Assembly: GCF_012102705.1 (NCBI RefSeq)
Contig: NZ_JAAVTA010000006.1
Location: forward strand, 1 to 64,000
Length of the DNA: 64,000 nt
DNA from: Haematospirillum sp. H1815
GTDB taxonomy: Bacteria > Pseudomonadota > Alphaproteobacteria > Rhodospirillales > Rhodospirillaceae
Reading direction: 5' to 3'
Position numbers and translations under genes: made by a program. Position 1 is the first letter of the stretch; each line of letters begins with the position of its first letter. Positions 1 through 64,000 of the stretch are shown here, piece after piece. A model generated the notes under the pieces. The model was not told the origin of the DNA. It was given only the letters and a program-made list of their open reading frames with translations, and ran no database searches.

Positions 1-84
1 ATCCCTTCCCGAACTCGGCCGTGAAAAACAGCTGCGCCAATGGTACTTTGCCTCAAGGCACGGGAGAGTAGGTCGCCGCCAGGT
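1..84 (+). rRNA. rrf: 5S ribosomal RNA, 3' part (cut by window start)
   Basis: The first bases carry the conserved 3' portion of bacterial 5S rRNA, including CCGAACTCGGCCGTGAAA, the GCGCCAATGGTACT loop region and the closing GGGAGAGTAGGTCGCCGCC segment. The 5' part lies before the window. It is followed 61 bases later by tRNA-fMet, the usual tail of an alphaproteobacterial rRNA operon. The 3' end is placed by similarity of the final stem and may be off by a few bases. Confidence 0.9.
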
Positions 85-145
85 CTTCCCATCTCTCAAA
101 TCAAAAAAAAATAAACGCTTGCTTCTATAAAGTACATAAAACAGA

Positions 146-528
<383 letters not shown>

Positions 529-1436
529 TCATGGATACAGTGCACGTTCCGGCAAAAGCTCGTGATCTTGTTTCAGGGCAAGAAGAAGACCCGTCATAAT
601 ACAGAGCGCCCCAAGCCAGCCGGTCACACCAAGGCTCTCTCCAAAAACCACAAAGGCAAAAAGGGTCGCAAACAGAGGGTCACTGCTTTCAATAATCTGG
701 ACGCTGCTTGCGTTGCCGCGTTGTATCGCTTTTGTGGTGAAGTAGAAGCCCCCAATAGTCGGGAATATGACAAGCCCGAGGATGGCAATGGCAACCGGCG
801 GGCTTGGTATTGAAAGTCCCTCCATGGCATAAGGTATCGCCAGATACAGACTTCCAAATCCGAACAGCCATACGAGATGGGCAAGTCCAGACTCTATCTT
901 TAGCAGCTTTGAGGCAAAGATAAACAGCGCGTACCCCAGGCCGCCAAGAAGGGCCAGTATGATGCCAGCCATGCTTCCCGATATGCCGGCTTCATGGGCG
1001 ATTATAAAATAGACGCCGGATACGATGGCAGAAAATGCCAGTATTTTCATCAGGCTGATTTTTTCTTTCAGGAAAACAGATGATAGGACGAGCGTCACAC
1101 CACCCGCTGCATAGGTCAGGAATGAGACAAGGGGGATATTAGCTTCCTTGAAAGCCCATGTTTCAAAGAAGTAGAGACAGAATATCCCCAAGAAAGACAA
1201 GATCATGAATTTCGGGGCTGATGTCCGCAAGGATACGAGTTCTGATCGGAGTTTTTTTGTGATGAGCAGAAGATCAAAAGAATCAGAAAAGCGGCAAAGC
1301 ATTTGAAAAATGCGATCTGGTGATGTGACCCGCCTTCCATAAAGCCAGCGCGATTGAATGGGCCTATCATTCCATTCAGGGCCGCAGCAGCCAGCGCATG
1401 GAACTCTGGTCTTGATCTCCAGTTTTTTTCGTTCAT
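529..1436 (-). pseudogene. DMT/EamA-family transporter, frameshifted at an A7 run
   Basis: Two reading frames together give one drug/metabolite transporter of the EamA type. The 5' frame starts at 1436 and supplies the N-terminal helix pair (ALAAAALNGMIGPFNR, then FFKCFAAFLILLIF). The remaining helices lie in the next frame from about 1260 to 529, including LSFLGIFCLYFFETWAF and the second EamA repeat with ESSDPLFATLFAF. The frames meet at seven A residues on the coding strand (1253-1259); one additional A would join them exactly. The start codon overlaps the desaturase stop as ATGA, which supports 1436 as the true start and implies translational coupling. The substrate is unknown. It may be a pseudogene, a phase-variable gene or a sequencing error, because the site is a homopolymer. 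Confidence 0.75.
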
Positions 1437-2323
1437 GTGCGTGCAATCCGTACATTTTTTTTGAAGCAGGTATTGTCGGTCTCAAACTCATGTTCGTTAA
1501 TGATATATTTGATTAGGCTGGTATTTTTAGGACTCCTTGAAGAGAAAATTCCACCCCACGTGTTATCCCATTCACGGAAATATTCATTGTTGCGTAGAAC
1601 TGCTGTTGCCTTTGCGAGATTCCAGTGTGGCACTCCTGGTAATAGATGATGTGTTAAATGATAGTTGTCACCATGCATGCCTATTATGAATCTTTCAATG
1701 GGACCTGCGTACCGATTACGGGATGAGTAAAGTGGTGTTCCCAGACTATCTTTCATCATAGGGAAATGTTCAGAGAGTTCACTGAACCATCCAATAACTG
1801 GATGTACAATCATAAATGGGACGTACCAGAATAATAAATACTCTATTGTATTTAAGTGTATAGATAATGTTATAATTATGGAATGAAACAATATAATCCA
1901 GATGGTTTCATGACGATATGCATCTTCTCGCAGTGATCCAAGAAATCGATCTACGAGAAGGAACTTTACATAGCTTAGTGTGCGCCCGCCGAGAAAGGGA
2001 AGTATGAAAAATTTCCATATAAAATGATACCGCGTTTGGTTATCGTATACACCTTCCTTTGTCATATAATACAAGTCTGGTTCATTCGATTTATCGACAA
2101 TATTACGATGATGTTTTAAGGCATGAGATGCCTTATATGCTCTAAGTGATTGGAATATAGTCCAACCACAAAATATTCGTCCTATTGTATTGTTTAGTTT
2201 GGTATTCAGTAATAGCGTGCCATGGGCAGCGTCATGGAATAAAGTGGCTAAAGTTATTTGCCTGGATCCTATAATTATTATTGATAATATAACTGTAAAG
2301 TGAGAGTTCGATAAAGTCAGCAT
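1433..2323 (-). CDS. Fatty acid desaturase family protein, core part; N-terminus cut off by an in-frame amber codon
   Basis: A membrane di-iron desaturase. It has the three histidine boxes: HDAAH near residue 30, HALKHH near residue 67 and HLTHH near residue 218, with hydrophobic segments between. The usual 40-60 residues before the first box are missing from this 296-residue frame. They are present upstream in the same frame, separated by one TAG codon at 2339-2341, so translation of this core would need readthrough or a poor internal start at 2323, which has no ribosome site. The coding region is much more AT-rich than nearly all neighbours, suggesting transfer. Its end overlaps the transporter start as ATGA. 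Substrate and regiospecificity cannot be told from the sequence. Confidence 0.75.
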   Translation of the reverse strand: MLTLSNSHFTVILSIIIIGSRQITLATLFHDAAHGTLLLNTKLNNTIGRIFCGWTIFQSLRAYKASHALKHHRNIVDKSNEPDLYYMTKEGVYDNQTRYHFIWKFFILPFLGGRTLSYVKFLLVDRFLGSLREDAYRHETIWIILFHSIIITLSIHLNTIEYLLFWYVPFMIVHPVIGWFSELSEHFPMMKDSLGTPLYSSRNRYAGPIERFIIGMHGDNYHLTHHLLPGVPHWNLAKATAVLRNNEYFREWDNTWGGIFSSRSPKNTSLIKYIINEHEFETDNTCFKKNVRIART

Positions 2324-2338
2324 AATAGAAGAATAAAT

Positions 2339-2473
2339 CTATAGCACATTCTTAATCATGGAAATAATTCCATGATAATTATCTCTTTTGCAAAGAGATT
2401 TGAGTTGTATGATGTGCTCATGTTCAAGGCCAATGAAAGATCTGCGCATAGCAATGCCCCCCCCCCCCCTCAT
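2339..2473 (-). pseudogene. Separated N-terminal segment of the desaturase, with a G13 tract after the first possible start
   Basis: From ATG at 2449 this frame encodes 36 residues (begins MRRSFIGLEHEHIIQ, later KRDNYHGIISMIKN) and stops at TAG 2339-2341. The next five codons lead in frame into the desaturase core at 2323. The segment resembles the N-terminal region that precedes the first transmembrane part in this family. An alternative ATG at 2471-2473 is also in frame; between the two starts lies a run of 13 G on the coding strand (2457-2469). The G run may serve as a crude ribosome site for the 2449 start, or may vary in length. Confidence 0.6.
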
Positions 2474-2489
2474 TTATAATCTTAAATAT

Positions 2490-2495
2490 ATTATA
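2490..2495 (-). promoter_or_regulatory. Candidate -10 element of the desaturase promoter
   Basis: A perfect TATAAT on the minus strand in very AT-rich DNA, placed about 17 bases upstream of the first possible start at 2473. No convincing -35 hexamer is seen at normal spacing, and AT-rich DNA gives such matches by chance. Confidence 0.3.
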
Positions 2496-2578
2496 TTTTT
2501 ATTATTAAAACCAGAGATTATTTTTACTAGCAAGTGGGTATGTTCGGAACGAATCTTTTGAGTGCGCTGGGATCCGGC

Positions 2579-3421
2579 TTACGCTGTGTTTTGTTGTGGG
2601 CCAATCATTTTGCCTGCCTTCTTGCTGTCGTTTTCACCACATGAGGGCAGGCATGGAATAATAATCCGTGCCCCATTATCGTCGAGGATGCGTGTTCGGA
2701 TAGCGAAGACCTGCTCTATGATATCCGGCACGAGAACATCATCGGGGTAACCGGTGGCTGCAATCTTGCCGTCGGCCAGAAGGATAATGTGATCTGCCCA
2801 CGCAGCAGCCAGATTCAGGTCATGCAAGACAGCAACAACCCCGTTTCCTTGGCGAGCGAGAGCCTTGGCCTGCGCCAGAATTTGGTGCTGATGGGCTGGA
2901 TCCAGGCTCGACGTTGGCTCATCCAGAAGCAGGTATGCCGGTTCTTTGTTTTCGCCATCGGCCAGTTGTGCCAGAGCTCTGGCAAAGTGCGTGCGCTGTT
3001 GTTCTCCACCCGACAGGTTAAGGTAATTACGTGCCTTCAGATGATGAATGCCGGCCTTCTGGAGGGCCTGATCTACAAGGCAGGCATCGTGACGGGATGT
3101 GCTGGCCTGATGCGGGCTTAGTCCGAGCTGTACAACCTCGGTGACTGAAAACCCGAACTGAAGAGACGGGTTTTGCGGCAGAACAGCCCGACGTCGTGCC
3201 AACGCCTTGAGCGGCCAGGCCTCCAGAGGGGTATTGTCCAAGTGTATCTGACCGGCGTCGGGCTTGCGTTCGCCAGCCATGACAGACAGCAAGGTCGATT
3301 TCCCCGATCCATTGGGACCGAGAATAACGGTCATGGTCCCCGGATGCACAGACAGGTTGATGTCAGACAGGATAGCGCGGTTACCGAACTGAACGTGAAT
3401 ATGGGATAAATCCAGGCTCAT
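2579..3421 (-). CDS. hmuV: Heme ABC transporter ATP-binding protein HmuV
   Basis: The 280-residue ATPase that powers heme import across the inner membrane. Visible motifs are Walker A GPNGSGKST (about 35-43), signature LSGGEQQR, Walker B LLLDEP followed by TSSLD, and the switch histidine in VLHDLNLA. The start at 3421 is chosen because its ATG overlaps the permease stop (ATGA) and the homology begins there; a longer frame upstream is only permease overlap. It is the last gene of the hmu operon. The C-terminal 20 or so residues (CGENDSKKAGKM) are a polar tail beyond the usual fold. Confidence 0.93.
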   Translation of the reverse strand: MSLDLSHIHVQFGNRAILSDINLSVHPGTMTVILGPNGSGKSTLLSVMAGERKPDAGQIHLDNTPLEAWPLKALARRRAVLPQNPSLQFGFSVTEVVQLGLSPHQASTSRHDACLVDQALQKAGIHHLKARNYLNLSGGEQQRTHFARALAQLADGENKEPAYLLLDEPTSSLDPAHQHQILAQAKALARQGNGVVAVLHDLNLAAAWADHIILLADGKIAATGYPDDVLVPDIIEQVFAIRTRILDDNGARIIIPCLPSCGENDSKKAGKMIGPQQNTA

Positions 3422-4482
3422 GATGCCGTGCTTCTTCGTGTGTGACCAAACAGTAACCAGACCAGGCACGGCGCGCCAATCAGGCTGCATAAAAGACCGA
3501 TTGGCATTTCTGCCGGCTCAGCAAGGGTTCGTGCAGCCGTGTCGGACAGTGTCATCAGGATTGCCCCGGCTAGTGCGGATCCGGGAAGGAGGAGACGGTG
3601 ATCAGCCCCTATCGCCAGGCGAACCAGATGAGGCACAACAAGGCCAACAAAGCCGATAACACCGGAGACCGAAACGGCTGCGCCCACGCCCAAGCTGATC
3701 AGAATGGTACTCCACCGTATGAGGCGTGGAACATCCATGCCCAAGTGCCCTGCTTCCCTCTCCCCCAGGACGAGAATATTCAGTTGGTTCGATTGCCGGA
3801 CGAGAAGAAACACGGTCATAAACATGATCAGTGATGCGGGCACAATCTGGCTCCAGTCACTGTTGCTTAGGCTTCCCATGGTCCAGAACAGGAACTGGCG
3901 CATCTGCAGGTCATCGCCCAGATAGACAAGCAGGCCAATACCGGTTGCGCACAGCGCATTGACCGCAATGCCGGCCAGCAGCATGGTGGCTGGGTTGACC
4001 CGCCCGTTGATGGCTGCCAGAAGGTGAACAAAAGAAACGGCTGCCATGCCGCCGGCAAAGGCGGCTATTGGCAGAAGCCATGGCTCTCCTGTCAGTGTTG
4101 TTCCAAAGACAATGGCTCCGGCCGCTGCCAGCGCGCATCCACTGGAAATGCCAACCAGTCCGGGATCAGCCAGCGGATTACGGAAAATGGCCTGCAAGCT
4201 GGCCCCGGAGACAGCCAAGGTTGCGCCAACCAGCGTACCGAGAAAGATCCGGGGCAGGCGGATGCTGCCCAGAACAGCTTCGTGCTGCCAGGGGATTCCC
4301 GCATCAGTCAGTCCGGTATGGGATGCCATGTATTGCAAAACATGGATCGCGGGAATGGAAACACTGCCGGTACATGCCGCTGCCACAACCGTGATAACCA
4401 GAAGGATGGCCAGCCCGGGCACGGCAAGGCGCCTGCCTTCTCTTTTCATGGACGTGTTTCGCTGGTTCAGTGGGCGGGCCAT
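3418..4482 (-). CDS. hmuU: Heme ABC transporter permease HmuU (FecCD family)
   Basis: A 354-residue integral membrane protein of the BtuC/FecCD family, which usually forms a homodimer with ten helices per subunit. The conserved segment after the second helix (RLPRIFLGTLVGATLAVSG, then FRNPLADPGLVGISSG) is typical, as is the late VVPHLVRL motif that contacts the ATPase. A ribosome site GGGGAT precedes the start at 4482. It overlaps the end of hmuT by 16 bases and the start of hmuV by four, so the three are translated as a unit. Confidence 0.94.
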   Translation of the reverse strand: MARPLNQRNTSMKREGRRLAVPGLAILLVITVVAAACTGSVSIPAIHVLQYMASHTGLTDAGIPWQHEAVLGSIRLPRIFLGTLVGATLAVSGASLQAIFRNPLADPGLVGISSGCALAAAGAIVFGTTLTGEPWLLPIAAFAGGMAAVSFVHLLAAINGRVNPATMLLAGIAVNALCATGIGLLVYLGDDLQMRQFLFWTMGSLSNSDWSQIVPASLIMFMTVFLLVRQSNQLNILVLGEREAGHLGMDVPRLIRWSTILISLGVGAAVSVSGVIGFVGLVVPHLVRLAIGADHRLLLPGSALAGAILMTLSDTAARTLAEPAEMPIGLLCSLIGAPCLVWLLFGHTRRSTAS

Positions 4483-5351
4483 GGTTCATCCCCTGCTGTG
4501 CCAAAGGATCGGGCCAGATCCATGATGGCCCGTGGCGTGCGCGGCCCGAGCCCCATCAACAGCGTGCTGTCGATGACCACAACCCGTTTATTCCGGGCCG
4601 CAGGTGTTGGCGCAATCTGGGGCAATTGAATAATAGCATCTGTCTTTTTGTCTGGCCCCAAGGTGTGATCCCCAAGGAGTAGGATATCGGGAGCTAGCAG
4701 CATGGCACCTTCACCGGACAGCGGTTTGAAGCCTTCCGTCTGACTGGAGACATTGCGGCCCCCGGCCTGCTGGATCAAGTAATCCACCACCGTCTTACGC
4801 CCGGCGGTAATCGGTGGTCCGGCCCCGGCTGACAACAGACACAGGACACCGGGTGCACTGGATTCTGCAGGGCGTTGTATGGCGTTCAGGGTTGCCATCA
4901 GGTCCTTGGCCAGATCATCGGCTTCCTGTGGTCGGTGAACCCAGTTCCCGATGTGGTGAATGTTGCTGCGCAGTGTTTCCAGAGTCAGGGCGGTGGGCAG
5001 GGTCTCCACCCGCACCCCGGCCTGCCGTATCTGCGACAGAACATGGGGTGGTCCGGCATCTGCCGGTACCAGAAGCAGGTCGGGCTCCAACGACAGGATG
5101 CCTTCTGCAGCCAGGGTCCGCATATAGCCAACCTTGGGGCGCCGGGCTGCGGCCTCGGGATACTGGCTGGTGGTGTCCACGGCAACAACGCGATCCCCGG
5201 CACCCAAGGCAAACACGATCTCTGTGACCGGAGCGCTGATGGAAACAATCCGCTGTGGTGCCTGACCGCTGTAAACGGGAAATACAGGCAGTATTGCCAG
5301 TGTCAGGGCCGCAAGAATGGCGACCCTGACAAAACAATGCTGTGGTTTCAT
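4467..5351 (-). CDS. hmuT: Periplasmic heme-binding protein HmuT
   Basis: The substrate-binding protein that hands heme from the outer-membrane receptor to HmuUV. The first 28 residues look like a signal peptide (charged start, then VAILAALTLAILPVFPVYS). The mature part begins with QRIVSISAPVTEIVFALGAGDRVVAV in the pattern of class III binding proteins, and KVGYMRTLAAEGILSLEPDLLL follows. Length is 294 residues, normal for the family. The start overlaps the hmuS stop as ATGA. Confidence 0.92.
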   Translation of the reverse strand: MKPQHCFVRVAILAALTLAILPVFPVYSGQAPQRIVSISAPVTEIVFALGAGDRVVAVDTTSQYPEAAARRPKVGYMRTLAAEGILSLEPDLLLVPADAGPPHVLSQIRQAGVRVETLPTALTLETLRSNIHHIGNWVHRPQEADDLAKDLMATLNAIQRPAESSAPGVLCLLSAGAGPPITAGRKTVVDYLIQQAGGRNVSSQTEGFKPLSGEGAMLLAPDILLLGDHTLGPDKKTDAIIQLPQIAPTPAARNKRVVVIDSTLLMGLGPRTPRAIMDLARSFGTAGDEPWPAH

Positions 5352-6415
5352 GCGACAGCGGCGTGGTGGTCATGACCGGGCAGGGATTTGACAATTGCCC
5401 GCCAATCTTCGCGCTCGGGCTCCTGCCCATGCCTTTCCCCGCACAGGATGGCGACGTTCCGTCCCTGTGTGTCATACAGTTCCAGGGTCGTGATAACGCC
5501 GTTCATGCTGGGCTTGCGAACCACCCAGGTACCGGCAATCTCTTCGCCGCGGACGTGAAGGTTGAAATCCGGATCCATGATGTTCAGCCAGCCGTCCTTT
5601 TCCATGACCCGCTGTATGGTCCCGGTGTGGATCTGGATGCAGCCGGCACTGCCGACAAAGACCATCAGCGGGGCTTTCTGGTTGACGGCCATGTCCAGGG
5701 TGCGACGCAGGGCATCGGTGCTGGTTTCAAGGGCAAGATCCGGGCCGACCAGACGCATGGCCTGCAGGCGGTCAACCCCGAATTCCCTCAGCATGTCGTG
5801 GAAGTGATGGACATCGCGCAGGGCAGACCAGTGCGCCCGCAATCCTTCCACGTCAATCTGATCGTCAGGGCGTTCAACAGGCGTGCGGGCCGGAACAACA
5901 TCCAGCCCGGTTGACTGGTTGTCAGAACGATATTGTTCTGTCAGACGGGCCCAAGCATCAACGTCACCATCAGCGGTCAGGAAAACCTTGTGTACAGCGG
6001 TTCCGTCAAGATCAAAGAATTGTAGTGAACGCCGAATTCCGTGCTGGTTCTCGGTCTTGACGGCGAACCCGTGGTGCCAGCGCCCCAGGAACAGGCGCAG
6101 GTCAATGCCGCCGTTATAAACAACGCCGCTGCCGCCGCTGATGTTGATGTTGCCAAAGGCGCCGGTTTTCTCGTGAACAACGGCATTGTTGCGGGTGATG
6201 ACCTTGACCGGCCCCAGGGCGGGCAGCGCCTGTATCAGTTCGGCCCAGTCGGCGTCCAGGCGCACAACATCGTGCCCGCAGCCGGCCGCGACCAGCTGCG
6301 CTTCAGTTGTGCCAAGATCGGCAGCCAGATCGCGGGCATAGCGGCGGGCTGTTCCCGATGCCAAGGATGCCCAGGCGTGTTGCAGATCGGTGGTGGCGGG
6401 TGATTGAGAAGTCAT
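5348..6415 (-). CDS. hmuS: Cytoplasmic heme-handling protein HmuS/HemS
   Basis: A 355-residue protein of the HemS/ChuS family made of two similar halves. It binds imported heme in the cytoplasm and in some relatives degrades it. The segment RRSLQFFDLDGTAVHKVFL near residue 125 is characteristic. I start it at 6415 (MTSQSPATTD) because GGAG stands nine bases upstream; an upstream in-frame ATG at 6484 would add a proline-rich piece with no homology and cross the hairpin region. It leads the hmuSTUV group, 90 bases after hmuR. Confidence 0.9.
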   Translation of the reverse strand: MTSQSPATTDLQHAWASLASGTARRYARDLAADLGTTEAQLVAAGCGHDVVRLDADWAELIQALPALGPVKVITRNNAVVHEKTGAFGNINISGGSGVVYNGGIDLRLFLGRWHHGFAVKTENQHGIRRSLQFFDLDGTAVHKVFLTADGDVDAWARLTEQYRSDNQSTGLDVVPARTPVERPDDQIDVEGLRAHWSALRDVHHFHDMLREFGVDRLQAMRLVGPDLALETSTDALRRTLDMAVNQKAPLMVFVGSAGCIQIHTGTIQRVMEKDGWLNIMDPDFNLHVRGEEIAGTWVVRKPSMNGVITTLELYDTQGRNVAILCGERHGQEPEREDWRAIVKSLPGHDHHAAVA

Positions 6416-6434
6416 GAAAGGTGTCTCCTTCGGG

Positions 6435-6476
6435 AAAAAGGCCGGCGGGGCGGGGTGCGACCGCTGTTCCGCCGGC
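6435..6476 (-). terminator. Terminator-like hairpin between hmuR and hmuS
   Basis: On the minus strand GCCGGCGG (6476-6469) pairs perfectly with CCGCCGGC (6448-6441) and is followed directly by CTTTTT. It lies in the 90-base gap after hmuR and just before the hmuS ribosome site, so it probably ends part of the transcripts and lets the receptor be made in excess over the importer. Confidence 0.6.
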
Positions 6477-6505
6477 AGATGCACAAAGCCGGTTGAAACG
6501 GTTGC

Positions 6506-8530
6506 CTAGAACTGGATCACAGCACTCAGGCGGATATCACGACCAGCGGCGTAGATCGCTGACTCGTGGGGTTTGTAATACCGGTCAAACAGGTTGTCGG
6601 CTGTCAGGTTTACACGCAGGGCATCGTTGAACTGTTCCGGCGCCCAGCTGACAAAGACATCGTGGATTGTGTAACCACCGCTTTTCTTATCGGTCTTGGC
6701 GCGGTTCTGGGCTGCCACCATGTGGGTGCGCCAGCCGGCTTCCAGATCCGTGCCGGGAATGCGGGTGCCGATGGTGGTCACAGCCTTGGCGGCGGGGATG
6801 CTTTCCAGCGGGGTGTGGCTGCTGCGGTTGTCGCCGCGCAGTTTTGAAGCCCCCAGGCTGGCAAACACAATCCCGGCGTCATAGGCGGCTTCCAGCTCCA
6901 CCCCCCGGATCCGGGCGTTGGGGACGTTGCTGGTTGTGGTTGTGGTTGCCCCCACTGTTTGTTCGATGTAGTCCTTGATCCGGTTTTCAAACCCCGACAC
7001 CTTCAGGCGCAGGCTGTCCCGTTCCAGTGCCAGGTTCTGAAACCGGAAGCTGGCACCAAGTTCGGCGTTGCGGGCTTTTTCCGGGCGCAGGTTCGGGTTG
7101 GGAACGAAGGTGTTATCAGTGAAGGTGCTGGGTGGGGTGAAGAACGTGAAGTGAGTGCCCTGATTGTAAAGGCCTTTCAGGTTCGGAGCGCGGAAGGCCT
7201 CGGCATAGGACACATAGGGCATGAACCACGGGGTCACCCGCCACGACAGCGCCGCCTTGGGCGAGGTGGAACTTCCGTCGCGCCCGGCCCGGTCGGTGGG
7301 TGACAGGTCAAAGCGGTCGTGGCGGACACCGGCGGTCAGGGTCCAGTCGGTGAACAGGGTGATTTCATCCTGCACAAATACGCCGGTCGTTTTCATGGTG
7401 GCATCGGGGTAGAAGCCCGGCGTGGGGCTGCCGTCACGCCGCCCTTCCTGTTTCTCCTCCATATACTCGACGCCATAGGTCAGGCGGTTGTGGGCGGAAT
7501 CCCCGAACGAAAAACGGCTGGTATTGGCCACGTCCACACCGTTGACGGTTTGCTTGCGGGTGTCATGACGTACGCTTGCCCGGGTTTTCTCCTCGATATC
7601 GGCCTGATTCCGGTACAGGGTGGCCTGGACGTCAAAGAGCTTGTCTGCCGGGTTCTTGTAGTTCCACGACAGGGTATAGGTATCCTGCCTGGTGTCGCGG
7701 TCAACGGTGGGGTTTTTGTGCACATTGAGCGGATCTTCGGCGCTGGCGCCTGCCTTCTCGTCGCCGTCATAGCGCAGGGCCGACAGGGTGATGCGGTGGA
7801 AGGTGTCGGGATTGATGCCAACCTTGAACAGGGCGGAACGATTCCGTTCTGCCGAATAGGGCAGGTGAGTGTCGTTGCCGTGGCGCAGGTCGGCCTGGGT
7901 GTGGGCGCTGCCGCCAATCAGAAAATCCAGAGTTTCCATCGGGCGGGCATAGGCCATCAGGCTGCCGCGCTTTTTGTCGCTGGCGCTGGCATAGCCCGCT
8001 GACACCCTGCCGCCCATCATCTGCCCCGGCTTCAGGAAGTCGGTGGCGTCAACGGTGGTCATGTTCATCACCCCGCCCAAAGCCCCGGATCCGAACAGGG
8101 TTGATCCCGGCCCGCGCAGCACGTCTACCTGGCGCAGGAATTCGGGCTCGACGAAAATGCGTCCCTTGTGTTCGGCGTTGAAGTTCTGGCGTGCATTGTC
8201 CAGCCGCACCACCACGCGTTCCCCGCCCAGACCGCGAATGGTGGGGCGTACAGCGGTGCCGCGTGGCCCGCCAGAGAAGCTGGCGCCGGGAATGTCACGC
8301 AGCAGTTCAACTACGGACCCGGGCTGGCGTTTCTCGATGTCTTCACGTCGGACGACACTGACAGCTTCCGGAGTATCGATGGCAGTTTGTTCCGTCCGTG
8401 TGGCCGAAACGGTGACCGCATCCAGCCGCGTGGTTGTTGGCGCAGGCTGTGTCTGGGCCTGGGCCACACTGGCTATCAAGGGAAGGAGTATACCGGCCCC
8501 GAACAGCGGGGCCCCGAAATGTTTGTGCAT
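6506..8530 (-). CDS. hmuR: TonB-dependent outer-membrane heme receptor HmuR
   Basis: A 674-residue beta-barrel receptor that imports heme with energy from TonB. It has a signal peptide ending near VAQAQ (about residue 26), a TonB-box-like DAVTVSATR near residue 38, a plug domain (SVVELLRDIPGASF, RPTIRGLGGERVVVRLDN) and a barrel ending in aromatic F. The heme-receptor motifs FRAPNL and NPNLRPE are both present, with the conserved histidine region GTHFTFF between them. It is the promoter-proximal gene of the heme locus, followed by hmuSTUV. A Fur-box-like site lies about 275 bases upstream. No tonB-exbBD genes are in the window. Confidence 0.94.
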   Translation of the reverse strand: MHKHFGAPLFGAGILLPLIASVAQAQTQPAPTTTRLDAVTVSATRTEQTAIDTPEAVSVVRREDIEKRQPGSVVELLRDIPGASFSGGPRGTAVRPTIRGLGGERVVVRLDNARQNFNAEHKGRIFVEPEFLRQVDVLRGPGSTLFGSGALGGVMNMTTVDATDFLKPGQMMGGRVSAGYASASDKKRGSLMAYARPMETLDFLIGGSAHTQADLRHGNDTHLPYSAERNRSALFKVGINPDTFHRITLSALRYDGDEKAGASAEDPLNVHKNPTVDRDTRQDTYTLSWNYKNPADKLFDVQATLYRNQADIEEKTRASVRHDTRKQTVNGVDVANTSRFSFGDSAHNRLTYGVEYMEEKQEGRRDGSPTPGFYPDATMKTTGVFVQDEITLFTDWTLTAGVRHDRFDLSPTDRAGRDGSSTSPKAALSWRVTPWFMPYVSYAEAFRAPNLKGLYNQGTHFTFFTPPSTFTDNTFVPNPNLRPEKARNAELGASFRFQNLALERDSLRLKVSGFENRIKDYIEQTVGATTTTTSNVPNARIRGVELEAAYDAGIVFASLGASKLRGDNRSSHTPLESIPAAKAVTTIGTRIPGTDLEAGWRTHMVAAQNRAKTDKKSGGYTIHDVFVSWAPEQFNDALRVNLTADNLFDRYYKPHESAIYAAGRDIRLSAVIQF

Positions 8531-8801
8531 GTCTTGCTCACCTCGTTTGATTGCTTTTTTGTGCGGGACCGGCAGGCCGGCAGATTTCCGGGCGGGAATT
8601 CATGAAAAAAGGGCAGGAGAAGGCGCAGCGTTCTTGCGTGCAGGCGATAGGCCCGGCTGAACGTCGTGCCATTATGGCTTGGTAACCGGCTGTGATGCAG
8701 GGGTGTTGCTGTATCGGATATTTGCAAAGCGGTGCGCGCATGGCGCAGAACGGCGATCTGTTTCCCGTACCGGGCAGATGTCAGGATACATGGCACCCTC
8801 T

Positions 8802-8820
8802 GCATGTAATAATCATTATC
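8802..8820 (-). promoter_or_regulatory. Fur-box-like iron-response site upstream of hmuR
   Basis: The 19 bases match the classical Fur consensus (GATAATGATAATCATTATC) at 14 positions, with the right half AATAATCATTATC complete. The position upstream of a heme receptor fits iron-dependent repression. In alphaproteobacteria Irr, RirA or Mur may take this role, so the regulator is an inference. Confidence 0.6.
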
Positions 8821-8927
8821 ACACGCACTATGCACGGAGATTCCCAAAGGTCAAGCGCAGATCGTTTCAAGCGATCATCTTTGGGTTGTTTTTCTTTTCC
8901 TCGCAGAATCTTCCGCGCGGAAATCCC

Positions 8928-8949
8928 CGTGACCTATCGATAGGTCACG
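8928..8949. repeat. Perfect 22-base palindrome
   Basis: CGTGACCTATC is followed at once by its own reverse complement, giving a gapless perfect palindrome. No T run adjoins it, and it has no unpaired loop, so a binding site for a dimeric regulator is more likely than a terminator. Confidence 0.7.
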
Positions 8950-8957
8950 AAGGAACA

Positions 8958-9005
8958 GGTGTAGTGCGTCAGTGTTTGCAGCACGAAACACTACACCCGT
9001 TTTTC
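8958..9005. terminator. Inverted repeat downstream of the amino acid dehydrogenase gene, possible terminator
   Basis: GGTGTAGTG (8958-8966) pairs with CACTACACC (8989-8997). A competing inner stem AGTGTTT/AAACACT (8971-8977 with 8986-8992) is also possible. On the plus strand it is followed by CGTTTTT; on the minus strand, where the dehydrogenase ends at 9028, no T run follows. It could end the dehydrogenase transcript only in a weak or factor-dependent manner. Confidence 0.4.
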
Positions 9006-9027
9006 CTGTCTATTTCTTATTGGTTTT

Positions 9028-10098
9028 TCAGGCAGCGACCGACCGTTGGCGATTAGTCTTTATTTCGTATAAACGTTCGCGGGCGATGGTATCGGCGATG
9101 TCTGCCGTTGTCTGACCACCCAAGCGGGCTCTCTGGTAGATTCCGGTCAGTGTTTCTGCAATGGCAGCCGCTTTTTTCCGCAGCCCTTCGGTCGTGAAGG
9201 TCCCGTCTATATCCGATGCAATGGCCATGACCCCGCCAGCATTGATCACATAATCCGGGGCGTAAAGAATGCTGCGCTTTTGCAGCTCCATTGCCATATC
9301 CGGTGTTGCAAGCTGGTTGTTGGCAGCCCCGGCGACAGCCTTGGCTTTGATATCCGGAATGGTGACCGGGTTCAGCGAAGCGCCAAGTGCGCAAGGAGCA
9401 AAAATATCGCACTCCACGGCATGGATGCGGTCTGGGTCAACTGCAACGGCACCATATTCCCGAACGATATAGTCAACACGGGCAGGATCAATGTCCGATA
9501 CGATCAGCTTGGCGCCGGCTGTGGCAAGATGGCTGCATACATAGTGCCCAACATGTCCCAGGCCTTGTACGGCGATGGTGCGGCCCTGAAGGTCCGGGGT
9601 TTCGAACAGTTCAGTTGCGGTTGCCCGGATGCCATGGAAAACGCCCCATGCCGTGAAGGGAGACGGATCGCCCAGCCCGTTCTTGCGCCCGGTTCCGGCA
9701 ACGTGCTGCGTTTCAGTGGCAATGATGTCCATGTCTGCCGGTGAGGTACCGACATCTTCGGCAGCGATATAGCGACCACCCAAGGCTTCAACCTTGCGAC
9801 CAAAGGCCCGGAGCAGGGCTTCGGACTTGTGCTGTGCCGGGTCCCCGATGATAACGGACTTCCCGCCACCCAAGGGCAGCCCGGCCATGATGTTCTTGTA
9901 GGTCATTCCGCGCGAGAGTCGCAGGGCGTCGATGATGGCTTCTTGGTGTGAGGCATAGGGCCACATGCGGGTTCCGCCGCACGCGGGGCCGGGAATTGTT
10001 GAATGGACGGCAATCACAGCCTTCAGCCCGGAGTCGGTGTCTGTAGCCAGCACAACGAGCTCGTGGTCATCGAAATCACGCAGTTCCACGATATTCAT
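9028..10098 (-). CDS. Glu/Leu/Phe/Val dehydrogenase (leucine-dehydrogenase type)
   Basis: An NAD-dependent amino acid dehydrogenase of 356 residues, which oxidatively deaminates a branched or aromatic amino acid to the 2-oxo acid. The catalytic-domain motif PGPACGGTRMW and the lysine segment TYKNIMAGLPLGGGKSVI are present, followed by the Rossmann motif GLGHVGHYV. The length fits the short leucine/phenylalanine dehydrogenase class rather than glutamate dehydrogenase. The start at 10098 has GGGAG upstream; a start 10 codons earlier is possible. Substrate choice between leucine, valine and phenylalanine cannot be settled here. Confidence 0.88.
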   Translation of the reverse strand: MNIVELRDFDDHELVVLATDTDSGLKAVIAVHSTIPGPACGGTRMWPYASHQEAIIDALRLSRGMTYKNIMAGLPLGGGKSVIIGDPAQHKSEALLRAFGRKVEALGGRYIAAEDVGTSPADMDIIATETQHVAGTGRKNGLGDPSPFTAWGVFHGIRATATELFETPDLQGRTIAVQGLGHVGHYVCSHLATAGAKLIVSDIDPARVDYIVREYGAVAVDPDRIHAVECDIFAPCALGASLNPVTIPDIKAKAVAGAANNQLATPDMAMELQKRSILYAPDYVINAGGVMAIASDIDGTFTTEGLRKKAAAIAETLTGIYQRARLGGQTTADIADTIARERLYEIKTNRQRSVAA

Positions 10099-10391
10099 GG
10101 TGTTTTGTCTCCCTTGCTCTCCGGACATTCCTTGTTGTTCCGGCAGAGTTCTTATTTATTCGTCATAATGTGAACGTAAGATTATATTTATGCAATTCTC
10201 TTTCTCGCAAATGTTCTGAAAACAGCACGATCCGGTGCTTGTCGGTGTGTCAGTTATTTTTCCGGCTTGCGTATCTGGACACGGTTATGCAGGCACGTGT
10301 TGCCTGATGGCGGGGGGGAAGGTATCGTGTTGCCTGTTGTATCGTGGCCGGGGTTTGCCGGCTGTCCGGCGATGATCAGGGGAGTGTGCGG

Positions 10392-11324
10392 ATGTCGGAA
10401 ACCAAGTTCCGTCTTGTGACCCGCAGTGACTTTGATGGTCTGGTCTGTGCCATGATCCTCAAAGAGCTTGATATGATTGATGATATCAAGTTCGTTCACC
10501 CCAAGGACATGCAGGATGGAAAAGTTGAGGTGTCAAAGCGTGACATCACAACCAACCTGCCGTACGTGCCGGGTGTCCATCTGGCTTTTGACCATCATCT
10601 GTCAGAAACCATAAGGATCGGTGGCAAGCCCGAGAATCATATCATTGACCCGGATGCGCCCTCGGCGGCGCGCGTGGTCTACAAGTACTATGGTGCTGAA
10701 AAGGTCATCAAGAAAGTAACGGCAGATATGATGCTGGCCGTTGACAAGGGTGACTCCGCCAATTTCACCCGCGAAGAGGTTCTGAAGCCGGAAGGCTGGA
10801 ACCTGATGAACTTCCTTATGGATGCCCGGACAGGGCTTGGGCGATTCAAGGAATTCCGGGTTTCCAATTACCAGTTGATGATGAACCTGATCGATTATTG
10901 TCTGGATCATACCATTCAGGATGTTCTTGCCCTGCCCGATGTCCGTGAAAGAATCGACCTTTACTTCGAGCAGCAGGAAAAGTTCACGGTCCAGATGCGC
11001 CGCTGCACAACGGTCAAGGGCAAGGTGGCTATTATTGATCTCAGGGAAGAGGACCCGATTTATGTCGGCAACCGTTTCCTTGTTTATGCGCTGTATCCGG
11101 ATGCGAATGTATCCATACATATCATGCGTGGCTTTCAGAATGAAAAGACGGTTTTTGCGGTTGGCAAGTCGATCTTCGATAAATCCTCGAAAGCCAATAT
11201 AGGCGAGCTGATGCTGAAGTACGGTGGCGGTGGCCATGCCAATGCTGGAACGTGTCAGGTTTGGCATCAGGATGCCTCCCAGGTGATGGAGGTTCTGGTG
11301 GCGCGTCTGAACATGGCGTCCTGA
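10392..11324 (+). CDS. DHH-family phosphoesterase (exopolyphosphatase-like)
   Basis: A 310-residue protein with an N-terminal DHH domain (SDFDGLVCAMIL near residue 14, then AFDHHLSE near 62, the DHH metal motif) and a C-terminal DHHA1 nucleic-acid or nucleotide binding part ending in GGGGHANAGT. Relatives include NrnA-type nanoRNases and phosphatases acting on pAp or polyphosphate. The start at 10392 follows GGGGAG at a good distance. It stands alone between divergent and co-directional neighbours. The exact substrate is not visible. Confidence 0.85.
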   Translation: MSETKFRLVTRSDFDGLVCAMILKELDMIDDIKFVHPKDMQDGKVEVSKRDITTNLPYVPGVHLAFDHHLSETIRIGGKPENHIIDPDAPSAARVVYKYYGAEKVIKKVTADMMLAVDKGDSANFTREEVLKPEGWNLMNFLMDARTGLGRFKEFRVSNYQLMMNLIDYCLDHTIQDVLALPDVRERIDLYFEQQEKFTVQMRRCTTVKGKVAIIDLREEDPIYVGNRFLVYALYPDANVSIHIMRGFQNEKTVFAVGKSIFDKSSKANIGELMLKYGGGGHANAGTCQVWHQDASQVMEVLVARLNMAS

Positions 11325-11427
11325 CGCGCCCGGGGCAGGGTACGGTTTCCTGCCCTTGGTATTTTTCTGTTTTTGGTCTAACGCTTTGCAGCCTTGTGCT
11401 GACATCTAACGTGGACCCTGAACCGCC

Positions 11428-12552
11428 ATGAATGACGACCCCCTGTCTCTTTACCGCGCCCGCCTTGCCCAAGGGTGTCTGCGTGCCGATCCTGTGCAGG
11501 AGCTGGCAGCGGAAAAGTTGAATTCCCTGCATCACGCCCTGAAAGGCTATCAGCCCTCTTCAGGCCGCAGCGGGTGGCGTGCCCGCTTTGGTTTTGCGCG
11601 GATGTCTCCCGACATGGATCCGCCCCAGGGTTTGTATCTGTATGGCCCGGTTGGACGCGGAAAGTCGATGCTGATGGATGTCTTTGTCCATACAGCCCCG
11701 GTCAAGGCTTGCCGGAGAGTCCACTTTCATGAATTCCTGCGTGATTTCCACAAGGCGGTGCATGCTTGGCGTAAGAGCCCCGACCGTGAGGGGACTGATC
11801 CTGTGCCACCCCTTGCACGGCGCATGGCGCAGGAAAGTTGGTTGTTATGTCTGGATGAGCTGGAGGTTCGCGATATTGCCGATGCCATGATCATCGGTCG
11901 TATTTTCGAGGAATTGTTTCGTGCTGGTGCGGTGATCGTTGTGACCTCGAACCGTGCACCGGATGAACTTTACAAGGATGGTCTGCAGCGCGAGAAATTT
12001 TTGCCCTTTATCAGCATGATCAAAACGCGGCTTGATTTGCTTGAATTGACGTCGCCAACGGATTATCGGCTGGGTCGGATGAAGGGAGCGCAGATCTACC
12101 ATACTCCGCTCGGATCGCACGCGGATCGGGCGCTGGACGATGCATTTTTCCGCTTGGCCGGAGGATTGGCCGCGGTGCCGGTACAGCTGGATATCAACGG
12201 GCGTGCCCTTTCTGTGCCCCTTGCTGCCGGGGATGTGGCTCGTTTTTCATTCCGTGATTTGTGCGAGCATCCTTTGGCAGCGACCGATTATCTACATCTT
12301 GCTTCTGCGTATGATGCTGTTGTTCTGGACAGTGTTCCCGTTCTGGGGCCGCATAACCGTGATCATGCACGCCGCTTTGTCATGTTGATTGATGCTCTTT
12401 ATGACCATAAAACCTTACTTGTCCTGTCGGCAGAGGCTGACCCGGAGCATTTGTATCCCGACGGGGATGGAGCTTTTGAATTCCAGAGAACGGTTTCAAG
12501 GCTGATGGAAATGCAATCGGAGGGCTATATTGGTGCACGTCATGTGGCATGA
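11428..12552 (+). CDS. zapE: AFG1/ZapE-family ATPase
   Basis: A 374-residue AFG1-like AAA ATPase. Bacterial ZapE is linked to constriction of the division ring, and mitochondrial AFG1 to turnover of respiratory complexes. Motifs: LYLYGPVGRGKSMLMD (Walker A), VHFHEF, LLCLDELEVRDIADAM (Walker B), and VVTSNRAPDELYKDGLQR (sensor). In many alphaproteobacteria this gene lies just upstream of mdh, as here. Length is normal. Confidence 0.92.
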   Translation: MNDDPLSLYRARLAQGCLRADPVQELAAEKLNSLHHALKGYQPSSGRSGWRARFGFARMSPDMDPPQGLYLYGPVGRGKSMLMDVFVHTAPVKACRRVHFHEFLRDFHKAVHAWRKSPDREGTDPVPPLARRMAQESWLLCLDELEVRDIADAMIIGRIFEELFRAGAVIVVTSNRAPDELYKDGLQREKFLPFISMIKTRLDLLELTSPTDYRLGRMKGAQIYHTPLGSHADRALDDAFFRLAGGLAAVPVQLDINGRALSVPLAAGDVARFSFRDLCEHPLAATDYLHLASAYDAVVLDSVPVLGPHNRDHARRFVMLIDALYDHKTLLVLSAEADPEHLYPDGDGAFEFQRTVSRLMEMQSEGYIGARHVA

Positions 12553-14096
<1,544 letters not shown>

Positions 14097-14144
14097 GTCA
14101 CAACAGTCCTCCCCCCGGGGGGCAAACCAGGAGAAGGCTGAAAC

Positions 14145-15344
14145 ATGAATATTCACGAGTATCAGGCCAAGGAACTGCTGAAGAAGTTTGGCGTTCCTGT
14201 TTTGGCGGGCGGTGTTGCCTATACCGCCGATGAGGCTGCCAAGGTGGCCTCTGGCCTGTCGTCACCGGTCTTTGTCGTAAAGTCCCAGATTCATGCCGGT
14301 GGGCGTGGAAAAGGCAAGTTCAAGGAATCTGCCGCCGGAGACAAGGGTGGCGTTCGTGTCGTCAAGTCCGTTGATGACGTCAAGGTGAATGCCGGACAGA
14401 TGCTGGGCAAGACGCTGGTGACCCATCAGACAGGTGCGGACGGCAAGGAAGTCAAGCGGGTTTACATTGAATCCGGTTGTGACATCCGCCGTGAACTGTA
14501 CCTGTCGATGCTCGTTGACCGTGCTACGTCGCGTGTTGCGGTCATGGTATCCACCGAAGGCGGTATGGATATCGAGGAAGTAGCTGCCCGCACCCCGGAA
14601 AAGATTATCGTCCAGGATATTGATCCCGCCTCGGGGATTTCCGGCTTCCATTGCCGCAAGCTTGCCTTTGCCTTGGGTCTGGAAGGAGGGCAGGTCGAGG
14701 TTTTCGGCAAGCTGCTGACAAGCCTGTACACGTGTTTCCTAGGCCTGGACATTGCCCTGCTGGAGATCAACCCGCTGGTTGTGACCGGTGATGGCACAGT
14801 CATCCCTCTGGACTGCAAGATGTCCTTTGATGACAACGCTCTGTACCGTCACAAGGAGCTTGCCGACCTGCGTGACGAGGATGAGGAAGACCCTTCGGAA
14901 ATTGAGGCGGCTCTCCATGCCCTGAACTATATCAAGCTGGATGGCTCGATCGGTTGTATGGTCAACGGTGCCGGTCTTGCCATGGCGACAATGGATATCA
15001 TAAAGCTTTATGGTGGTTCACCGGCCAATTTCCTGGATGTTGGCGGTGGTGCGACCAAGGAGCGTGTGACCACAGCCTTCAAGATCATTCTCCGTGATCC
15101 CAATGTCAAAGGGATCCTGGTCAACATCTTTGGCGGGATCATGCGGTGTGATGTTATTGCCGAGGGCGTGGTGGCTGCCGCGCGTGAGGTATCGTTGAAT
15201 GTTCCTCTGGTGGTCCGCCTGGAAGGCACGAATGTTGATCTGGGCAAGAAGATCATGCGTGAGTCCGGTCTGCCCATTATTGCCGCCGACAACCTGGCGG
15301 ACGCGGCCGAGAAGGTCGTCAAAGCCGTGAAGGAGGCAAAATAA
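14145..15344 (+). CDS. sucC: Succinyl-CoA synthetase beta subunit
   Basis: ADP-forming succinate-CoA ligase beta chain, 399 residues. It carries the ATP-grasp fold and works with SucD to make succinate and ATP from succinyl-CoA. The N-terminus [18 protein letters not shown] is highly conserved, as are [13 protein letters not shown] and the late [18 protein letters not shown] and [14 protein letters not shown] segments. It begins 48 bases after mdh with GGAGAAGG as ribosome site, and the next gene sucD follows after one base. Confidence 0.97.
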
Positions 15345-15345
15345 A

Positions 15346-16221
15346 ATGGCCGTTCTTATTGGCAAGGATACCAAGGTTATCTGCCAGGGTTTTACCGGCA
15401 AGCAGGGTACGTTCCATTCCGAGCAGGCCATTGCCTATGGCACCCGGATGGTGGGTGGCACCAGCCCGGGGAAGGGTGGGTCGCGTCATCTGGACCTGCC
15501 GGTTTTTGATACGGTGCTGGATGCCCGGGCAAAAACCGGTGCCAATGCCTCGGTGATCTATGTTCCTCCCCCGGGTGCGGCGGATGCTATTCTCGAAGCT
15601 ATTGATGCCGAGATGGAGCTGATTGTTTGTATTACCGAAGGGATACCGGTTCTGGATATGGTGCGTGTCAAGCGGGCCTTGTCCGGATCGCGCAGCCGTC
15701 TGGTTGGCCCCAACTGCCCGGGTGTTATTACGCCGGGTGAGTGCAAGATCGGCATTATGCCCGGCCATATTCACCAGCGTGGCAAAATCGGCGTGGTCTC
15801 ACGCTCTGGCACGCTGACGTATGAAGCGGTGGCACAGACCACGGCTGCGGGATTGGGGCAGTCTACCTGCATTGGTATTGGTGGTGACCCGGTTAATGGA
15901 ACCAACTTCATTGATTGCCTGGAAATGTTCCTGGCCGACAAGGAAACCCAGGGCATCATCATGATTGGCGAAATTGGTGGATCTGCCGAGGAAGAAGCGG
16001 CCGAGTTCATCAAGAAGAGCAAGGTGAAAAAGCCGATGGTCGGTTTCATTGCCGGGGTGACAGCGCCTCCGGGCAAGAGAATGGGCCATGCCGGTGCCAT
16101 TATCTCCGGCGGCAAGGGCACGGCGGATGCCAAGATGGAAGCCATGCGCTCTGCCGGCATTGTGGTTGCGGACAGTCCTTCTGCTCTTGGCAGCACCATG
16201 CTGTCCTTGATGAAGGGTTGA
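15346..16221 (+). CDS. sucD: Succinyl-CoA synthetase alpha subunit
   Basis: The CoA-binding, phosphohistidine-carrying subunit, 291 residues. N-terminal [20 protein letters not shown] binds Co[22 protein letters not shown] is present mid-protein, and the phospho-accepting histidine lies in [17 protein letters not shown] near residue 248. The start is one base after the sucC stop with AGGAGG inside the sucC end, so synthesis of the two subunits is coupled. Confidence 0.97.
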
Positions 16222-16232
16222 GATGATGGTGG

Positions 16233-16269
16233 GGAAACCGGTTGTCACGTGTTGTGGTTTCCGGTTTCC
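16233..16269 (+). other. Alternative hairpins in the sucD-sucA gap
   Basis: GGAAACCGG (16233-16241) can pair with CCGGTTTCC (16261-16269), or its first seven bases can pair with GGTTTCC (16256-16262). The two foldings exclude each other. No T run follows. The element may protect or process the mRNA, or reduce flow from sucCD to sucAB. Confidence 0.45.
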
Positions 16270-16382
16270 TGCGCATCCGTTCTGTTGGGGTGCGTTTGTG
16301 TGATATGGCCCGCACCGCGCCGGAACATCCCGGTCCGATCGCGGTTTGTTCAACAACGGGTATGACGTAAAGGACAGGAAGC

Positions 16383-19304
16383 GTGGAAGCTTCGTTCTTG
16401 ACCGGCGCCAATGCCGCCTTTATCGCCGAGTTGTACCAGCGGTACCTCGACGATCCGTCGTCGGTCGATCCCAGCTGGATCGGCATGTTCAAGGAACTGA
16501 TGGATGACCCCGCTGCCTTGGCGCGGGAAGTATCCGGTCCGGTCTGGGGACGTTCGGGAACCAAGGTTATTGGCGCTGCTGATGCTGATGCCCCGGCTGG
16601 GGGTAACAAGAAAAAGCCCGGCGGTGGGGGTGGTGTATCAGAAGCCGAGGTTCGTGCACGGGCCTTGGATTCCATACGTGCTCTTATGATCATCCGGACA
16701 TATCGGGTTCGTGGCCATCTCATGGCGACCCTTGATCCCTTGGGAATTAACGAGCCGACACCACATCCCGAGCTGGATTATCGTACCTACGGCTTCACGG
16801 AAGCCGATCTGGACCGCGAAATTTTCATTGATGATGCTTTTGGGCTGGAAAAGGCTACGCTGCGCCAGATCCTGACCCTGCTCCGGAAAACGTATTGCGA
16901 TACCATCGGTGTGGAATTCATGCACATCCAGTATCCGGACCAGAAGGCCTGGATACAGGAGCGGATTGAAGCCCCCCGTGTGCCGGGTGATGGTCCTGCC
17001 CTTGGGCGTCGGGCTGTTTACGAGCGTCTGTGCGAAGCCGAGGGGTTCGAGAAATTCCTTCAGGTCAAGTACACCGGCACCAAGCGGTTCGGGCTTGAGG
17101 GGGGAGAAGCAACGATCCCGGCGATCGAGCAGATTCTGCACCGGGGCAGCCAACTGGGTATCGAGGAAGTTGTAATTGGCATGGCGCACCGGGGCCGGCT
17201 GAATGTGCTGACCAACATCATGCGCAAGCCGTTCCGGGCCATGTTCTCTGAGTTCCAGGGCAACTCCTCGAATCCTGACGAAGTTCAGGGATCCGGCGAT
17301 GTGAAGTATCACTTGGGAACATCGGTTGACCGCGAGTTTGGCGGCAAGATGGTTCACCTGTCACTGCAGGCCAACCCATCGCATCTGGAAACCGTTGATC
17401 CCATCGTTCTGGGCAAGGTGCGTGCCCGTCAGACCCAGCTGGGTGATACAGCCCGGACCCGCGTTCTGGGGCTTCTTCTGCATGGCGACGCCGCATTCTC
17501 TGGCCAGGGGGTTGTGGCCGAGTGTTTTGTGATGAGCCAGTTGAAAGGGTATCGTACTGGCGGGACCATTCATGTTGTGGTCAACAACCAGATTGGTTTC
17601 ACAACGGCGCCCCAGTACAGTCGTTCAGGAACGTATTGCACTGAAATTGCCAAAATGGTGCAGGCCCCGATCCTGCATGTCAACGGGGATGATCCGGACG
17701 CTGTTGTCCACGCGGCTCGCATTGCTGTCGAGTATCGCCAGACCTTCGGTTCCGATGTGGTTCTGGATATTGTCTGCTACCGTCGCCACGGCCATAATGA
17801 ATCCGATGAACCGGCGTTCACGCAGCCAAACATGTACCGCCGGATCGGTGCGCATGAAACGACATGCAAGCGTTACGCCGGGCGTCTGGTTGCGGACGGT
17901 GTTCTGAAATCGGACGAGGCTGACGGTATCTATAATGCCTTCCAGCAGCATCTGGAGCAGGAGTTCCAAGCGGCTGCCTCCTATAAGCCCAACAAGGCGG
18001 ACTGGCTTGAAAGTCGCTGGAAGGGGTTGACCCGTCTTTCGGATGAAGAGGAAAGCCAAGAGTATGATACCCAGGTTCCGCTTGATGTCCTGAAAGATGT
18101 TGGTCGCGCCCTTTACACGCCACCGAAGGATTTCGACGTCAACCGGAAGATCCTGCGCCAGCTCAAGGCAAAGGAAGACATGTTCAAGACAGGCAAGGAT
18201 ATTGACTGGGCAACCGGTGAAGCTCTTGCCTTTGGGACCCTGCTTCTGGAAGGACACCCGGTTCGCTTGTCCGGTCAGGACTGCGGGCGCGGTACGTTCT
18301 CGCAGCGTCATTCGGTTCTGGTTGATCAGACAAGCGAGAAAACCTATGTTTCCCTCAATCACATCCGTACAGGCCAGGCCCAGTACGAGGTTCTGGACAG
18401 TCCGCTGTCGGAATACGGGGTGCTGGGTTACGAGTACGGGTATTCCATGGCAGAACCCAATGGCCTGACCCTCTGGGAGGCCCAGTTCGGTGACTTTGCC
18501 AACGGGGCCCAGATTATCTTTGACCAATACATCGCGTCTTCGGAGTCAAAGTGGCTGCGCCTGTCGGGTCTGACTGTCCTGTTGCCGCATGGTTTCGAAG
18601 GGCAGGGGCCGGAGCATTCCTCCGCCCGTCCGGAGCGTTATCTCCAGCTGTGCGCCGAGGACAACATGCAGGTCTGCAACCTGACGACGCCTGCCAACTA
18701 TTACCATGCCTTGCGTCGTCAGCTGCGCCGGAATTTCCGCAAGCCGCTGATTATCATGACCCCGAAATCCCTGCTCCGGCACAAGCTGGCAGTCAGCGCG
18801 TTGTCAGAGTTTGGTCCGGGGTCTGCATTCCGGCGTGTGATTGGCGAGAAGCCAGGTGACCTGAAGAAAAATGTGAAGGTGCGTCGGGTCGTTCTGTGCA
18901 GTGGCAAGGTCTATTATGATTTGTTGCAGGCCCGTATGGATCAGGATATCGGCGATGTTGCAATCATAAGGGTCGAGCAGCTGTATCCATGGCCAAAGGC
19001 TGCTATCGTCCGCGAGTTGTCCCGTTATCCGGGTGCAGAGATTGTCTGGTGTCAGGAAGAGCCGGCCAATGGTGGATACTGGACCTTTGTGAAGATGCGT
19101 CTGGATGTTCTTCTGGAAGAAATGGGCCACAAGACCGGCAAGGTTCATTATGTCGGTCGTACGGCTTCGGCTTCCCCCGCGACAGGCAGCTATAAAAAGC
19201 ACAATGCCGAACAGGCTCTGCTGGTTGAACAGGCACTGTCCTGGGCCTTCAAGGATTTGCCACAGCCCTTCCGACGGGCACCCACCCCGGGCAAGCCGGC
19301 TTGA
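16383..19304 (+). CDS. sucA: 2-oxoglutarate dehydrogenase E1 component
   Basis: Thiamine-diphosphate enzyme that decarboxylates 2-oxoglutarate and transfers the succinyl group to SucB; 973 residues, normal. The N-terminal segment FIAELYQRYLDDPSSVDPSW is the typical start of the family. Conserved pieces are MAHRGRLNVL, GDAAFSGQGVV, VVNNQIGFTT, RRHGHNESDEPAFTQP and the C-terminal GQGPEHSSARPERYLQL. The start codon is GTG with AGGACAGGA just upstream. A 161-base gap with inverted repeats separates it from sucD. Confidence 0.97.
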   Translation: MEASFLTGANAAFIAELYQRYLDDPSSVDPSWIGMFKELMDDPAALAREVSGPVWGRSGTKVIGAADADAPAGGNKKKPGGGGGVSEAEVRARALDSIRALMIIRTYRVRGHLMATLDPLGINEPTPHPELDYRTYGFTEADLDREIFIDDAFGLEKATLRQILTLLRKTYCDTIGVEFMHIQYPDQKAWIQERIEAPRVPGDGPALGRRAVYERLCEAEGFEKFLQVKYTGTKRFGLEGGEATIPAIEQILHRGSQLGIEEVVIGMAHRGRLNVLTNIMRKPFRAMFSEFQGNSSNPDEVQGSGDVKYHLGTSVDREFGGKMVHLSLQANPSHLETVDPIVLGKVRARQTQLGDTARTRVLGLLLHGDAAFSGQGVVAECFVMSQLKGYRTGGTIHVVVNNQIGFTTAPQYSRSGTYCTEIAKMVQAPILHVNGDDPDAVVHAARIAVEYRQTFGSDVVLDIVCYRRHGHNESDEPAFTQPNMYRRIGAHETTCKRYAGRLVADGVLKSDEADGIYNAFQQHLEQEFQAAASYKPNKADWLESRWKGLTRLSDEEESQEYDTQVPLDVLKDVGRALYTPPKDFDVNRKILRQLKAKEDMFKTGKDIDWATGEALAFGTLLLEGHPVRLSGQDCGRGTFSQRHSVLVDQTSEKTYVSLNHIRTGQAQYEVLDSPLSEYGVLGYEYGYSMAEPNGLTLWEAQFGDFANGAQIIFDQYIASSESKWLRLSGLTVLLPHGFEGQGPEHSSARPERYLQLCAEDNMQVCNLTTPANYYHALRRQLRRNFRKPLIIMTPKSLLRHKLAVSALSEFGPGSAFRRVIGEKPGDLKKNVKVRRVVLCSGKVYYDLLQARMDQDIGDVAIIRVEQLYPWPKAAIVRELSRYPGAEIVWCQEEPANGGYWTFVKMRLDVLLEEMGHKTGKVHYVGRTASASPATGSYKKHNAEQALLVEQALSWAFKDLPQPFRRAPTPGKPA

Positions 19305-19350
19305 TTGCCGGGCTGCTCCGCCGTAATACGACGACACAATCGAGGACGTC

Positions 19351-20610
19351 ATGGCTACCGAACTCAAAGTCCCCGCCCTGGGTGAATCTGTTTCCGAAGC
19401 AACCGTTGCCAAGTGGTTCAAGAAGCCGGGCGACGCGGTCAAGGCCGATGAGCCATTGGTCGAACTTGAGACCGACAAGGTAACGGTCGAGGTCAATGCC
19501 CCGGTTTCTGGTGCGTTGGCAGAGATTGTTGCCGATGTTGGTGCCGAGGTGGCTGTGGGTGCCATTCTGGGGCGGATCAACGAAGGTGCTGCCGGCTCTG
19601 CCGGGTCTTCTGCTGCTCCGGCCAAGGCGGCTCCTGCTGCTCCGGCCCCGGCCAAGGCAGCGCCGGCACCTGCTGCTCCTGCGGCCCGTTCCGGTGCTAA
19701 TGCCGATCACCCGTTGTCACCGGCCGTACGCAAGTTGGTGGAAGAGAACAGCCTGGATCCATCGCGGATACCGGCATCAGGCAAGGATGGTCGCTTGACC
19801 AAGGAAGATGTGCAGGCGTTTCTTGCGTCCGGCAAGTCGGCCCCTGGTCCGGCGGCCCAGGCTGCGGCGGCGATGCAGCCGGGTGCGGCAGCAACCATGG
19901 CCCGCGGCCCGCGAGAAGAACGGGTGAAGATGACCCGTCTGCGTCGGGCTGTTGCCAAGCGTCTGAAGGATGCCCAGGATACGGCGGCGATGTTGACCAC
20001 CTTCAACGAGGTGGACATGACCAGTGTCATGGAGCTGCGCAACCGTTACAAGGACGCCTTCGAGAAACGCCACGGTGTGCGGCTTGGCTTCATGTCCTTC
20101 TTTGTGAAGGCTTGTGTCCAGGCTTTGCAGGAAATTCCGGCAGTGAATGCCGAAATTGACGGCGATGACATTGTCTACAAGAACTACTACGACATTTCGG
20201 TGGCGGTTGGTGGGCCCCAGGGGTTGGTTGTGCCGGTTGTCCGGGATTGCGACCGCCTCAGTTTCTCTGAGATCGAGAAGACAATTGGTGACTTTGGCAA
20301 GAAGGCCCGTGATGGCAAGCTGACCATGGAAGACATGCAGGGTGGTACGTTTACGGTGTCCAACGGCGGGGTTTATGGCTCCCTGATGTCTACGCCGATC
20401 CTGAACCCGCCGCAGTCCGGCATTCTGGGAATGCACAAGACCCAGATGCGCCCGATGGTCATGCCCGATGGGTCCATTGCAGCCCGCCCGATGATGTATC
20501 TGGCCCTGTCCTATGACCACCGCATTATTGATGGCAAGGAGGCTGTTACCTTTTTGGTGCGGGTGAAGGAATGCCTTGAGGATCCGGGACGGATCCTGAT
20601 GGATATCTAG
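19351..20610 (+). CDS. sucB: Dihydrolipoamide succinyltransferase (E2 of 2-oxoglutarate dehydrogenase)
   Basis: 419 residues in three parts. The lipoyl domain (1-77) has the modified lysine in ETDKVTVEV near residue 43. An alanine/proline linker (about 85-115, built of AAPAKAAPA-like repeats) follows, then the E3/E1-binding domain ([18 protein letters not shown], about 122-158). The catalytic domain ends with the histidine motif [13 protein letters not shown]. It forms the core of the complex together with SucA and Lpd, whose genes flank it. Confidence 0.97.
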
Positions 20611-20708
20611 TTGTGTGTTGACGGGGGGCCGGGAATCCAGCCCTCCGTTGTTTGTTTCTGGCCCCGGGGCGTGGGGTTTGTCACATCCTTTCCAGAAGGG
20701 TATATCGC

Positions 20709-22109
20709 ATGTCGGAAGTCTACGATCTGGTTGTCATTGGCGGGGGGCCGGGCGGATATGTTTGCGCCATCAGGGCGGCTCAGCTTGGCATGAAGGTCGC
20801 GTGTGTCGAAAAGCGCGGCGCCCTGGGCGGGACCTGCCTCAATGTCGGCTGTATTCCATCCAAGGCTCTGTTGCATGCTACACATATGTATGAGCATGCG
20901 GCCCATCACATGGGTGATCTGGGCGTTGACGTGTCCGGTGTCCGGCTGGATCTGCCCAGAATGATGTCCCACAAGGACAAGGTGGTCTCGGACAATACCG
21001 GCGGCATCGAGTTTCTGTTCAAGAAAAACAAGATCACCTATATCAAGGGTGCAGGAAAGATTACCGCACCGGGTACGGTGCAGGTCAGTGGTGCCCAGGC
21101 CCAGACGGTGCAGGCAAAGAATATCGTGATTGCCACCGGGTCGGACGTCATGCCTTTGCCGGGTGTTACTATTGACGAGAAACGTATTGTCTCGTCCACC
21201 GGCGGGCTTTCGCTGTCGTCTGTTCCGGGGAAGATGGTGGTGATCGGGGCCGGGGTGATCGGTCTGGAACTTGGGTCGGTCTGGCGTCGCTTGGGGGCGG
21301 AGGTGACGGTCGTTGAATACCTGGACTTTATTTTGCCGCCAATGGATGGCGAGATCCGCAAGCAGGCCCAGAGAATTCTGGAAAAGCAGGGAATGAACTT
21401 CCGTCTGGGATATAAGGTCACGGGCGCTTCTACGGGCAAGAAGGGTGTATCCCTGAAGCTGGAGCCCTCAAAAGGTGGCGCAGGCGAAACCTTGGATGCC
21501 GATGTGGTGCTGGTGGCCATCGGGCGTCGCCCCTATACCGAGGGACTTGGTCTTGAGAGCATTGGTGTTGTTCCGGATGCTCGCGGCTTTATCGCGGTTG
21601 ATCACGATTATCAGACCAAGGTTCAGGGCGTGTTCGCCATTGGTGACGTGATTGGCGGGCAGATGCTGGCCCACAAGGCCGAGGAAGAAGGCGTGGCCGT
21701 GGCAGAGCTTCTGGCTGGGCAGTCCGGGCACGTCAACTATGGTGCTATTCCGTCCGTGGTCTATACAGACCCGGAGATAGCCATGGTCGGGAAGACCGAG
21801 GAGCAGCTGAAGGAACAGGGTGTGGCCTACAAGGTCGGCAAGTTCCCCTTTACGGCCAATGGGCGGGCACGGGCCAACAACACGACCGACGGGTTGGTCA
21901 AGGTTCTTGCCGATGCAAAAACTGACCGGGTTCTGGGGTGCCACATTGTGGGAGCCATGGCCGGGGACCTGATTCAGGAAGTGGTTGTGGGTATGGAGTT
22001 CGGGGCTTCGGCCGAGGATATCGCCCGTTCCAGCCATGCGCATCCCCAGCTTGGAGAGGCGATCAAGGAAGCCATGCTGGCTGTGGACAAGCGCCCCCTA
22101 CATATCTGA
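20709..22109 (+). CDS. lpdA: Dihydrolipoyl dehydrogenase
   Basis: FAD-dependent E3 component that reoxidises lipoamide, 466 residues. The N-terminal FAD motif VVIGGGPGGYVCAIRAAQLG is followed by the redox disulfide GGTCLNVGCIPSK. An NAD-binding GAGVIGLELGSV lies near residue 185 and the catalytic HAHPQLGEA near the C-terminus. The start at 20709 follows AGAAGGG; an in-frame start 19 codons earlier lies in a GC-rich leader without homology. Last gene of the block, ended by a strong terminator. Confidence 0.96.
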   Translation: MSEVYDLVVIGGGPGGYVCAIRAAQLGMKVACVEKRGALGGTCLNVGCIPSKALLHATHMYEHAAHHMGDLGVDVSGVRLDLPRMMSHKDKVVSDNTGGIEFLFKKNKITYIKGAGKITAPGTVQVSGAQAQTVQAKNIVIATGSDVMPLPGVTIDEKRIVSSTGGLSLSSVPGKMVVIGAGVIGLELGSVWRRLGAEVTVVEYLDFILPPMDGEIRKQAQRILEKQGMNFRLGYKVTGASTGKKGVSLKLEPSKGGAGETLDADVVLVAIGRRPYTEGLGLESIGVVPDARGFIAVDHDYQTKVQGVFAIGDVIGGQMLAHKAEEEGVAVAELLAGQSGHVNYGAIPSVVYTDPEIAMVGKTEEQLKEQGVAYKVGKFPFTANGRARANNTTDGLVKVLADAKTDRVLGCHIVGAMAGDLIQEVVVGMEFGASAEDIARSSHAHPQLGEAIKEAMLAVDKRPLHI

Positions 22110-22130
22110 ACAGGTGGCTGTGTCTGAAGA

Positions 22131-22158
22131 AAACCCGGCCATATGGCCGGGTTTTTTG
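22131..22158 (+). terminator. Terminator after lpdA, shared with the convergent transporter
   Basis: AAACCCGGCC (22131-22140), loop ATAT, GGCCGGGTTT (22145-22154) and a run of T. The same stem preceded by A residues serves the minus-strand transporter that ends at 22167. Confidence 0.93.
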
Positions 22159-22166
22159 TGGTGGTT

Positions 22167-23483
22167 TTATACTTCTGCCGGTGTTCCCTGAATGGATACC
22201 ATCCGGATGCAACGATGACGGTACAGGGATGCGGTGATCAGGCCAACACCCCCCATGCCCAAGGCAAACCACACGCAGATCCAGGTGTTCTCCGGCATCA
22301 GGGCAATCAGCAGGGGTGGGGTAAAGCTGGCCCACAGGGAGTAGGCAATATTGTAGGTCAACGAAATGCCTGATACCCGCATTTCTGTTGGGAACAGGCC
22401 AACCATAACCGATGGAACCGTACCGACAATGCCACAGCACAGGCCGGAGACAACGCACGCCGCAATGAGCCAGGCGCCGCCCCCCAGGATACCGGCATAC
22501 AGAACGGCAACGCCAATGGGCAGAAGCACGCTGTACAGCATTACGCTCTTCCAGGCGCCGATCCGGTCCACGACCATACCGGCAATCACGCAGCCAATGT
22601 TCAGGCACATAATGGCTACGCAGCTGAGAGAAAATGTATATTCAGCCGACATGCCAAACAGCTTTTGCAGCATGGTCGGCGTCACAACCACCAGAACAAT
22701 GACAGCAGATGCAAGCACACATGTCAGGATAACAGCTGGAATCAATGATGCGGACTGTGTACGTACGACATCGCCCAAGGGGAACTTGCCGGAACGGTCA
22801 CGCATGGCGGCCATGCGGATGAACAGCGGGGTTTCGTTCAGCCATTGACGCAGCCAGACCCCGGTGATGCCAAAAAAGCCCCCGATCAGGAAGGGCAGGC
22901 GCCAGCCGTAATCCAGCATCTCTTCGGGGCTGAAGGTTTTGGCCAGCAGGGTTGCAACAATGGCGGCAAGCAGATAGCCCAAAGTCAGGCCAGCCTGCAA
23001 AAGGCCAAGGGAATAGCCACGGCGGTGAGCCGGTGCGTGTTCTGCCACAAAAACCCAGGCGCTGGGCACCTCTCCCCCGACGGCTGCGCCTTGAATAATG
23101 CGCAACAGCAGAAGAATGCCCGGAGCCAGGTACCCAATTTCAGCATAGGTCGGCATGGCACCGATAACAAAGCAGGGTAGGGCCATCATCAGGATGCTGA
23201 GGCTGAATGCTTTCTTGCGCCCGTGTCTGTCGGCAAAGTGAGCCATAAGAATGCCACCAAGCGGGCGGGCTAGGTAGCCTGCTGCAAAGACACACACCGT
23301 CTGTAAAAGGCGGAACCATTCCGGTCCTTCAGGTGGAAAGAACAGCTGGCTGATCGTCAGGGCAAAAAATACGAAGATAATGAAGTCATAAATCTCCAGT
23401 GCACCCCCCAGGGCGGCCAGGCACAGGGTTTTATGATCAACGGCAGACATGCCGTCAGGCTTGACAGATGATTTGCTGAACAC
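22167..23483 (-). CDS. MFS transporter, metabolite:proton symporter (MHS) type
   Basis: A 438-residue major facilitator protein with about twelve helices. The motif between helices 2 and 3 ([12 protein letters not shown]) and GYLARPLGG are typical of the MHS subfamily that includes KgtP (2-oxoglutarate) and ProP (proline/betaine). [20 protein letters not shown] also fits. I choose the GTG at 23483 because AAAGGA precedes it; an ATG 11 codons later is an alternative, and a much longer frame upstream is not family-like. The substrate is unproven; position next to the 2-oxoglutarate dehydrogenase genes hints at a dicarboxylate, but the gene is convergent, not in the same operon. Confidence 0.87.
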
Positions 23484-23767
23484 GGCGATCCTTTCATGAA
23501 GACCCGTTGTGTCCTGTTGACAGGGATACTCCGGGCTTGGCGGCACATTCACCCAAGCAAAAGACGAAGTATGGGCCCGGCAGTCCGACCCGCGGATGTA
23601 AAATACATAAGGTTGATCAAACTTCAAGAAATCTATATCAGCGTGTTTGTGGTCTGGTCCCACAGAGTCTGTGTAGCGGCAGCAATATGTCTGTACGTCT
23701 CTGTCGAGCTGTCATACCATCTGGGTTGTTCCCATCGTCTTTCCCTGCATGGCGAAAGGAAAACCGC

Positions 23768-24265
23768 ATGTCCCGCAAGACGGCTTCTGCACCGGCAACA
23801 AAAATTGATATCGGTATTCCCGAAAAACAGAGACTGAAGATTGCTGAAGGTCTTTCCCGTCTTCTGGCTGATACCTACACACTTTACATCAAGACCCATA
23901 ATTTCCACTGGAATGTTACCGGTCCGATGTTCAATACCCTGCATATGATGTTTGAAACCCAGTATAACGAACTGGCCTTGGCCGTTGATCAGGTGGCGGA
24001 ACGGATCCGGTCCTTGGGGGCTTATGCGCCCGGTTCGTACAAGCAGTTTTCGGCTCTGACATCCCTGAAGGAAGAAACCGGCGTGCCCGCAGCCGAGGAT
24101 ATGATTGCCCAGCTTGTGAAAGGGCATGAGGCTGTTGCCCGCACGGCGCGGGACGTTTTTCCCCTGGCGGAAGATGCCCGTGACGAGTCAACAACAGACT
24201 TGCTCACCCAGCGGCTTCAGGTGCACGAAAAGACGGCCTGGATGCTGCGTTCCATGTTGGCCTAG
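23768..24265 (+). CDS. dps: Dps-family DNA-binding ferritin-like protein
   Basis: 165 residues, forming a twelve-subunit shell that oxidises and stores iron with peroxide and protects DNA in stress. The ferroxidase region [14 protein letters not shown] with the following [22 protein letters not shown] is diagnostic. A basic N-terminal tail ([12 protein letters not shown]) may contact DNA. Start 23768 follows AAAGGA. It is divergent from the transporter gene and convergent with xerC, 11 bases apart. An OxyR, Fur or stationary-phase control is usual but not visible here. Confidence 0.93.
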
Positions 24266-24276
24266 GTCTTCTGTTT

Positions 24277-25209
24277 TCAGGCTCGGGGGTGCGCGGAGCG
24301 ATGCACCTCCAGAAGGCGGCTGTCATCTACAGCTGTGTAGCGTTGTGTTGTGCTGAGCGAGGCGTGACCCAGAAGCTCCTGAATAGTGCGCAGGTCTCCT
24401 CCGCCGGCCAGGAGGTGTGTGGCAAAGCTGTGACGCAGTGCGTGCGGTGTTGCGTTTTCATCAAGGTTGAGCAGTACCCGTAACCGCCGCACCTGGCGCT
24501 GTACAACGCCCGGGTTCAGGGCCTTGCCCCGTGTTCCCAGGAACAGGGGACGGTTCGGGTATTCCGGCCATGGGCATGTGCTACGATACTCCAGAATGGC
24601 TTCCCGGACCATGGGCAACACGGGGACGACCCTTTGCCGTTTGCCTTTGCCGGTGACCACCATACTGTCCGAAGCCGGGCTTTGGCTGACCGTCAGGCCA
24701 AGGGCTTCCCCCAGGCGCAGGCCGCATCCATACAGCAGCAGAAGTAAAGCGGTGTCCCGGGCTGCCAGCCATGGTTCATCGTGCAGGGTTGATGCGCTTG
24801 CAATGGCTTCCAGCGCGGCATCTTCGCTCAAGGGGCGGGGGAGGTGCTGTGGCTGGCGGGGGGTTCGGACGGTTTTCAGAGCCGGGTTGCTGCAAAAACC
24901 AGCCCGGTCCAGGAAGCGAAAAAAGTTGCGCAACGTTGAAAGTCCGCGCGCCAGCGAGGGGCGTGACAGGCCTTCCTGCGTTCGTGCGGCCAAGAATGCC
25001 CGGAAGTCAGATCCTTTCAGCTTTGCCAGGGTCGGCAGGTCAGGAACGGTGCCGTGGAAATGAACAAGAAATTTCAGAAAGGTGGCCAGGTCGCGGGTGT
25101 AGGCATCCAGCGTATGTGTGCTGCAGCGTCGTTCTGCTGACAGCCAGCTGCGCCATTCATCAATGGCGTGGTGCAGGTCGGCGGCGGTACAGGTATGGAG
25201 ATCAGTCAC
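24277..25209 (-). CDS. xerC: Site-specific tyrosine recombinase XerC
   Basis: 310 residues. The N-terminal SAM-like domain (about 10-110) precedes the catalytic domain. Active-site residues are seen in GCGLRLGEAL (Arg), GKGKRQR (Lys), HALRHSFATHLL (His and Arg), LGHAS (His) and TQRYT (nucleophile Tyr). It resolves chromosome dimers at dif together with XerD, which is not in the window. The start overlaps the DUF484 stop by eight bases, a pairing also known in other proteobacteria. Confidence 0.92.
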   Translation of the reverse strand: MTDLHTCTAADLHHAIDEWRSWLSAERRCSTHTLDAYTRDLATFLKFLVHFHGTVPDLPTLAKLKGSDFRAFLAARTQEGLSRPSLARGLSTLRNFFRFLDRAGFCSNPALKTVRTPRQPQHLPRPLSEDAALEAIASASTLHDEPWLAARDTALLLLLYGCGLRLGEALGLTVSQSPASDSMVVTGKGKRQRVVPVLPMVREAILEYRSTCPWPEYPNRPLFLGTRGKALNPGVVQRQVRRLRVLLNLDENATPHALRHSFATHLLAGGGDLRTIQELLGHASLSTTQRYTAVDDSRLLEVHRSAHPRA

Positions 25210-25891
25210 GGGTCAGCCAGCGTATCAGGCAGAAGTCAAGGACGGTGGCCAGGAAAACCAGAAGTTCGGTTCCCTGCCCGGGTTCAAAGGCTCCCGTGTC
25301 CCGGCTGGCCAGGGCCAGAACCGCAGGGGGGTGGCCGGAATGTCGCAAGCGCACCAGCGCATCGGAGCGGATCAAGGCCGATGCTTCACCATACAGGGCC
25401 GCTCCGGTTCCGCAGAAAGGACGCAGACGCACGTCACTATTTCCCAGCAGCCGGTCAATTTCACCATGCGGAACCTGGATGACCTGACCGGCAAGGGGAA
25501 GGGGCAGGCCTGGTTCACAGATCAGGGCCGCCAGATCCACGTGCACCATCATGGGTACATCCTGGGTCAGGACAATCATAAGGTCTTGCAGGCTTTCAGC
25601 CCCCAAAAGCGCGACGACGGCCTGGTGGGTTGCGTTCTGCAGGCTCATGTTTTCGCGCGCTGTGTGTATGACCTCCCGGGCTCCTGCCCGCAGCTCGTCA
25701 GCCTCTGTGCGCAGGGCTTTGAGGGCACGTGCCTGGAAATCAACCACCCCGGTACCAAGATCACGGTCCGGCAGCAGGGATGCCATCAGCTCCGGTCGCT
25801 CCATCAGGAAATCCGGGTTGGACTTCAGGAAGAGTTCCACGTCTGAAGGTAGCAAGGGCTGTGGAACCGGATCTTGGGTGCCGGGGGTCAT
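25202..25891 (-). CDS. DUF484 family protein
   Basis: A 229-residue cytoplasmic protein of the DUF484 family, which resembles GAF domains. The N-terminal part VELFLKSNPDFLMERPELMASLLPDRDLG and the later SASRD-like segment (ALASRDTGAFEPGQGTELL, here with A first) are characteristic. Its gene overlaps xerC, as often seen, but no biochemical role is known. Confidence 0.88.
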   Translation of the reverse strand: MTPGTQDPVPQPLLPSDVELFLKSNPDFLMERPELMASLLPDRDLGTGVVDFQARALKALRTEADELRAGAREVIHTARENMSLQNATHQAVVALLGAESLQDLMIVLTQDVPMMVHVDLAALICEPGLPLPLAGQVIQVPHGEIDRLLGNSDVRLRPFCGTGAALYGEASALIRSDALVRLRHSGHPPAVLALASRDTGAFEPGQGTELLVFLATVLDFCLIRWLTRD

Positions 25892-25895
25892 GAGC

Positions 25896-26558
25896 CTAGC
25901 CCTCCAGGATGGACTGGCCGGTCCTGGCCCAATCGGACAGGAAGGTTTCCAGGCCGCTGCGTGTCAGCGGGTGGCTGATCATCTGCTCCATGACCTTGGC
26001 GGGCATGGTGGCCACGTGGGCACCCATGCGGGCTGCGTCGACCACATGCAGGGGCGAGCGAATCGATGCGGCCAGAATTTCGGTCTGGATGGCAGGGTAG
26101 TTGGCGAAGATCGTGGCAATGTCATCGATCAGGGCCATTCCGTCGTGGGACAGGTCATCCAGCCGTCCGACAAACGGGGATACAAATGTTGCCCCGGCCT
26201 TTGCGGCCAGAATGGCCTGTGCAGCTGAGAACACCAGCGTGACGTTGACCATGCCCCCGTCGCCGGTAATGGCGCGGCATGCCTTCAGCCCATCGGCTGT
26301 CAGGGGAACCTTGACGGCTACATTCGGGGATATGCGGCGCAGAATCTCTGCCTCGCGCATCATGGTGTCAAAGTCGGTCGCGGTGACTTCGGCGCTGACC
26401 GGACCACGGACAAGGTCGCAGATCTCACGAACCACTTCGACAAACTTGCGACCCGAGCGGGCAACCAGGGTCGGGTTGGTGGTCACGCCGTCGACAAGGC
26501 CAATGTCGGCCATGGCGCGAATTTCGGAAACATCGGCGGTATCAAGAAAGAATTTCAT
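25896..26558 (-). CDS. fsa: Fructose-6-phosphate aldolase / transaldolase family
   Basis: A 220-residue single-domain TIM-barrel enzyme of the small transaldolase group (FSA/TalC). It begins [14 protein letters not shown], contains [14 protein letters not shown], and the Schiff-base lysine lies in [14 protein letters not shown] near residue 86. Length and motifs fit both fructose-6-phosphate aldolase and short transaldolase; the distinction needs a tree or assay. The upstream region lacks a classical ribosome site. A longer reading frame upstream overlaps priA on the other strand and is not part of the gene. It ends four bases before DUF484. Confidence 0.9.
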
Positions 26559-26651
26559 GGCAGGAGAATCTCTGTGGCTGAATACGCAGGATCGGAATTC
26601 AGGCTTACGAAGGCATGGTATCCTTGGGCCCGTCCGGTTAGAGTGTAGCCC

Positions 26652-28937
26652 ATGCCGGAGTCCAATCCCACCCCAGACATTGTCCTTTCGCCCCTGTCCC
26701 CGCGTTTGCCTGCGGATGACTGCGGGGCTGATGACGCGTGTTTTGTTGCAGGAAGCATTGTGGCGGTTCTTTTGCCACTGCCTGTAGAGGGTCCCTATGA
26801 CTACAGCGTGCCATCTGGCATGACCCTGAGGCCCGGCATTGCGGTGCGGGTTCCGTTGGGGCGGAAGATGGTTTGCGGCATTGTCTGGGGGCCGGGGGCG
26901 GGCATGCTTGATCGCGCTCGCATTCGGCCGGTGGATGCGGTGCTTGAGAATGCCCCCTATATCCCTGCCGTCTCGCGGCGTTTTGTGGAGTGGGTTGCGG
27001 CCTGGACAATGGCGTCCCCTGGCGCGGTCCTGAAGATGGTTCTGCCTGTTGCCGATGCGCTGGAGGAGGGGCCTGTCCGTTCTGTGTGGCGCTGGGCTGA
27101 TGATGGTCCGGACCATGCGGAAATGCCTCGTATGACGCCGGCACGGTTGCGGGTGCGTGATGTCATGGCCGGGCAGGCTGTTCCATTATCCCTGTCGGAT
27201 ATGGCCCGGCTGGCCGGTGTCAGCGTATCGGTTGTACGTGGCCTTGCGGATGCCGGCTTGTTGCAGGCTGTTGCCGATAGTGTGCCTGCTGATGCCATGC
27301 CGGACGGAACCTGTGCCGGCCCCGTTCTGTCGCCGGAGCAGGAGCGTGCCGCAGCCCGGCTGGTGGATGCTGTCGGGCATGGATACCGCTGTACGATCCT
27401 TGAAGGCGTGACCGGATCCGGCAAGACGGAGGTTTACTTTGAAGCCGTTGCCTCTGCGCTGCGGGCTGGTTTGCAGGTGCTGGTCCTGTTGCCGGAAATT
27501 ACTCTGACCGCGCAATGGCTGGAGCGTTTCCGGGTGCGTTTTGGCGCCTTGCCGTCGCAGTGGCATTCCGATCTTTCGTCGGCTGTTCGGCGGCGGACCT
27601 GGCGCGCGGTTGCCAACGGGACAGCCTCTGTCATCGTGGGGGCCAGGTCTGCGCTGTTCCTGCCGTATGCCAAGCTGGGCCTGATTGTTGTGGATGAAGA
27701 GCACGAGGCGGCCTTCAAGCAGGAAGACGGTGTGGTCTATCACGGCCGTGACATGGCTGTGGCCCGTGCGCATCTGGCGGGCATTCCGGTTATTCTGGCA
27801 TCAGCGACGCCATCCCTGGAGACCGTTATCAACGGGCGGGAACGGCGCTACGATCGTGTGCATCTGGGCAGCCGTCATGGTGCAGCGGTTCTGCCGGACG
27901 TCGATATTCTGGATGTGCGTCGTGATCGTCCCGAGCCGGGGGCGTGGGGCCCGTCATGGTTGGCACCAACCTTGGTGAATGCCCTGGAGCAGACTCTTGC
28001 TGCGGGAGAGCAGGCACTGCTGTTCCTGAACCGTCGCGGCTATGCCCCCCTGACATTGTGCCGGACGTGCGGGCATCGTTTGCAGTGTCCGCATTGTACG
28101 GCGTGGCTGGTGGAGCATCGCCGCCATGCGCGTCTGCAGTGTCATCATTGCGGATATTATGTTGCCCGTCCTGACTTTTGCCCGTCCTGTGAAGCGCCGG
28201 ATGATTTTGCAGCCTGCGGCCCGGGCGTTGAACGGATTGCTGAGGAAGTGGCAGGCCGCTTCCCTCATGCCCGCATGGCGCTGGTTGCATCCGACACGCT
28301 GTCAGGGCCGCGCGCCGTTGCGTCTTTGGTCCAGCAGGTGCAGAACCGTGATGTAGATATTCTGGTTGGCACGCAGGTGCTGGCAAAGGGGCTCCATTTT
28401 CCGTTCCTGACACTGGTCGGGGTTGTTGATGCGGATCTTGGTTTGTCTGGTGGTGATCTGCGCGCGGCGGAGCGAACCTATCAGATGTTGTCGCAGGTTG
28501 CCGGCCGGGCCGGACGCAGTGATCGACCGGGAAAGGTTCTCCTCCAGACTTTCCAGCCTTCCCACCCTGTTTTGCAGGCGCTGGCCGGAGGGGATCCCGC
28601 TGTGTTTCTGGAAGCGGAGGCCGAGGGGCGTCGTTTGATGGGAATGCCGCCTTTCGGACGTTTGGCCGCCTTGATCGTTTCTGGCCCGGATGCGTCCCGT
28701 GTCGAACAGACAGCACGTGCCCTGGCCCGGGTGGCACCGTCCATGCCGGAGGTTGAGGTTCTGGGGCCTGCCCCGGCTCCCATGGCTTTACTGAGAGGTT
28801 TGCACCGCTGGCGCTTGTTGTTGAAGGCGCCGCGCAGTGTGCGCATTCAGCCGATCGTGCGGTCATGGCTTTCCCGTGCTCCTGTATCCGGGCGGGTGCG
28901 GATCCAGATTGATGTCGATCCGTACAGCTTTCTGTGA
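26652..28937 (+). CDS. priA: Primosomal protein N' (replication restart helicase PriA)
   Basis: 761-residue DNA helicase that reloads the replisome at collapsed forks. An N-terminal 3' DNA-binding region starts at [18 protein letters not shown], Walker A is [12 protein letters not shown], Walker B is [15 protein letters not shown], and the zinc-binding part has [18 protein letters not shown] and CPSC. Motif V/VI region ends with [13 protein letters not shown]. About 36 residues before the conserved start are acidic and proline-rich; the true start could be later. Divergent from fsa. Confidence 0.95.
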
Positions 28938-29124
28938 CCGGATTGTACCGGGTATGACAGCATGTGTGGGCGTCAGGTGCTTGCAACGCAGGACGCGTTA
29001 TGTTACCAACCAACCGCGCCGGAGGGAGCCTTGATCCTTTCTCCGGTTTCCAGACGTTTGAAAAACAGCTTTCAGAAGATTTATATCCACCTGTATTCTT
29101 TTGTTTTCCCGGGGCAAGCAGAAC

Positions 29125-29685
29125 GTGTCATCCGAAATTGCAGGAACAAAAGGTTTGGCAGACCGATATGCCTTGGCGCTGTATGAGCTTGCCGAGGAAC
29201 GTGGTGTGCTTGACCAGGTGGCCGGAGACTTGCGGCAGTTCCAGTCCATGCTTGATGAGAGCGCTGACCTGAGGCGCCTGATCGCCTCTCCCGTTGTCAC
29301 CCGGAAGGAACACCGGAAGGGTATTGTCGCGCTGGCCGAGAAAGCTGGTCTTTCCGAATTGTCGCGTCATTTTCTTGGTCTCTTGTCCACAAACCGTCGC
29401 TTGCCAGCTTTGTCCGGCATTATAGCGGCGTATCTGGCGCGCCTGTCCGCCGCGCGCGGCGAGGTAACGGCCGAGGTCGTTTCTGCCAGAAAGCTTTCCG
29501 ACAGCCAGTCCCAAGCCCTGTCTGCCGCCTTGCGTCAGGCTGTGGGCAAGGACGTTGCTGTCCGCTCTACAATTGATCCGTCCATCCTTGGCGGTCTGAT
29601 CGTAAGAATTGGGTCAAGGATGGTTGACAACAGCGTTCGCACAAAGCTGCAACGTCTTCAGCTTGCCATGAAAGGGGTCGGGTGA
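29125..29685 (+). CDS. atpH: ATP synthase F1 delta subunit
   Basis: The stalk subunit (186 residues) that links F1 to the b subunits of F0. Conserved features are the N-terminal [16 protein letters not shown] and the C-terminal [25 protein letters not shown] prefer the GTG at 29125 (SSEIAGTKG after it) because homologues start there; a TTG eight codons earlier is in frame. First gene of the F1 operon. The F0 genes are absent, as in other Rhodospirillaceae where F1 and F0 operons are separate. Confidence 0.93.
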
Positions 29686-31220
29686 TGGAAATCCGCGCCG
29701 CGGAAATTTCCGCTATCCTCAAGGAACAGATTGCCAGCTTCGGTACTGAAGCTGAATCCGCCGAAGTTGGTCGTGTGCTCTCCGTCGGTGACGGTATTGC
29801 CCGCATTCATGGCCTGGACAAGGTCCAGGCGGGTGAAATGGTCGAGTTTCCCGGCGGCATCAAGGGAATGGCTCTTAACCTGGAAACAGACAACGTCGGT
29901 GTTGTTGTTTTTGGTGATGACCGTTCGATCCGTGAAGGGGACACCGTTCGCCGCACCAGCTCCATTGTGGATGTTCCGGTTGGCAAGGGGCTTCTGGGCC
30001 GTGTGGTTGACGGTTTGGGCAATCCCATTGACGGCAAGGGTGCTCTGCCCGATGTGTCGCGGAGCATGGCTGACGTCAAGGCTCCTGGGATTATTCCCCG
30101 CAAGTCTGTTCATGAGCCAATGCAAACTGGCCTGAAGGCCATTGACTCCCTGATTCCAATCGGGCGTGGGCAGCGTGAACTGATCATCGGAGACCGCCAG
30201 ACAGGCAAGACTGCGGTTATCATCGATACCATTCTCAACCAGAAGAAGGTCAATGATGCGGCCCGCAACGACAGCGAAAAGCTGTTCTGCATCTATGTGG
30301 CCGTTGGTCAGAAGCGTTCGACGGTTGCCCAGGTTGTGAAGACCTTGGCAGACCACGGTGCGCTGGACTACACCATTGTGGTGGCCGCTACCGCATCCGA
30401 GCCGGCTCCCATGCAGTTCCTGGCGCCCTATACAGGCTGCACCATGGGTGAGTACTTCCGCGACAATGGTATGCACGCGGTTATCTTCTATGACGACCTG
30501 TCCAAGCAGGCTGTTGCCTATCGTCAGATGTCGCTGCTGCTGCGTCGTCCTCCCGGGCGTGAAGCTTATCCGGGCGACGTGTTCTATTTGCACAGCCGCC
30601 TTCTGGAGCGTGCGGCAAAGCTTGGTGATGCTGCGGGCAAGGGGTCGCTGACAGCTCTGCCGGTTATTGAAACCCAGGCGAACGATGTTTCGGCCTATAT
30701 TCCGACCAACGTGATTTCCATCACCGACGGCCAGATTTTCTTGGAAACAGACCTTTTCTTCAAGGGTATCCGCCCGGCTGTGAACGTTGGTCTGTCTGTG
30801 TCCCGCGTTGGTTCTGCAGCGCAGATCAAGGCAATGAAGCAGGTTGCCGGTACCATCAAGATGGATCTGGCCCAGTATCGTGAAATGGCGGCTTTTGCCC
30901 AGTTTGCCTCGGACCTGGATCCGGCAACGCAGAAGCTTCTGGCCCGTGGTGCCCGCTTGACCGAGCTTCTGAAACAGCCCCAGTTCAGCCCCATGCCGGT
31001 TGAAGAGCAGGTTGTTTCAATCTTTGCCGGTACGCGCGGCTATCTGGATTCCTTGCCCGTGTCTGCTGTCAACCGCTATGAACGTGAGATGTTGGCCGAG
31101 ATGCGGAACAAGGGCGCAGATATGATTGCAGCCATTCGTTCCGAAAAGGCCATTTCCAAGGAAACAGAAGCGAAGCTGATTGCGTTCCTGGATAGCTTTG
31201 CCAAAGCTTTTGCTGCTTGA
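29685..31220 (+). CDS. atpA: ATP synthase F1 alpha subunit
   Basis: 511 residues, the regulatory nucleotide-binding subunit. Walker A is [13 protein letters not shown] near residue 170, and the signature [17 protein letters not shown] lies near 365. The start ATG shares one base with the atpH stop (TGATG), so translation is coupled; a GTG one codon earlier is possible. Length is normal. Confidence 0.97.
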
Positions 31221-31237
31221 GACAAGGGTGTCGCGTA

Positions 31238-31302
31238 CTGTTCCCGGCTATGTCGGGAACAGGTAGTTTGAACCAGACGGAGTGCCCCGGTTATCGCCGG
31301 GG
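31238..31302 (+). other. Two hairpins between atpA and atpG
   Basis: CTGTTCCCG/CGGGAACAG (31238-31246 with 31254-31262, loop of seven) and CCCCGG/CCGGGG (31285-31290 with 31297-31302, loop of six). Neither is followed by a T run. They may set mRNA stability or subunit ratio. Confidence 0.6.
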
Positions 31303-31334
31303 AGTATTTCGAGTGAAAGAAGGCCTGACAGCCG

Positions 31335-32228
31335 ATGGCTAGCCTCAAGGATCTCCGCGTTCGGATCAACTCGGTGAAGAATACCCGGAAGATCACGAGC
31401 GCCATGAAAATGGTTGCGGCATCCAAATTGCGTCGTGCCCAGGATGCTGCAGAAGCCGGGCGCCCCTATGCAGAGCGTATGGGGCGTATGCTGGCGGGGC
31501 TGGCTGCTTCGGTTGCTGGTTCTTCCGGCGCACCGAAGCTTCTGGCAGGTACTGGCCGTGATGATGTTCATCTTTTGGTCCTTATGACGGCCGATCGCGG
31601 GCTTTGTGGTGGCTTCAATGCCAACGTTGTGCGGTCAGCCAGAAACATGATCCGGGATTTGATCGCTGCGGGAAAGACCGTCAAGGTTCTGTGCATCGGG
31701 CGCAAGGGGCGTGATGCCTTGCGCCGCGAGTATGCTGGCCTGATTATCGGCACCCGTGAGGGAATGACCCGTCGTGGGGCCGAGTTTGGTTCGGCAAACG
31801 ACGTGGCGCAGACCATTCTTTCCATGTTTGATGCAGGCCAGTTTGATGTCTGCACGGTGATCTACAACAAGTTCCGTTCTGCGATTTCGCAGGAAGTTAC
31901 TCGGCAGCAGCTTGTTCCATTCTCTCCGCCTGAGGTTCCATCATCTGAATCTTCTGCTTCCGGCGTTGCTCGTCCGGTTTACGAGTATGAGCCCGGTGAA
32001 GAAGAAATTCTGGCTGACCTGTTGCCGCGTAATGTGGCGATGCAGGTTTTTTCGGCTCTTCTGGAAAGCGACGCTTCCGAGCAGGGCGCACGGATGAGTG
32101 CAATGGACAATGCCACACGGAATGCCGGTGACATGATCAACAAGCTGACGCTGGTTTACAACCGGACCCGTCAGGCGATGATCACCAAGGAACTGATCGA
32201 AATTATTTCCGGTGCTGAGGCTATCTAG
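31335..32228 (+). CDS. atpG: ATP synthase F1 gamma subunit
   Basis: 297 residues, the rotating central shaft. The N-terminal coiled coil begins [36 protein letters not shown] in the family pattern, [16 protein letters not shown] is mid-protein and the C-terminal helix contains [23 protein letters not shown]. The insertion around residues 190-215 ([14 protein letters not shown]) is rich in serine and proline. Start follows GAAGG. Confidence 0.96.
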
Positions 32229-32231
32229 CAT

Positions 32232-32265
32232 TCCGGAACAGCCGGTACTGTTATGCGGTTCCGGA
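32232..32265 (+). other. Hairpin between atpG and atpD
   Basis: TCCGGAAC (32232-32239) pairs with GTTCCGGA (32258-32265) over a loop of 18 bases. No T run follows. It parallels the hairpins before atpG. Confidence 0.5.
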
Positions 32266-32310
32266 TGCAGTGATAAACAGAGACTTTCCGGTTTTGAACA
32301 ACCGGCCTAA

Positions 32311-33747
<1,437 letters not shown>

Positions 33748-33814
33748 TCTGTATCGGGTTGGTGCCAGGCGTTCTTGCTCTGGTTTGTTCTGATTGCTTT
33801 GGAGCCACGTGCTT

Positions 33815-34216
33815 ATGGCTGAAACGCTTGAATTTGAACTTGTTTCTCCGGCCCGTCTTTTGGTTTCCGAACCAGCGGAGATGGTTGTCGTTCCCGGGGT
33901 TGAGGGGAATTTCGGTGCGATGCCGCAGCACGCCCCTTTCCTGTCGACAGTTCGCCCCGGTGTTGTTGAAGTTCATCGTGGGACAAGCCCGGTTCGCAAG
34001 ATCTTTGTTGCCGGTGGCTTTGCAGAGGTGACGGCGGAGCGCTGCACGCTTCTGGCAGAAGAGGCTATTCCTCTTGATGAGATAGACCGTGAAGCCGCCT
34101 TGGCGCGGCTTCAGTCTGCCCTTGCTGTTCTTCAGGAGGCTGAAACCCCCTCTGAAGCGGCTGCTGCTCGTAAAAATGTGACAGTTGCCCAGGCGCTCGT
34201 TGATGCCTTGCCCTGA
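33815..34216 (+). CDS. atpC: ATP synthase F1 epsilon subunit
   Basis: 133 residues. It couples rotation to F0 and inhibits ATP hydrolysis. The N-terminal beta domain contains ETLEFELVSPARLLVSEPAEMVVVPGVEGNFG, typical of the family; the C-terminal helices are rich in alanine and glutamate. The start is set where homology begins (MAETLEFE), with GGAG about eleven bases upstream; a TTG seven codons earlier is in frame. Last gene of the operon, with a strong terminator. Confidence 0.94.
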   Translation: MAETLEFELVSPARLLVSEPAEMVVVPGVEGNFGAMPQHAPFLSTVRPGVVEVHRGTSPVRKIFVAGGFAEVTAERCTLLAEEAIPLDEIDREAALARLQSALAVLQEAETPSEAAAARKNVTVAQALVDALP

Positions 34217-34245
34217 TTTTTATCTAGCGTAGTGTGTGACCTTAT

Positions 34246-34274
34246 AACCCCGCCGCTGCCCCGGCGGGGTTTTC
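34246..34274 (+). terminator. Terminator after atpC
   Basis: AACCCCGCCG (34246-34255) pairs with CGGCGGGGTT (34262-34271) over a six-base loop, followed by TTT. Confidence 0.9.
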
Positions 34275-34327
34275 TAATCCCAATAGCCGTCCGTGTCGTG
34301 CGCGGCTATGTCATGGCTTGCCCATAA

Positions 34328-34362
34328 CAAAACCACTGTCGCGTGCTGCGACAGTGGTTTAT
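34328..34362 (-). terminator. Terminator of the phasin gene
   Basis: AAACCACTGTCGC (34330-34342) and GCGACAGTGGTTT (34348-34360) form a perfect 13-base stem with loop of five; on the minus strand it continues in TTTTGTT. It stands 20 bases after the phasin stop codon. Confidence 0.9.
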
Positions 34363-34381
34363 GCGCGGTGTGCTTGGTCGA

Positions 34382-34873
34382 TCAGCGCTCGGCTGTTTTT
34401 GCGGCTGTTTTTGATGAAGACTTGCCGCCGCCTGTCGGTCCATTTTTCACGGATTTCTCAATCATACTTTTCATTTCGTCCATGGATTGTGACATCCGGG
34501 CGCTCAGCAAATTGAGAACTTCATTCTGTGACTTTGTCATCATGTCGACCAGCTCGCGGGCGTTGGCGAGATTGGTTTCCAAGGCAGACTTGGCCAGTTC
34601 TGTCTGGCGCACAAACTGGTCTCCCGGGTTATCCACGCTTGTCAGACGTGAAGAGAGGGCGGAGGTATCCTCGACAGTCTGCCTCAGGATCTCGGCTTGG
34701 CGCTTCATGATGGTCTGGAAACCATCAAAAACCATTTTATTGGCAGCGTTCAGTGCCTCGATGTTTTTCTTCTGTGATGAAACAATGGAATCCACGTCAA
34801 TTCCCGGCACCTTCATGTCGGCGATCAGGCGGCTTACGTCGAAATCGAACGGCATTTCAGTCTTGTACGCCAT
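34382..34873 (-). CDS. Phasin family protein
   Basis: A 163-residue protein of mostly amphipathic helix. It fits the phasin family, which coats polyhydroxyalkanoate granules: NIEALNAANKMVFDGFQTIMKRQAEILRQ is the conserved part (about 37-65), and the C-terminal LVDMMTKSQNEVLNLLSARMSQSMDEMKS is another helix. The end is a lysine, serine and alanine tail (SSSKTAAKTAER) like those of PHA-binding or DNA-binding phasins. It forms a single-gene unit with its own strong terminator. No PHA synthase is nearby. Confidence 0.87.
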   Translation of the reverse strand: MAYKTEMPFDFDVSRLIADMKVPGIDVDSIVSSQKKNIEALNAANKMVFDGFQTIMKRQAEILRQTVEDTSALSSRLTSVDNPGDQFVRQTELAKSALETNLANARELVDMMTKSQNEVLNLLSARMSQSMDEMKSMIEKSVKNGPTGGGKSSSKTAAKTAER

Positions 34874-35030
34874 ATCTCAGATCTTTCCTATGTACAAGGA
34901 GGCCGATGCCACGGAGACAACAGGAACAGGCAATGCCAGCAACCTACCCCGAAGCGCTGCGATACCGGATGGTACGGTACGCCAGAATGGGGGTCAAGTG
35001 TATATTGCGATGCAAAAATCGCTATGGGTG

Positions 35031-35900
35031 TTATTGTTCCGCGCCCTGACTATTCTTGATCGCATCAGCGTGGGATTCCCTTGTCCCAAGGTACGCACTT
35101 CGTTCGGCTGCGGCTTGAAGGGTTCTTGTCATCAGGGATGTTAGTTCCGGCATAAGGACGGCCAATCCCGCTTCTGTCGTACCGCCCGGGCTTGTCACAT
35201 ATTGGCGTAGTTGTTCCGCTGTGTCCGCTGATTGGTACATCAATTCCCCGGAGCCACATACGGTATGACGGGCCAAGGCTGTTGCCAACCTGGGCGGAAG
35301 CCCAAGGGCTTCTCCGGCTTTTGTCAGTGCCTCTGTCATGTGAAAGATATAGGCAGGGCCTGATCCGGACAGGGCTGTGACGGCATCCATCAGGCGTTCG
35401 TCATCAAGCCAGACAGCCAGTCCAGTCGATTCGCCGAGAGTGTGACACAGCTTCTTTTGTTCCTCACCCACGCCTGGTCCAGCGCACAAGGCGGTCACCC
35501 CGCGCCCGACGGCCGTAGGTGTATTGGGCATGGCTCGCACGCTGCGTGTTTGCGATCCAAGGCCGTCTTGAAGAGTTTTCAAGGATATGCCGGCTGCTAC
35601 GGAAAGAAAGACTGTTTCCGGGTTGACCAGGAAACGGCATGAGCCCATGACGCCAGCCATGGCCCCTGGCTTGACGGCAAAGACAACCGCCGAGGCTTTC
35701 TGGGTGCGGGGAAGATCACCGATATCCCGCAGGACCCGTAAATCAGGATGCTGAGCGCCTTCGGGAAGATCCGCATGTCCCTTGCGGGCGATCACAAGGA
35801 TGTTACCGGGGTCAAAGCCATTGCGCAGCCATCCGGAGAGCATGGCTCGTCCCATGTTTCCGCAACCGACAAGAACAACGGGCATTAATGGGGAAAGCAC
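35031..35900 (-). CDS. proC: Pyrroline-5-carboxylate reductase
   Basis: 289 residues. It reduces pyrroline-5-carboxylate to proline with NAD(P)H. The N-terminal dinucleotide-binding VVLVGCGNMGRAMLSGWL, the central RAMPNTPTAVGRGVTAL and the C-terminal signature VTSPGGTTEAGLAVL are present. The GTG at 35900 is preferred because GGAG lies eight bases upstream, while the ATG at 35885 has none. Follows the YbjN gene by about 80 bases. Confidence 0.93.
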   Translation of the reverse strand: MLSPLMPVVLVGCGNMGRAMLSGWLRNGFDPGNILVIARKGHADLPEGAQHPDLRVLRDIGDLPRTQKASAVVFAVKPGAMAGVMGSCRFLVNPETVFLSVAAGISLKTLQDGLGSQTRSVRAMPNTPTAVGRGVTALCAGPGVGEEQKKLCHTLGESTGLAVWLDDERLMDAVTALSGSGPAYIFHMTEALTKAGEALGLPPRLATALARHTVCGSGELMYQSADTAEQLRQYVTSPGGTTEAGLAVLMPELTSLMTRTLQAAAERSAYLGTRESHADAIKNSQGAEQ

Positions 35901-35982
35901 AAATATATCTCCGGACCCTGTACGCTGTGTTACGCGCTTTGCCTATGAGCACGATGCCTGGCAAGGCAGGCCCGCTTTCCTG

Positions 35983-36492
35983 TCAGGCTGCTCCCGCAAC
36001 GTCAAAAAGGCAGGCATCGACGGCACGCCGGGCATCCATACCCTCTTCCAGAACGAAACGGAAGGCAGGAAAGACCCGTTCGCATTCAGCAACAGCGATA
36101 TCGATCATATCTTCTACTGTGTTGTCTGTAACGGTCAGTTCCGGCGCCAGCAAGGTATGGCGAAACATGGGGATGCCTTCATCCAGCCAGATGGTGAAAT
36201 GACCGATCCAGCAGCGCTCATTGAGCAGAACGAGAAGTTCGAGAACCCGTTCCTTGGCGTCATCGGGTATCTTCAGTTCGAATGTACACGAAAGGTGAAG
36301 GACATCCAGTTCGCGCGCCAGAACAAGGTAAAGGCACCATGAACCCCATTGTCCCGGAATCTGGACGGCAGCCTCTGCCTCGCTTCTGCGTTCGAAGATC
36401 CAGGCATTGCGGGTTGCCAGACGTTCTATACGGTTGATGGGATGGTCAATACTGTCTTCTGTAAACGGTTCGTCTGCAGCAATAGCGGGCAT
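35983..36492 (-). CDS. YbjN domain-containing protein
   Basis: 169 residues of the YbjN family, whose fold resembles secretion chaperones. Characteristic are the N-terminal NPINR-like phrase (HPINRIERLATRNAW) and the hydrophobic WCLYLVLARELDVLHLSCTFELKI, then LLVLLNERCWIGHFTIWLDEG. It lies just upstream of proC on the same strand, an arrangement common in alphaproteobacteria. Its role is not known. Confidence 0.85.
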   Translation of the reverse strand: MPAIAADEPFTEDSIDHPINRIERLATRNAWIFERRSEAEAAVQIPGQWGSWCLYLVLARELDVLHLSCTFELKIPDDAKERVLELLVLLNERCWIGHFTIWLDEGIPMFRHTLLAPELTVTDNTVEDMIDIAVAECERVFPAFRFVLEEGMDARRAVDACLFDVAGAA

Positions 36493-36675
36493 CCAGGTAT
36501 CTCCCCTGATCGTGGATGCAGTGGACCTGATCTCTCAAGACAGGATGCACAGATCCACCCGGCGACAACCGAACCGTGCCAGAGCATACTGTGTCACGCA
36601 AGCAATAAGCCCATCATGCACTCAATATTCTGTGGATAATATATGCCTGATACCCCACCTGTTGGGGATATCTCT

Positions 36676-37011
36676 TCAGGGCTTGGGTTTGTCTGCCGCT
36701 TTTCGCCCCGGATTGGTGCCTTTGCCACTGTGTGGTGTGGCTTCTCCATGTTTTGGGTCAGAGACCCCCTGCAATGCCCGCTCCATCTCGGCCAGCTTCT
36801 TTTTCATGGCATCCGCATCGTTCCGGGCCTGGACTGCCATGGCCTTTACGGCCTCGAATTCCTCGCGGTTGACCAGGTCCATGTCTGCGAGGATGCGATT
36901 GACCCGGCTGCGGACCAGGATTTCCAGTTCCTCTCTCAGGCCGGACAAGGCGCCAAGTGCCCCCCCGGCAACGCGGGCAACATCATCAAACAAGCGATTG
37001 CGGGTTTGCAT
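36676..37011 (-). CDS. ubiK: Accessory factor UbiK family protein (BMFP)
   Basis: 111 residues. The N-terminal FDDVARVAGGALGALSGLREELEILVRSRVNRILADMDLV and VNREEFEAVKAMAVQARNDADAMKKKLAEME form the membrane-fusogenic coiled coil of the YqiC/UbiK family, linked to aerobic ubiquinone synthesis. The tail (DPKHGEATPHSGKGTNPGRK) is polar and unstructured. Start 37011 has GGAGG upstream; the frame is open 13 codons further but without homology. Divergent from hldD. Confidence 0.86.
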   Translation of the reverse strand: MQTRNRLFDDVARVAGGALGALSGLREELEILVRSRVNRILADMDLVNREEFEAVKAMAVQARNDADAMKKKLAEMERALQGVSDPKHGEATPHSGKGTNPGRKAADKPKP

Positions 37012-37262
37012 TGAACAGTCCTCCGGAACTTGGGCGCATGGCTTTTCCATGTCGCCACATTTCCATTATGGAGTGGCTGTTCATTTGTCGCAATATGTTG
37101 CAGGCATTGCCGGGAAGGCACTGTGACCGCATGGTTCTTGCCGGTTGTCGATGCGCCGCCTATAACGGTTCATACGGAACTTCACGCCGTGTGTCGTATG
37201 TATGGGATGGATATCGTCCGACATGGGTGTTCACGAAGGCTCCGACGGGAGGAGACAGAGCA

Positions 37263-38249
37263 ATGTACGTAGTGACAGGTGGTGCCGGTTTTATCGGATC
37301 CAACGTCCTGGCAGCCCTTGAAGACCGGGGTTGTGAAGATCTGGTTGTCGTTGACAGGTTGCGCGACGGCAACAAGTGGCGGAACATCGCTCACCGGGAA
37401 CTGGCTGATATTGTCGAACCCGTGCGTATTTTCGATTTTCTTGAGCAACACCGCACGAAAATAAAGGCCATCCTGCACATGGGGGCTGTGTCGTCGACGA
37501 CCGAAAAAGATGTCGACAAGATCCTGACCAACAACTTCGATTATTCCATCGCCTTGTTGCGGTGGTGTGCCATGCATGGGATCCGCCTGATTTATGCGTC
37601 GTCCGGCGCAACATACGGGGATGGCAGCAATGGCTTTGACGATGATGCCAGCATTGCGCACCTGGCAAAAATGCGTCCCCTGAATGCTTATGGTTGGTCC
37701 AAGCATCTTTTTGACCGCCGGGTAGCCCGTCGCCTTGCCCAGAAGAAGAAGATGCCGCCGCAATGGGTCGGGCTGAAGTTTTTCAATGTGTATGGGCCCA
37801 ATGAATATCATAAGGGGCAGCAGTCCAGCGTTGTATCCCAAGTGTATCCCCACGCAGCGCAGAACACCCATTTCAACCTGTTCCGCTCCCATAATCCGGC
37901 TTACAAGGATGGTGGCCAGCTCAGGGATTTCGTCTGGGTTGGCGATGTCGTGGATGTGATCATGTGGCTTCTGGATAATCCCCAGATTTCCGGGCTGTAT
38001 AATCTGGGGACAGGTAAGGCCCGCTCTTTCTTTGATTTGGCTGCCGCTGCCTACCGTGCCTTGGGGCTGGAACCGAACATACGTTATATTGATACGCCGG
38101 TTCCAATTCGTGACAAGTACCAGTACTTTACAGAGGCGAAAATGGACCGGCTGCGCGCTGCGGGTTACACCAAGCCCTTTACCGGGGTTGAGGAAGGGGT
38201 GACGCGGTACGTCAAAGACTTTCTATCCCAGTCGGATCCCTATCGCTGA
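37263..38249 (+). CDS. hldD: ADP-L-glycero-D-manno-heptose 6-epimerase
   Basis: 328-residue short-chain dehydrogenase that makes the heptose donor for the LPS core. It opens with MYVVTGGAGFIGSNVLAALE, has HMGAVSSTTEKD near residue 72, YASSGATYGDG and the catalytic AYGWSKHLFD near 145, and FFNVYGPNEYHKG near 176, which separates it from other epimerases. Start is after GGAGGAGA. A frame extending upstream overlaps the divergent ubiK and is ignored. Confidence 0.95.
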   Translation: MYVVTGGAGFIGSNVLAALEDRGCEDLVVVDRLRDGNKWRNIAHRELADIVEPVRIFDFLEQHRTKIKAILHMGAVSSTTEKDVDKILTNNFDYSIALLRWCAMHGIRLIYASSGATYGDGSNGFDDDASIAHLAKMRPLNAYGWSKHLFDRRVARRLAQKKKMPPQWVGLKFFNVYGPNEYHKGQQSSVVSQVYPHAAQNTHFNLFRSHNPAYKDGGQLRDFVWVGDVVDVIMWLLDNPQISGLYNLGTGKARSFFDLAAAAYRALGLEPNIRYIDTPVPIRDKYQYFTEAKMDRLRAAGYTKPFTGVEEGVTRYVKDFLSQSDPYR

Positions 38250-38294
38250 TAGGATAGAGCTGCTTTCCCCTGATACGTTGCCGGGTATGTGTGA

Positions 38295-39116
38295 ATGAGT
38301 GAACCCCTGATGTTTCCGGCTTTTGATCCGGTGGCCCTGCAGATTGGTCCCTTGGCAATCCGGTGGTATGCGTTGGCCTATATGACCGGCTTGCTCGGCG
38401 GTTGGCAGTTGATGAAATATCTCGCAGGTCGCATAGCGGGCAGCGGGATGATTCTTCTCAGCGATCCCGAGATCGATGACTACCTGGTCTGGGTTACATT
38501 GGGTGTGGTGCTGGGGGGGCGCCTGGGCTACGTGCTGTTCTACAAGCCGGATTATTATCTTGATAATCCGCTGGAAGTTGCTGCGCTCTGGCATGGGGGC
38601 ATGTCATTTCACGGCGGTTTTCTGGGCGTCCTGGTTGCAACCATCCTGTTTTGCCGGTTCCGGGGTATACCGTTGCTCTTCTTGCTTGATCTTGCAGCCA
38701 TGGTTGCGCCTCTTGGGCTTATGCTCGGGCGCTTGGCCAACTTCATCAACGGTGAGCTGTGGGGCCGCGTTGCTGATCCATCCGTCGTGCCGTGGGCCAT
38801 GGTCTTTCCCGGCGCTGGTCCTGACCCGCGTCATCCCAGCCAGCTGTACGAGGCCGGCCTGGAAGGGCTGGCGCTGCTGGTTGTCATGCTTGTGCTCTTT
38901 TTCCGTTTCCCGGCGGTTCGTCTTCGCTTTGGTGTGCTGACGGGTGTTGGCATGGCCGGTTACGGATGTGCCCGGTTTTTTGTCGAATTCTTTCGCGAGC
39001 CGGATGCCTTTCTTGGTGTATTCTGGGGGGGGGTATCAATGGGGCAGATCCTGTCCCTGCCTATGGTCGTGTTTGGAATCTGGTTGATGTCATGGGCATG
39101 GAAACGTCCGGCGTGA
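38295..39116 (+). CDS. lgt: Prolipoprotein diacylglyceryl transferase
   Basis: 273 residues with about seven membrane helices. It transfers diacylglycerol from phosphatidylglycerol to the lipobox cysteine of prolipoproteins. The signature GRLANFINGELWGRV lies near residue 150, with the catalytic-region HGGMSFHGGFLGV near 98 and RHPSQLYEAGLEG near 178. It overlaps the following methyltransferase by 19 bases. Confidence 0.95.
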   Translation: MSEPLMFPAFDPVALQIGPLAIRWYALAYMTGLLGGWQLMKYLAGRIAGSGMILLSDPEIDDYLVWVTLGVVLGGRLGYVLFYKPDYYLDNPLEVAALWHGGMSFHGGFLGVLVATILFCRFRGIPLLFLLDLAAMVAPLGLMLGRLANFINGELWGRVADPSVVPWAMVFPGAGPDPRHPSQLYEAGLEGLALLVVMLVLFFRFPAVRLRFGVLTGVGMAGYGCARFFVEFFREPDAFLGVFWGGVSMGQILSLPMVVFGIWLMSWAWKRPA

Positions 39117-40186
39117 GTTCTGCAGGTGACCGTTTGCGTGCTGAAATTGCTGCAACGGGACCGGTCCCTCTTGTGTCTTTCATGCAGCAGGCTGCGGATG
39201 CCTATTACGCCAAGGGTCGTGTCTTCGGACAGGATGGCGATTTTACGACAGCCCCTGAGATCTGCCAGGTTTTTGGCGAAATTGTCGGGTTGTGGGCTGC
39301 TGTGGTGTGGCAGTCTATGGGATCTCCTTCGCCGTTCTCCTTGGTCGAACTTGGGCCGGGGCGTGGCGTTCTGATGGCCGATGTCCTGCGGGTTGTCCGG
39401 TGTGTGCCGGGTTTCTTGGAGTCTATGTCCGTCCATCTGGTTGAGCGTAGTCCGGTGCTCAGGCAGCTCCAGCACCAGTCTCTGGAGGCTGTGAGTCCGG
39501 ATACACCGGTATCCTGGCATGATGGGGTTTCTGATCTTCCTGATGGTCCGTTGCTGGTTCTGGCCAATGAATTTTTTGACGCCCTGCCGATCGAGCAGTT
39601 TGAATATACCCGGTCCGGATGGCTGCGCCGTCATGTGACGGTGGATGATGCGGGCAACTTTGTTCTGACAACGGCCGGTGAGCCCGTGGATGTCTGGTTT
39701 GATGAGCCTGATATCGGCATGGTGGCAGAGATTTGCCCGGCGGCCTGCGCCATTGTTGATGCCTTGTCCGGTCGTTTCCTGCGCGGGGCAGGGGCCATGC
39801 TGCTGGTGGATTATGGTTATGCGCGCAGTGCACCCGGTGATACCCTGCAAGCGGTCCGGAACCATGCGTTTGTTCCGCCGCTGGAGGATCCGGGGAATGC
39901 CGATCTGACGTCCCATGTTGATTTCGAACGGTTGACCCAGGTTGCGCGGGCTGCCGGGGCCTGTGTGTGTGGGCCTGTCGGCCAGGGCCGTTTCCTGTCA
40001 TCGCTGGGGGCGGAGCAGAGGGGGCGTGTCCTGACGCGTGCAGCCGGTGGTGATTCAGCGCGTGCCATGAACCTTTCATCAGGATTGCGCCGTTTGATAC
40101 ATCCATCTGAGATGGGCTCCCTGTTCAAGGTTCTGTGTGTTCACAGCCCCGATCTTTCTGTTCCTCCCGGGTTTGAGTTCTGTTGA
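39098..40186 (+). CDS. SAM-dependent methyltransferase, MidA/NDUFAF7 family
   Basis: 362 residues. Mitochondrial NDUFAF7 methylates an arginine of a complex I subunit. The family features are YYAKGRVFGQDGDFTTAPEIC near residue 32, VELGPGRGVLMADVLR (SAM binding) near 76, and LANEFFDALPIEQF near 140. The start ATG (ATGGAAACG) lies inside lgt; an ATG two codons earlier is equally placed. The gene order lgt-MidA-pgeF is common in this class of bacteria. Its stop overlaps the start of pgeF. Confidence 0.9.
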   Translation: METSGVSSAGDRLRAEIAATGPVPLVSFMQQAADAYYAKGRVFGQDGDFTTAPEICQVFGEIVGLWAAVVWQSMGSPSPFSLVELGPGRGVLMADVLRVVRCVPGFLESMSVHLVERSPVLRQLQHQSLEAVSPDTPVSWHDGVSDLPDGPLLVLANEFFDALPIEQFEYTRSGWLRRHVTVDDAGNFVLTTAGEPVDVWFDEPDIGMVAEICPAACAIVDALSGRFLRGAGAMLLVDYGYARSAPGDTLQAVRNHAFVPPLEDPGNADLTSHVDFERLTQVARAAGACVCGPVGQGRFLSSLGAEQRGRVLTRAAGGDSARAMNLSSGLRRLIHPSEMGSLFKVLCVHSPDLSVPPGFEFC

Positions 40187-40959
40187 TGATTACTGTCTCT
40201 GCCCTTAACAGCCTGAGCAAGGTTCGCCACGGATTTTTCACGCGCCATGACGGTGTTTCGGAGGGGTCTTTTGCCTCCCTGAATGTCAGTTTGTCTGTTG
40301 GTGATGATCCTGTGCGGGTTCTGGCCAATCGCGCCCGTGTTGCCAGTGCGTTTGACCTTTCTCCGGACCGTCTTGTCCTTGCCAGCCAGAACCATACGGC
40401 TCATGCCGTGGTTGTTGATGCCCCTTTCCTGGATGGCGCGATTCCTGTGGCAGATGCCTTGGTTACAGCATCGCCGGGTTTGGCGGTGGCTGTTCTGACT
40501 GCCGACTGTGCGCCTGTTCTTTTGGCGGACGGGGTGGCTGGTGTTGTGGCTGCGGCCCATGCAGGTTGGCGCGGTGCCGTTGGCGGTATTCTTGACAGCA
40601 CGGTCCGCAAGATGGTTGCGCTGGGGGCAAAGCCGGGCCGGATCGCGGCGGCCATTGGCCCCTGCATAGCCCAGCGTTCCTACGAGGTTGGACCTGATTT
40701 CCCTGAGCATATCCTGTCCCGGGATCCTGATGATGACCGTTTCTTGGCCCCATCCCGCCGGGCGGGTCATTTCCTGTTTGATCTTCCGGGGTATGTGGCC
40801 CGGCAGCTTGCCCGTCTGGATGTTGGTACGATTATGCCAACGCCATGTGACACGTTCCGCGAGGAGAGCCGTTTCTTCAGCCACCGACGGGCAACCTTGC
40901 GGGAAGAGGGGCCGGTAGGGCGTCAGATTTCTGTTATTATGCTTGAACCGCAGGAGTAG
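40186..40959 (+). CDS. pgeF: Laccase-domain purine nucleoside phosphorylase PgeF
   Basis: 257 residues of the YfiH/PgeF family, formerly called multicopper oxidase; relatives phosphorolyse or deaminate purine nucleosides or edit the peptidoglycan precursor. The zinc ligands lie in TADCAPVLL and AAHAGWRG, and AAIGPCIAQRSYEVG follows. The N-terminal VRHGFFTRHDGVSEGSFASLN is the usual start. It shares one base with the stop of the methyltransferase gene (TGATG). Confidence 0.92.
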   Translation: MITVSALNSLSKVRHGFFTRHDGVSEGSFASLNVSLSVGDDPVRVLANRARVASAFDLSPDRLVLASQNHTAHAVVVDAPFLDGAIPVADALVTASPGLAVAVLTADCAPVLLADGVAGVVAAAHAGWRGAVGGILDSTVRKMVALGAKPGRIAAAIGPCIAQRSYEVGPDFPEHILSRDPDDDRFLAPSRRAGHFLFDLPGYVARQLARLDVGTIMPTPCDTFREESRFFSHRRATLREEGPVGRQISVIMLEPQE

Positions 40960-40961
40960 CC

Positions 40962-41855
40962 ATGAGGGGGCGGGGTTTCCTTGTATCAGCCTTGATGCTG
41001 GCAGGAATGATCTTGTCAGCTTGTGGAGATGTGCCGCGTCCCTTCTCCCATGTGTCCGGCGGTGCGTCTGCTCCCCTTGCCATGTTGCCCGGGGCTTTCG
41101 GTGTTGCGGTTCCTCCCGTAAAGGGCCTTCCTGCTCTGCAGGACCGGCAAGTAGCCGAAGATATGGTGCAGGCTCTCAGGGTTGCCGGGATTCCGGCTTT
41201 CTTTGCCCCTCACGGCATTGGCTATACGTTTCGTGGTCAGGCAGAGGAACATGGTGTTGGCGCTATAAGCTGGTCCCTGTCGGGGCCGGATGGGGTGGAT
41301 ATCAAACAGGTTACCCAGAATCCCGACCAGGATCGTACAAGCGTGGTTGCTGCTGTGGTTCCGCTTCTGGAGCGGGAGGCTGGTAACCAGTCTGCTCATG
41401 GCAATGGTCTTTCGGGCGGATCAGGGGATGTTGTGTTATGCGTTGTTATCCGCGGTTTGCCTGACACGCAAGGGCGTCTGCTGCAGCGTGCCATGGAGGT
41501 TGCCTTGCGTCAGGATGGTATCCCGGTTCAGCAACCAGGTGATGTGGCTTCGCCTGGTTCTGACGTGTTGACGGTAACGGGAACCTTGTCGCATCGCCCT
41601 GTATCTGACAAAGGCAATGGAAAATCCCTGGTGCGTCTGGTGTGGCGTGTCGAGGATTCTTCGGGCCAAAGTCCCGGTACCGTGACGCAGGAGAACGTTG
41701 TGCCGGATGCGGCATTGAAGACACGCTTTCCAGCCTTGGCGGTCCTGATTGCCCAAGGTGGCAGTGCCGGTGTTCTCGATGTGCTGGGTTCACGGAAAGC
41801 GTCTGTCGAGGCGCTACGACGCAGTGATCACAAAACGGGGAACCATGGTCCCTGA
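40962..41855 (+). CDS. Predicted lipoprotein of unknown function
   Basis: 297 residues. An N-terminal signal ends in the lipobox LSAC (Cys near residue 21), so it should be lipidated; Lgt is encoded three genes upstream. The rest ([33 protein letters not shown], and a second half [26 protein letters not shown]) suggests two similar alpha-beta segments. I do not recognise the family. It begins two bases after pgeF and may belong to that operon. Confidence 0.75.
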
Positions 41856-41983
41856 TCCCTGTTTACAGGAGGTGTCAGGGTTGTTATGGTCCGCCCGCCC
41901 CCGAACCGGACTCTCGGGATAGCCGCTGTGCGGGGACGTATGTTGACACTGTGTCTGTTGCCCTGCAGCGGGAGATTGCTTTC

Positions 41984-42916
41984 ATGAAAGTTCTGGGTTG
42001 CAACGCCAACCGCCCGCTGGCTGAGTCGATCGCGGCCTGCCTGCGTCTTGATGTGACCAATGCCAGTATCCGCCGCTTTGCGGATATGGAAATCTTTGTT
42101 GAGGTCCATGAGAACGTGCGTGGGGAGGACGTGTTCGTTATTCAGCCGACCTCCTATCCCGCCAATGACAATCTGATGGAACTGCTTGTCACCCTTGATG
42201 CCCTGCGCCGTGGTTCGGCGCGCCGCATTACTGCGGTCATTCCCTATTTCGGGTATGCGCGTCAAGACCGCAAGACAGGTCCTCGTACGCCGATTACAGC
42301 CAAGCTGGTTGCCAACCTGATTACCCAGGCTGGTGCCAACCGCGTTGTGACCCTTGACCTGCATTCCGGCCAGATTCAGGGTTTCTTCGATATTCCGGTG
42401 GACAATCTGTTTGCAGCCCCTGTTTTTGCCAATGATATCCGTCAGCAATATGATGGGGAACGTTTGATGGTTGTGTCCCCGGACGTTGGTGGTGTCGTCC
42501 GTGCGCGCCTTCTGGCCAAGCGTATTAATGCCGATTTGGCCATTATCGATAAAAGACGCGAACGGGCTGGTGTGTCCGAGGTTATGAACATCATTGGCGA
42601 TGTTCGTGGCCGTACCTGCATTATGGTTGATGATATTGTTGATTCAGCCGGAACGCTGTGCAATGCCGCTGTTGCTCTTACAGAGGCCGGTGCGACGGCC
42701 GTCTCGGCATATGTTACCCATGGCGTTCTGTCCGGTGGTGCTGTTGCAAGGGTTGCTGCATCGCCCCTGAAGGAAATGGTTGTTACGGATTCGATCCAGG
42801 CCACGGAATCGGTGTGTATGGCATCCAATATCCGTCCTATTTCGATCAGTTCTCTTTTGGCCGAGGCGATTGCCCGTATTTCTGACGAACGGTCTGTGTC
42901 CAGCTTGTTTGACTGA
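41984..42916 (+). CDS. prs: Ribose-phosphate pyrophosphokinase
   Basis: 310 residues. It makes PRPP from ribose 5-phosphate and ATP for nucleotide, histidine and tryptophan synthesis. Family features are [47 protein letters not shown], and the PRPP-binding [13 protein letters not shown] near residue 214. The start at 41984 (MKVLGCNAN) has GGGAG upstream; a GTG 11 codons earlier is in frame. A likely terminator follows the gene. Confidence 0.95.
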
Positions 42917-42940
42917 CTTCTGCCTTATAGTGTTTGTGTT

Positions 42941-42975
42941 GCGGCTCATTCTGGTAGAAGGGCCGCTTTTTTTTT
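42941..42975 (+). terminator. Terminator after prs
   Basis: GCGGC (42941-42945) pairs with GCCGC (42962-42966) over a 16-base loop, followed by nine T residues. The stem is short but the T run is strong. Confidence 0.65.
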
Positions 42976-43168
42976 ATGAAGAAAAAAGATTGACCGAAAA
43001 CAATTAATCGAAAACTATTTTCATTGGGTTGCATTGTTGTGCATACCCTGTTGTCCCGGCAATTTTGCAAGGGGTTATAAAAAGAAACAAACCGGTTATC
43101 CGGGTGCGCAGCCGGGTCCGACCTCTCTATGGGGTGTTGGTCGGTTACAGAAAATAAAGGATTTTATA

Positions 43169-44497
43169 ATGACGCGCGAGCATTGGGGCTCAAAGCTTGG
43201 TTTTATACTGGCTGCCGCCGGATCGGCAGTTGGTTTGGGTAATGTCTGGAAGTTTCCTTATCTTGTGGGGCAAAATGGTGGTGCGGTATTTGTCATTACC
43301 TACCTTGTCCTTGCTTTGACGATTGGCGCGGCGCTTATTCTGGCAGAGCTTGCCTTGGGGCGCGCTGCGCAGAAGGATCCTGTTGGTACATTTGCAAACC
43401 TGAGAGGGGGCGCATGGTCACTGGCGGGTTACCTCGGCGTTCTTTCCGGCTTTCTTGTGCTGACCTTCTACAGTGTTATCGGTGGCTGGACCTTGGCCTA
43501 CATTGTCAAGATGGTTGATGGCTCCCTTATGGAGACGGGGCTTGATTTGACAGGTGTGTTCAACGGGTTTGTCAGTAACTCGGTTGAGCCATTGATTTAC
43601 CATGCCTTGTTTATGCTGATGACCGTGCTGGTTGTTCTTCGTGGTATTGGCTCCGGAATCGAGCGTTGCAACAAGTTCCTGATGCCGGCCTTGTTCCTTA
43701 TTCTGGTATTCCTTGCCGTTCGCGCTGTGACCCTGGATGGGGCTGCTGCCGGCGTTGAGTTTTATCTTAGGCCCGATTTCTCCAAGTTCAGTGGTGATAC
43801 ACTGGTTGCAGCCTTGTCCCAGGCCTTCTTTTCGTTGTCGATCGGGCTTGGTATCCTGATCACATATGGCTCTTATCTGGATCGTTCCCAGAATATCCAG
43901 CGTTCAACGCTGTGGATCATTGTTCTGGATACGGGCGTCGGGATTTTTGCTGGCCTTATTATCATGCCTGCCGTGTTTGCTTTCGGTATTGAGCCGGGAG
44001 CTGGTCCGGGCCTGACATTTATTACTTTGCCCGGTATCTTCCAGCAAATAACGGGTGGTATTCTGTTTGGAACAGCCTTCTTTGTCCTGCTTCTTTTTGC
44101 TGCCTTGACGTCGTCGGTCTCCTTGCTGGAGGTTCCGGTTGCCTATCTGATGGATGAGCTGCAGCTTTCGCGCAAGACTGCGGTCCTTGTGCTGGGTGGG
44201 GTGGCGTTCCTGATCGGTATTCCCAGTTCCCTGTCCTTTGGTGTCATGTCCGACATGACTCTGTTCGGTATGGGCTTTATGGATCTGCTGGATTATCTGA
44301 CAACCAAGGTCATGATTCCGGCTGGCGGTCTGGCTGTTTGTATCTTTGCAGGCTGGATTGTATGGCCCCGGATCAGCGCAGAGGTGTCAAATGACGGTAC
44401 GTTGTCATTTCCGCTGTCAACTATCTGGGGTTGGGTGCTGAAGGTTATTGCACCTGCTTCCATTGCTATGATCATGGTTTATGGTTTCCTGCACTGA
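43169..44497 (+). CDS. Sodium-dependent transporter, NSS (SLC6/LeuT) family
   Basis: 442 residues and about eleven helices. The family mark is the first helix with GFILAAAGSAVGLGNVWKFPYLVGQNGG, which holds sodium and substrate sites. ALSQAFFSLSIGLGILITYGSYL near residue 220 is the helix 6/7 region. Such proteins take up amino acids with Na+; the substrate here is unknown. Start 43169 has AAAGGA at good spacing. A longer frame upstream runs through AT-rich non-coding DNA. Confidence 0.9.
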   Translation: MTREHWGSKLGFILAAAGSAVGLGNVWKFPYLVGQNGGAVFVITYLVLALTIGAALILAELALGRAAQKDPVGTFANLRGGAWSLAGYLGVLSGFLVLTFYSVIGGWTLAYIVKMVDGSLMETGLDLTGVFNGFVSNSVEPLIYHALFMLMTVLVVLRGIGSGIERCNKFLMPALFLILVFLAVRAVTLDGAAAGVEFYLRPDFSKFSGDTLVAALSQAFFSLSIGLGILITYGSYLDRSQNIQRSTLWIIVLDTGVGIFAGLIIMPAVFAFGIEPGAGPGLTFITLPGIFQQITGGILFGTAFFVLLLFAALTSSVSLLEVPVAYLMDELQLSRKTAVLVLGGVAFLIGIPSSLSFGVMSDMTLFGMGFMDLLDYLTTKVMIPAGGLAVCIFAGWIVWPRISAEVSNDGTLSFPLSTIWGWVLKVIAPASIAMIMVYGFLH

Positions 44498-44509
44498 TGG
44501 AAAGTCTGG

Positions 44510-44537
44510 GTCGGGCCGGTTGCAATGCCGGCCCGAC
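44510..44537 (+). other. GC-rich hairpin between the NSS transporter and rplY
   Basis: GTCGGGCCGG (44510-44519) and CCGGCCCGAC (44528-44537) form a perfect ten-base stem with loop TTGCAATG. No T run follows on either strand, so it may be a factor-dependent terminator or a 5' leader structure of rplY. Confidence 0.6.
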
Positions 44538-44628
44538 TGGTGTATGACGCCCCATTCTCGTCTTTGCGACGGGCCCGGGTCAGCACCCCTGGAGGCTGGC
44601 CGTGGTATGTTATTGTGGAGATCCAACC

Positions 44629-45240
44629 ATGGTTGATGTTGTTACCTTCAAGGTTGAAGCGCGCGAAAAGGCAGGTAAGGGGGCAGCCCGCGCCGTCCGT
44701 CGTCAGGGACTCGTCCCCGGCGTCATCTACGGCGACAGGCAGACTCCGGTTCTGGTACAGATGGATCCGCGTCAGCTTGTTGCGGCCCTTCATAAGTCCG
44801 GTTTTTACAGCCGTCAGTATGATCTGGAAATGCCGGATGGCACAAAGCACCGTGTTCTGGCCCATGACGTGCAATTTCACGTTGTGACTGACGCGCCGCA
44901 GCATGTTGATTTCCTGCGCATCAATCGCGATACCCCGGTTCATGCCGATGTAACGGTCGAGTTTGTGAATCAGGACAAGTGTCCGGGGCTGAAGCAGGGC
45001 GGTGTGCTGAATATTGTGCGTCACAGCATTCCCGTTATTGCCAAGGCAGATGACCTGCCCGAATCGTTCCGCGTTGATCTGTCAAATGTGGCGCTGAATG
45101 CAAGCGTGCATATTTCTGACATTGTAATGCCCGCAGGGGTTCGTCCCTCTGTGACAGAGCGTGACTTTACCATTGCTTCCATTACAGCACCTTCAGGCTT
45201 GAAGTCTGATGTTGCTGCAGAGGCTGCCAGCGAAGAATAG
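44629..45240 (+). CDS. rplY: 50S ribosomal protein L25/general stress protein Ctc
   Basis: 203 residues, the long two-domain (TL5/CTC) form that binds 5S rRNA. The N-terminal domain has KAGKGAARAVRRQGLVPGVIYGDRQTPV, and the C-terminal domain has VEFVNQDKCPGLKQGGVLN and LPESFRVDLSNVALNASVHISDI. Start 44629 follows GGAG. It is placed before pth and ychF, a widely kept order. Confidence 0.94.
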   Translation: MVDVVTFKVEAREKAGKGAARAVRRQGLVPGVIYGDRQTPVLVQMDPRQLVAALHKSGFYSRQYDLEMPDGTKHRVLAHDVQFHVVTDAPQHVDFLRINRDTPVHADVTVEFVNQDKCPGLKQGGVLNIVRHSIPVIAKADDLPESFRVDLSNVALNASVHISDIVMPAGVRPSVTERDFTIASITAPSGLKSDVAAEAASEE

Positions 45241-45288
45241 AAGGTATTTTCCGGATTCTTCCGGGGTGCCTGTAGAGGAAGAAAAGCA

Positions 45289-45933
45289 ATGTGGCTTGTG
45301 GTTGGTCTGGGTAATCCGGGTGCGGAGTATGCTGGAAACCGCCACAATGTCGGCTTTATGGCGGCGGACGCTTTGGTTCGCCGCCATTCCTTTTCGTCCT
45401 GGCGCAGCAAACACCATGGCGAGTTGGCTGATGGCAGCATTGCCGGTCAGCGTGCGATGGTGCTCAAGCCCATGACCTTCATGAACCGGTCTGGTCAGTG
45501 TGTTGGAGAAGTTGCCCGGTTCTACAAGATTCCCCTGTCAAATATTCTTGTGCTGCATGACGAGCTGGAGCTGTCTCCCGGGCGCTTGCGTATAAAGCAG
45601 GGCGGGGGGCATGCAGGGCACAACGGGTTGCGCGATATTGACGCGCACCTTGGGCATGCGTACTGGCGCCTTCGTATCGGGATTGGTCGGCCGCACGACA
45701 AAGCTTTGGTCAACAAGTGGGTTCTTGGTGATTTTGCCAAGGCGGATTCTGTATGGCTGGATCCTTTCCTTGATGCGGTGTCCCTGCACTTTCATTTGAT
45801 CCTTGATGGGGACCATGCGGGGTTCATGAACCGGGTTACAACAGCGACCCAACCGCCTCGTCCGAAGAAAGAAAAGCCTGCCGCGATATCGGGCGGCGAG
45901 GCAACGCAAGATACAGATAAAGGGAGCGCCTGA
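45289..45933 (+). CDS. pth: Peptidyl-tRNA hydrolase
   Basis: 214 residues. It frees tRNAs from stalled peptides. The catalytic histidine lies in [20 protein letters not shown] near residue 19. Also present are [31 protein letters not shown] and [14 protein letters not shown]. The last 25 residues are an extra polar tail ([20 protein letters not shown]). The next gene starts right after the stop. Confidence 0.94.
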
Positions 45934-47037
45934 ATGGGCTTCAATTGTGGTATAGTCGGGCTGCCCAACGTGGGAAAGTCCACCCTTTTCAATGCGCTGA
46001 CATCAACGGCAGCAGCCCAGGCAGCCAATTTCCCGTTTTGTACCATTGAGCCCAATACAGGGCGTGTGTCTGTTCCGGATGAGCGCCTTGATATTCTGGC
46101 AGGGATTGCCGGGAGCAAAGAGACGATTCCGACCCGTCTGGAGTTTGTGGATATTGCGGGTCTGGTGCGGGGAGCCTCCAGAGGTGAGGGGCTCGGGAAC
46201 CAGTTTCTGGCCAATATCCGTGAGACAGACGCGATTGTTCATGTGTTGCGCTGTTTTGAAGATGACAATATCACACACGTCGAAGGCAGTGTGGACCCGC
46301 TTCGTGATGCAGAGACGATCGAGACCGAGCTGATGCTCTCGGATCTGGAAAGTCTGGAAAAACGCATTGTTCCGATCGTAAAGAAAGCACGTTCAGGGGA
46401 GAAAGATGCCAAGGACCAGCTGGCTGTCATGGAGCCTGTCCTTGAGCTGTTGCGTGCCGGAAAGCCTGCACGTCTCTTTGTGCCTGCTTCAGCAGATGAG
46501 GGCAAAATTTTTCGTTTGCTCCAGCTGTTGACAGCCAAGCCTGTCCTTTACGTCTGTAACGTTGAGGAGAGCGCAGCGGCAACGGGCAACGAGTTTTCGG
46601 TCCAAGTTGCCGGGAAAGCCGAGGCGGAAGGCGCGGCAATGGTGGTGATCTCTGCGGCGATTGAGTCCGAGGTTGCTCAGCTGTCCGATGAGGATGAGAG
46701 GGCTGCTTTCCTTGAAGATCTGGGCCTTCAGGAGACCGGGTTGTCCCGGATTATCCGCGCTGGGCACACTCTGCTTGGTTTATTGACCTTCTTTACCGTT
46801 GGTCCCAAGGAAGCGCGCGCCTGGACAGTTCGCTGTGGTGCCAAGGCCCCCGAGGCAGCCGGCGTTATTCACACGGACTTCGAGCGCGGCTTTATCCGTG
46901 CCGAGACGATATCTTGCGCGGATTACATTGCCTGCAAGGGGGAGGCCGGTGCGCGCGAGGCTGGGCGTCTGCGTCTGGAGGGTAAGGAATACGTTGTTCA
47001 GGATGGTGATGTCTTCCACTTCCTGTTCAATGTTTGA
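45934..47037 (+). CDS. ychF: Redox-regulated ribosome-binding ATPase YchF
   Basis: 367-residue Obg-family P-loop protein that prefers ATP. G1 is GLPNVGKSTLF at the N-terminus, DIAGLVRGASRGEGLGNQFL is the switch region, and NVEES replaces the usual NKxD, explaining ATP specificity. A C-terminal TGS domain (VGPKEARAWTVRCGAKAPEAAGVIHTDFERGFIRAE) closes the protein. Begins directly after the pth stop codon. Confidence 0.95.
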   Translation: MGFNCGIVGLPNVGKSTLFNALTSTAAAQAANFPFCTIEPNTGRVSVPDERLDILAGIAGSKETIPTRLEFVDIAGLVRGASRGEGLGNQFLANIRETDAIVHVLRCFEDDNITHVEGSVDPLRDAETIETELMLSDLESLEKRIVPIVKKARSGEKDAKDQLAVMEPVLELLRAGKPARLFVPASADEGKIFRLLQLLTAKPVLYVCNVEESAAATGNEFSVQVAGKAEAEGAAMVVISAAIESEVAQLSDEDERAAFLEDLGLQETGLSRIIRAGHTLLGLLTFFTVGPKEARAWTVRCGAKAPEAAGVIHTDFERGFIRAETISCADYIACKGEAGAREAGRLRLEGKEYVVQDGDVFHFLFNV

Positions 47038-47060
47038 TTTCTGAACGATTTCCAAGCCAA

Positions 47061-47105
47061 GAAAGGTACGACCTGACCGCCAAGGAAGGTCGTACCTTTC
47101 TTCTT
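47061..47105 (+). terminator. Terminator after ychF
   Basis: GAAAGGTACGACCT (47061-47074) pairs perfectly with AGGTCGTACCTTTC (47087-47100) over a 12-base loop, followed by TTCTTTC. It may also end the minus-strand gene at 47143. Confidence 0.88.
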
Positions 47106-47142
47106 TCTTGATGCGGGCTTGGCTGTGAAATACGTGCCTGTC

Positions 47143-47343
47143 TTAGACCAGGACGTCCAGATTTAGTCCGCGACCGGGGCCTGGTGCAGAGAGTACAGCG
47201 CTCCTCTGGCTTGTTTTGTCCAAGGTCTCGACCAGTAATTTATCAACATTTCCTTGCTGACGGACAAATGACGTCATCATATTCCGGCGTGTTGCAAGGC
47301 GCCCCATGGTTTCCAAGGTGCTGGCCGTTGTCAGTGCATCCAT
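47143..47343 (-). CDS. Small protein, YjfB-like (putative motility protein family)
   Basis: 66 residues. The helical middle (LVETLDKTSQRSAVL) and the ending GRGLNLDVLV resemble the short YjfB family, which ends in a phrase like G-x-N-(I/L)-D-(I/V)-x-V and is loosely tied to flagellar genes. GGGGGA stands upstream of the start at 47343; the frame is open further upstream but without support. No flagellar gene is nearby, and the assignment rests on a short match. Confidence 0.5.
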   Translation of the reverse strand: MDALTTASTLETMGRLATRRNMMTSFVRQQGNVDKLLVETLDKTSQRSAVLSAPGPGRGLNLDVLV

Positions 47344-47574
47344 GGTTTTTCCCCCATTTGGAAATGGCACAGTGATTGTATTGTATGTCCTCATGCATCT
47401 CAAGGTGAAGGCGTGTATTGATGTGTAAACACGGCTGCTGCGCAACAAAAGGAGATCACGCGGATGTGAACGTTTCTTCTTTTCTTTTCAAGTCTCGCTG
47501 ATATTGTGCGCTTACACATTATTTGAGGTGGGGCGAAGGAGCCCCTTTCTTTATTTTCCGGAGAACCGTGCAAG

Positions 47575-47928
47575 ATGGAACTTGCCTTTGTTGCCACAGA
47601 TGTTGAGTGGCACGATGATGGTCATGGTTTGGCCTGTGCTTTTCTTTCCAAGGATTGCTATCTGACCTTCCGCAGGAGCGCGGGTAATGCTGAACTCTCT
47701 GTATTGTCGATGGAATGTGATGGTCTGCCGCCAATTGATGCCGGGCAGATCCATTCATGCACGCTTGGACTGTCCAGCCTGACTGTGGAATGGTCGTGTC
47801 CTGTGCATGGAGAAACGACGCTTCAGGTTGAATTCCAGCTTGCTCCGACGATTCTCAGCTTGGTTGGCGCTGTCATGCCGCGCTTGCTCTCTCAGAACAA
47901 GCGAATCCTGAGGTTCCTGAAAGCCTGA
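47575..47928 (+). CDS. Hypothetical protein of 117 residues
   Basis: I do not recognise it. It is likely beta-rich in the first 90 residues, with ATDVEWHDDGHGLACAFLS at the start and three cysteines between residues 21 and 80 (spread, no metal motif), ending in a basic helix (LLSQNKRILRFLKA). CGGAGAA precedes the ATG at a somewhat long distance. Codon use resembles its neighbours. It stands alone between terminator and rlmN. Confidence 0.55.
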   Translation: MELAFVATDVEWHDDGHGLACAFLSKDCYLTFRRSAGNAELSVLSMECDGLPPIDAGQIHSCTLGLSSLTVEWSCPVHGETTLQVEFQLAPTILSLVGAVMPRLLSQNKRILRFLKA

Positions 47929-47980
47929 TCGGGAAGAGGGGCTGCTATCCCGTGTTCCCGTGCAGGAGACTTGTTTCTAG

Positions 47981-49165
47981 TCAGGCCGCAGAGGGCGTTT
48001 CGGTCGTTTGGCGGTTTTTCAGACGTTCTCTTTGACTGGCGCTTTTCAACTGCCCGCAAGCAGCCAGAATGTCCCGTCCGCGTGGACGACGGACAGGAGC
48101 CGAGTAGCCAAGGTCACACAGAATATCGGCAAACCGCTCGATTCGGTCCCACGATGAGCATTCCAGATCACTGCCGGGCCACTTGTTGAAGGGAATCAAA
48201 TTGAACTTGCAGGGAATGCCCCGGACCAGACGCGCCAGCTCGCGTGCATCGGCGTCGGAATCGTTGATTCCTTTGAGCATGACATACTCAAACGTAATAC
48301 GGCGGGCATTCGATACAGCCGGATATTCCCGGCAGGCCTTGATCAGATCCTTCAGGGGCCATTTCTTGTTGATCGGCATGATCTGGTCGCGAATATCATC
48401 GCGGGCAGCATGCAGCGAAACTGCCAGGTTGACCCCGACATCCCGGCCAAGATCATACATCCGCGGTACAACACCGGATGTGGACAGGGTGACCCGTCGC
48501 TTGGACAAGGCAATGCCATCTGGGTCTGTCAGAATCTTCAGAGCCGTGACCGTGTTGTCATAGTTGAAGAGCGGCTCCCCCATTCCCATGACAACCACGT
48601 TCGACAAAAGACGCCCGGTTTCGTTGGGTGTCGGCCATTCACCGTAGGAATCCCGTGCGGTCAGGAACTGGCCGACAATCTCGGCTGCACCTAGGTTCCG
48701 TACCAGTTTTTGTGTGCCGGTATGACAGAAGCGGCACGTCAGCGTACACCCGACCTGGGTGGAGATGCATACCGACCCCCGGTCCCGATCCGGAATGTAG
48801 ACCGTTTCTGCTTCATTTCTGTCCCCGAACTTCAGAAGCCACTTGCGGGTTCCATCTTCGGAATCCTGTTGGCTTGTGATGCAGGGGCGCGAGATATGGA
48901 AGACATCCTGCATTTTTGCCCGGGTCTCGCGCGAGATGTTGGTCATCGCGTCAATATCCCGGACCCCGCGATTGTAAAGCCAGCTCCAGACCTGGTTGAC
49001 CCGGAACGGCTTCTCGCCAAGAAGAGCAAAACGCTCAGCCAGTTGCTCACGCGAAAGCCCTATCAGGTCCTCGCGTCCCTGATGGTCGGGGTTGTTGGGA
49101 ATGCGTCCGGCGGCAGAAACGGGGATCTCTACCTGCGGGGTTTTCATGAAGGATGTGTCTGTCAT
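47981..49165 (-). CDS. rlmN: 23S rRNA/tRNA adenine-C2 methyltransferase RlmN
   Basis: 394-residue radical-SAM enzyme that methylates A2503 of 23S rRNA and A37 of some tRNAs. The iron-sulfur cysteines lie in [13 protein letters not shown] near residue 130, followed by [15 protein letters not shown]; the C-terminal resting cysteine is in [10 protein letters not shown]. The start is uncertain between 49165 and an ATG nine codons upstream or six downstream, as none has a strong ribosome site. Confidence 0.93.
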
Positions 49166-49260
49166 GCTCGCTGTATAGCGCTGTCGGGGCATTCTATAAA
49201 GAGGTTTCCATTCTCTTGTTGAGTGCCAAGGTGGCATTTAACAGCGGGAAATCCCGCTCT

Positions 49261-49806
49261 TCAGCCGTTCTTGACCCCACAGGCCTCGCTGATGGCTTCC
49301 CATGCCTGGGTAGCGCCGCTCAGGCTGTATGTATCTGTGGTAAGTGTGCCCCGGGAAGATGTTCCCCGAATCACCATTTCGTTGCCTTTGCGGATCTGGG
49401 TGCTGATGGTTGTGTCAGTCTTGGAGTCGTGGGCCCACGCCCGTCCCCCGCTTGTGAACAGCGAGAATGTTTTCTTGCCTATTTTCAGTTCAACCGAGCT
49501 GCCATCCTTGTACGTGTAACCGGCTACAATCTGGAACACATCAAGGGCATTCTGGGCAGGTCGATGCGTGATCAGGGCAAAGATGTCACCGCGGTTGATG
49601 TAGTCACCTTCTGCCTTCAGGGGTTGACTTGCCATGTAGCACAGCTTTTTCCCTTTCTCCGTTGCTGTGTAGGCGGTCCATTCTCCATAAGTCCCCAAAC
49701 GCTGGAGCTCCCCTGTCTCGGCGGCTTGGACTGGCTGGATCAGCAGGCGCAGAAGAGTCAGTACCGGAAAAAGGAGAGTACAGGACAGGACCAAGCGCAG
49801 GAACAT
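49261..49806 (-). CDS. Invasion-associated locus B (IalB) family protein
   Basis: 181 residues with a signal peptide (MFLRLVLSCTLLFPVLTLL, cut near VQAAE). The mature part follows the IalB pattern: YGEWTAYTATEKGKKLCYMASQP at the start and ISTQIRKGNEMVIRGTSSRGTLTTDTYSL near the end. The family is found in many alphaproteobacteria and is exported; in Bartonella it aids red-cell invasion, but in others its role is unclear. Start 49806 has GGAGG. It lies just upstream of rlmN on the same strand, a common arrangement. Confidence 0.88.
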   Translation of the reverse strand: MFLRLVLSCTLLFPVLTLLRLLIQPVQAAETGELQRLGTYGEWTAYTATEKGKKLCYMASQPLKAEGDYINRGDIFALITHRPAQNALDVFQIVAGYTYKDGSSVELKIGKKTFSLFTSGGRAWAHDSKTDTTISTQIRKGNEMVIRGTSSRGTLTTDTYSLSGATQAWEAISEACGVKNG

Positions 49807-49948
49807 GGGTACGCCTCCGACGTCGGGGCTGCGGTGACAGCAACCAAGCTCTTGGCATTCTAGCACAATCAAGGCGTGTTAAAAACCCTGTGCGGGGCGG
49901 CCTCATGTGCTTTCGGCTTGTTTTGACCTGTTATTGCTTGCCTCTGTT

Positions 49949-50806
49949 CTACAGCCACATGTCGAGGATTGGGATCAGGGGAAGGTCGGCCTCGGGCATG
50001 GGGTAGGAGCGCAGGGCTTGTCGAGAAACCCATGCCAGCTCCTGTCCCTCGCGGCTGCGCGGCGTTCCTTCCCATTGCCGACAAATGTAGAGAGGCATCA
50101 GCAGGTGGAAATCATCATAGTGATGGCTGGCAAAGGTCAGCGGAGCCAGGCAGCCAGTGCGAATATCAATACCAAGTTCTTCATGCAGTTCCCGCACCAA
50201 TGCCTGCTCGGGTGTTTCCCCGGGGTCGACTTTGCCCCCCGGAAATTCCCACAGGCCTGCCATGGGCTTACCCACTGGTCTTTTCTGGAGGAGAATCCGG
50301 TTGTCCGGATCAATCAGGGCTGCTGCGCTGACCAGAACTGTGCGTCGCGTTGTGTGGCTGCGGAAGGAGCCGCGTTCCAGGATCAGGCCCTGAGGTGTTT
50401 GTGTGAAGCCAAGGGCGTCAAGTATTGCATGTGCGTCATCGGCTTTGAAAGGGTGATCGTTCAGCAGAATCTGTGCAACAGGCTGACTGTCGAATACGAA
50501 ATCAATGATGGTCCGCAGGACGATGGTTGCCTGCTGTCCACACAGCAGGGGTGTTGCGTTCTCCACCCACATTGTGCAGCGACCATCTATTGTACAACGT
50601 AATCGAACGTGTCCAAGCTGTTCTTTTCCAGGTTTGCTTTCCACGGTCAGCAGAAGGTCTTGATCTGGCGATGCGTGGGCATGGCTGGGGTAGATCAGCG
50701 TATTCTGGGTTGCGAGCGGGAAGCGGGCAAGACAGCCGGCTGTCTCCACGTCGTGGAACCACGGATTCGCATTTGCTATGACGGACGGGGTGTGGGTTTC
50801 AGACAT
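49949..50806 (-). CDS. Nudix hydrolase (MutT-like) with an N-terminal GNAT-like domain
   Basis: 285 residues. The Nudix box GGKVDPGETPEQALVRELHEELGI-type pattern spans about 190-212, with the metal-binding glutamates present. The C-terminal part (RTVLVSAAALIDPDNRILLQKRPVGKPMAGLWEFPG onward) is like MutT, which removes oxidised nucleotides. Residues about 50-140 (GHVRLRCTIDGRCTMW, then ATIVLRTIIDFVF and ILDALGFTQTPQG) follow the order of an acetyltransferase fold in weakened form. Standard MutT has only about 130 residues, so this is a fusion or an extended subgroup. Confidence 0.82.
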   Translation of the reverse strand: MSETHTPSVIANANPWFHDVETAGCLARFPLATQNTLIYPSHAHASPDQDLLLTVESKPGKEQLGHVRLRCTIDGRCTMWVENATPLLCGQQATIVLRTIIDFVFDSQPVAQILLNDHPFKADDAHAILDALGFTQTPQGLILERGSFRSHTTRRTVLVSAAALIDPDNRILLQKRPVGKPMAGLWEFPGGKVDPGETPEQALVRELHEELGIDIRTGCLAPLTFASHHYDDFHLLMPLYICRQWEGTPRSREGQELAWVSRQALRSYPMPEADLPLIPILDMWL

Positions 50807-50916
50807 TGAGCCATGTTTCCCTTGATAGGGCGTGAAAGGGCATGCTTTCCGAAGAAAAATACCGGCTGCCTTGGCGGGGCCGCCGGTATATCAAAGGCCT
50901 GTGTCAGGATGCCCTG

Positions 50917-51792
50917 TCAGTCAGTTGGCTTGCTGCCGTCGGCATTGAAAACTTCGATGGCAGCTTCTTTGCGCAGGTCTGACAGAATCTCTGCTGCCAC
51001 TTTTGCCGTAAGCTCCTCACGGATCTGATTGGCTACGTCCTCGAATTTCGGGGGCTGAACAGGGCGCTTGTCGCTAACCTGGATAATGTGCCAGCCGAAC
51101 TGGGTCTTTACGGGGGCCTTGGAGATGTCGCCTTTTTCCATGGCAAAGGCGGCATCAGCAAATTCCGGCACGACGTTGGCGCGGGTGAAGTACCCAAGGT
51201 CACCATCTTCGGATGGGCCTGGATTCTGGCTTTCGGCCTTGGCCAGGTCCTCGAACTTGGCACCTTTGCGCAGCTTGGCAATCAGCTGCTTGGCCTTGCC
51301 TTCATCATCGACCAGAATGTGACGGGCATGTACTTCTTCTTCATTGGGTATATCCCTGACCAGCTCTTCGTAGCGGGCCTTGATGCGTTCATCGGTCAGC
51401 TTTTTCTCTATGGCTTCTGCAATCCAGGCGTGGCGGACCAGCTCTCCTTCCACTTCTTTCAGGCGAGTCTTGATATCCGCACTGTCTGCAAGACCGGTCT
51501 TTCCGGCCTCGCGCGCGACCAGCTTCTGGTCAATGGCCCGGTCCAGAAGCCCCTTGTAGACGGCGTCCAGATCAACGGATGCCAGCTGTGGAACCTGCTT
51601 TGTGATTTGTTCCTTCAGGCTTTCCAGATCGGATCTGTGGATCTTCTCGCCATCGATGGTGGCTACAACTGGATCATTGGCTGGTGCCTGTTCGTTGGCG
51701 CTGATGTCACCATAGGCAAAATAGGCGGCCACAGCGGCAGCAGAGGCAACAACCACGGCCAGGATCGTACCGCGAATCAAGGAAACAGACAT
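50917..51792 (-). CDS. Parvulin-type peptidyl-prolyl isomerase, periplasmic
   Basis: 291 residues. One N-terminal membrane or signal segment (RGTILAVVVASAAAVAAYFAYG) anchors or exports it. A SurA-like N-domain (VVATIDGEKIHRSDLESLKEQI) precedes the parvulin domain (VHARHILVDDEGKAKQLI, SEDGDLGYF, VKTQFGWHIIQV, about 160-250). It should help folding of outer-membrane and periplasmic proteins. Divergent from secA, which fits a role in export. Start 51792 follows AGAGGG. Confidence 0.92.
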   Translation of the reverse strand: MSVSLIRGTILAVVVASAAAVAAYFAYGDISANEQAPANDPVVATIDGEKIHRSDLESLKEQITKQVPQLASVDLDAVYKGLLDRAIDQKLVAREAGKTGLADSADIKTRLKEVEGELVRHAWIAEAIEKKLTDERIKARYEELVRDIPNEEEVHARHILVDDEGKAKQLIAKLRKGAKFEDLAKAESQNPGPSEDGDLGYFTRANVVPEFADAAFAMEKGDISKAPVKTQFGWHIIQVSDKRPVQPPKFEDVANQIREELTAKVAAEILSDLRKEAAIEVFNADGSKPTD

Positions 51793-52022
51793 GACAAACC
51801 CTCTTTGAACCCCAATAGGAGACAGCAGACCAGACAATCCGGGTGTACAGGCAACTCCGGAACGGGCAGTACAACACCACAGATAGCGCCTTCTGGCAAG
51901 GCTTGCGGCGGCATAAAATCCGCGCTTTCGTTGACACTGCCGATGGCAGGCACTATGTGTGGTCGCGGCCTTGTACGATATGTCCCTGTGTCGTTACGCC
52001 CCATGATGTCTTGAGGTTTTTA

Positions 52023-54728
<2,706 letters not shown>

Positions 54729-54763
54729 CATTTCCGGCATTGAATGGATCCCGGGTCAGGGCA

Positions 54764-55144
54764 TCAGCCATGCAGGCGGCCGTGCCTGTCTACAAGCTGT
54801 TCCCTGATCGTCTCACCTTTTGGGCTGAGTACGATGATACGCCGCCGCGCATCATCCTGGTCCGGTTTGGTTCTGACAAGGCCCAGTCCGCCAGCGCTTT
54901 CCGCCAAGACTGCAACCTGTCGTCCTATTGTCGGGGTTGAGGTCCGCAGCTGCCTTGCAAGGTCCCGGAAGCAGACATCCTTGGTGTGCCCAAGGCAGGC
55001 CTGCACGAAAACAATCACGCTGTTGAGCGGGATATCCGGATCAATGGTCTTGAACAGCATAAGGCAGCGCTCAAGGTATCTGAGCCCGGCGTCGGTATTC
55101 CGTGCCGTTATCGTTGCGGGTAGGTGATTCAGGCGTATGGACAT
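54764..55144 (-). CDS. MarR-like winged-helix DNA-binding protein
   Basis: 126 residues. The helix-turn-helix region VCFRDLARQLRTSTPTIGRQVAVLAESAGGLGLVRTKPDQDDARRR-like order (about 57-105) and the wing IIVLSPKGETIREQL match MarR family or related regulators. The N-terminal third is atypical. The start at 55144 follows GGGGAAG. It is convergent with secA, 35 bases apart. Target and ligand are unknown. Confidence 0.7.
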   Translation of the reverse strand: MSIRLNHLPATITARNTDAGLRYLERCLMLFKTIDPDIPLNSVIVFVQACLGHTKDVCFRDLARQLRTSTPTIGRQVAVLAESAGGLGLVRTKPDQDDARRRIIVLSPKGETIREQLVDRHGRLHG

Positions 55145-55273
55145 GCAGAACTTCCCCATCAGTACTGTCTGTCGCCAGAGCCTAAACCTTATTCGCGCAT
55201 AATTCCAGATCAATACCACTTTTAATGGTTCTGCCTTCTGCGGGTGCGGTCCTGTGTTGCTTTTCTGCAGACA

Positions 55274-55310
55274 TAAAAAAACGCACGCCAGTTCTGCAAT
55301 ATGGCGCGCG
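55274..55310 (-). terminator. Terminator of the 71-residue protein gene
   Basis: On the minus strand CGCGCGCC pairs with GGCGTGCG (one G-T pair) over a 13-base loop, followed by seven T. It lies 23 bases after the stop codon at 55333. Confidence 0.8.
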
Positions 55311-55332
55311 CTTCTTTTGGCAGCGGGATATC

Positions 55333-55548
55333 TTACTCGGCTGTTTCCAATTCAACCTGGCGGAACCGGCGCGGGTCAGCAATGACATCACAGCTGTACG
55401 TTCTGGAATCCACACGGGTTGTCAGATTGCGCAACCGGGCATGCGGAACGCCGTGGCCATCCGTATAAAGGAACTCTACTTCCCAGAGCGAGCGCGGGTT
55501 TTCAACCCCCCTGAATCGCTGTCCGAGTTCTATTGGTTTGCGAGCCAT
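55333..55548 (-). CDS. Conserved small protein of 71 residues
   Basis: A compact basic protein beginning MARKPIELGQRFRGVENPR and ending RRFRQVELETAE. The pattern (SLWEVEFLYTDGHGVPHARLRN) suggests a small beta fold and resembles short hypothetical proteins that I believe recur in Rhodospirillales. GAGGA precedes the start and a strong terminator follows, so it is very probably expressed. Function unknown. Confidence 0.7.
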   Translation of the reverse strand: MARKPIELGQRFRGVENPRSLWEVEFLYTDGHGVPHARLRNLTTRVDSRTYSCDVIADPRRFRQVELETAE

Positions 55549-55793
55549 AAAAGTCCTCTATTCTTGCACACGTCACACGCAACAACAAAAGATGCAGGCT
55601 ATAAAAAAAAACGCCGACACCATTCTGTTACCAGTTTCTGTCACAGCGCGGCATTCTAGTGCATTGGCACATGGTGCGGCGAGCTTTTTTTATGACGGCA
55701 AGGTGTTGCCCGGTTGTTGTTGTGCATTCATCTGGACAGGATAGCGGTATAAACGACGTTCTTTCCTGCATGCATCTGACAATGGCGGGCTTG

Positions 55794-56441
55794 TCATTTT
55801 CCGACTGCTGCGGGCATGGGGAAGGCCCGTGCCGGGTTCCCCGATGCCGTTAACTTTGGCCCGACATGTGTATAGACAACGGAACCCGCAGCAACGCGCC
55901 CATGATTTCCTATCTGGCATCGTGCTGTTACAACGGCCCCTGATCCAATCAGGACGCAGTGACCCATTTCAACCCACCCATTGAGTACACTGTGTGGGCC
56001 AAGGGTTGATCCGTCGCCAATTCTGGTGTCATGACCTATGGCCGCGTGGGTATTGGCCAGCACATGTGCCCCCAGGATGGCTCCGGTTCCTATGGTGACA
56101 AATGGTGCGATGATGCAACCTGGACCCGGTTGGATTCCAGGCGCAAGCCATGCCAGCGGATGCACAAGCGGCGGGGCGAACAGGGCGCCCCGGTCGTGTA
56201 GTCGCTGTGCAAGGGAAAGGCGGCTGTCTGGGTCACCCAACGCAACAACGACCCTGTCGCCCTGCAAGGGCTTCCATTGGTCTATGGGCTCGGGCGGCGG
56301 CAGGGCAAGACCCGCTATATCGGGCCTTGCCCCCGTGTCATCCAGAAAAAGGACAGGAATCTGGAAGCCCGGGCACTGGCTGGCGTACACGGCCACTTCA
56401 CGACCAAGGCTGCCTGCACCAACAATAATCAGGCGCTGCAT
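55794..56441 (-). CDS. NeuD/PglD-type acyltransferase (hexapeptide repeats)
   Basis: 215 residues. The N-terminal Rossmann-like part (LIIVGAGSLGREVAVYAS, then VVVALGDPDSRLSLAQRL) precedes a left-handed beta-helix of hexapeptide repeats (from about residue 95), and the catalytic histidine is in HAAIGHDTRIGD near 138. Such enzymes acylate aminosugars (PglD) or sialic acids (NeuD). It is the last gene of the four-gene minus-strand cassette. The acyl donor is likely acetyl-CoA or the ACP encoded upstream; which one is an inference. Confidence 0.85.
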   Translation of the reverse strand: MQRLIIVGAGSLGREVAVYASQCPGFQIPVLFLDDTGARPDIAGLALPPPEPIDQWKPLQGDRVVVALGDPDSRLSLAQRLHDRGALFAPPLVHPLAWLAPGIQPGPGCIIAPFVTIGTGAILGAHVLANTHAAIGHDTRIGDGSTLGPHSVLNGWVEMGHCVLIGSGAVVTARCQIGNHGRVAAGSVVYTHVGPKLTASGNPARAFPMPAAVGK

Positions 56442-56461
56442 GCTTTTTCCCTTTTATTGCG

Positions 56462-57220
56462 TCAGATCACCATGCCTCCGTCGATGCCCAGTGTTTGACC
56501 TGTAATGTACGATGCGGCATCAGATACCAGAAAGCAAACGGCGTTGGCGACATCATCGGGTGTACCTGGCCGCCCCATCGGAATGCTGTTCATGTGATTT
56601 TGTCGCGTTTTTTCATCCAGGTGTTCTGTCATGGCTGTATCGATGAAGCCCGGCGCTATGGCATTGACCCGTATGTGGTCACGTCCCAGTTCCTTGGCAG
56701 CAGACAACGTCATGCCTATGAGCCCTGCCTTGGCCGAGGCATAGGCAACCTGTCCTGCATTACCGCGTAGCCCGATAATCGAGCTGATTGTAACCACAGA
56801 ACCCCCGCTTCTTCCGCGGCGCATCAGGCGGCTGGCCGTCTGCAGGTTCAAGAGGGCAGACCCCAGGTTGGTCCGTAACATATGTTCCATACTGTCAGGA
56901 CTGATCATGCCCAGTCTGGCATCGTCCAGAATGCCAGCGTTGTTGATCAGAATGTCCAGTCGTTTGCATCGGGTATCAATTATCCTGTACAGGTCGGATA
57001 CAGCTTTTGGGTCGGCAGCATCTGAAAGCAGGGCATGACAGTTCTGTCCTGTCTCTGCGCGGATTGCCGCAGCTGTTTCATCCAAGGTTTCCTGGGAATG
57101 TCGTCCTGTGATGATGACTTGTGCCCCGGATCGAGCCAAGGACTTTGCAATGGCTTGGCCAATGCCACGGCTTCCCCCCGTGACAAGGGCAACTTTGCCT
57201 GACAGATCAGCGCGATACAT
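56462..57220 (-). CDS. FabG-like 3-oxoacyl-ACP reductase (SDR)
   Basis: 252 residues. NADPH motif TGGSRGIGQAIAKSLA is near residue 14, NNAGILDDARL near 88, the catalytic serine in TISSIIGLRGNAGQ near 140 and YASAKAG near 155, and the family end is ITGQTLGIDGGM. The start at 57220 lies inside the ACP gene end, an overlap of 14 bases, so the two are coupled. This points to a dedicated 3-oxoacyl-ACP reductase, not the housekeeping fabG. It is 20 bases upstream of the acyltransferase gene. Confidence 0.9.
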   Translation of the reverse strand: MYRADLSGKVALVTGGSRGIGQAIAKSLARSGAQVIITGRHSQETLDETAAAIRAETGQNCHALLSDAADPKAVSDLYRIIDTRCKRLDILINNAGILDDARLGMISPDSMEHMLRTNLGSALLNLQTASRLMRRGRSGGSVVTISSIIGLRGNAGQVAYASAKAGLIGMTLSAAKELGRDHIRVNAIAPGFIDTAMTEHLDEKTRQNHMNSIPMGRPGTPDDVANAVCFLVSDAASYITGQTLGIDGGMVI

Positions 57221-57452
57221 CGATGCCGTGCCGCTCAAGAATCTCGATGGCTTTGTCAAAGCTCGATAGTTCGATGATGTCCTGTGTTTCCATCATGAAT
57301 TGAAATGCATTCTCTATAGCAGCGACTAGCTGCATATGCCCGACAGAATCCCACGTGGGTACTGCGCGATAGGCTAGGGAATGGATATCGATGCCTTCGG
57401 GTAAGTTCAGGCTGTGCAGAAATGTGTCAATCAAACGACGATGGGCAGACAT
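57207..57452 (-). CDS. Acyl carrier protein
   Basis: 81 residues with the phosphopantetheine serine in WDSVGHMQLVAAIENAF, close to the DSL pattern but with valine in place of leucine. Divergence from the housekeeping AcpP and position between an aminotransferase and a FabG-like gene mark it as a specialised carrier. It lacks a malonyl-CoA or ketosynthase partner in the window. Confidence 0.87.
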   Translation of the reverse strand: MSAHRRLIDTFLHSLNLPEGIDIHSLAYRAVPTWDSVGHMQLVAAIENAFQFMMETQDIIELSSFDKAIEILERHGIDVSR

Positions 57453-57507
57453 ATGTCAGGGTGTCCTTCTTTTGTATCTGGTGCATATGACTCGTTCATG
57501 CTGTGGG

Positions 57508-58623
57508 TCATTCCTGACTGACGTGTTCGCAGGCTGTATTTGCGATGCGCTGTATCGTTTCGTGATCCATGTCTTCGGAAAAAGGAAGCCCGAGTGTACT
57601 GCGTGCCAGATGCTGTGCGACAGGCGTGTCGTATTCCGAGAAGGATGCGAACGCGGTTTGCTCCGGCAAGGGACATGGCCACCAGCGCCGGGTTTCAATG
57701 CGTGCCCTTGCCATATCCCTCTCCAGGTTTTCTATGACATCGGGATTTGCTGATACCAGGCATGTAGAGGTAATCCATTCCTGCCCCCATCCGGGAAGCA
57801 GGCTTATGTCATCGACCGTGGACAATGCACGGCGCATGGCTTGGGCGACGCTGTATTGACGGGACCGGCGTTCTGGCCATTCCTCCAAAGCCGCCAAGCC
57901 TACGGCTGCCTGATACTCGCTGAGCTTGCCATTGATCGCGATCCGTTCTGCATTGCGCATCCCTAGGTACCCGAAATTGCCACAACAGGCAGCAGCACAA
58001 CAGAACGCAGCGTCATGTGACACGATAAAACCACCTTCCCCGATACCAAAGCATTTGGTGGCGTGAAGGCTGACAATTTGCGGGATATGTGTCATACGCA
58101 GGCTGTCAAACCCTGATGCAGAGTCAATGACGACGGCAATGTTGTGATTGTCTTGCAGGTCTTCCCAGGCTGCTGGATCCAGTGGTTGTCCAAAGGCCCT
58201 GACAGGCATGGCTGCGCGCAAGGGGGGGGTATCCTTGTGGCGGCTGTGTGCTGCGGCCAGCACGGAATCCGGAGTGATAGTCCAGCTATTCTGGCTGACA
58301 TCCAGCAGTACAGGTTCCATGCCGGCAGCCAGGACAGCATGGGCGCAGGCCGGAAAGGCCCAGGCCGGAACGGCGCACGCCGAAGGCCGTGGCAGATCCA
58401 AAGCCAGCAGCGCCATGGTCAAGGCTGCTGTTCCACTGCTGGCAAGGACGATCGTATCAGGATGGGTACCAAGACAGGACGCAAGGTTGGCACGGAACAG
58501 ATTGGCCAGTGGACCGTGGTTGGAATAGATGCGCGTTGCATCGATTTGTTTCAGCCATGGAAGGAGATGTTCTGTCCGTGGAAGGCAAGGGCGAAGGACC
58601 GGGACGCTGTCAGGGAAAGACAT
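57508..58623 (-). CDS. DegT/DnrJ/EryC1/StrS-family aminotransferase
   Basis: 371 residues, PLP-dependent. Near the N-terminus TRIYSNHGPLANLFRANLA matches nucleotide-sugar aminotransferases, LASSGTAALTMALLAL is the cofactor phosphate site, AFG-to-DSASGFDS holds the Asp, and the Schiff-base lysine is in SLHATKCFGIGEGGF near residue 187. These enzymes make 3- or 4-amino sugars on UDP- or dTDP-sugars for LPS or flagellin glycans. It is the first gene of the cassette; no sugar dehydratase is nearby, so the substrate must be made elsewhere. Confidence 0.87.
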   Translation of the reverse strand: MSFPDSVPVLRPCLPRTEHLLPWLKQIDATRIYSNHGPLANLFRANLASCLGTHPDTIVLASSGTAALTMALLALDLPRPSACAVPAWAFPACAHAVLAAGMEPVLLDVSQNSWTITPDSVLAAAHSRHKDTPPLRAAMPVRAFGQPLDPAAWEDLQDNHNIAVVIDSASGFDSLRMTHIPQIVSLHATKCFGIGEGGFIVSHDAAFCCAAACCGNFGYLGMRNAERIAINGKLSEYQAAVGLAALEEWPERRSRQYSVAQAMRRALSTVDDISLLPGWGQEWITSTCLVSANPDVIENLERDMARARIETRRWWPCPLPEQTAFASFSEYDTPVAQHLARSTLGLPFSEDMDHETIQRIANTACEHVSQE

Positions 58624-58819
58624 GGAGCCATTCCAGAGAAGAGGACGTGATAATCCGGGGACGGAAATAAAAAGTAAAAGCCCTTTTTATGGTCATGCCA
58701 TTGCATGTCCCTGTCGTCAATATTTGCGCATAATCCGTTAATGGCGAGTGATTGTGACACGTTATCCTGCCATTGTGTATGATCGCTTCTTGATATCCAG
58801 CCGGGGAGTCCGGTTTTCT

Positions 58820-61800
58820 ATGCGCCTTATTAGTGGTTACACTTTGGAATCATGCCTCCATGCTGGACGTATACATACAGTATGGCGCGGTCGGCGTGAT
58901 AGTGATGCCCTTGCTGTTGTAGTTAAATATATCAACACCGGCCTGCCGTCCCTGGATGCCGTCGAGCGTTTGCACCGCGAGTATCGGCTTCTTGTCCGTT
59001 TGGGGGGGACTGTAACGCCCCCGGCTGTCGATTTTCTGGAAGATCAGGCTGGCGTTGTTCTCGTTATGGCCGATACCGGTGCCCGGACATTGGCAACCGA
59101 GATCTCGCGTGGTCCTTTTGACCGTACGACATTCATTGATACATCGATCGGGCTTGTGCGTGCGCTGTCGTATCTGCATGCGGCAGGCCTTCTGCATCGC
59201 AATGTGTCAACCGTCAATGTCCTTCTTGATCATGATGGTACCGTACGCCTGGCTGACCTGGATGCGGTTCTGGACCGGACGGATCCGGCGACATTTCCCT
59301 TGCCTCCCGAACTGCCGCAAATGCGTTCTGTGCATGGTGAAGGTCGCGGGCCTGTCCGTCCGGATGATTTCCGTAATGACTACTATGCGCTCGGTTGCGT
59401 TCTTTTTGAGATGCTGACGGGGAACCCGGTGCGCTCCGGCTCTTCGTCGGTTCAGGTTGCCTTGCGCAGTCCGGGTATTTCACGGTCGTTGGCCGCTATT
59501 GTACTCAAGTTGCTGGCTCCGGCACCCGAGGACCGATACCAGAGTCTGGTTGGTCTGGAGGCTGACCTTCTGGCATGCCGGACATCTTCTGCTTCCCCTG
59601 TGTCTGCTACGGATACGGCATCGCGTGCGGGAGGGTTCCACCCCGGTCGCTTTGATCGTTTTGAACGGTTTGCCCAGCCCAGTCGCTTGTATGGACGATC
59701 ACGCGAAATCACGATGCTACGCCGCTGTCGCGATAATGTTCTTAATGGCGAGGGTGGTTTTGTCATGGTCTGCGGACCGGCCGGGATTGGTAAGACAACC
59801 TTGGTAAATGAGGTATTCCCGCTTTCCGGTCATTTGATGGCTGTCATACTTGCCCGCTTTGGTGGACGCGAGAGCCGGTCACCCCATGGTGTTCTGGCAG
59901 AGGCCTTCTCGGAGTTTGTTGCTGCTCTGCTGGGGGGCGGAGAGTCTGATTTGCATGCGGCCCGCGCCCGTCTTGAGGCTTTGCCAGCGGATTATCTCGG
60001 GGTTTTGCTGGATCTGGTGCCTGACCTTGCCTTGATTGTTGGTCGCCGTCCTTTGCCTGATCCTCTTCCGCTCCGTGAGAACCAGGCGCGGTTGTTCCGT
60101 TCTGTTCTACGTTTCCTGCAGGCTGTTTCTGGTCCATCCAGACCTCTGGTTCTGGTCATGGACGATTTGCATGAAGCGGATTCCTCCAGTATCGCCTTGG
60201 TGCGCTATATTCTGGTCGAGGGTGACCTGCGCCATTTACTGGTTGTTGTCGCGTGGCAGGAAGATGCGGTGGGTGCCAATCATCCTGTTTCATCCTTGTT
60301 GCGTCGCAGTGACCGTAACGGCAGCATGCCACCTCTTGTGGCGCTTGGCGCCTTGTCGGTTGATCATGTCGTTGCCCTGCTGACAGATATGTTTGGGGGT
60401 GCTCCATCAGGTATAGAGGAGCTGGCCAACCTTCTTATTGTCCACAGCGGGGGGAATCCATTCTGGATTCACACGCTGTTGCGTATCTTGAATGACCAAG
60501 GGAAAATTATACTGGACCGTACCACATGGACGTGGTCTTGGGATGGTGCTGTTCTTGGCGAATACCTGTCTGCTCACGATCCCCGCGATGCCCTGCATCA
60601 GGCCATTGATGATCTTGGTGCAGAGTGTTGCAAGATTTTGATAACGGCGGCGTGCCTTGGATCTTTTGTATCCATGGATCTTTTGACCCGGGTTGTACAC
60701 CTTGCTCCCGCTGTTATTCTCGAGCGTCTTGGTATTGCCCTGGAGCGTGGCGTCCTGCTTTTGCCTCATGCTCCTGTTCCTGATCCGGATGGCGTTCATG
60801 GTGTTCCCTATCTGATATTCAGTCACCACCTTGTTCGTGATGCCGTTGTTTCCCTGATGTCGGAAGAGGAGCAGGCGCTTCATCACCAGATGATTGGTTT
60901 GACCCTGTGTCAGGAACTGGGTACGGATGCTCCCTCTGTTCTTTTATTTACAGCGCTGGATCATGTGCGTGCCGGCCATATAGAGCCGGATGACCCCCGG
61001 CTTGGGGGGCGTCTGGCCGAGCTGGAGCACGAGGCAGCCCGGCGTGCTGCTGCCTTGGCTGCCTATGCTGTGGCTTATGATCATGCCGTCTCTGGTATCG
61101 ACAGTCTTGGACCGGATCCGTGGCAGTCTTACCCTATTCTGGCCCATGATCTTTTTCTTGCGCAAGCGGAGTCAGCTTGTGCACTGGATTTCAGGGACAG
61201 TCTGCAACACGCGGCGGATGCCTTGCTTGCCGGGACAGGAGATGTCGCGGCGGCAGCACCGGCTCTGGAGTACCGTATTTTTTCCCTTGCTGCAGAAGGC
61301 AACCGGGCAGAAGCTATGGCTGTTGCCGTTTCTGCTCTTGCTTCCATGGGCCTGAATGTTCGGCCGGATAGCAGCTGGTTTGGCCGTGTGCTGACCAAGA
61401 TTCGACTGTCTTGGCTTCTTCCTCGTTTGATGGCGACAGAACCCCGTGCAAATTCTGATGCCAGTCGCTCACTGGATGCTGCCGTGGGGCTTCTGTTTAC
61501 AGCAGCAACGGCTTGTTTCCCATCCGGGCCATCCCTGTCTCCGCGGGCTGTTACCGTGCTTGTCCGGCTTGCGCTGGACAGTGGGACGCCGGGATCTCTT
61601 GCTGCCGCACATGCATCGGCAGTTATGCAGGTTGCCAGCGAGGGGCGTATCCGCCTGGCTGAAAGTCTGGCCCGTCGTACAATCCGCTTTATTGCCTCCC
61701 TGCCCTCGGGGATGATGCGGGTTCGGGCCGAGCTGGCTGCGCGTTGCCTCGGGCTGCATTGGGGAGAGAACTTGCATGCAGCCCGCGATGCGTTGCGTGC

Positions 61801-64000
61801 CTGTGCTGCCGAGGCAGGCCGTATCGGAGACGATGGCTCCGTTGTCATGGCCATGGGGCTTTCTGTTGAGCTGGCTTTCTATAATGGTGGATCTTTGCCC
61901 CAGCTGGCTTCTGAAACCGCAGGAACCCTTGATTTCTGCCAGCGTACGGGAAGCCGTGACTTTCGCCCCTGGTTGATGACGGTTCAGCGTACCTGCCGTC
62001 TCTTGATGCAGGACAGCCTTGTATCTGCCGATCTTCCCGGGCTTCTTGAGGAGGAACGTGCCTTTCTGGAGCGTCTTTTCAATTCGGCTCATCCTGCGTT
62101 GGCAGGGGGGGCAGGTATTGTTGTGCTGTTTCTTGCAGTCATCTGTGGCGAATATGGTCATGCCCTGGAGTTTGCGCGTCGTATTGCGGCCGTTGCACGC
62201 CGTATCGAGGGGACACTATCTGTTGCCATTTATGACTGGCTCTACATTCTGACGATTCTGAACAGTCGCAGTGTTAGCGAATCCGAACGGCGTCTGGCAC
62301 TGCGGCGCTTCTTGCCCCTGATGCAGGAGCGGGCCGATATCGGTCCGGTGAACCATCTGCAACGATTGTTGCTGGTCGAGGCCGAAGTTGCCCGCGTATC
62401 GTTCCGCCTGACAGTGGCCGAGGGCCTGTATGCCAAAGCCTTCCAGACAGCAGCAGATAACGGTATTTATGCTGACGAAATCCTGATTTGCCTTATGGCG
62501 GCATCCTTTCATGATGGGCAACGCCAGTCCCGTATTGCCTTGTCATGGCGGCGCCAAGCTCTGGATGTAGCACGCAGTTGGGGAGCGGAGGGACTGGTAT
62601 CCCTTTTGCGCAGCCGTTGGGTTGATTTGCGTGATGATGTGGGAGAGCGTCCTGGACGGCCGGTCAAAACATCCCGTGAGGGAGGTCTTGATCTTGCGGC
62701 AGCCATGCGGGCTGCGCGTGTTATTTCCGGCGAGCTTCAGCGATCGGTCCTGCTGGAGAATATTCTGCGGATTACAATGGGTGCTGCAAGTGCCAGCCGT
62801 GGGTTGTTATTCCTGAGGGGAGGCGATGGCTGGGCTATCGAGGCTGAAAGTGATGCCTCAACAGCGCGGGTGGATAGTATCCGGCGACCGGTTGCTGTAA
62901 CTGGGGATCCGGGGCAGAATGATGTTGCGATGCTGTTCAGTCCGGCTGTTTTTGCCTTGGCGGAGAGCACAGGTGAACCCGTGCTGCTGGATGATGCGAC
63001 GAAAACGGGTCCGTTCGTTCTGGATCCCTATATCAGTCATACCCAGACACGTTCCTTGCTGTGCATGCCCCTCTCAAAAGGTGGAGCACCCGGTGGAATG
63101 CTGTGGCTGGAGCATGCCCGGACCGCTGGCCTTTTTACACCGGCCCGGATGGAGTTCTTGCACTATCTTGCAGCACAGGCTGTTGTTGCCCTGGAGAATG
63201 CAAGGCTTTACCAGCACCTGTCCGCCCTGAACAGTGATCTTGAGACCCAAGTGGCCGAACTGGCCAGAACGCTTGGTCGCCAGAGCCGGTTGGTGGATGC
63301 AACCCTGGAATCCATACCCGATGCGTTGATTGCCTGCGATCCTGAAGGACGACTGGTGGCCTGGAACCGCCGGGCCTGTGATTTGTTCCGTATTCCACCG
63401 GGTTTGCGACGACGGGGGACACCCCTGTCATCTGTTATGGAAGCTGCCGTTGCTCCGGGTTCTGCGGATGCGGATGCGGTGCGTCTTCTGGAGAGGGGGG
63501 GGCGCCCGCAGGGTGACGGGGGCCCGGAGATGGAGAGTGCTGACCTTGTTTTTGCTGATGGGCGGATACTACGGGTCCGGCGGCAGGTGATGCCTGGCGG
63601 GGGAGAGGTCCTGATTTTCAGGGAAGTCACCGGCGAGCTGAAGCGCGAGCAGGAACTGGAAACGGCACGCACTGCAGCAGAGCGTGCCTTATCTGATTTG
63701 CGCAGCGCCCGCCACGACCTGATCCAGGCAGAAAAGATGGCATCCCTGGGTGAACTGGTGGCCGGCGTTTCCCACGAGATCAATACCCCGGTTGGTGTGA
63801 CCCTGACTGCCGCTTCTTTTTTGATGGAGCGGGCCAATGTGATCAACCGCCAAATGGCATCAGGGGTGTTGCGCAAATCCGAGTTCGAACAGTTTGTGGC
63901 GCAGGCCACGGAAACGACGTCCCTGATGGTGGCAAATATCCAGCGGGCGGCAGATCTGATCAACAGCTTCAAACAGATTGCTGTCGATCGGAGCGGGGGT
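58820..64000 (+). CDS. Giant hybrid sensor: pseudokinase, ATPase, GAF, PAS, histidine kinase (cut by window end)
   Basis: The frame is open from ATG 58820 to the window end (1,727 codons) without a stop. Residues 1-255 form a serine/threonine-kinase fold: VVVKYI has the ATP lysine (36), but HRN (126-128) stands where HRD is expected and ADLDAV (145 onward) replaces DFG, so catalysis is doubtful. A P-loop ATPase follows with GPAGIGKTTL near 319 and LVMDDLHEAD near 444, then a long helical region. A GAF domain (about 1290-1440), a PAS (about 1490-1600) and HisKA with the phospho-accepting histidine in GVSHEINTP (1652) follow. The catalytic ATPase part is beyond the window. Related multidomain kinases are known in cyanobacteria and others. 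GGGGAG lies about ten bases before the start. Confidence 0.9.
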   Translation, partial: MRLISGYTLESCLHAGRIHTVWRGRRDSDALAVVVKYINTGLPSLDAVERLHREYRLLVRLGGTVTPPAVDFLEDQAGVVLVMADTGARTLATEISRGPFDRTTFIDTSIGLVRALSYLHAAGLLHRNVSTVNVLLDHDGTVRLADLDAVLDRTDPATFPLPPELPQMRSVHGEGRGPVRPDDFRNDYYALGCVLFEMLTGNPVRSGSSSVQVALRSPGISRSLAAIVLKLLAPAPEDRYQSLVGLEADLLACRTSSASPVSATDTASRAGGFHPGRFDRFERFAQPSRLYGRSREITMLRRCRDNVLNGEGGFVMVCGPAGIGKTTLVNEVFPLSGHLMAVILARFGGRESRSPHGVLAEAFSEFVAALLGGGESDLHAARARLEALPADYLGVLLDLVPDLALIVGRRPLPDPLPLRENQARLFRSVLRFLQAVSGPSRPLVLVMDDLHEADSSSIALVRYILVEGDLRHLLVVVAWQEDAVGANHPVSSLLRRSDRNGSMPPLVALGALSVDHVVALLTDMFGGAPSGIEELANLLIVHSGGNPFWIHTLLRILNDQGKIILDRTTWTWSWDGAVLGEYLSAHDPRDALHQAIDDLGAECCKILITAACLGSFVSMDLLTRVVHLAPAVILERLGIALERGVLLLPHAPVPDPDGVHGVPYLIFSHHLVRDAVVSLMSEEEQALHHQMIGLTLCQELGTDAPSVLLFTALDHVRAGHIEPDDPRLGGRLAELEHEAARRAAALAAYAVAYDHAVSGIDSLGPDPWQSYPILAHDLFLAQAESACALDFRDSLQHAADALLAGTGDVAAAAPALEYRIFSLAAEGNRAEAMAVAVSALASMGLNVRPDSSWFGRVLTKIRLSWLLPRLMATEPRANSDASRSLDAAVGLLFTAATACFPSGPSLSPRAVTVLVRLALDSGTPGSLAAAHASAVMQVASEGRIRLAESLARRTIRFIASLPSGMMRVRAELAARCLGLHWGENLHAARDALRACAAEAGRIGDDGSVVMAMGLSVELAFYNGGSLPQLASETAGTLDFCQRTGSRDFRPWLMTVQRTCRLLMQDSLVSADLPGLLEEERAFLERLFNSAHPALAGGAGIVVLFLAVICGEYGHALEFARRIAAVARRIEGTLSVAIYDWLYILTILNSRSVSESERRLALRRFLPLMQERADIGPVNHLQRLLLVEAEVARVSFRLTVAEGLYAKAFQTAADNGIYADEILICLMAASFHDGQRQSRIALSWRRQALDVARSWGAEGLVSLLRSRWVDLRDDVGERPGRPVKTSREGGLDLAAAMRAARVISGELQRSVLLENILRITMGAASASRGLLFLRGGDGWAIEAESDASTARVDSIRRPVAVTGDPGQNDVAMLFSPAVFALAESTGEPVLLDDATKTGPFVLDPYISHTQTRSLLCMPLSKGGAPGGMLWLEHARTAGLFTPARMEFLHYLAAQAVVALENARLYQHLSALNSDLETQVAELARTLGRQSRLVDATLESIPDALIACDPEGRLVAWNRRACDLFRIPPGLRRRGTPLSSVMEAAVAPGSADADAVRLLERGGRPQGDGGPEMESADLVFADGRILRVRRQVMPGGGEVLIFREVTGELKREQELETARTAAERALSDLRSARHDLIQAEKMASLGELVAGVSHEINTPVGVTLTAASFLMERANVINRQMASGVLRKSEFEQFVAQATETTSLMVANIQRAADLINSFKQIAVDRSGG

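Follow-up and report, generated by a model that had tools for sequence, protein, structure and literature searches.

Sugars on flagellin can influence motility and immune recognition. The flagellin glycan of Burkholderia cenocepacia reportedly contains the sugar Qui4N(3-OHBut). The compound 4,6-dideoxy-4-(3-hydroxybutanoylamino)-D-glucose is defined in a legend of a review that also cites the B. cenocepacia flagellin paper (PMC12355684); with that organism, the likeness concerns the sugar predicted for the locus described here. In Pseudomonas syringae pv. tabaci 6605, a viosamine island comprises vioA, vioM, vioT, vioS, vioB, vioR, and acp, and P. aeruginosa PAK has homologues; its inferred product on flagellin is N-(3-hydroxy-1-oxobutyl)-2-O-methylviosamine, and the flagellin of vioA, vioB, vioT, or vioR mutants (vioT from an earlier study cited there) lacks the modified viosamine (PMC3927599). 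The polar flagellin glycosylation island of Aeromonas group II has genes for an acyl carrier protein (ACP), a 3-oxoacyl-ACP reductase, and an AMP-dependent synthetase, together with luxE and luxC, between pse genes, and no ketosynthase is named in the section describing it (PMC7874193). In Dickeya, vioA, a gene annotated as maltose O-acetyltransferase, acpP, and fabG are consecutive upstream of fliC, within a larger cluster that, in the account of it in PMC7575072, also contains transketolase, luxE, fadD, and glycosyltransferase genes.

Here, we describe a four-gene cassette from Haematospirillum sp. H1815, found in a stretch of 64,000 nucleotides (the window). The genus includes H. jordaniae, which is reported from human infections. 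Like the P. syringae island (likened by the roles described for its genes), the cassette brings together an aminotransferase, an ACP, a 3-oxoacyl-ACP reductase, and a VioB-type acyltransferase; unlike that island as described, it has no recognized vioS (which encodes a β-ketoacyl-ACP synthase III [KAS III]), vioT, or vioM beside it. With the Aeromonas island it shares an ACP, a FabG-type reductase, and nearby pse genes, and it resembles the Dickeya cluster by gene annotation, but no AMP ligase, LuxE, or LuxC gene, such as accompany ACP and FabG in LuxE-type islands, was recognized beside it. Our literature search found no paper combining Haematospirillum and glycosylation, and in a search on viosamine with the genus names the word viosamine was absent among the matches listed.

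RESULTS

The cassette lies near the end of the window:

57508-58623, minus strand: sugar aminotransferase of the DegT/DnrJ/EryC1/StrS family, 371 aa (putative VioA role)
57207-57452, minus strand: ACP-like protein, 81 aa, with candidate phosphopantetheine Ser36 (codon 57345-57347) in a WDSVGHM motif (putative private ACP)
56462-57220 (from ATG), minus strand: FabG-like 3-oxoacyl-ACP reductase, 252 aa (putative VioR role)
55794-56441, minus strand: NeuD/VioB-like hexapeptide sugar N-acyltransferase, 215 aa (putative VioB role)

These were initially annotated as four co-oriented genes, two of them overlapping, and so we found them: the start of the FabG-like gene lies on the end of the ACP gene (a 14-nt overlap; its longest open reading frame [ORF] has a TTG start at 57259), and the remaining gaps are 55 and 20 nt. 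Gene calls came from a simple purpose-made caller, and uncharacterized neighbors without a family scan were named by eye. The four ORFs are real genes; a chance run of ORFs is ruled out by Pfam matches (PF01041, 161.7 bits, for the aminotransferase; PF13561, 213.5 bits; and PF00132/PF17836), by conservation of the gene order in a second Haematospirillum genome (protein identity, 90 to 91%), and by dN/dS values of 0.07 to 0.20 between the two species, which indicate purifying selection. A plasmid search yielded 69 records, every one below 60% identity.

The enzyme roles originally proposed held up. Lys190 of the aminotransferase (codon 58054-58056), which from the family motif we take to be the pyridoxal phosphate (PLP) lysine, is invariant in two sets of aligned sequences (11/11 and 24/24), so that one feature of the viosamine island, a sugar aminotransferase with a candidate PLP lysine, is present. 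The AlphaFold model of this protein (pLDDT, 92.6) has 3ju7 as its top structural match (Z, 43.0), followed by tied rows from Z 39.8, among them DesI (2po3) at 39.7. Rows 2 to 30 span Z scores of 39.8 to 38.1, and their titles mix enzymes for 3-amino sugars with those for 4-amino sugars; the fold was dropped as proof of the aminated carbon, since structural scores fail to separate enzymes for different sugars. By family profile, 3ju7 scored 251.9 bits, DesI 196.5, and all others at most 162.3, and the protein fell far under the cutoff of the DesI model (97.6 against 650 bits). The only other match to it in its own genome is PseC.

Ser36 of the ACP is invariant in 13/13 aligned relatives. No Pfam model matches the cassette ACP (PP-binding detects 7 of 13 family members, this one not among them); from the serine, we judge a dedicated ACP to be present. 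The FabG-like protein carries the motifs GGSRGIG, NAG, and SYK, and its catalytic pattern was matched in 9 of 10 cassettes (all but that of G221). We likewise judge a dedicated reductase to be present, though it scores under the TIGR01830 cutoff (265.8 against 297.75 bits). Housekeeping roles for the pair were rejected, as a separate AcpP (C12:180526) and FabG (C12:180980; 310.3 bits), each above its cutoff, sit together at C12:180.5-181.7 kb.

The acyltransferase is also judged to supply its island counterpart, a VioB-like N-acyltransferase, though under the TIGR03570 cutoff (150.8 against 160.8 bits). Its His137, the presumed catalytic histidine by analogy with PglD, is invariant in 10/10 sequences. 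VioB (7txp, whose incomplete title names the ligand TDP-4-amino-4,6-dideoxy-D-g...) is the best match in the Protein Data Bank (PDB) both for the family profile (140.3 bits; next, 103.9) and for the single sequence (77.5 against 56.0 bits). Confidence in the structure model is low (pLDDT, 73.2; top Foldseek E value, 2.6e-3), too low for the pocket to be judged.

On the same contig, the cassette is followed by a sensor kinase gene and, past the window end, by these genes (numbering continued from the window):

64585-65688: orphan gene
66073-68196: PseF-PseG fusion
68196-69413: PseC
69438-70502: PseB
70816-71736: flagellin, 12.2 kb from the cassette

PseB, PseC, and the fusion pass their cutoffs or include domains that do. 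By eye, the C-terminal tail of the fusion resembles a degenerate GNAT domain. The initial annotation had no dehydratase, glycosyltransferase, or ketosynthase near the cassette; this is correct within the window, but a dehydratase (PseB), PseC, and flagellin lie just past its edge, and the apparent lack of a dehydratase is due in part to that edge. Among called genes between SecA and PseF-PseG we recognized no glycosyltransferase; by eye, none of the genes called between 47 and 80 kb on the contig was recognizable as a KAS III; and none of the called genes adjoining the cassette is an AMP ligase, LuxE, or LuxC gene. No flagellin glycosyltransferase was identified with a TPR glycosyltransferase-like query from relatives, which gave a 24% match over the TPR region only.

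Elsewhere in the genome are two genes that would supply dTDP-4-keto-6-deoxyglucose, both above equivalog cutoffs and on contigs other than that of the cassette:

C20:53354-54238: RmlA (464.2 bits; cutoff, 360.65)
C18:16643-17713: RmlB (481.1 bits; cutoff, 365.1), adjoining polysaccharide-type genes

RmlC (PF00908) had no match in the genome, while 11/14 control genomes do match; dTDP-4-keto-6-deoxyglucose would thus have no exit to rhamnose, and we rejected rhamnose synthesis as the use of RmlA and RmlB. The single cupin scanned (C12) matches PF14667 and PF07883. Contig C4 carries a KAS III-like gene (193.3 bits; cutoff, 249) as well as an AMP ligase gene and a LuxE gene cut by the contig end; the C4-type ACP was not found in the second Haematospirillum species.

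The four-gene order was sought in other genomes (80 of 176 relatives kept). All four genes are close together in 10 of the 17 genomes of the order that have the aminotransferase; 16 of these entered the BLAST table (our own as a 5.8-kb stretch only), and the 17th, G183, shows the aminotransferase alone on a 7.6-kb contig. In 9 of the 10, no more than 13 kb separates flagellin from the complete cassette (at most 10 kb in seven, roughly 12 kb in both Haematospirillum genomes). RmlA is near the cassette in 7/10 and RmlB in 2/10, counts that include a self-match because both queries came from G198, one of the ten. An AMP ligase accompanies 5/10 cassettes and LuxE 3/10; with one KAS III-like query, KAS III-like genes were met in 0/10 of the stretches examined. 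Self-matches also occur for G193, the source of the TPR glycosyltransferase query, and for G205, the source of the LuxC query. The sugar genes closest to the cassette in Haematospirillum are pseBCFG and not rml. G198 has NeuB-, PseF-, and PseG-like genes in the vicinity of its cassette, and G195 has NeuB- and PseF-like matches there; in the BLAST table, whose queries included neither PseC nor PseF-PseG, a PseB match near the cassette was found in the second Haematospirillum genome only.

Acyltransferases of at least 46% identity come with ACP and FabG in 10/10 order loci of the BLAST table, and none of the 14 loci with an acyltransferase of at most 36% identity has an ACP that reaches 40%; ACP and FabG distances track those of the acyltransferase (Mantel r, 0.79 and 0.96). 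Outside the order, L182 pairs a 41% acyltransferase with an ACP and has no FabG or aminotransferase match, and in L181 a 30% acyltransferase adjoins a 40% ACP. L134 (Rhodospirillales; 13.4 kb) has the aminotransferase, ACP, FabG, AMP ligase, and LuxE and no acyltransferase match. A class-level search (385 genomes drawn evenly) led to seven loci of the same ACP subfamily, fetched from 10 non-own matches; AMP ligase and LuxE are linked in 7/7, six of which lack this aminotransferase. Some loci and genomes are duplicates (L074 = G011, L075 = G003, L083 = G198, L118 = G205, and L122 = G220).

DISCUSSION

On balance, we think it probable that the cassette serves to make an amino sugar nucleotide acylated on its nitrogen, a dTDP-4-(3-hydroxyacyl)amino-4,6-dideoxyhexose destined for flagellin, in the manner of P. 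syringae vioA/vioB/vioR/acp. RmlA and RmlB would provide dTDP-4-keto-6-deoxyglucose, which the aminotransferase would aminate, most likely at C4, to give dTDP-viosamine (Qui4N) or its 4-epimer. The private ACP may carry a short 3-oxoacyl group, most likely acetoacetyl, that the FabG-like enzyme would reduce to 3-hydroxyacyl-ACP and the VioB-like enzyme would transfer to the sugar amine, after which a glycosyltransferase encoded elsewhere would place the sugar on flagellin or its glycan. The acyl group probably comes from the general fatty acid machinery, although loading of the ACP by the C4 AMP ligase/LuxE or KAS III-like genes is possible. At the level of sequence, this reading is supported by the enzyme families, the conserved residues, selection, the presence of RmlA and RmlB with no RmlC found, and the proximity of flagellin in relatives; the aminated carbon, the acyl chain, the ACP as donor, and flagellin as target are what we infer. 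Weighing against this reading are the position of pseBCFG as the closest sugar genes in Haematospirillum, the nonulosonate-type genes around the cassettes of G198 and G195, the absence of a recognized flagellin glycosyltransferase in the search made, the looser associations seen outside the order, the low score of the aminotransferase with the DesI model, the poor discrimination by structural scores, and the weak acyltransferase model.

Given the pse genes 7.5 to 12 kb away, the acyltransferase might instead stand in for an absent or unrecognized PseH and acylate the PseC product, leading to a 3-hydroxyacyl pseudaminic acid while the cassette aminotransferase makes something else. Nothing in the genome exceeds the cutoff of the PseH model TIGR03585 (best, 26.6 against 93.1 bits), but this model says little below its cutoff, where 13/14 controls match, with one above it. 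The GNAT-like tail of the fusion and the nonulosonate-type genes of G198 and G195 also favor the idea. We hold it to be unlikely, though a serious rival: the cassette has an aminotransferase of its own, its acyltransferase is closest to VioB, and RmlA is near 7/10 cassettes, whereas PseB in the BLAST table is near that of the second Haematospirillum only.

Another quite unlikely arrangement is that acetyl-CoA is the donor for the acyltransferase, with the ACP and FabG-like pair serving some other acyl product, such as the lipid-like moiety put forward for flagellin islands of the LuxE type. The linkage of this ACP subfamily to AMP ligase and LuxE at class level speaks for it, as do the titles of the PglD, PglB, and VioB entries in the PDB (acetyltransferases or acetyl-CoA complexes); since VioB is itself named an acetyltransferase, likeness to it is no proof of an acyl-ACP donor. 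The constant company of ACP and FabG within this acyltransferase clade, and their correlated distances, argue to the contrary. N-acylated Qui4N is known from O-antigens too, and RmlB adjoins polysaccharide-type genes, as would suit an acylated sugar destined for lipopolysaccharide or exopolysaccharide; with flagellin so regularly close to complete cassettes, our own included, we regard that destination as decidedly improbable.

Returning to the viosamine-type pathway for flagellin, the early comparison with flagellin glycosylation loci was apt, as VioB is the best PDB match and the cassettes of relatives lie near flagellin and often RmlA. The suggestion of a separate minimal unit in a new arrangement is not supported, given the genes past the window edge, RmlA and RmlB elsewhere, and the overlapping enzyme assortments already on record in P. 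syringae, Aeromonas, and Dickeya. Because relatives carry the same genes near flagellin genes, we class the cassette as a dispersed form of a pathway type already known, with no vioS or vioT recognized alongside. The vioA/acp/vioR/vioB scheme, described in Pseudomonas, thereby reaches the Rhodospirillales, where it seems able to do without a linked KAS III and to draw on sugar-nucleotide genes located on other contigs. One speculative and very improbable extension is that ACP, FabG, and acyltransferase form a portable acylation core with exchangeable aminotransferases, the sugar changing and the acyl group being kept, which in Haematospirillum would also replace PseH and 3-hydroxyacylate pseudaminic acid. 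The four proteins make a compact in vitro set for asking whether VioB-type enzymes use acyl-ACP.

Results

The cassette comprises four minus-strand genes on the 142-kb contig C21 of a 2.27-Mb genome that is listed as 100% complete; bases 1-64000 of C21 form the window. The genes and their flanks are as follows:

58623-57508, minus strand, aminotransferase (first of the cassette)
57452-57207, minus strand, ACP (second)
57220-56462, minus strand, FabG-like protein (third)
56441-55794, minus strand, acyltransferase (fourth)
from 58820, divergent flank, giant gene with matches to protein kinase, AAA, GAF, PAS and HisKA
52023-54728, other flank past small ORFs, SecA (named by eye)

The aminotransferase belongs to the DegT family (PF01041, 161.7 bits), and its lysine is invariant in our alignments. 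It exceeded the cut-off of no NCBIfam equivalog, the top match being DesI (97.6 versus 650 bits). A PDB search with the family profile returned 3ju7 (titled a putative aminotransferase) first and DesI second, and the structural model likewise superposed best on 3ju7 (Z 43.0, 356 residues, 2.1 Å), with the following entries tied near Z 39. The ACP has no Pfam match; its serine motif is present, with Ser invariant in 13 of 13 sequences, and the top PDB match of its profile is a putative ACP (E 8.7e-6). Cofactor and catalytic motifs are present in the FabG-like protein, which scores 265.8 bits against TIGR01830, under the 297.75 cut-off. The acyltransferase scores 150.8 bits against the NeuD model (cut-off, 160.8), and its profile retrieves VioB from the PDB at 140.3 bits, the next entry being at 103.9. 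When the genome was searched with the cassette aminotransferase, the sole other place found was PseC, and a separate AcpP and FabG, each over its own cut-off, lie on another contig (C12).

Outside the window, beyond the giant gene, C21 carries pse genes and flagellin (bases of the stretch L016 in parentheses):

64585-65688 (4585-5688), orphan gene, 367 aa, adjoining the pse genes; no Pfam match; conserved in H4485
66073-68196 (6073-8196), PseF-PseG fusion, 707 aa, PseG part over cut-off
68196-69413, PseC, over cut-off
69438-70502, PseB, over cut-off
70816-71736, flagellin

The C-terminal tail of the fusion resembles, by eye, a degenerate GNAT. Haematospirillum sp. H4485, the second species of the genus, keeps the order flagellin, pseBCFG, orphan gene, kinase, cassette and SecA, and its cassette proteins are 90.0 to 91.3% identical to those of the window. 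In this pair, dN/dS is 0.198 for the aminotransferase, 0.070 for the ACP, 0.154 for the FabG-like gene and 0.177 for the acyltransferase, against 0.022 for SecA, 0.039 for flagellin, 0.100 for PseB and 0.176 for PseF-PseG; the cassette is thus constrained, yet among the faster genes. The giant gene (58820-64000 of the window) encodes a Ser/Thr kinase-AAA-GAF-PAS-HisKA sensor. Rhodospirillaceae bacterium BRH_c57 (L075) has a relative of it (34% identity) that is also transcribed divergently from the aminotransferase gene, a pairing that may therefore have a regulatory role.

Other relevant genes are dispersed. RmlA (contig C20) and RmlB (C18) are both over their cut-offs, and RmlC had no match in the genome. 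About 3 kb from RmlB (C18:20677-20968) are short fragments resembling RmlA, one of which contains a stop; they are probably the remnant of a second RmlA gene. Contig C4 (L014, 1-11303) holds a cluster that includes an AMP ligase, an AAC-like protein, two ACPs, an SDR, KAS III-like genes (one scanned, the rest recognized by eye), a FabZ-like dehydratase, an acetolactate-synthase-like TPP enzyme, a LuxE cut by the contig end and a NeuB-like synthase that falls below both the NeuB and PseI cut-offs.

Among 317 genomes of the order, the aminotransferase (E 1e-50 or better) was found in 17, in 10 of which all four genes lie within about 6 kb; these include H4485, Telmatospirillum sp. J64-1 and a Rhodospirillales MAG. 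One further genome (G003) has the aminotransferase and ACP and then a contig end, and the remaining six lack the four-gene set. Within the wider aminotransferase family, 3 of 80 named loci (from 176 relatives) have all four genes, all three being among the ten; elsewhere the other three genes are mostly missing. With queries from one of the ten (G198), RmlA (45% or more) was found near seven cassettes and RmlB near two; an AMP ligase lies near five, LuxE near three and a TPR glycosyltransferase-like protein near six, while one KAS III-like query matched in none of the stretches around the ten. A flagellin match lies within 10 kb in seven and at about 12 kb in both Haematospirillum genomes; flagellin was not found within the 20 kb of G221.

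Pairwise distances among the ten cassettes, which shared ancestry alone can also correlate, gave r of 0.96 for FabG versus acyltransferase, 0.78 and 0.79 for ACP versus these two, and only 0.59 to 0.68 for the aminotransferase versus the other three. The genomes G193 and G195, both of genus g86, share 88% identity in FabG and 77% in the acyltransferase but 43% in the aminotransferase, which thus looks exchangeable. Across five g86 loci (L045, L046, L048, L049 and L053), FabG is 80 to 95% and the acyltransferase 72 to 87% identical between genomes; for the neighboring aminotransferase, 9 of 10 pairs show only 42 to 52% identity and the remaining pair 76%, a pattern that looks like exchange. At class level, the ACP subfamily occurs in 11 of 385 genomes (that of the window included). 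All seven loci read place it with AMP ligase and LuxE, whereas its link to cassette-type acyltransferase and FabG is looser: in L182 a 41% acyltransferase is present but neither FabG nor the aminotransferase gave a match, the ACP of L181 adjoins a 30% acyltransferase, L177 and L183 have FabG and ACP with acyltransferase matches absent, and L178 alone has all four kinds, plus flagellin.

Discussion

We somewhat favor, as the best reading, that the cassette is a route to an N-acylated amino sugar nucleotide for flagellin. RmlA, RmlB, the aminotransferase, ACP, FabG and the VioB-like acyltransferase would together yield a dTDP-4-(3-hydroxyacyl)amino-4,6-dideoxyhexose. In Pseudomonas syringae, as excerpts of PMC3927599 describe, flagellin of mutants without vioA, vioB, vioT or vioR does not bear the modified viosamine; in the authors' interpretation, N-(3-hydroxy-1-oxobutyl)-viosamine is the unit transferred. 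The 3-oxoacyl group could be supplied through C4, with its AMP ligase, LuxE and KAS III-like genes; however, no ACP of the C4 type (42% identity) was found in H4485, a genome that has kept the cassette, and general fatty-acid enzymes are therefore the simpler source.

The strongest rival, which we consider improbable, is that the cassette acyltransferase substitutes for PseH. The pse genes are close by, no PseH match in the genome exceeds the model cut-off, and G198 and G195 likewise have genes of nonulosonate type in the vicinity of the cassette. The dedicated aminotransferase, the presence of RmlA near 7 of 10 cassettes and the match to VioB speak against such a substitute. Weaker alternatives are that acetyl-CoA is the acyl donor and that the acylated sugar is destined for LPS.

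The initial annotation had suggested a possibly new arrangement, an idea that is not supported, as the gene assortment is already known in kind. Comparable sets are described in excerpts of reports on P. syringae (PMC3927599), Aeromonas group II (PMC7874193) and Dickeya zeae (PMC7575072), and on enterobacterial islands, which combine Acp, LuxE, LuxC, FabG and aminotransferases (PMC4875605). Haematospirillum is distinct in that neither a KAS III nor a glycosyltransferase was recognized beside the cassette, in its dispersed rml genes and in its lineage; in the open-access library searched, no paper mentions Haematospirillum together with glycosylation. In Caulobacter and Brevundimonas loci, members of the same aminotransferase family have another cassette in their vicinity, which combines two KAS III-like genes with an SDR and a more distant acyltransferase. 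Three Caulobacteraceae loci (L101, L140 and L150) show this alternative with ketosynthases: besides the two KAS III-like genes and the SDR, each has one NeuD-like and one Rieske-like gene, and in two of the three (L101 and L140) a small ACP was called.
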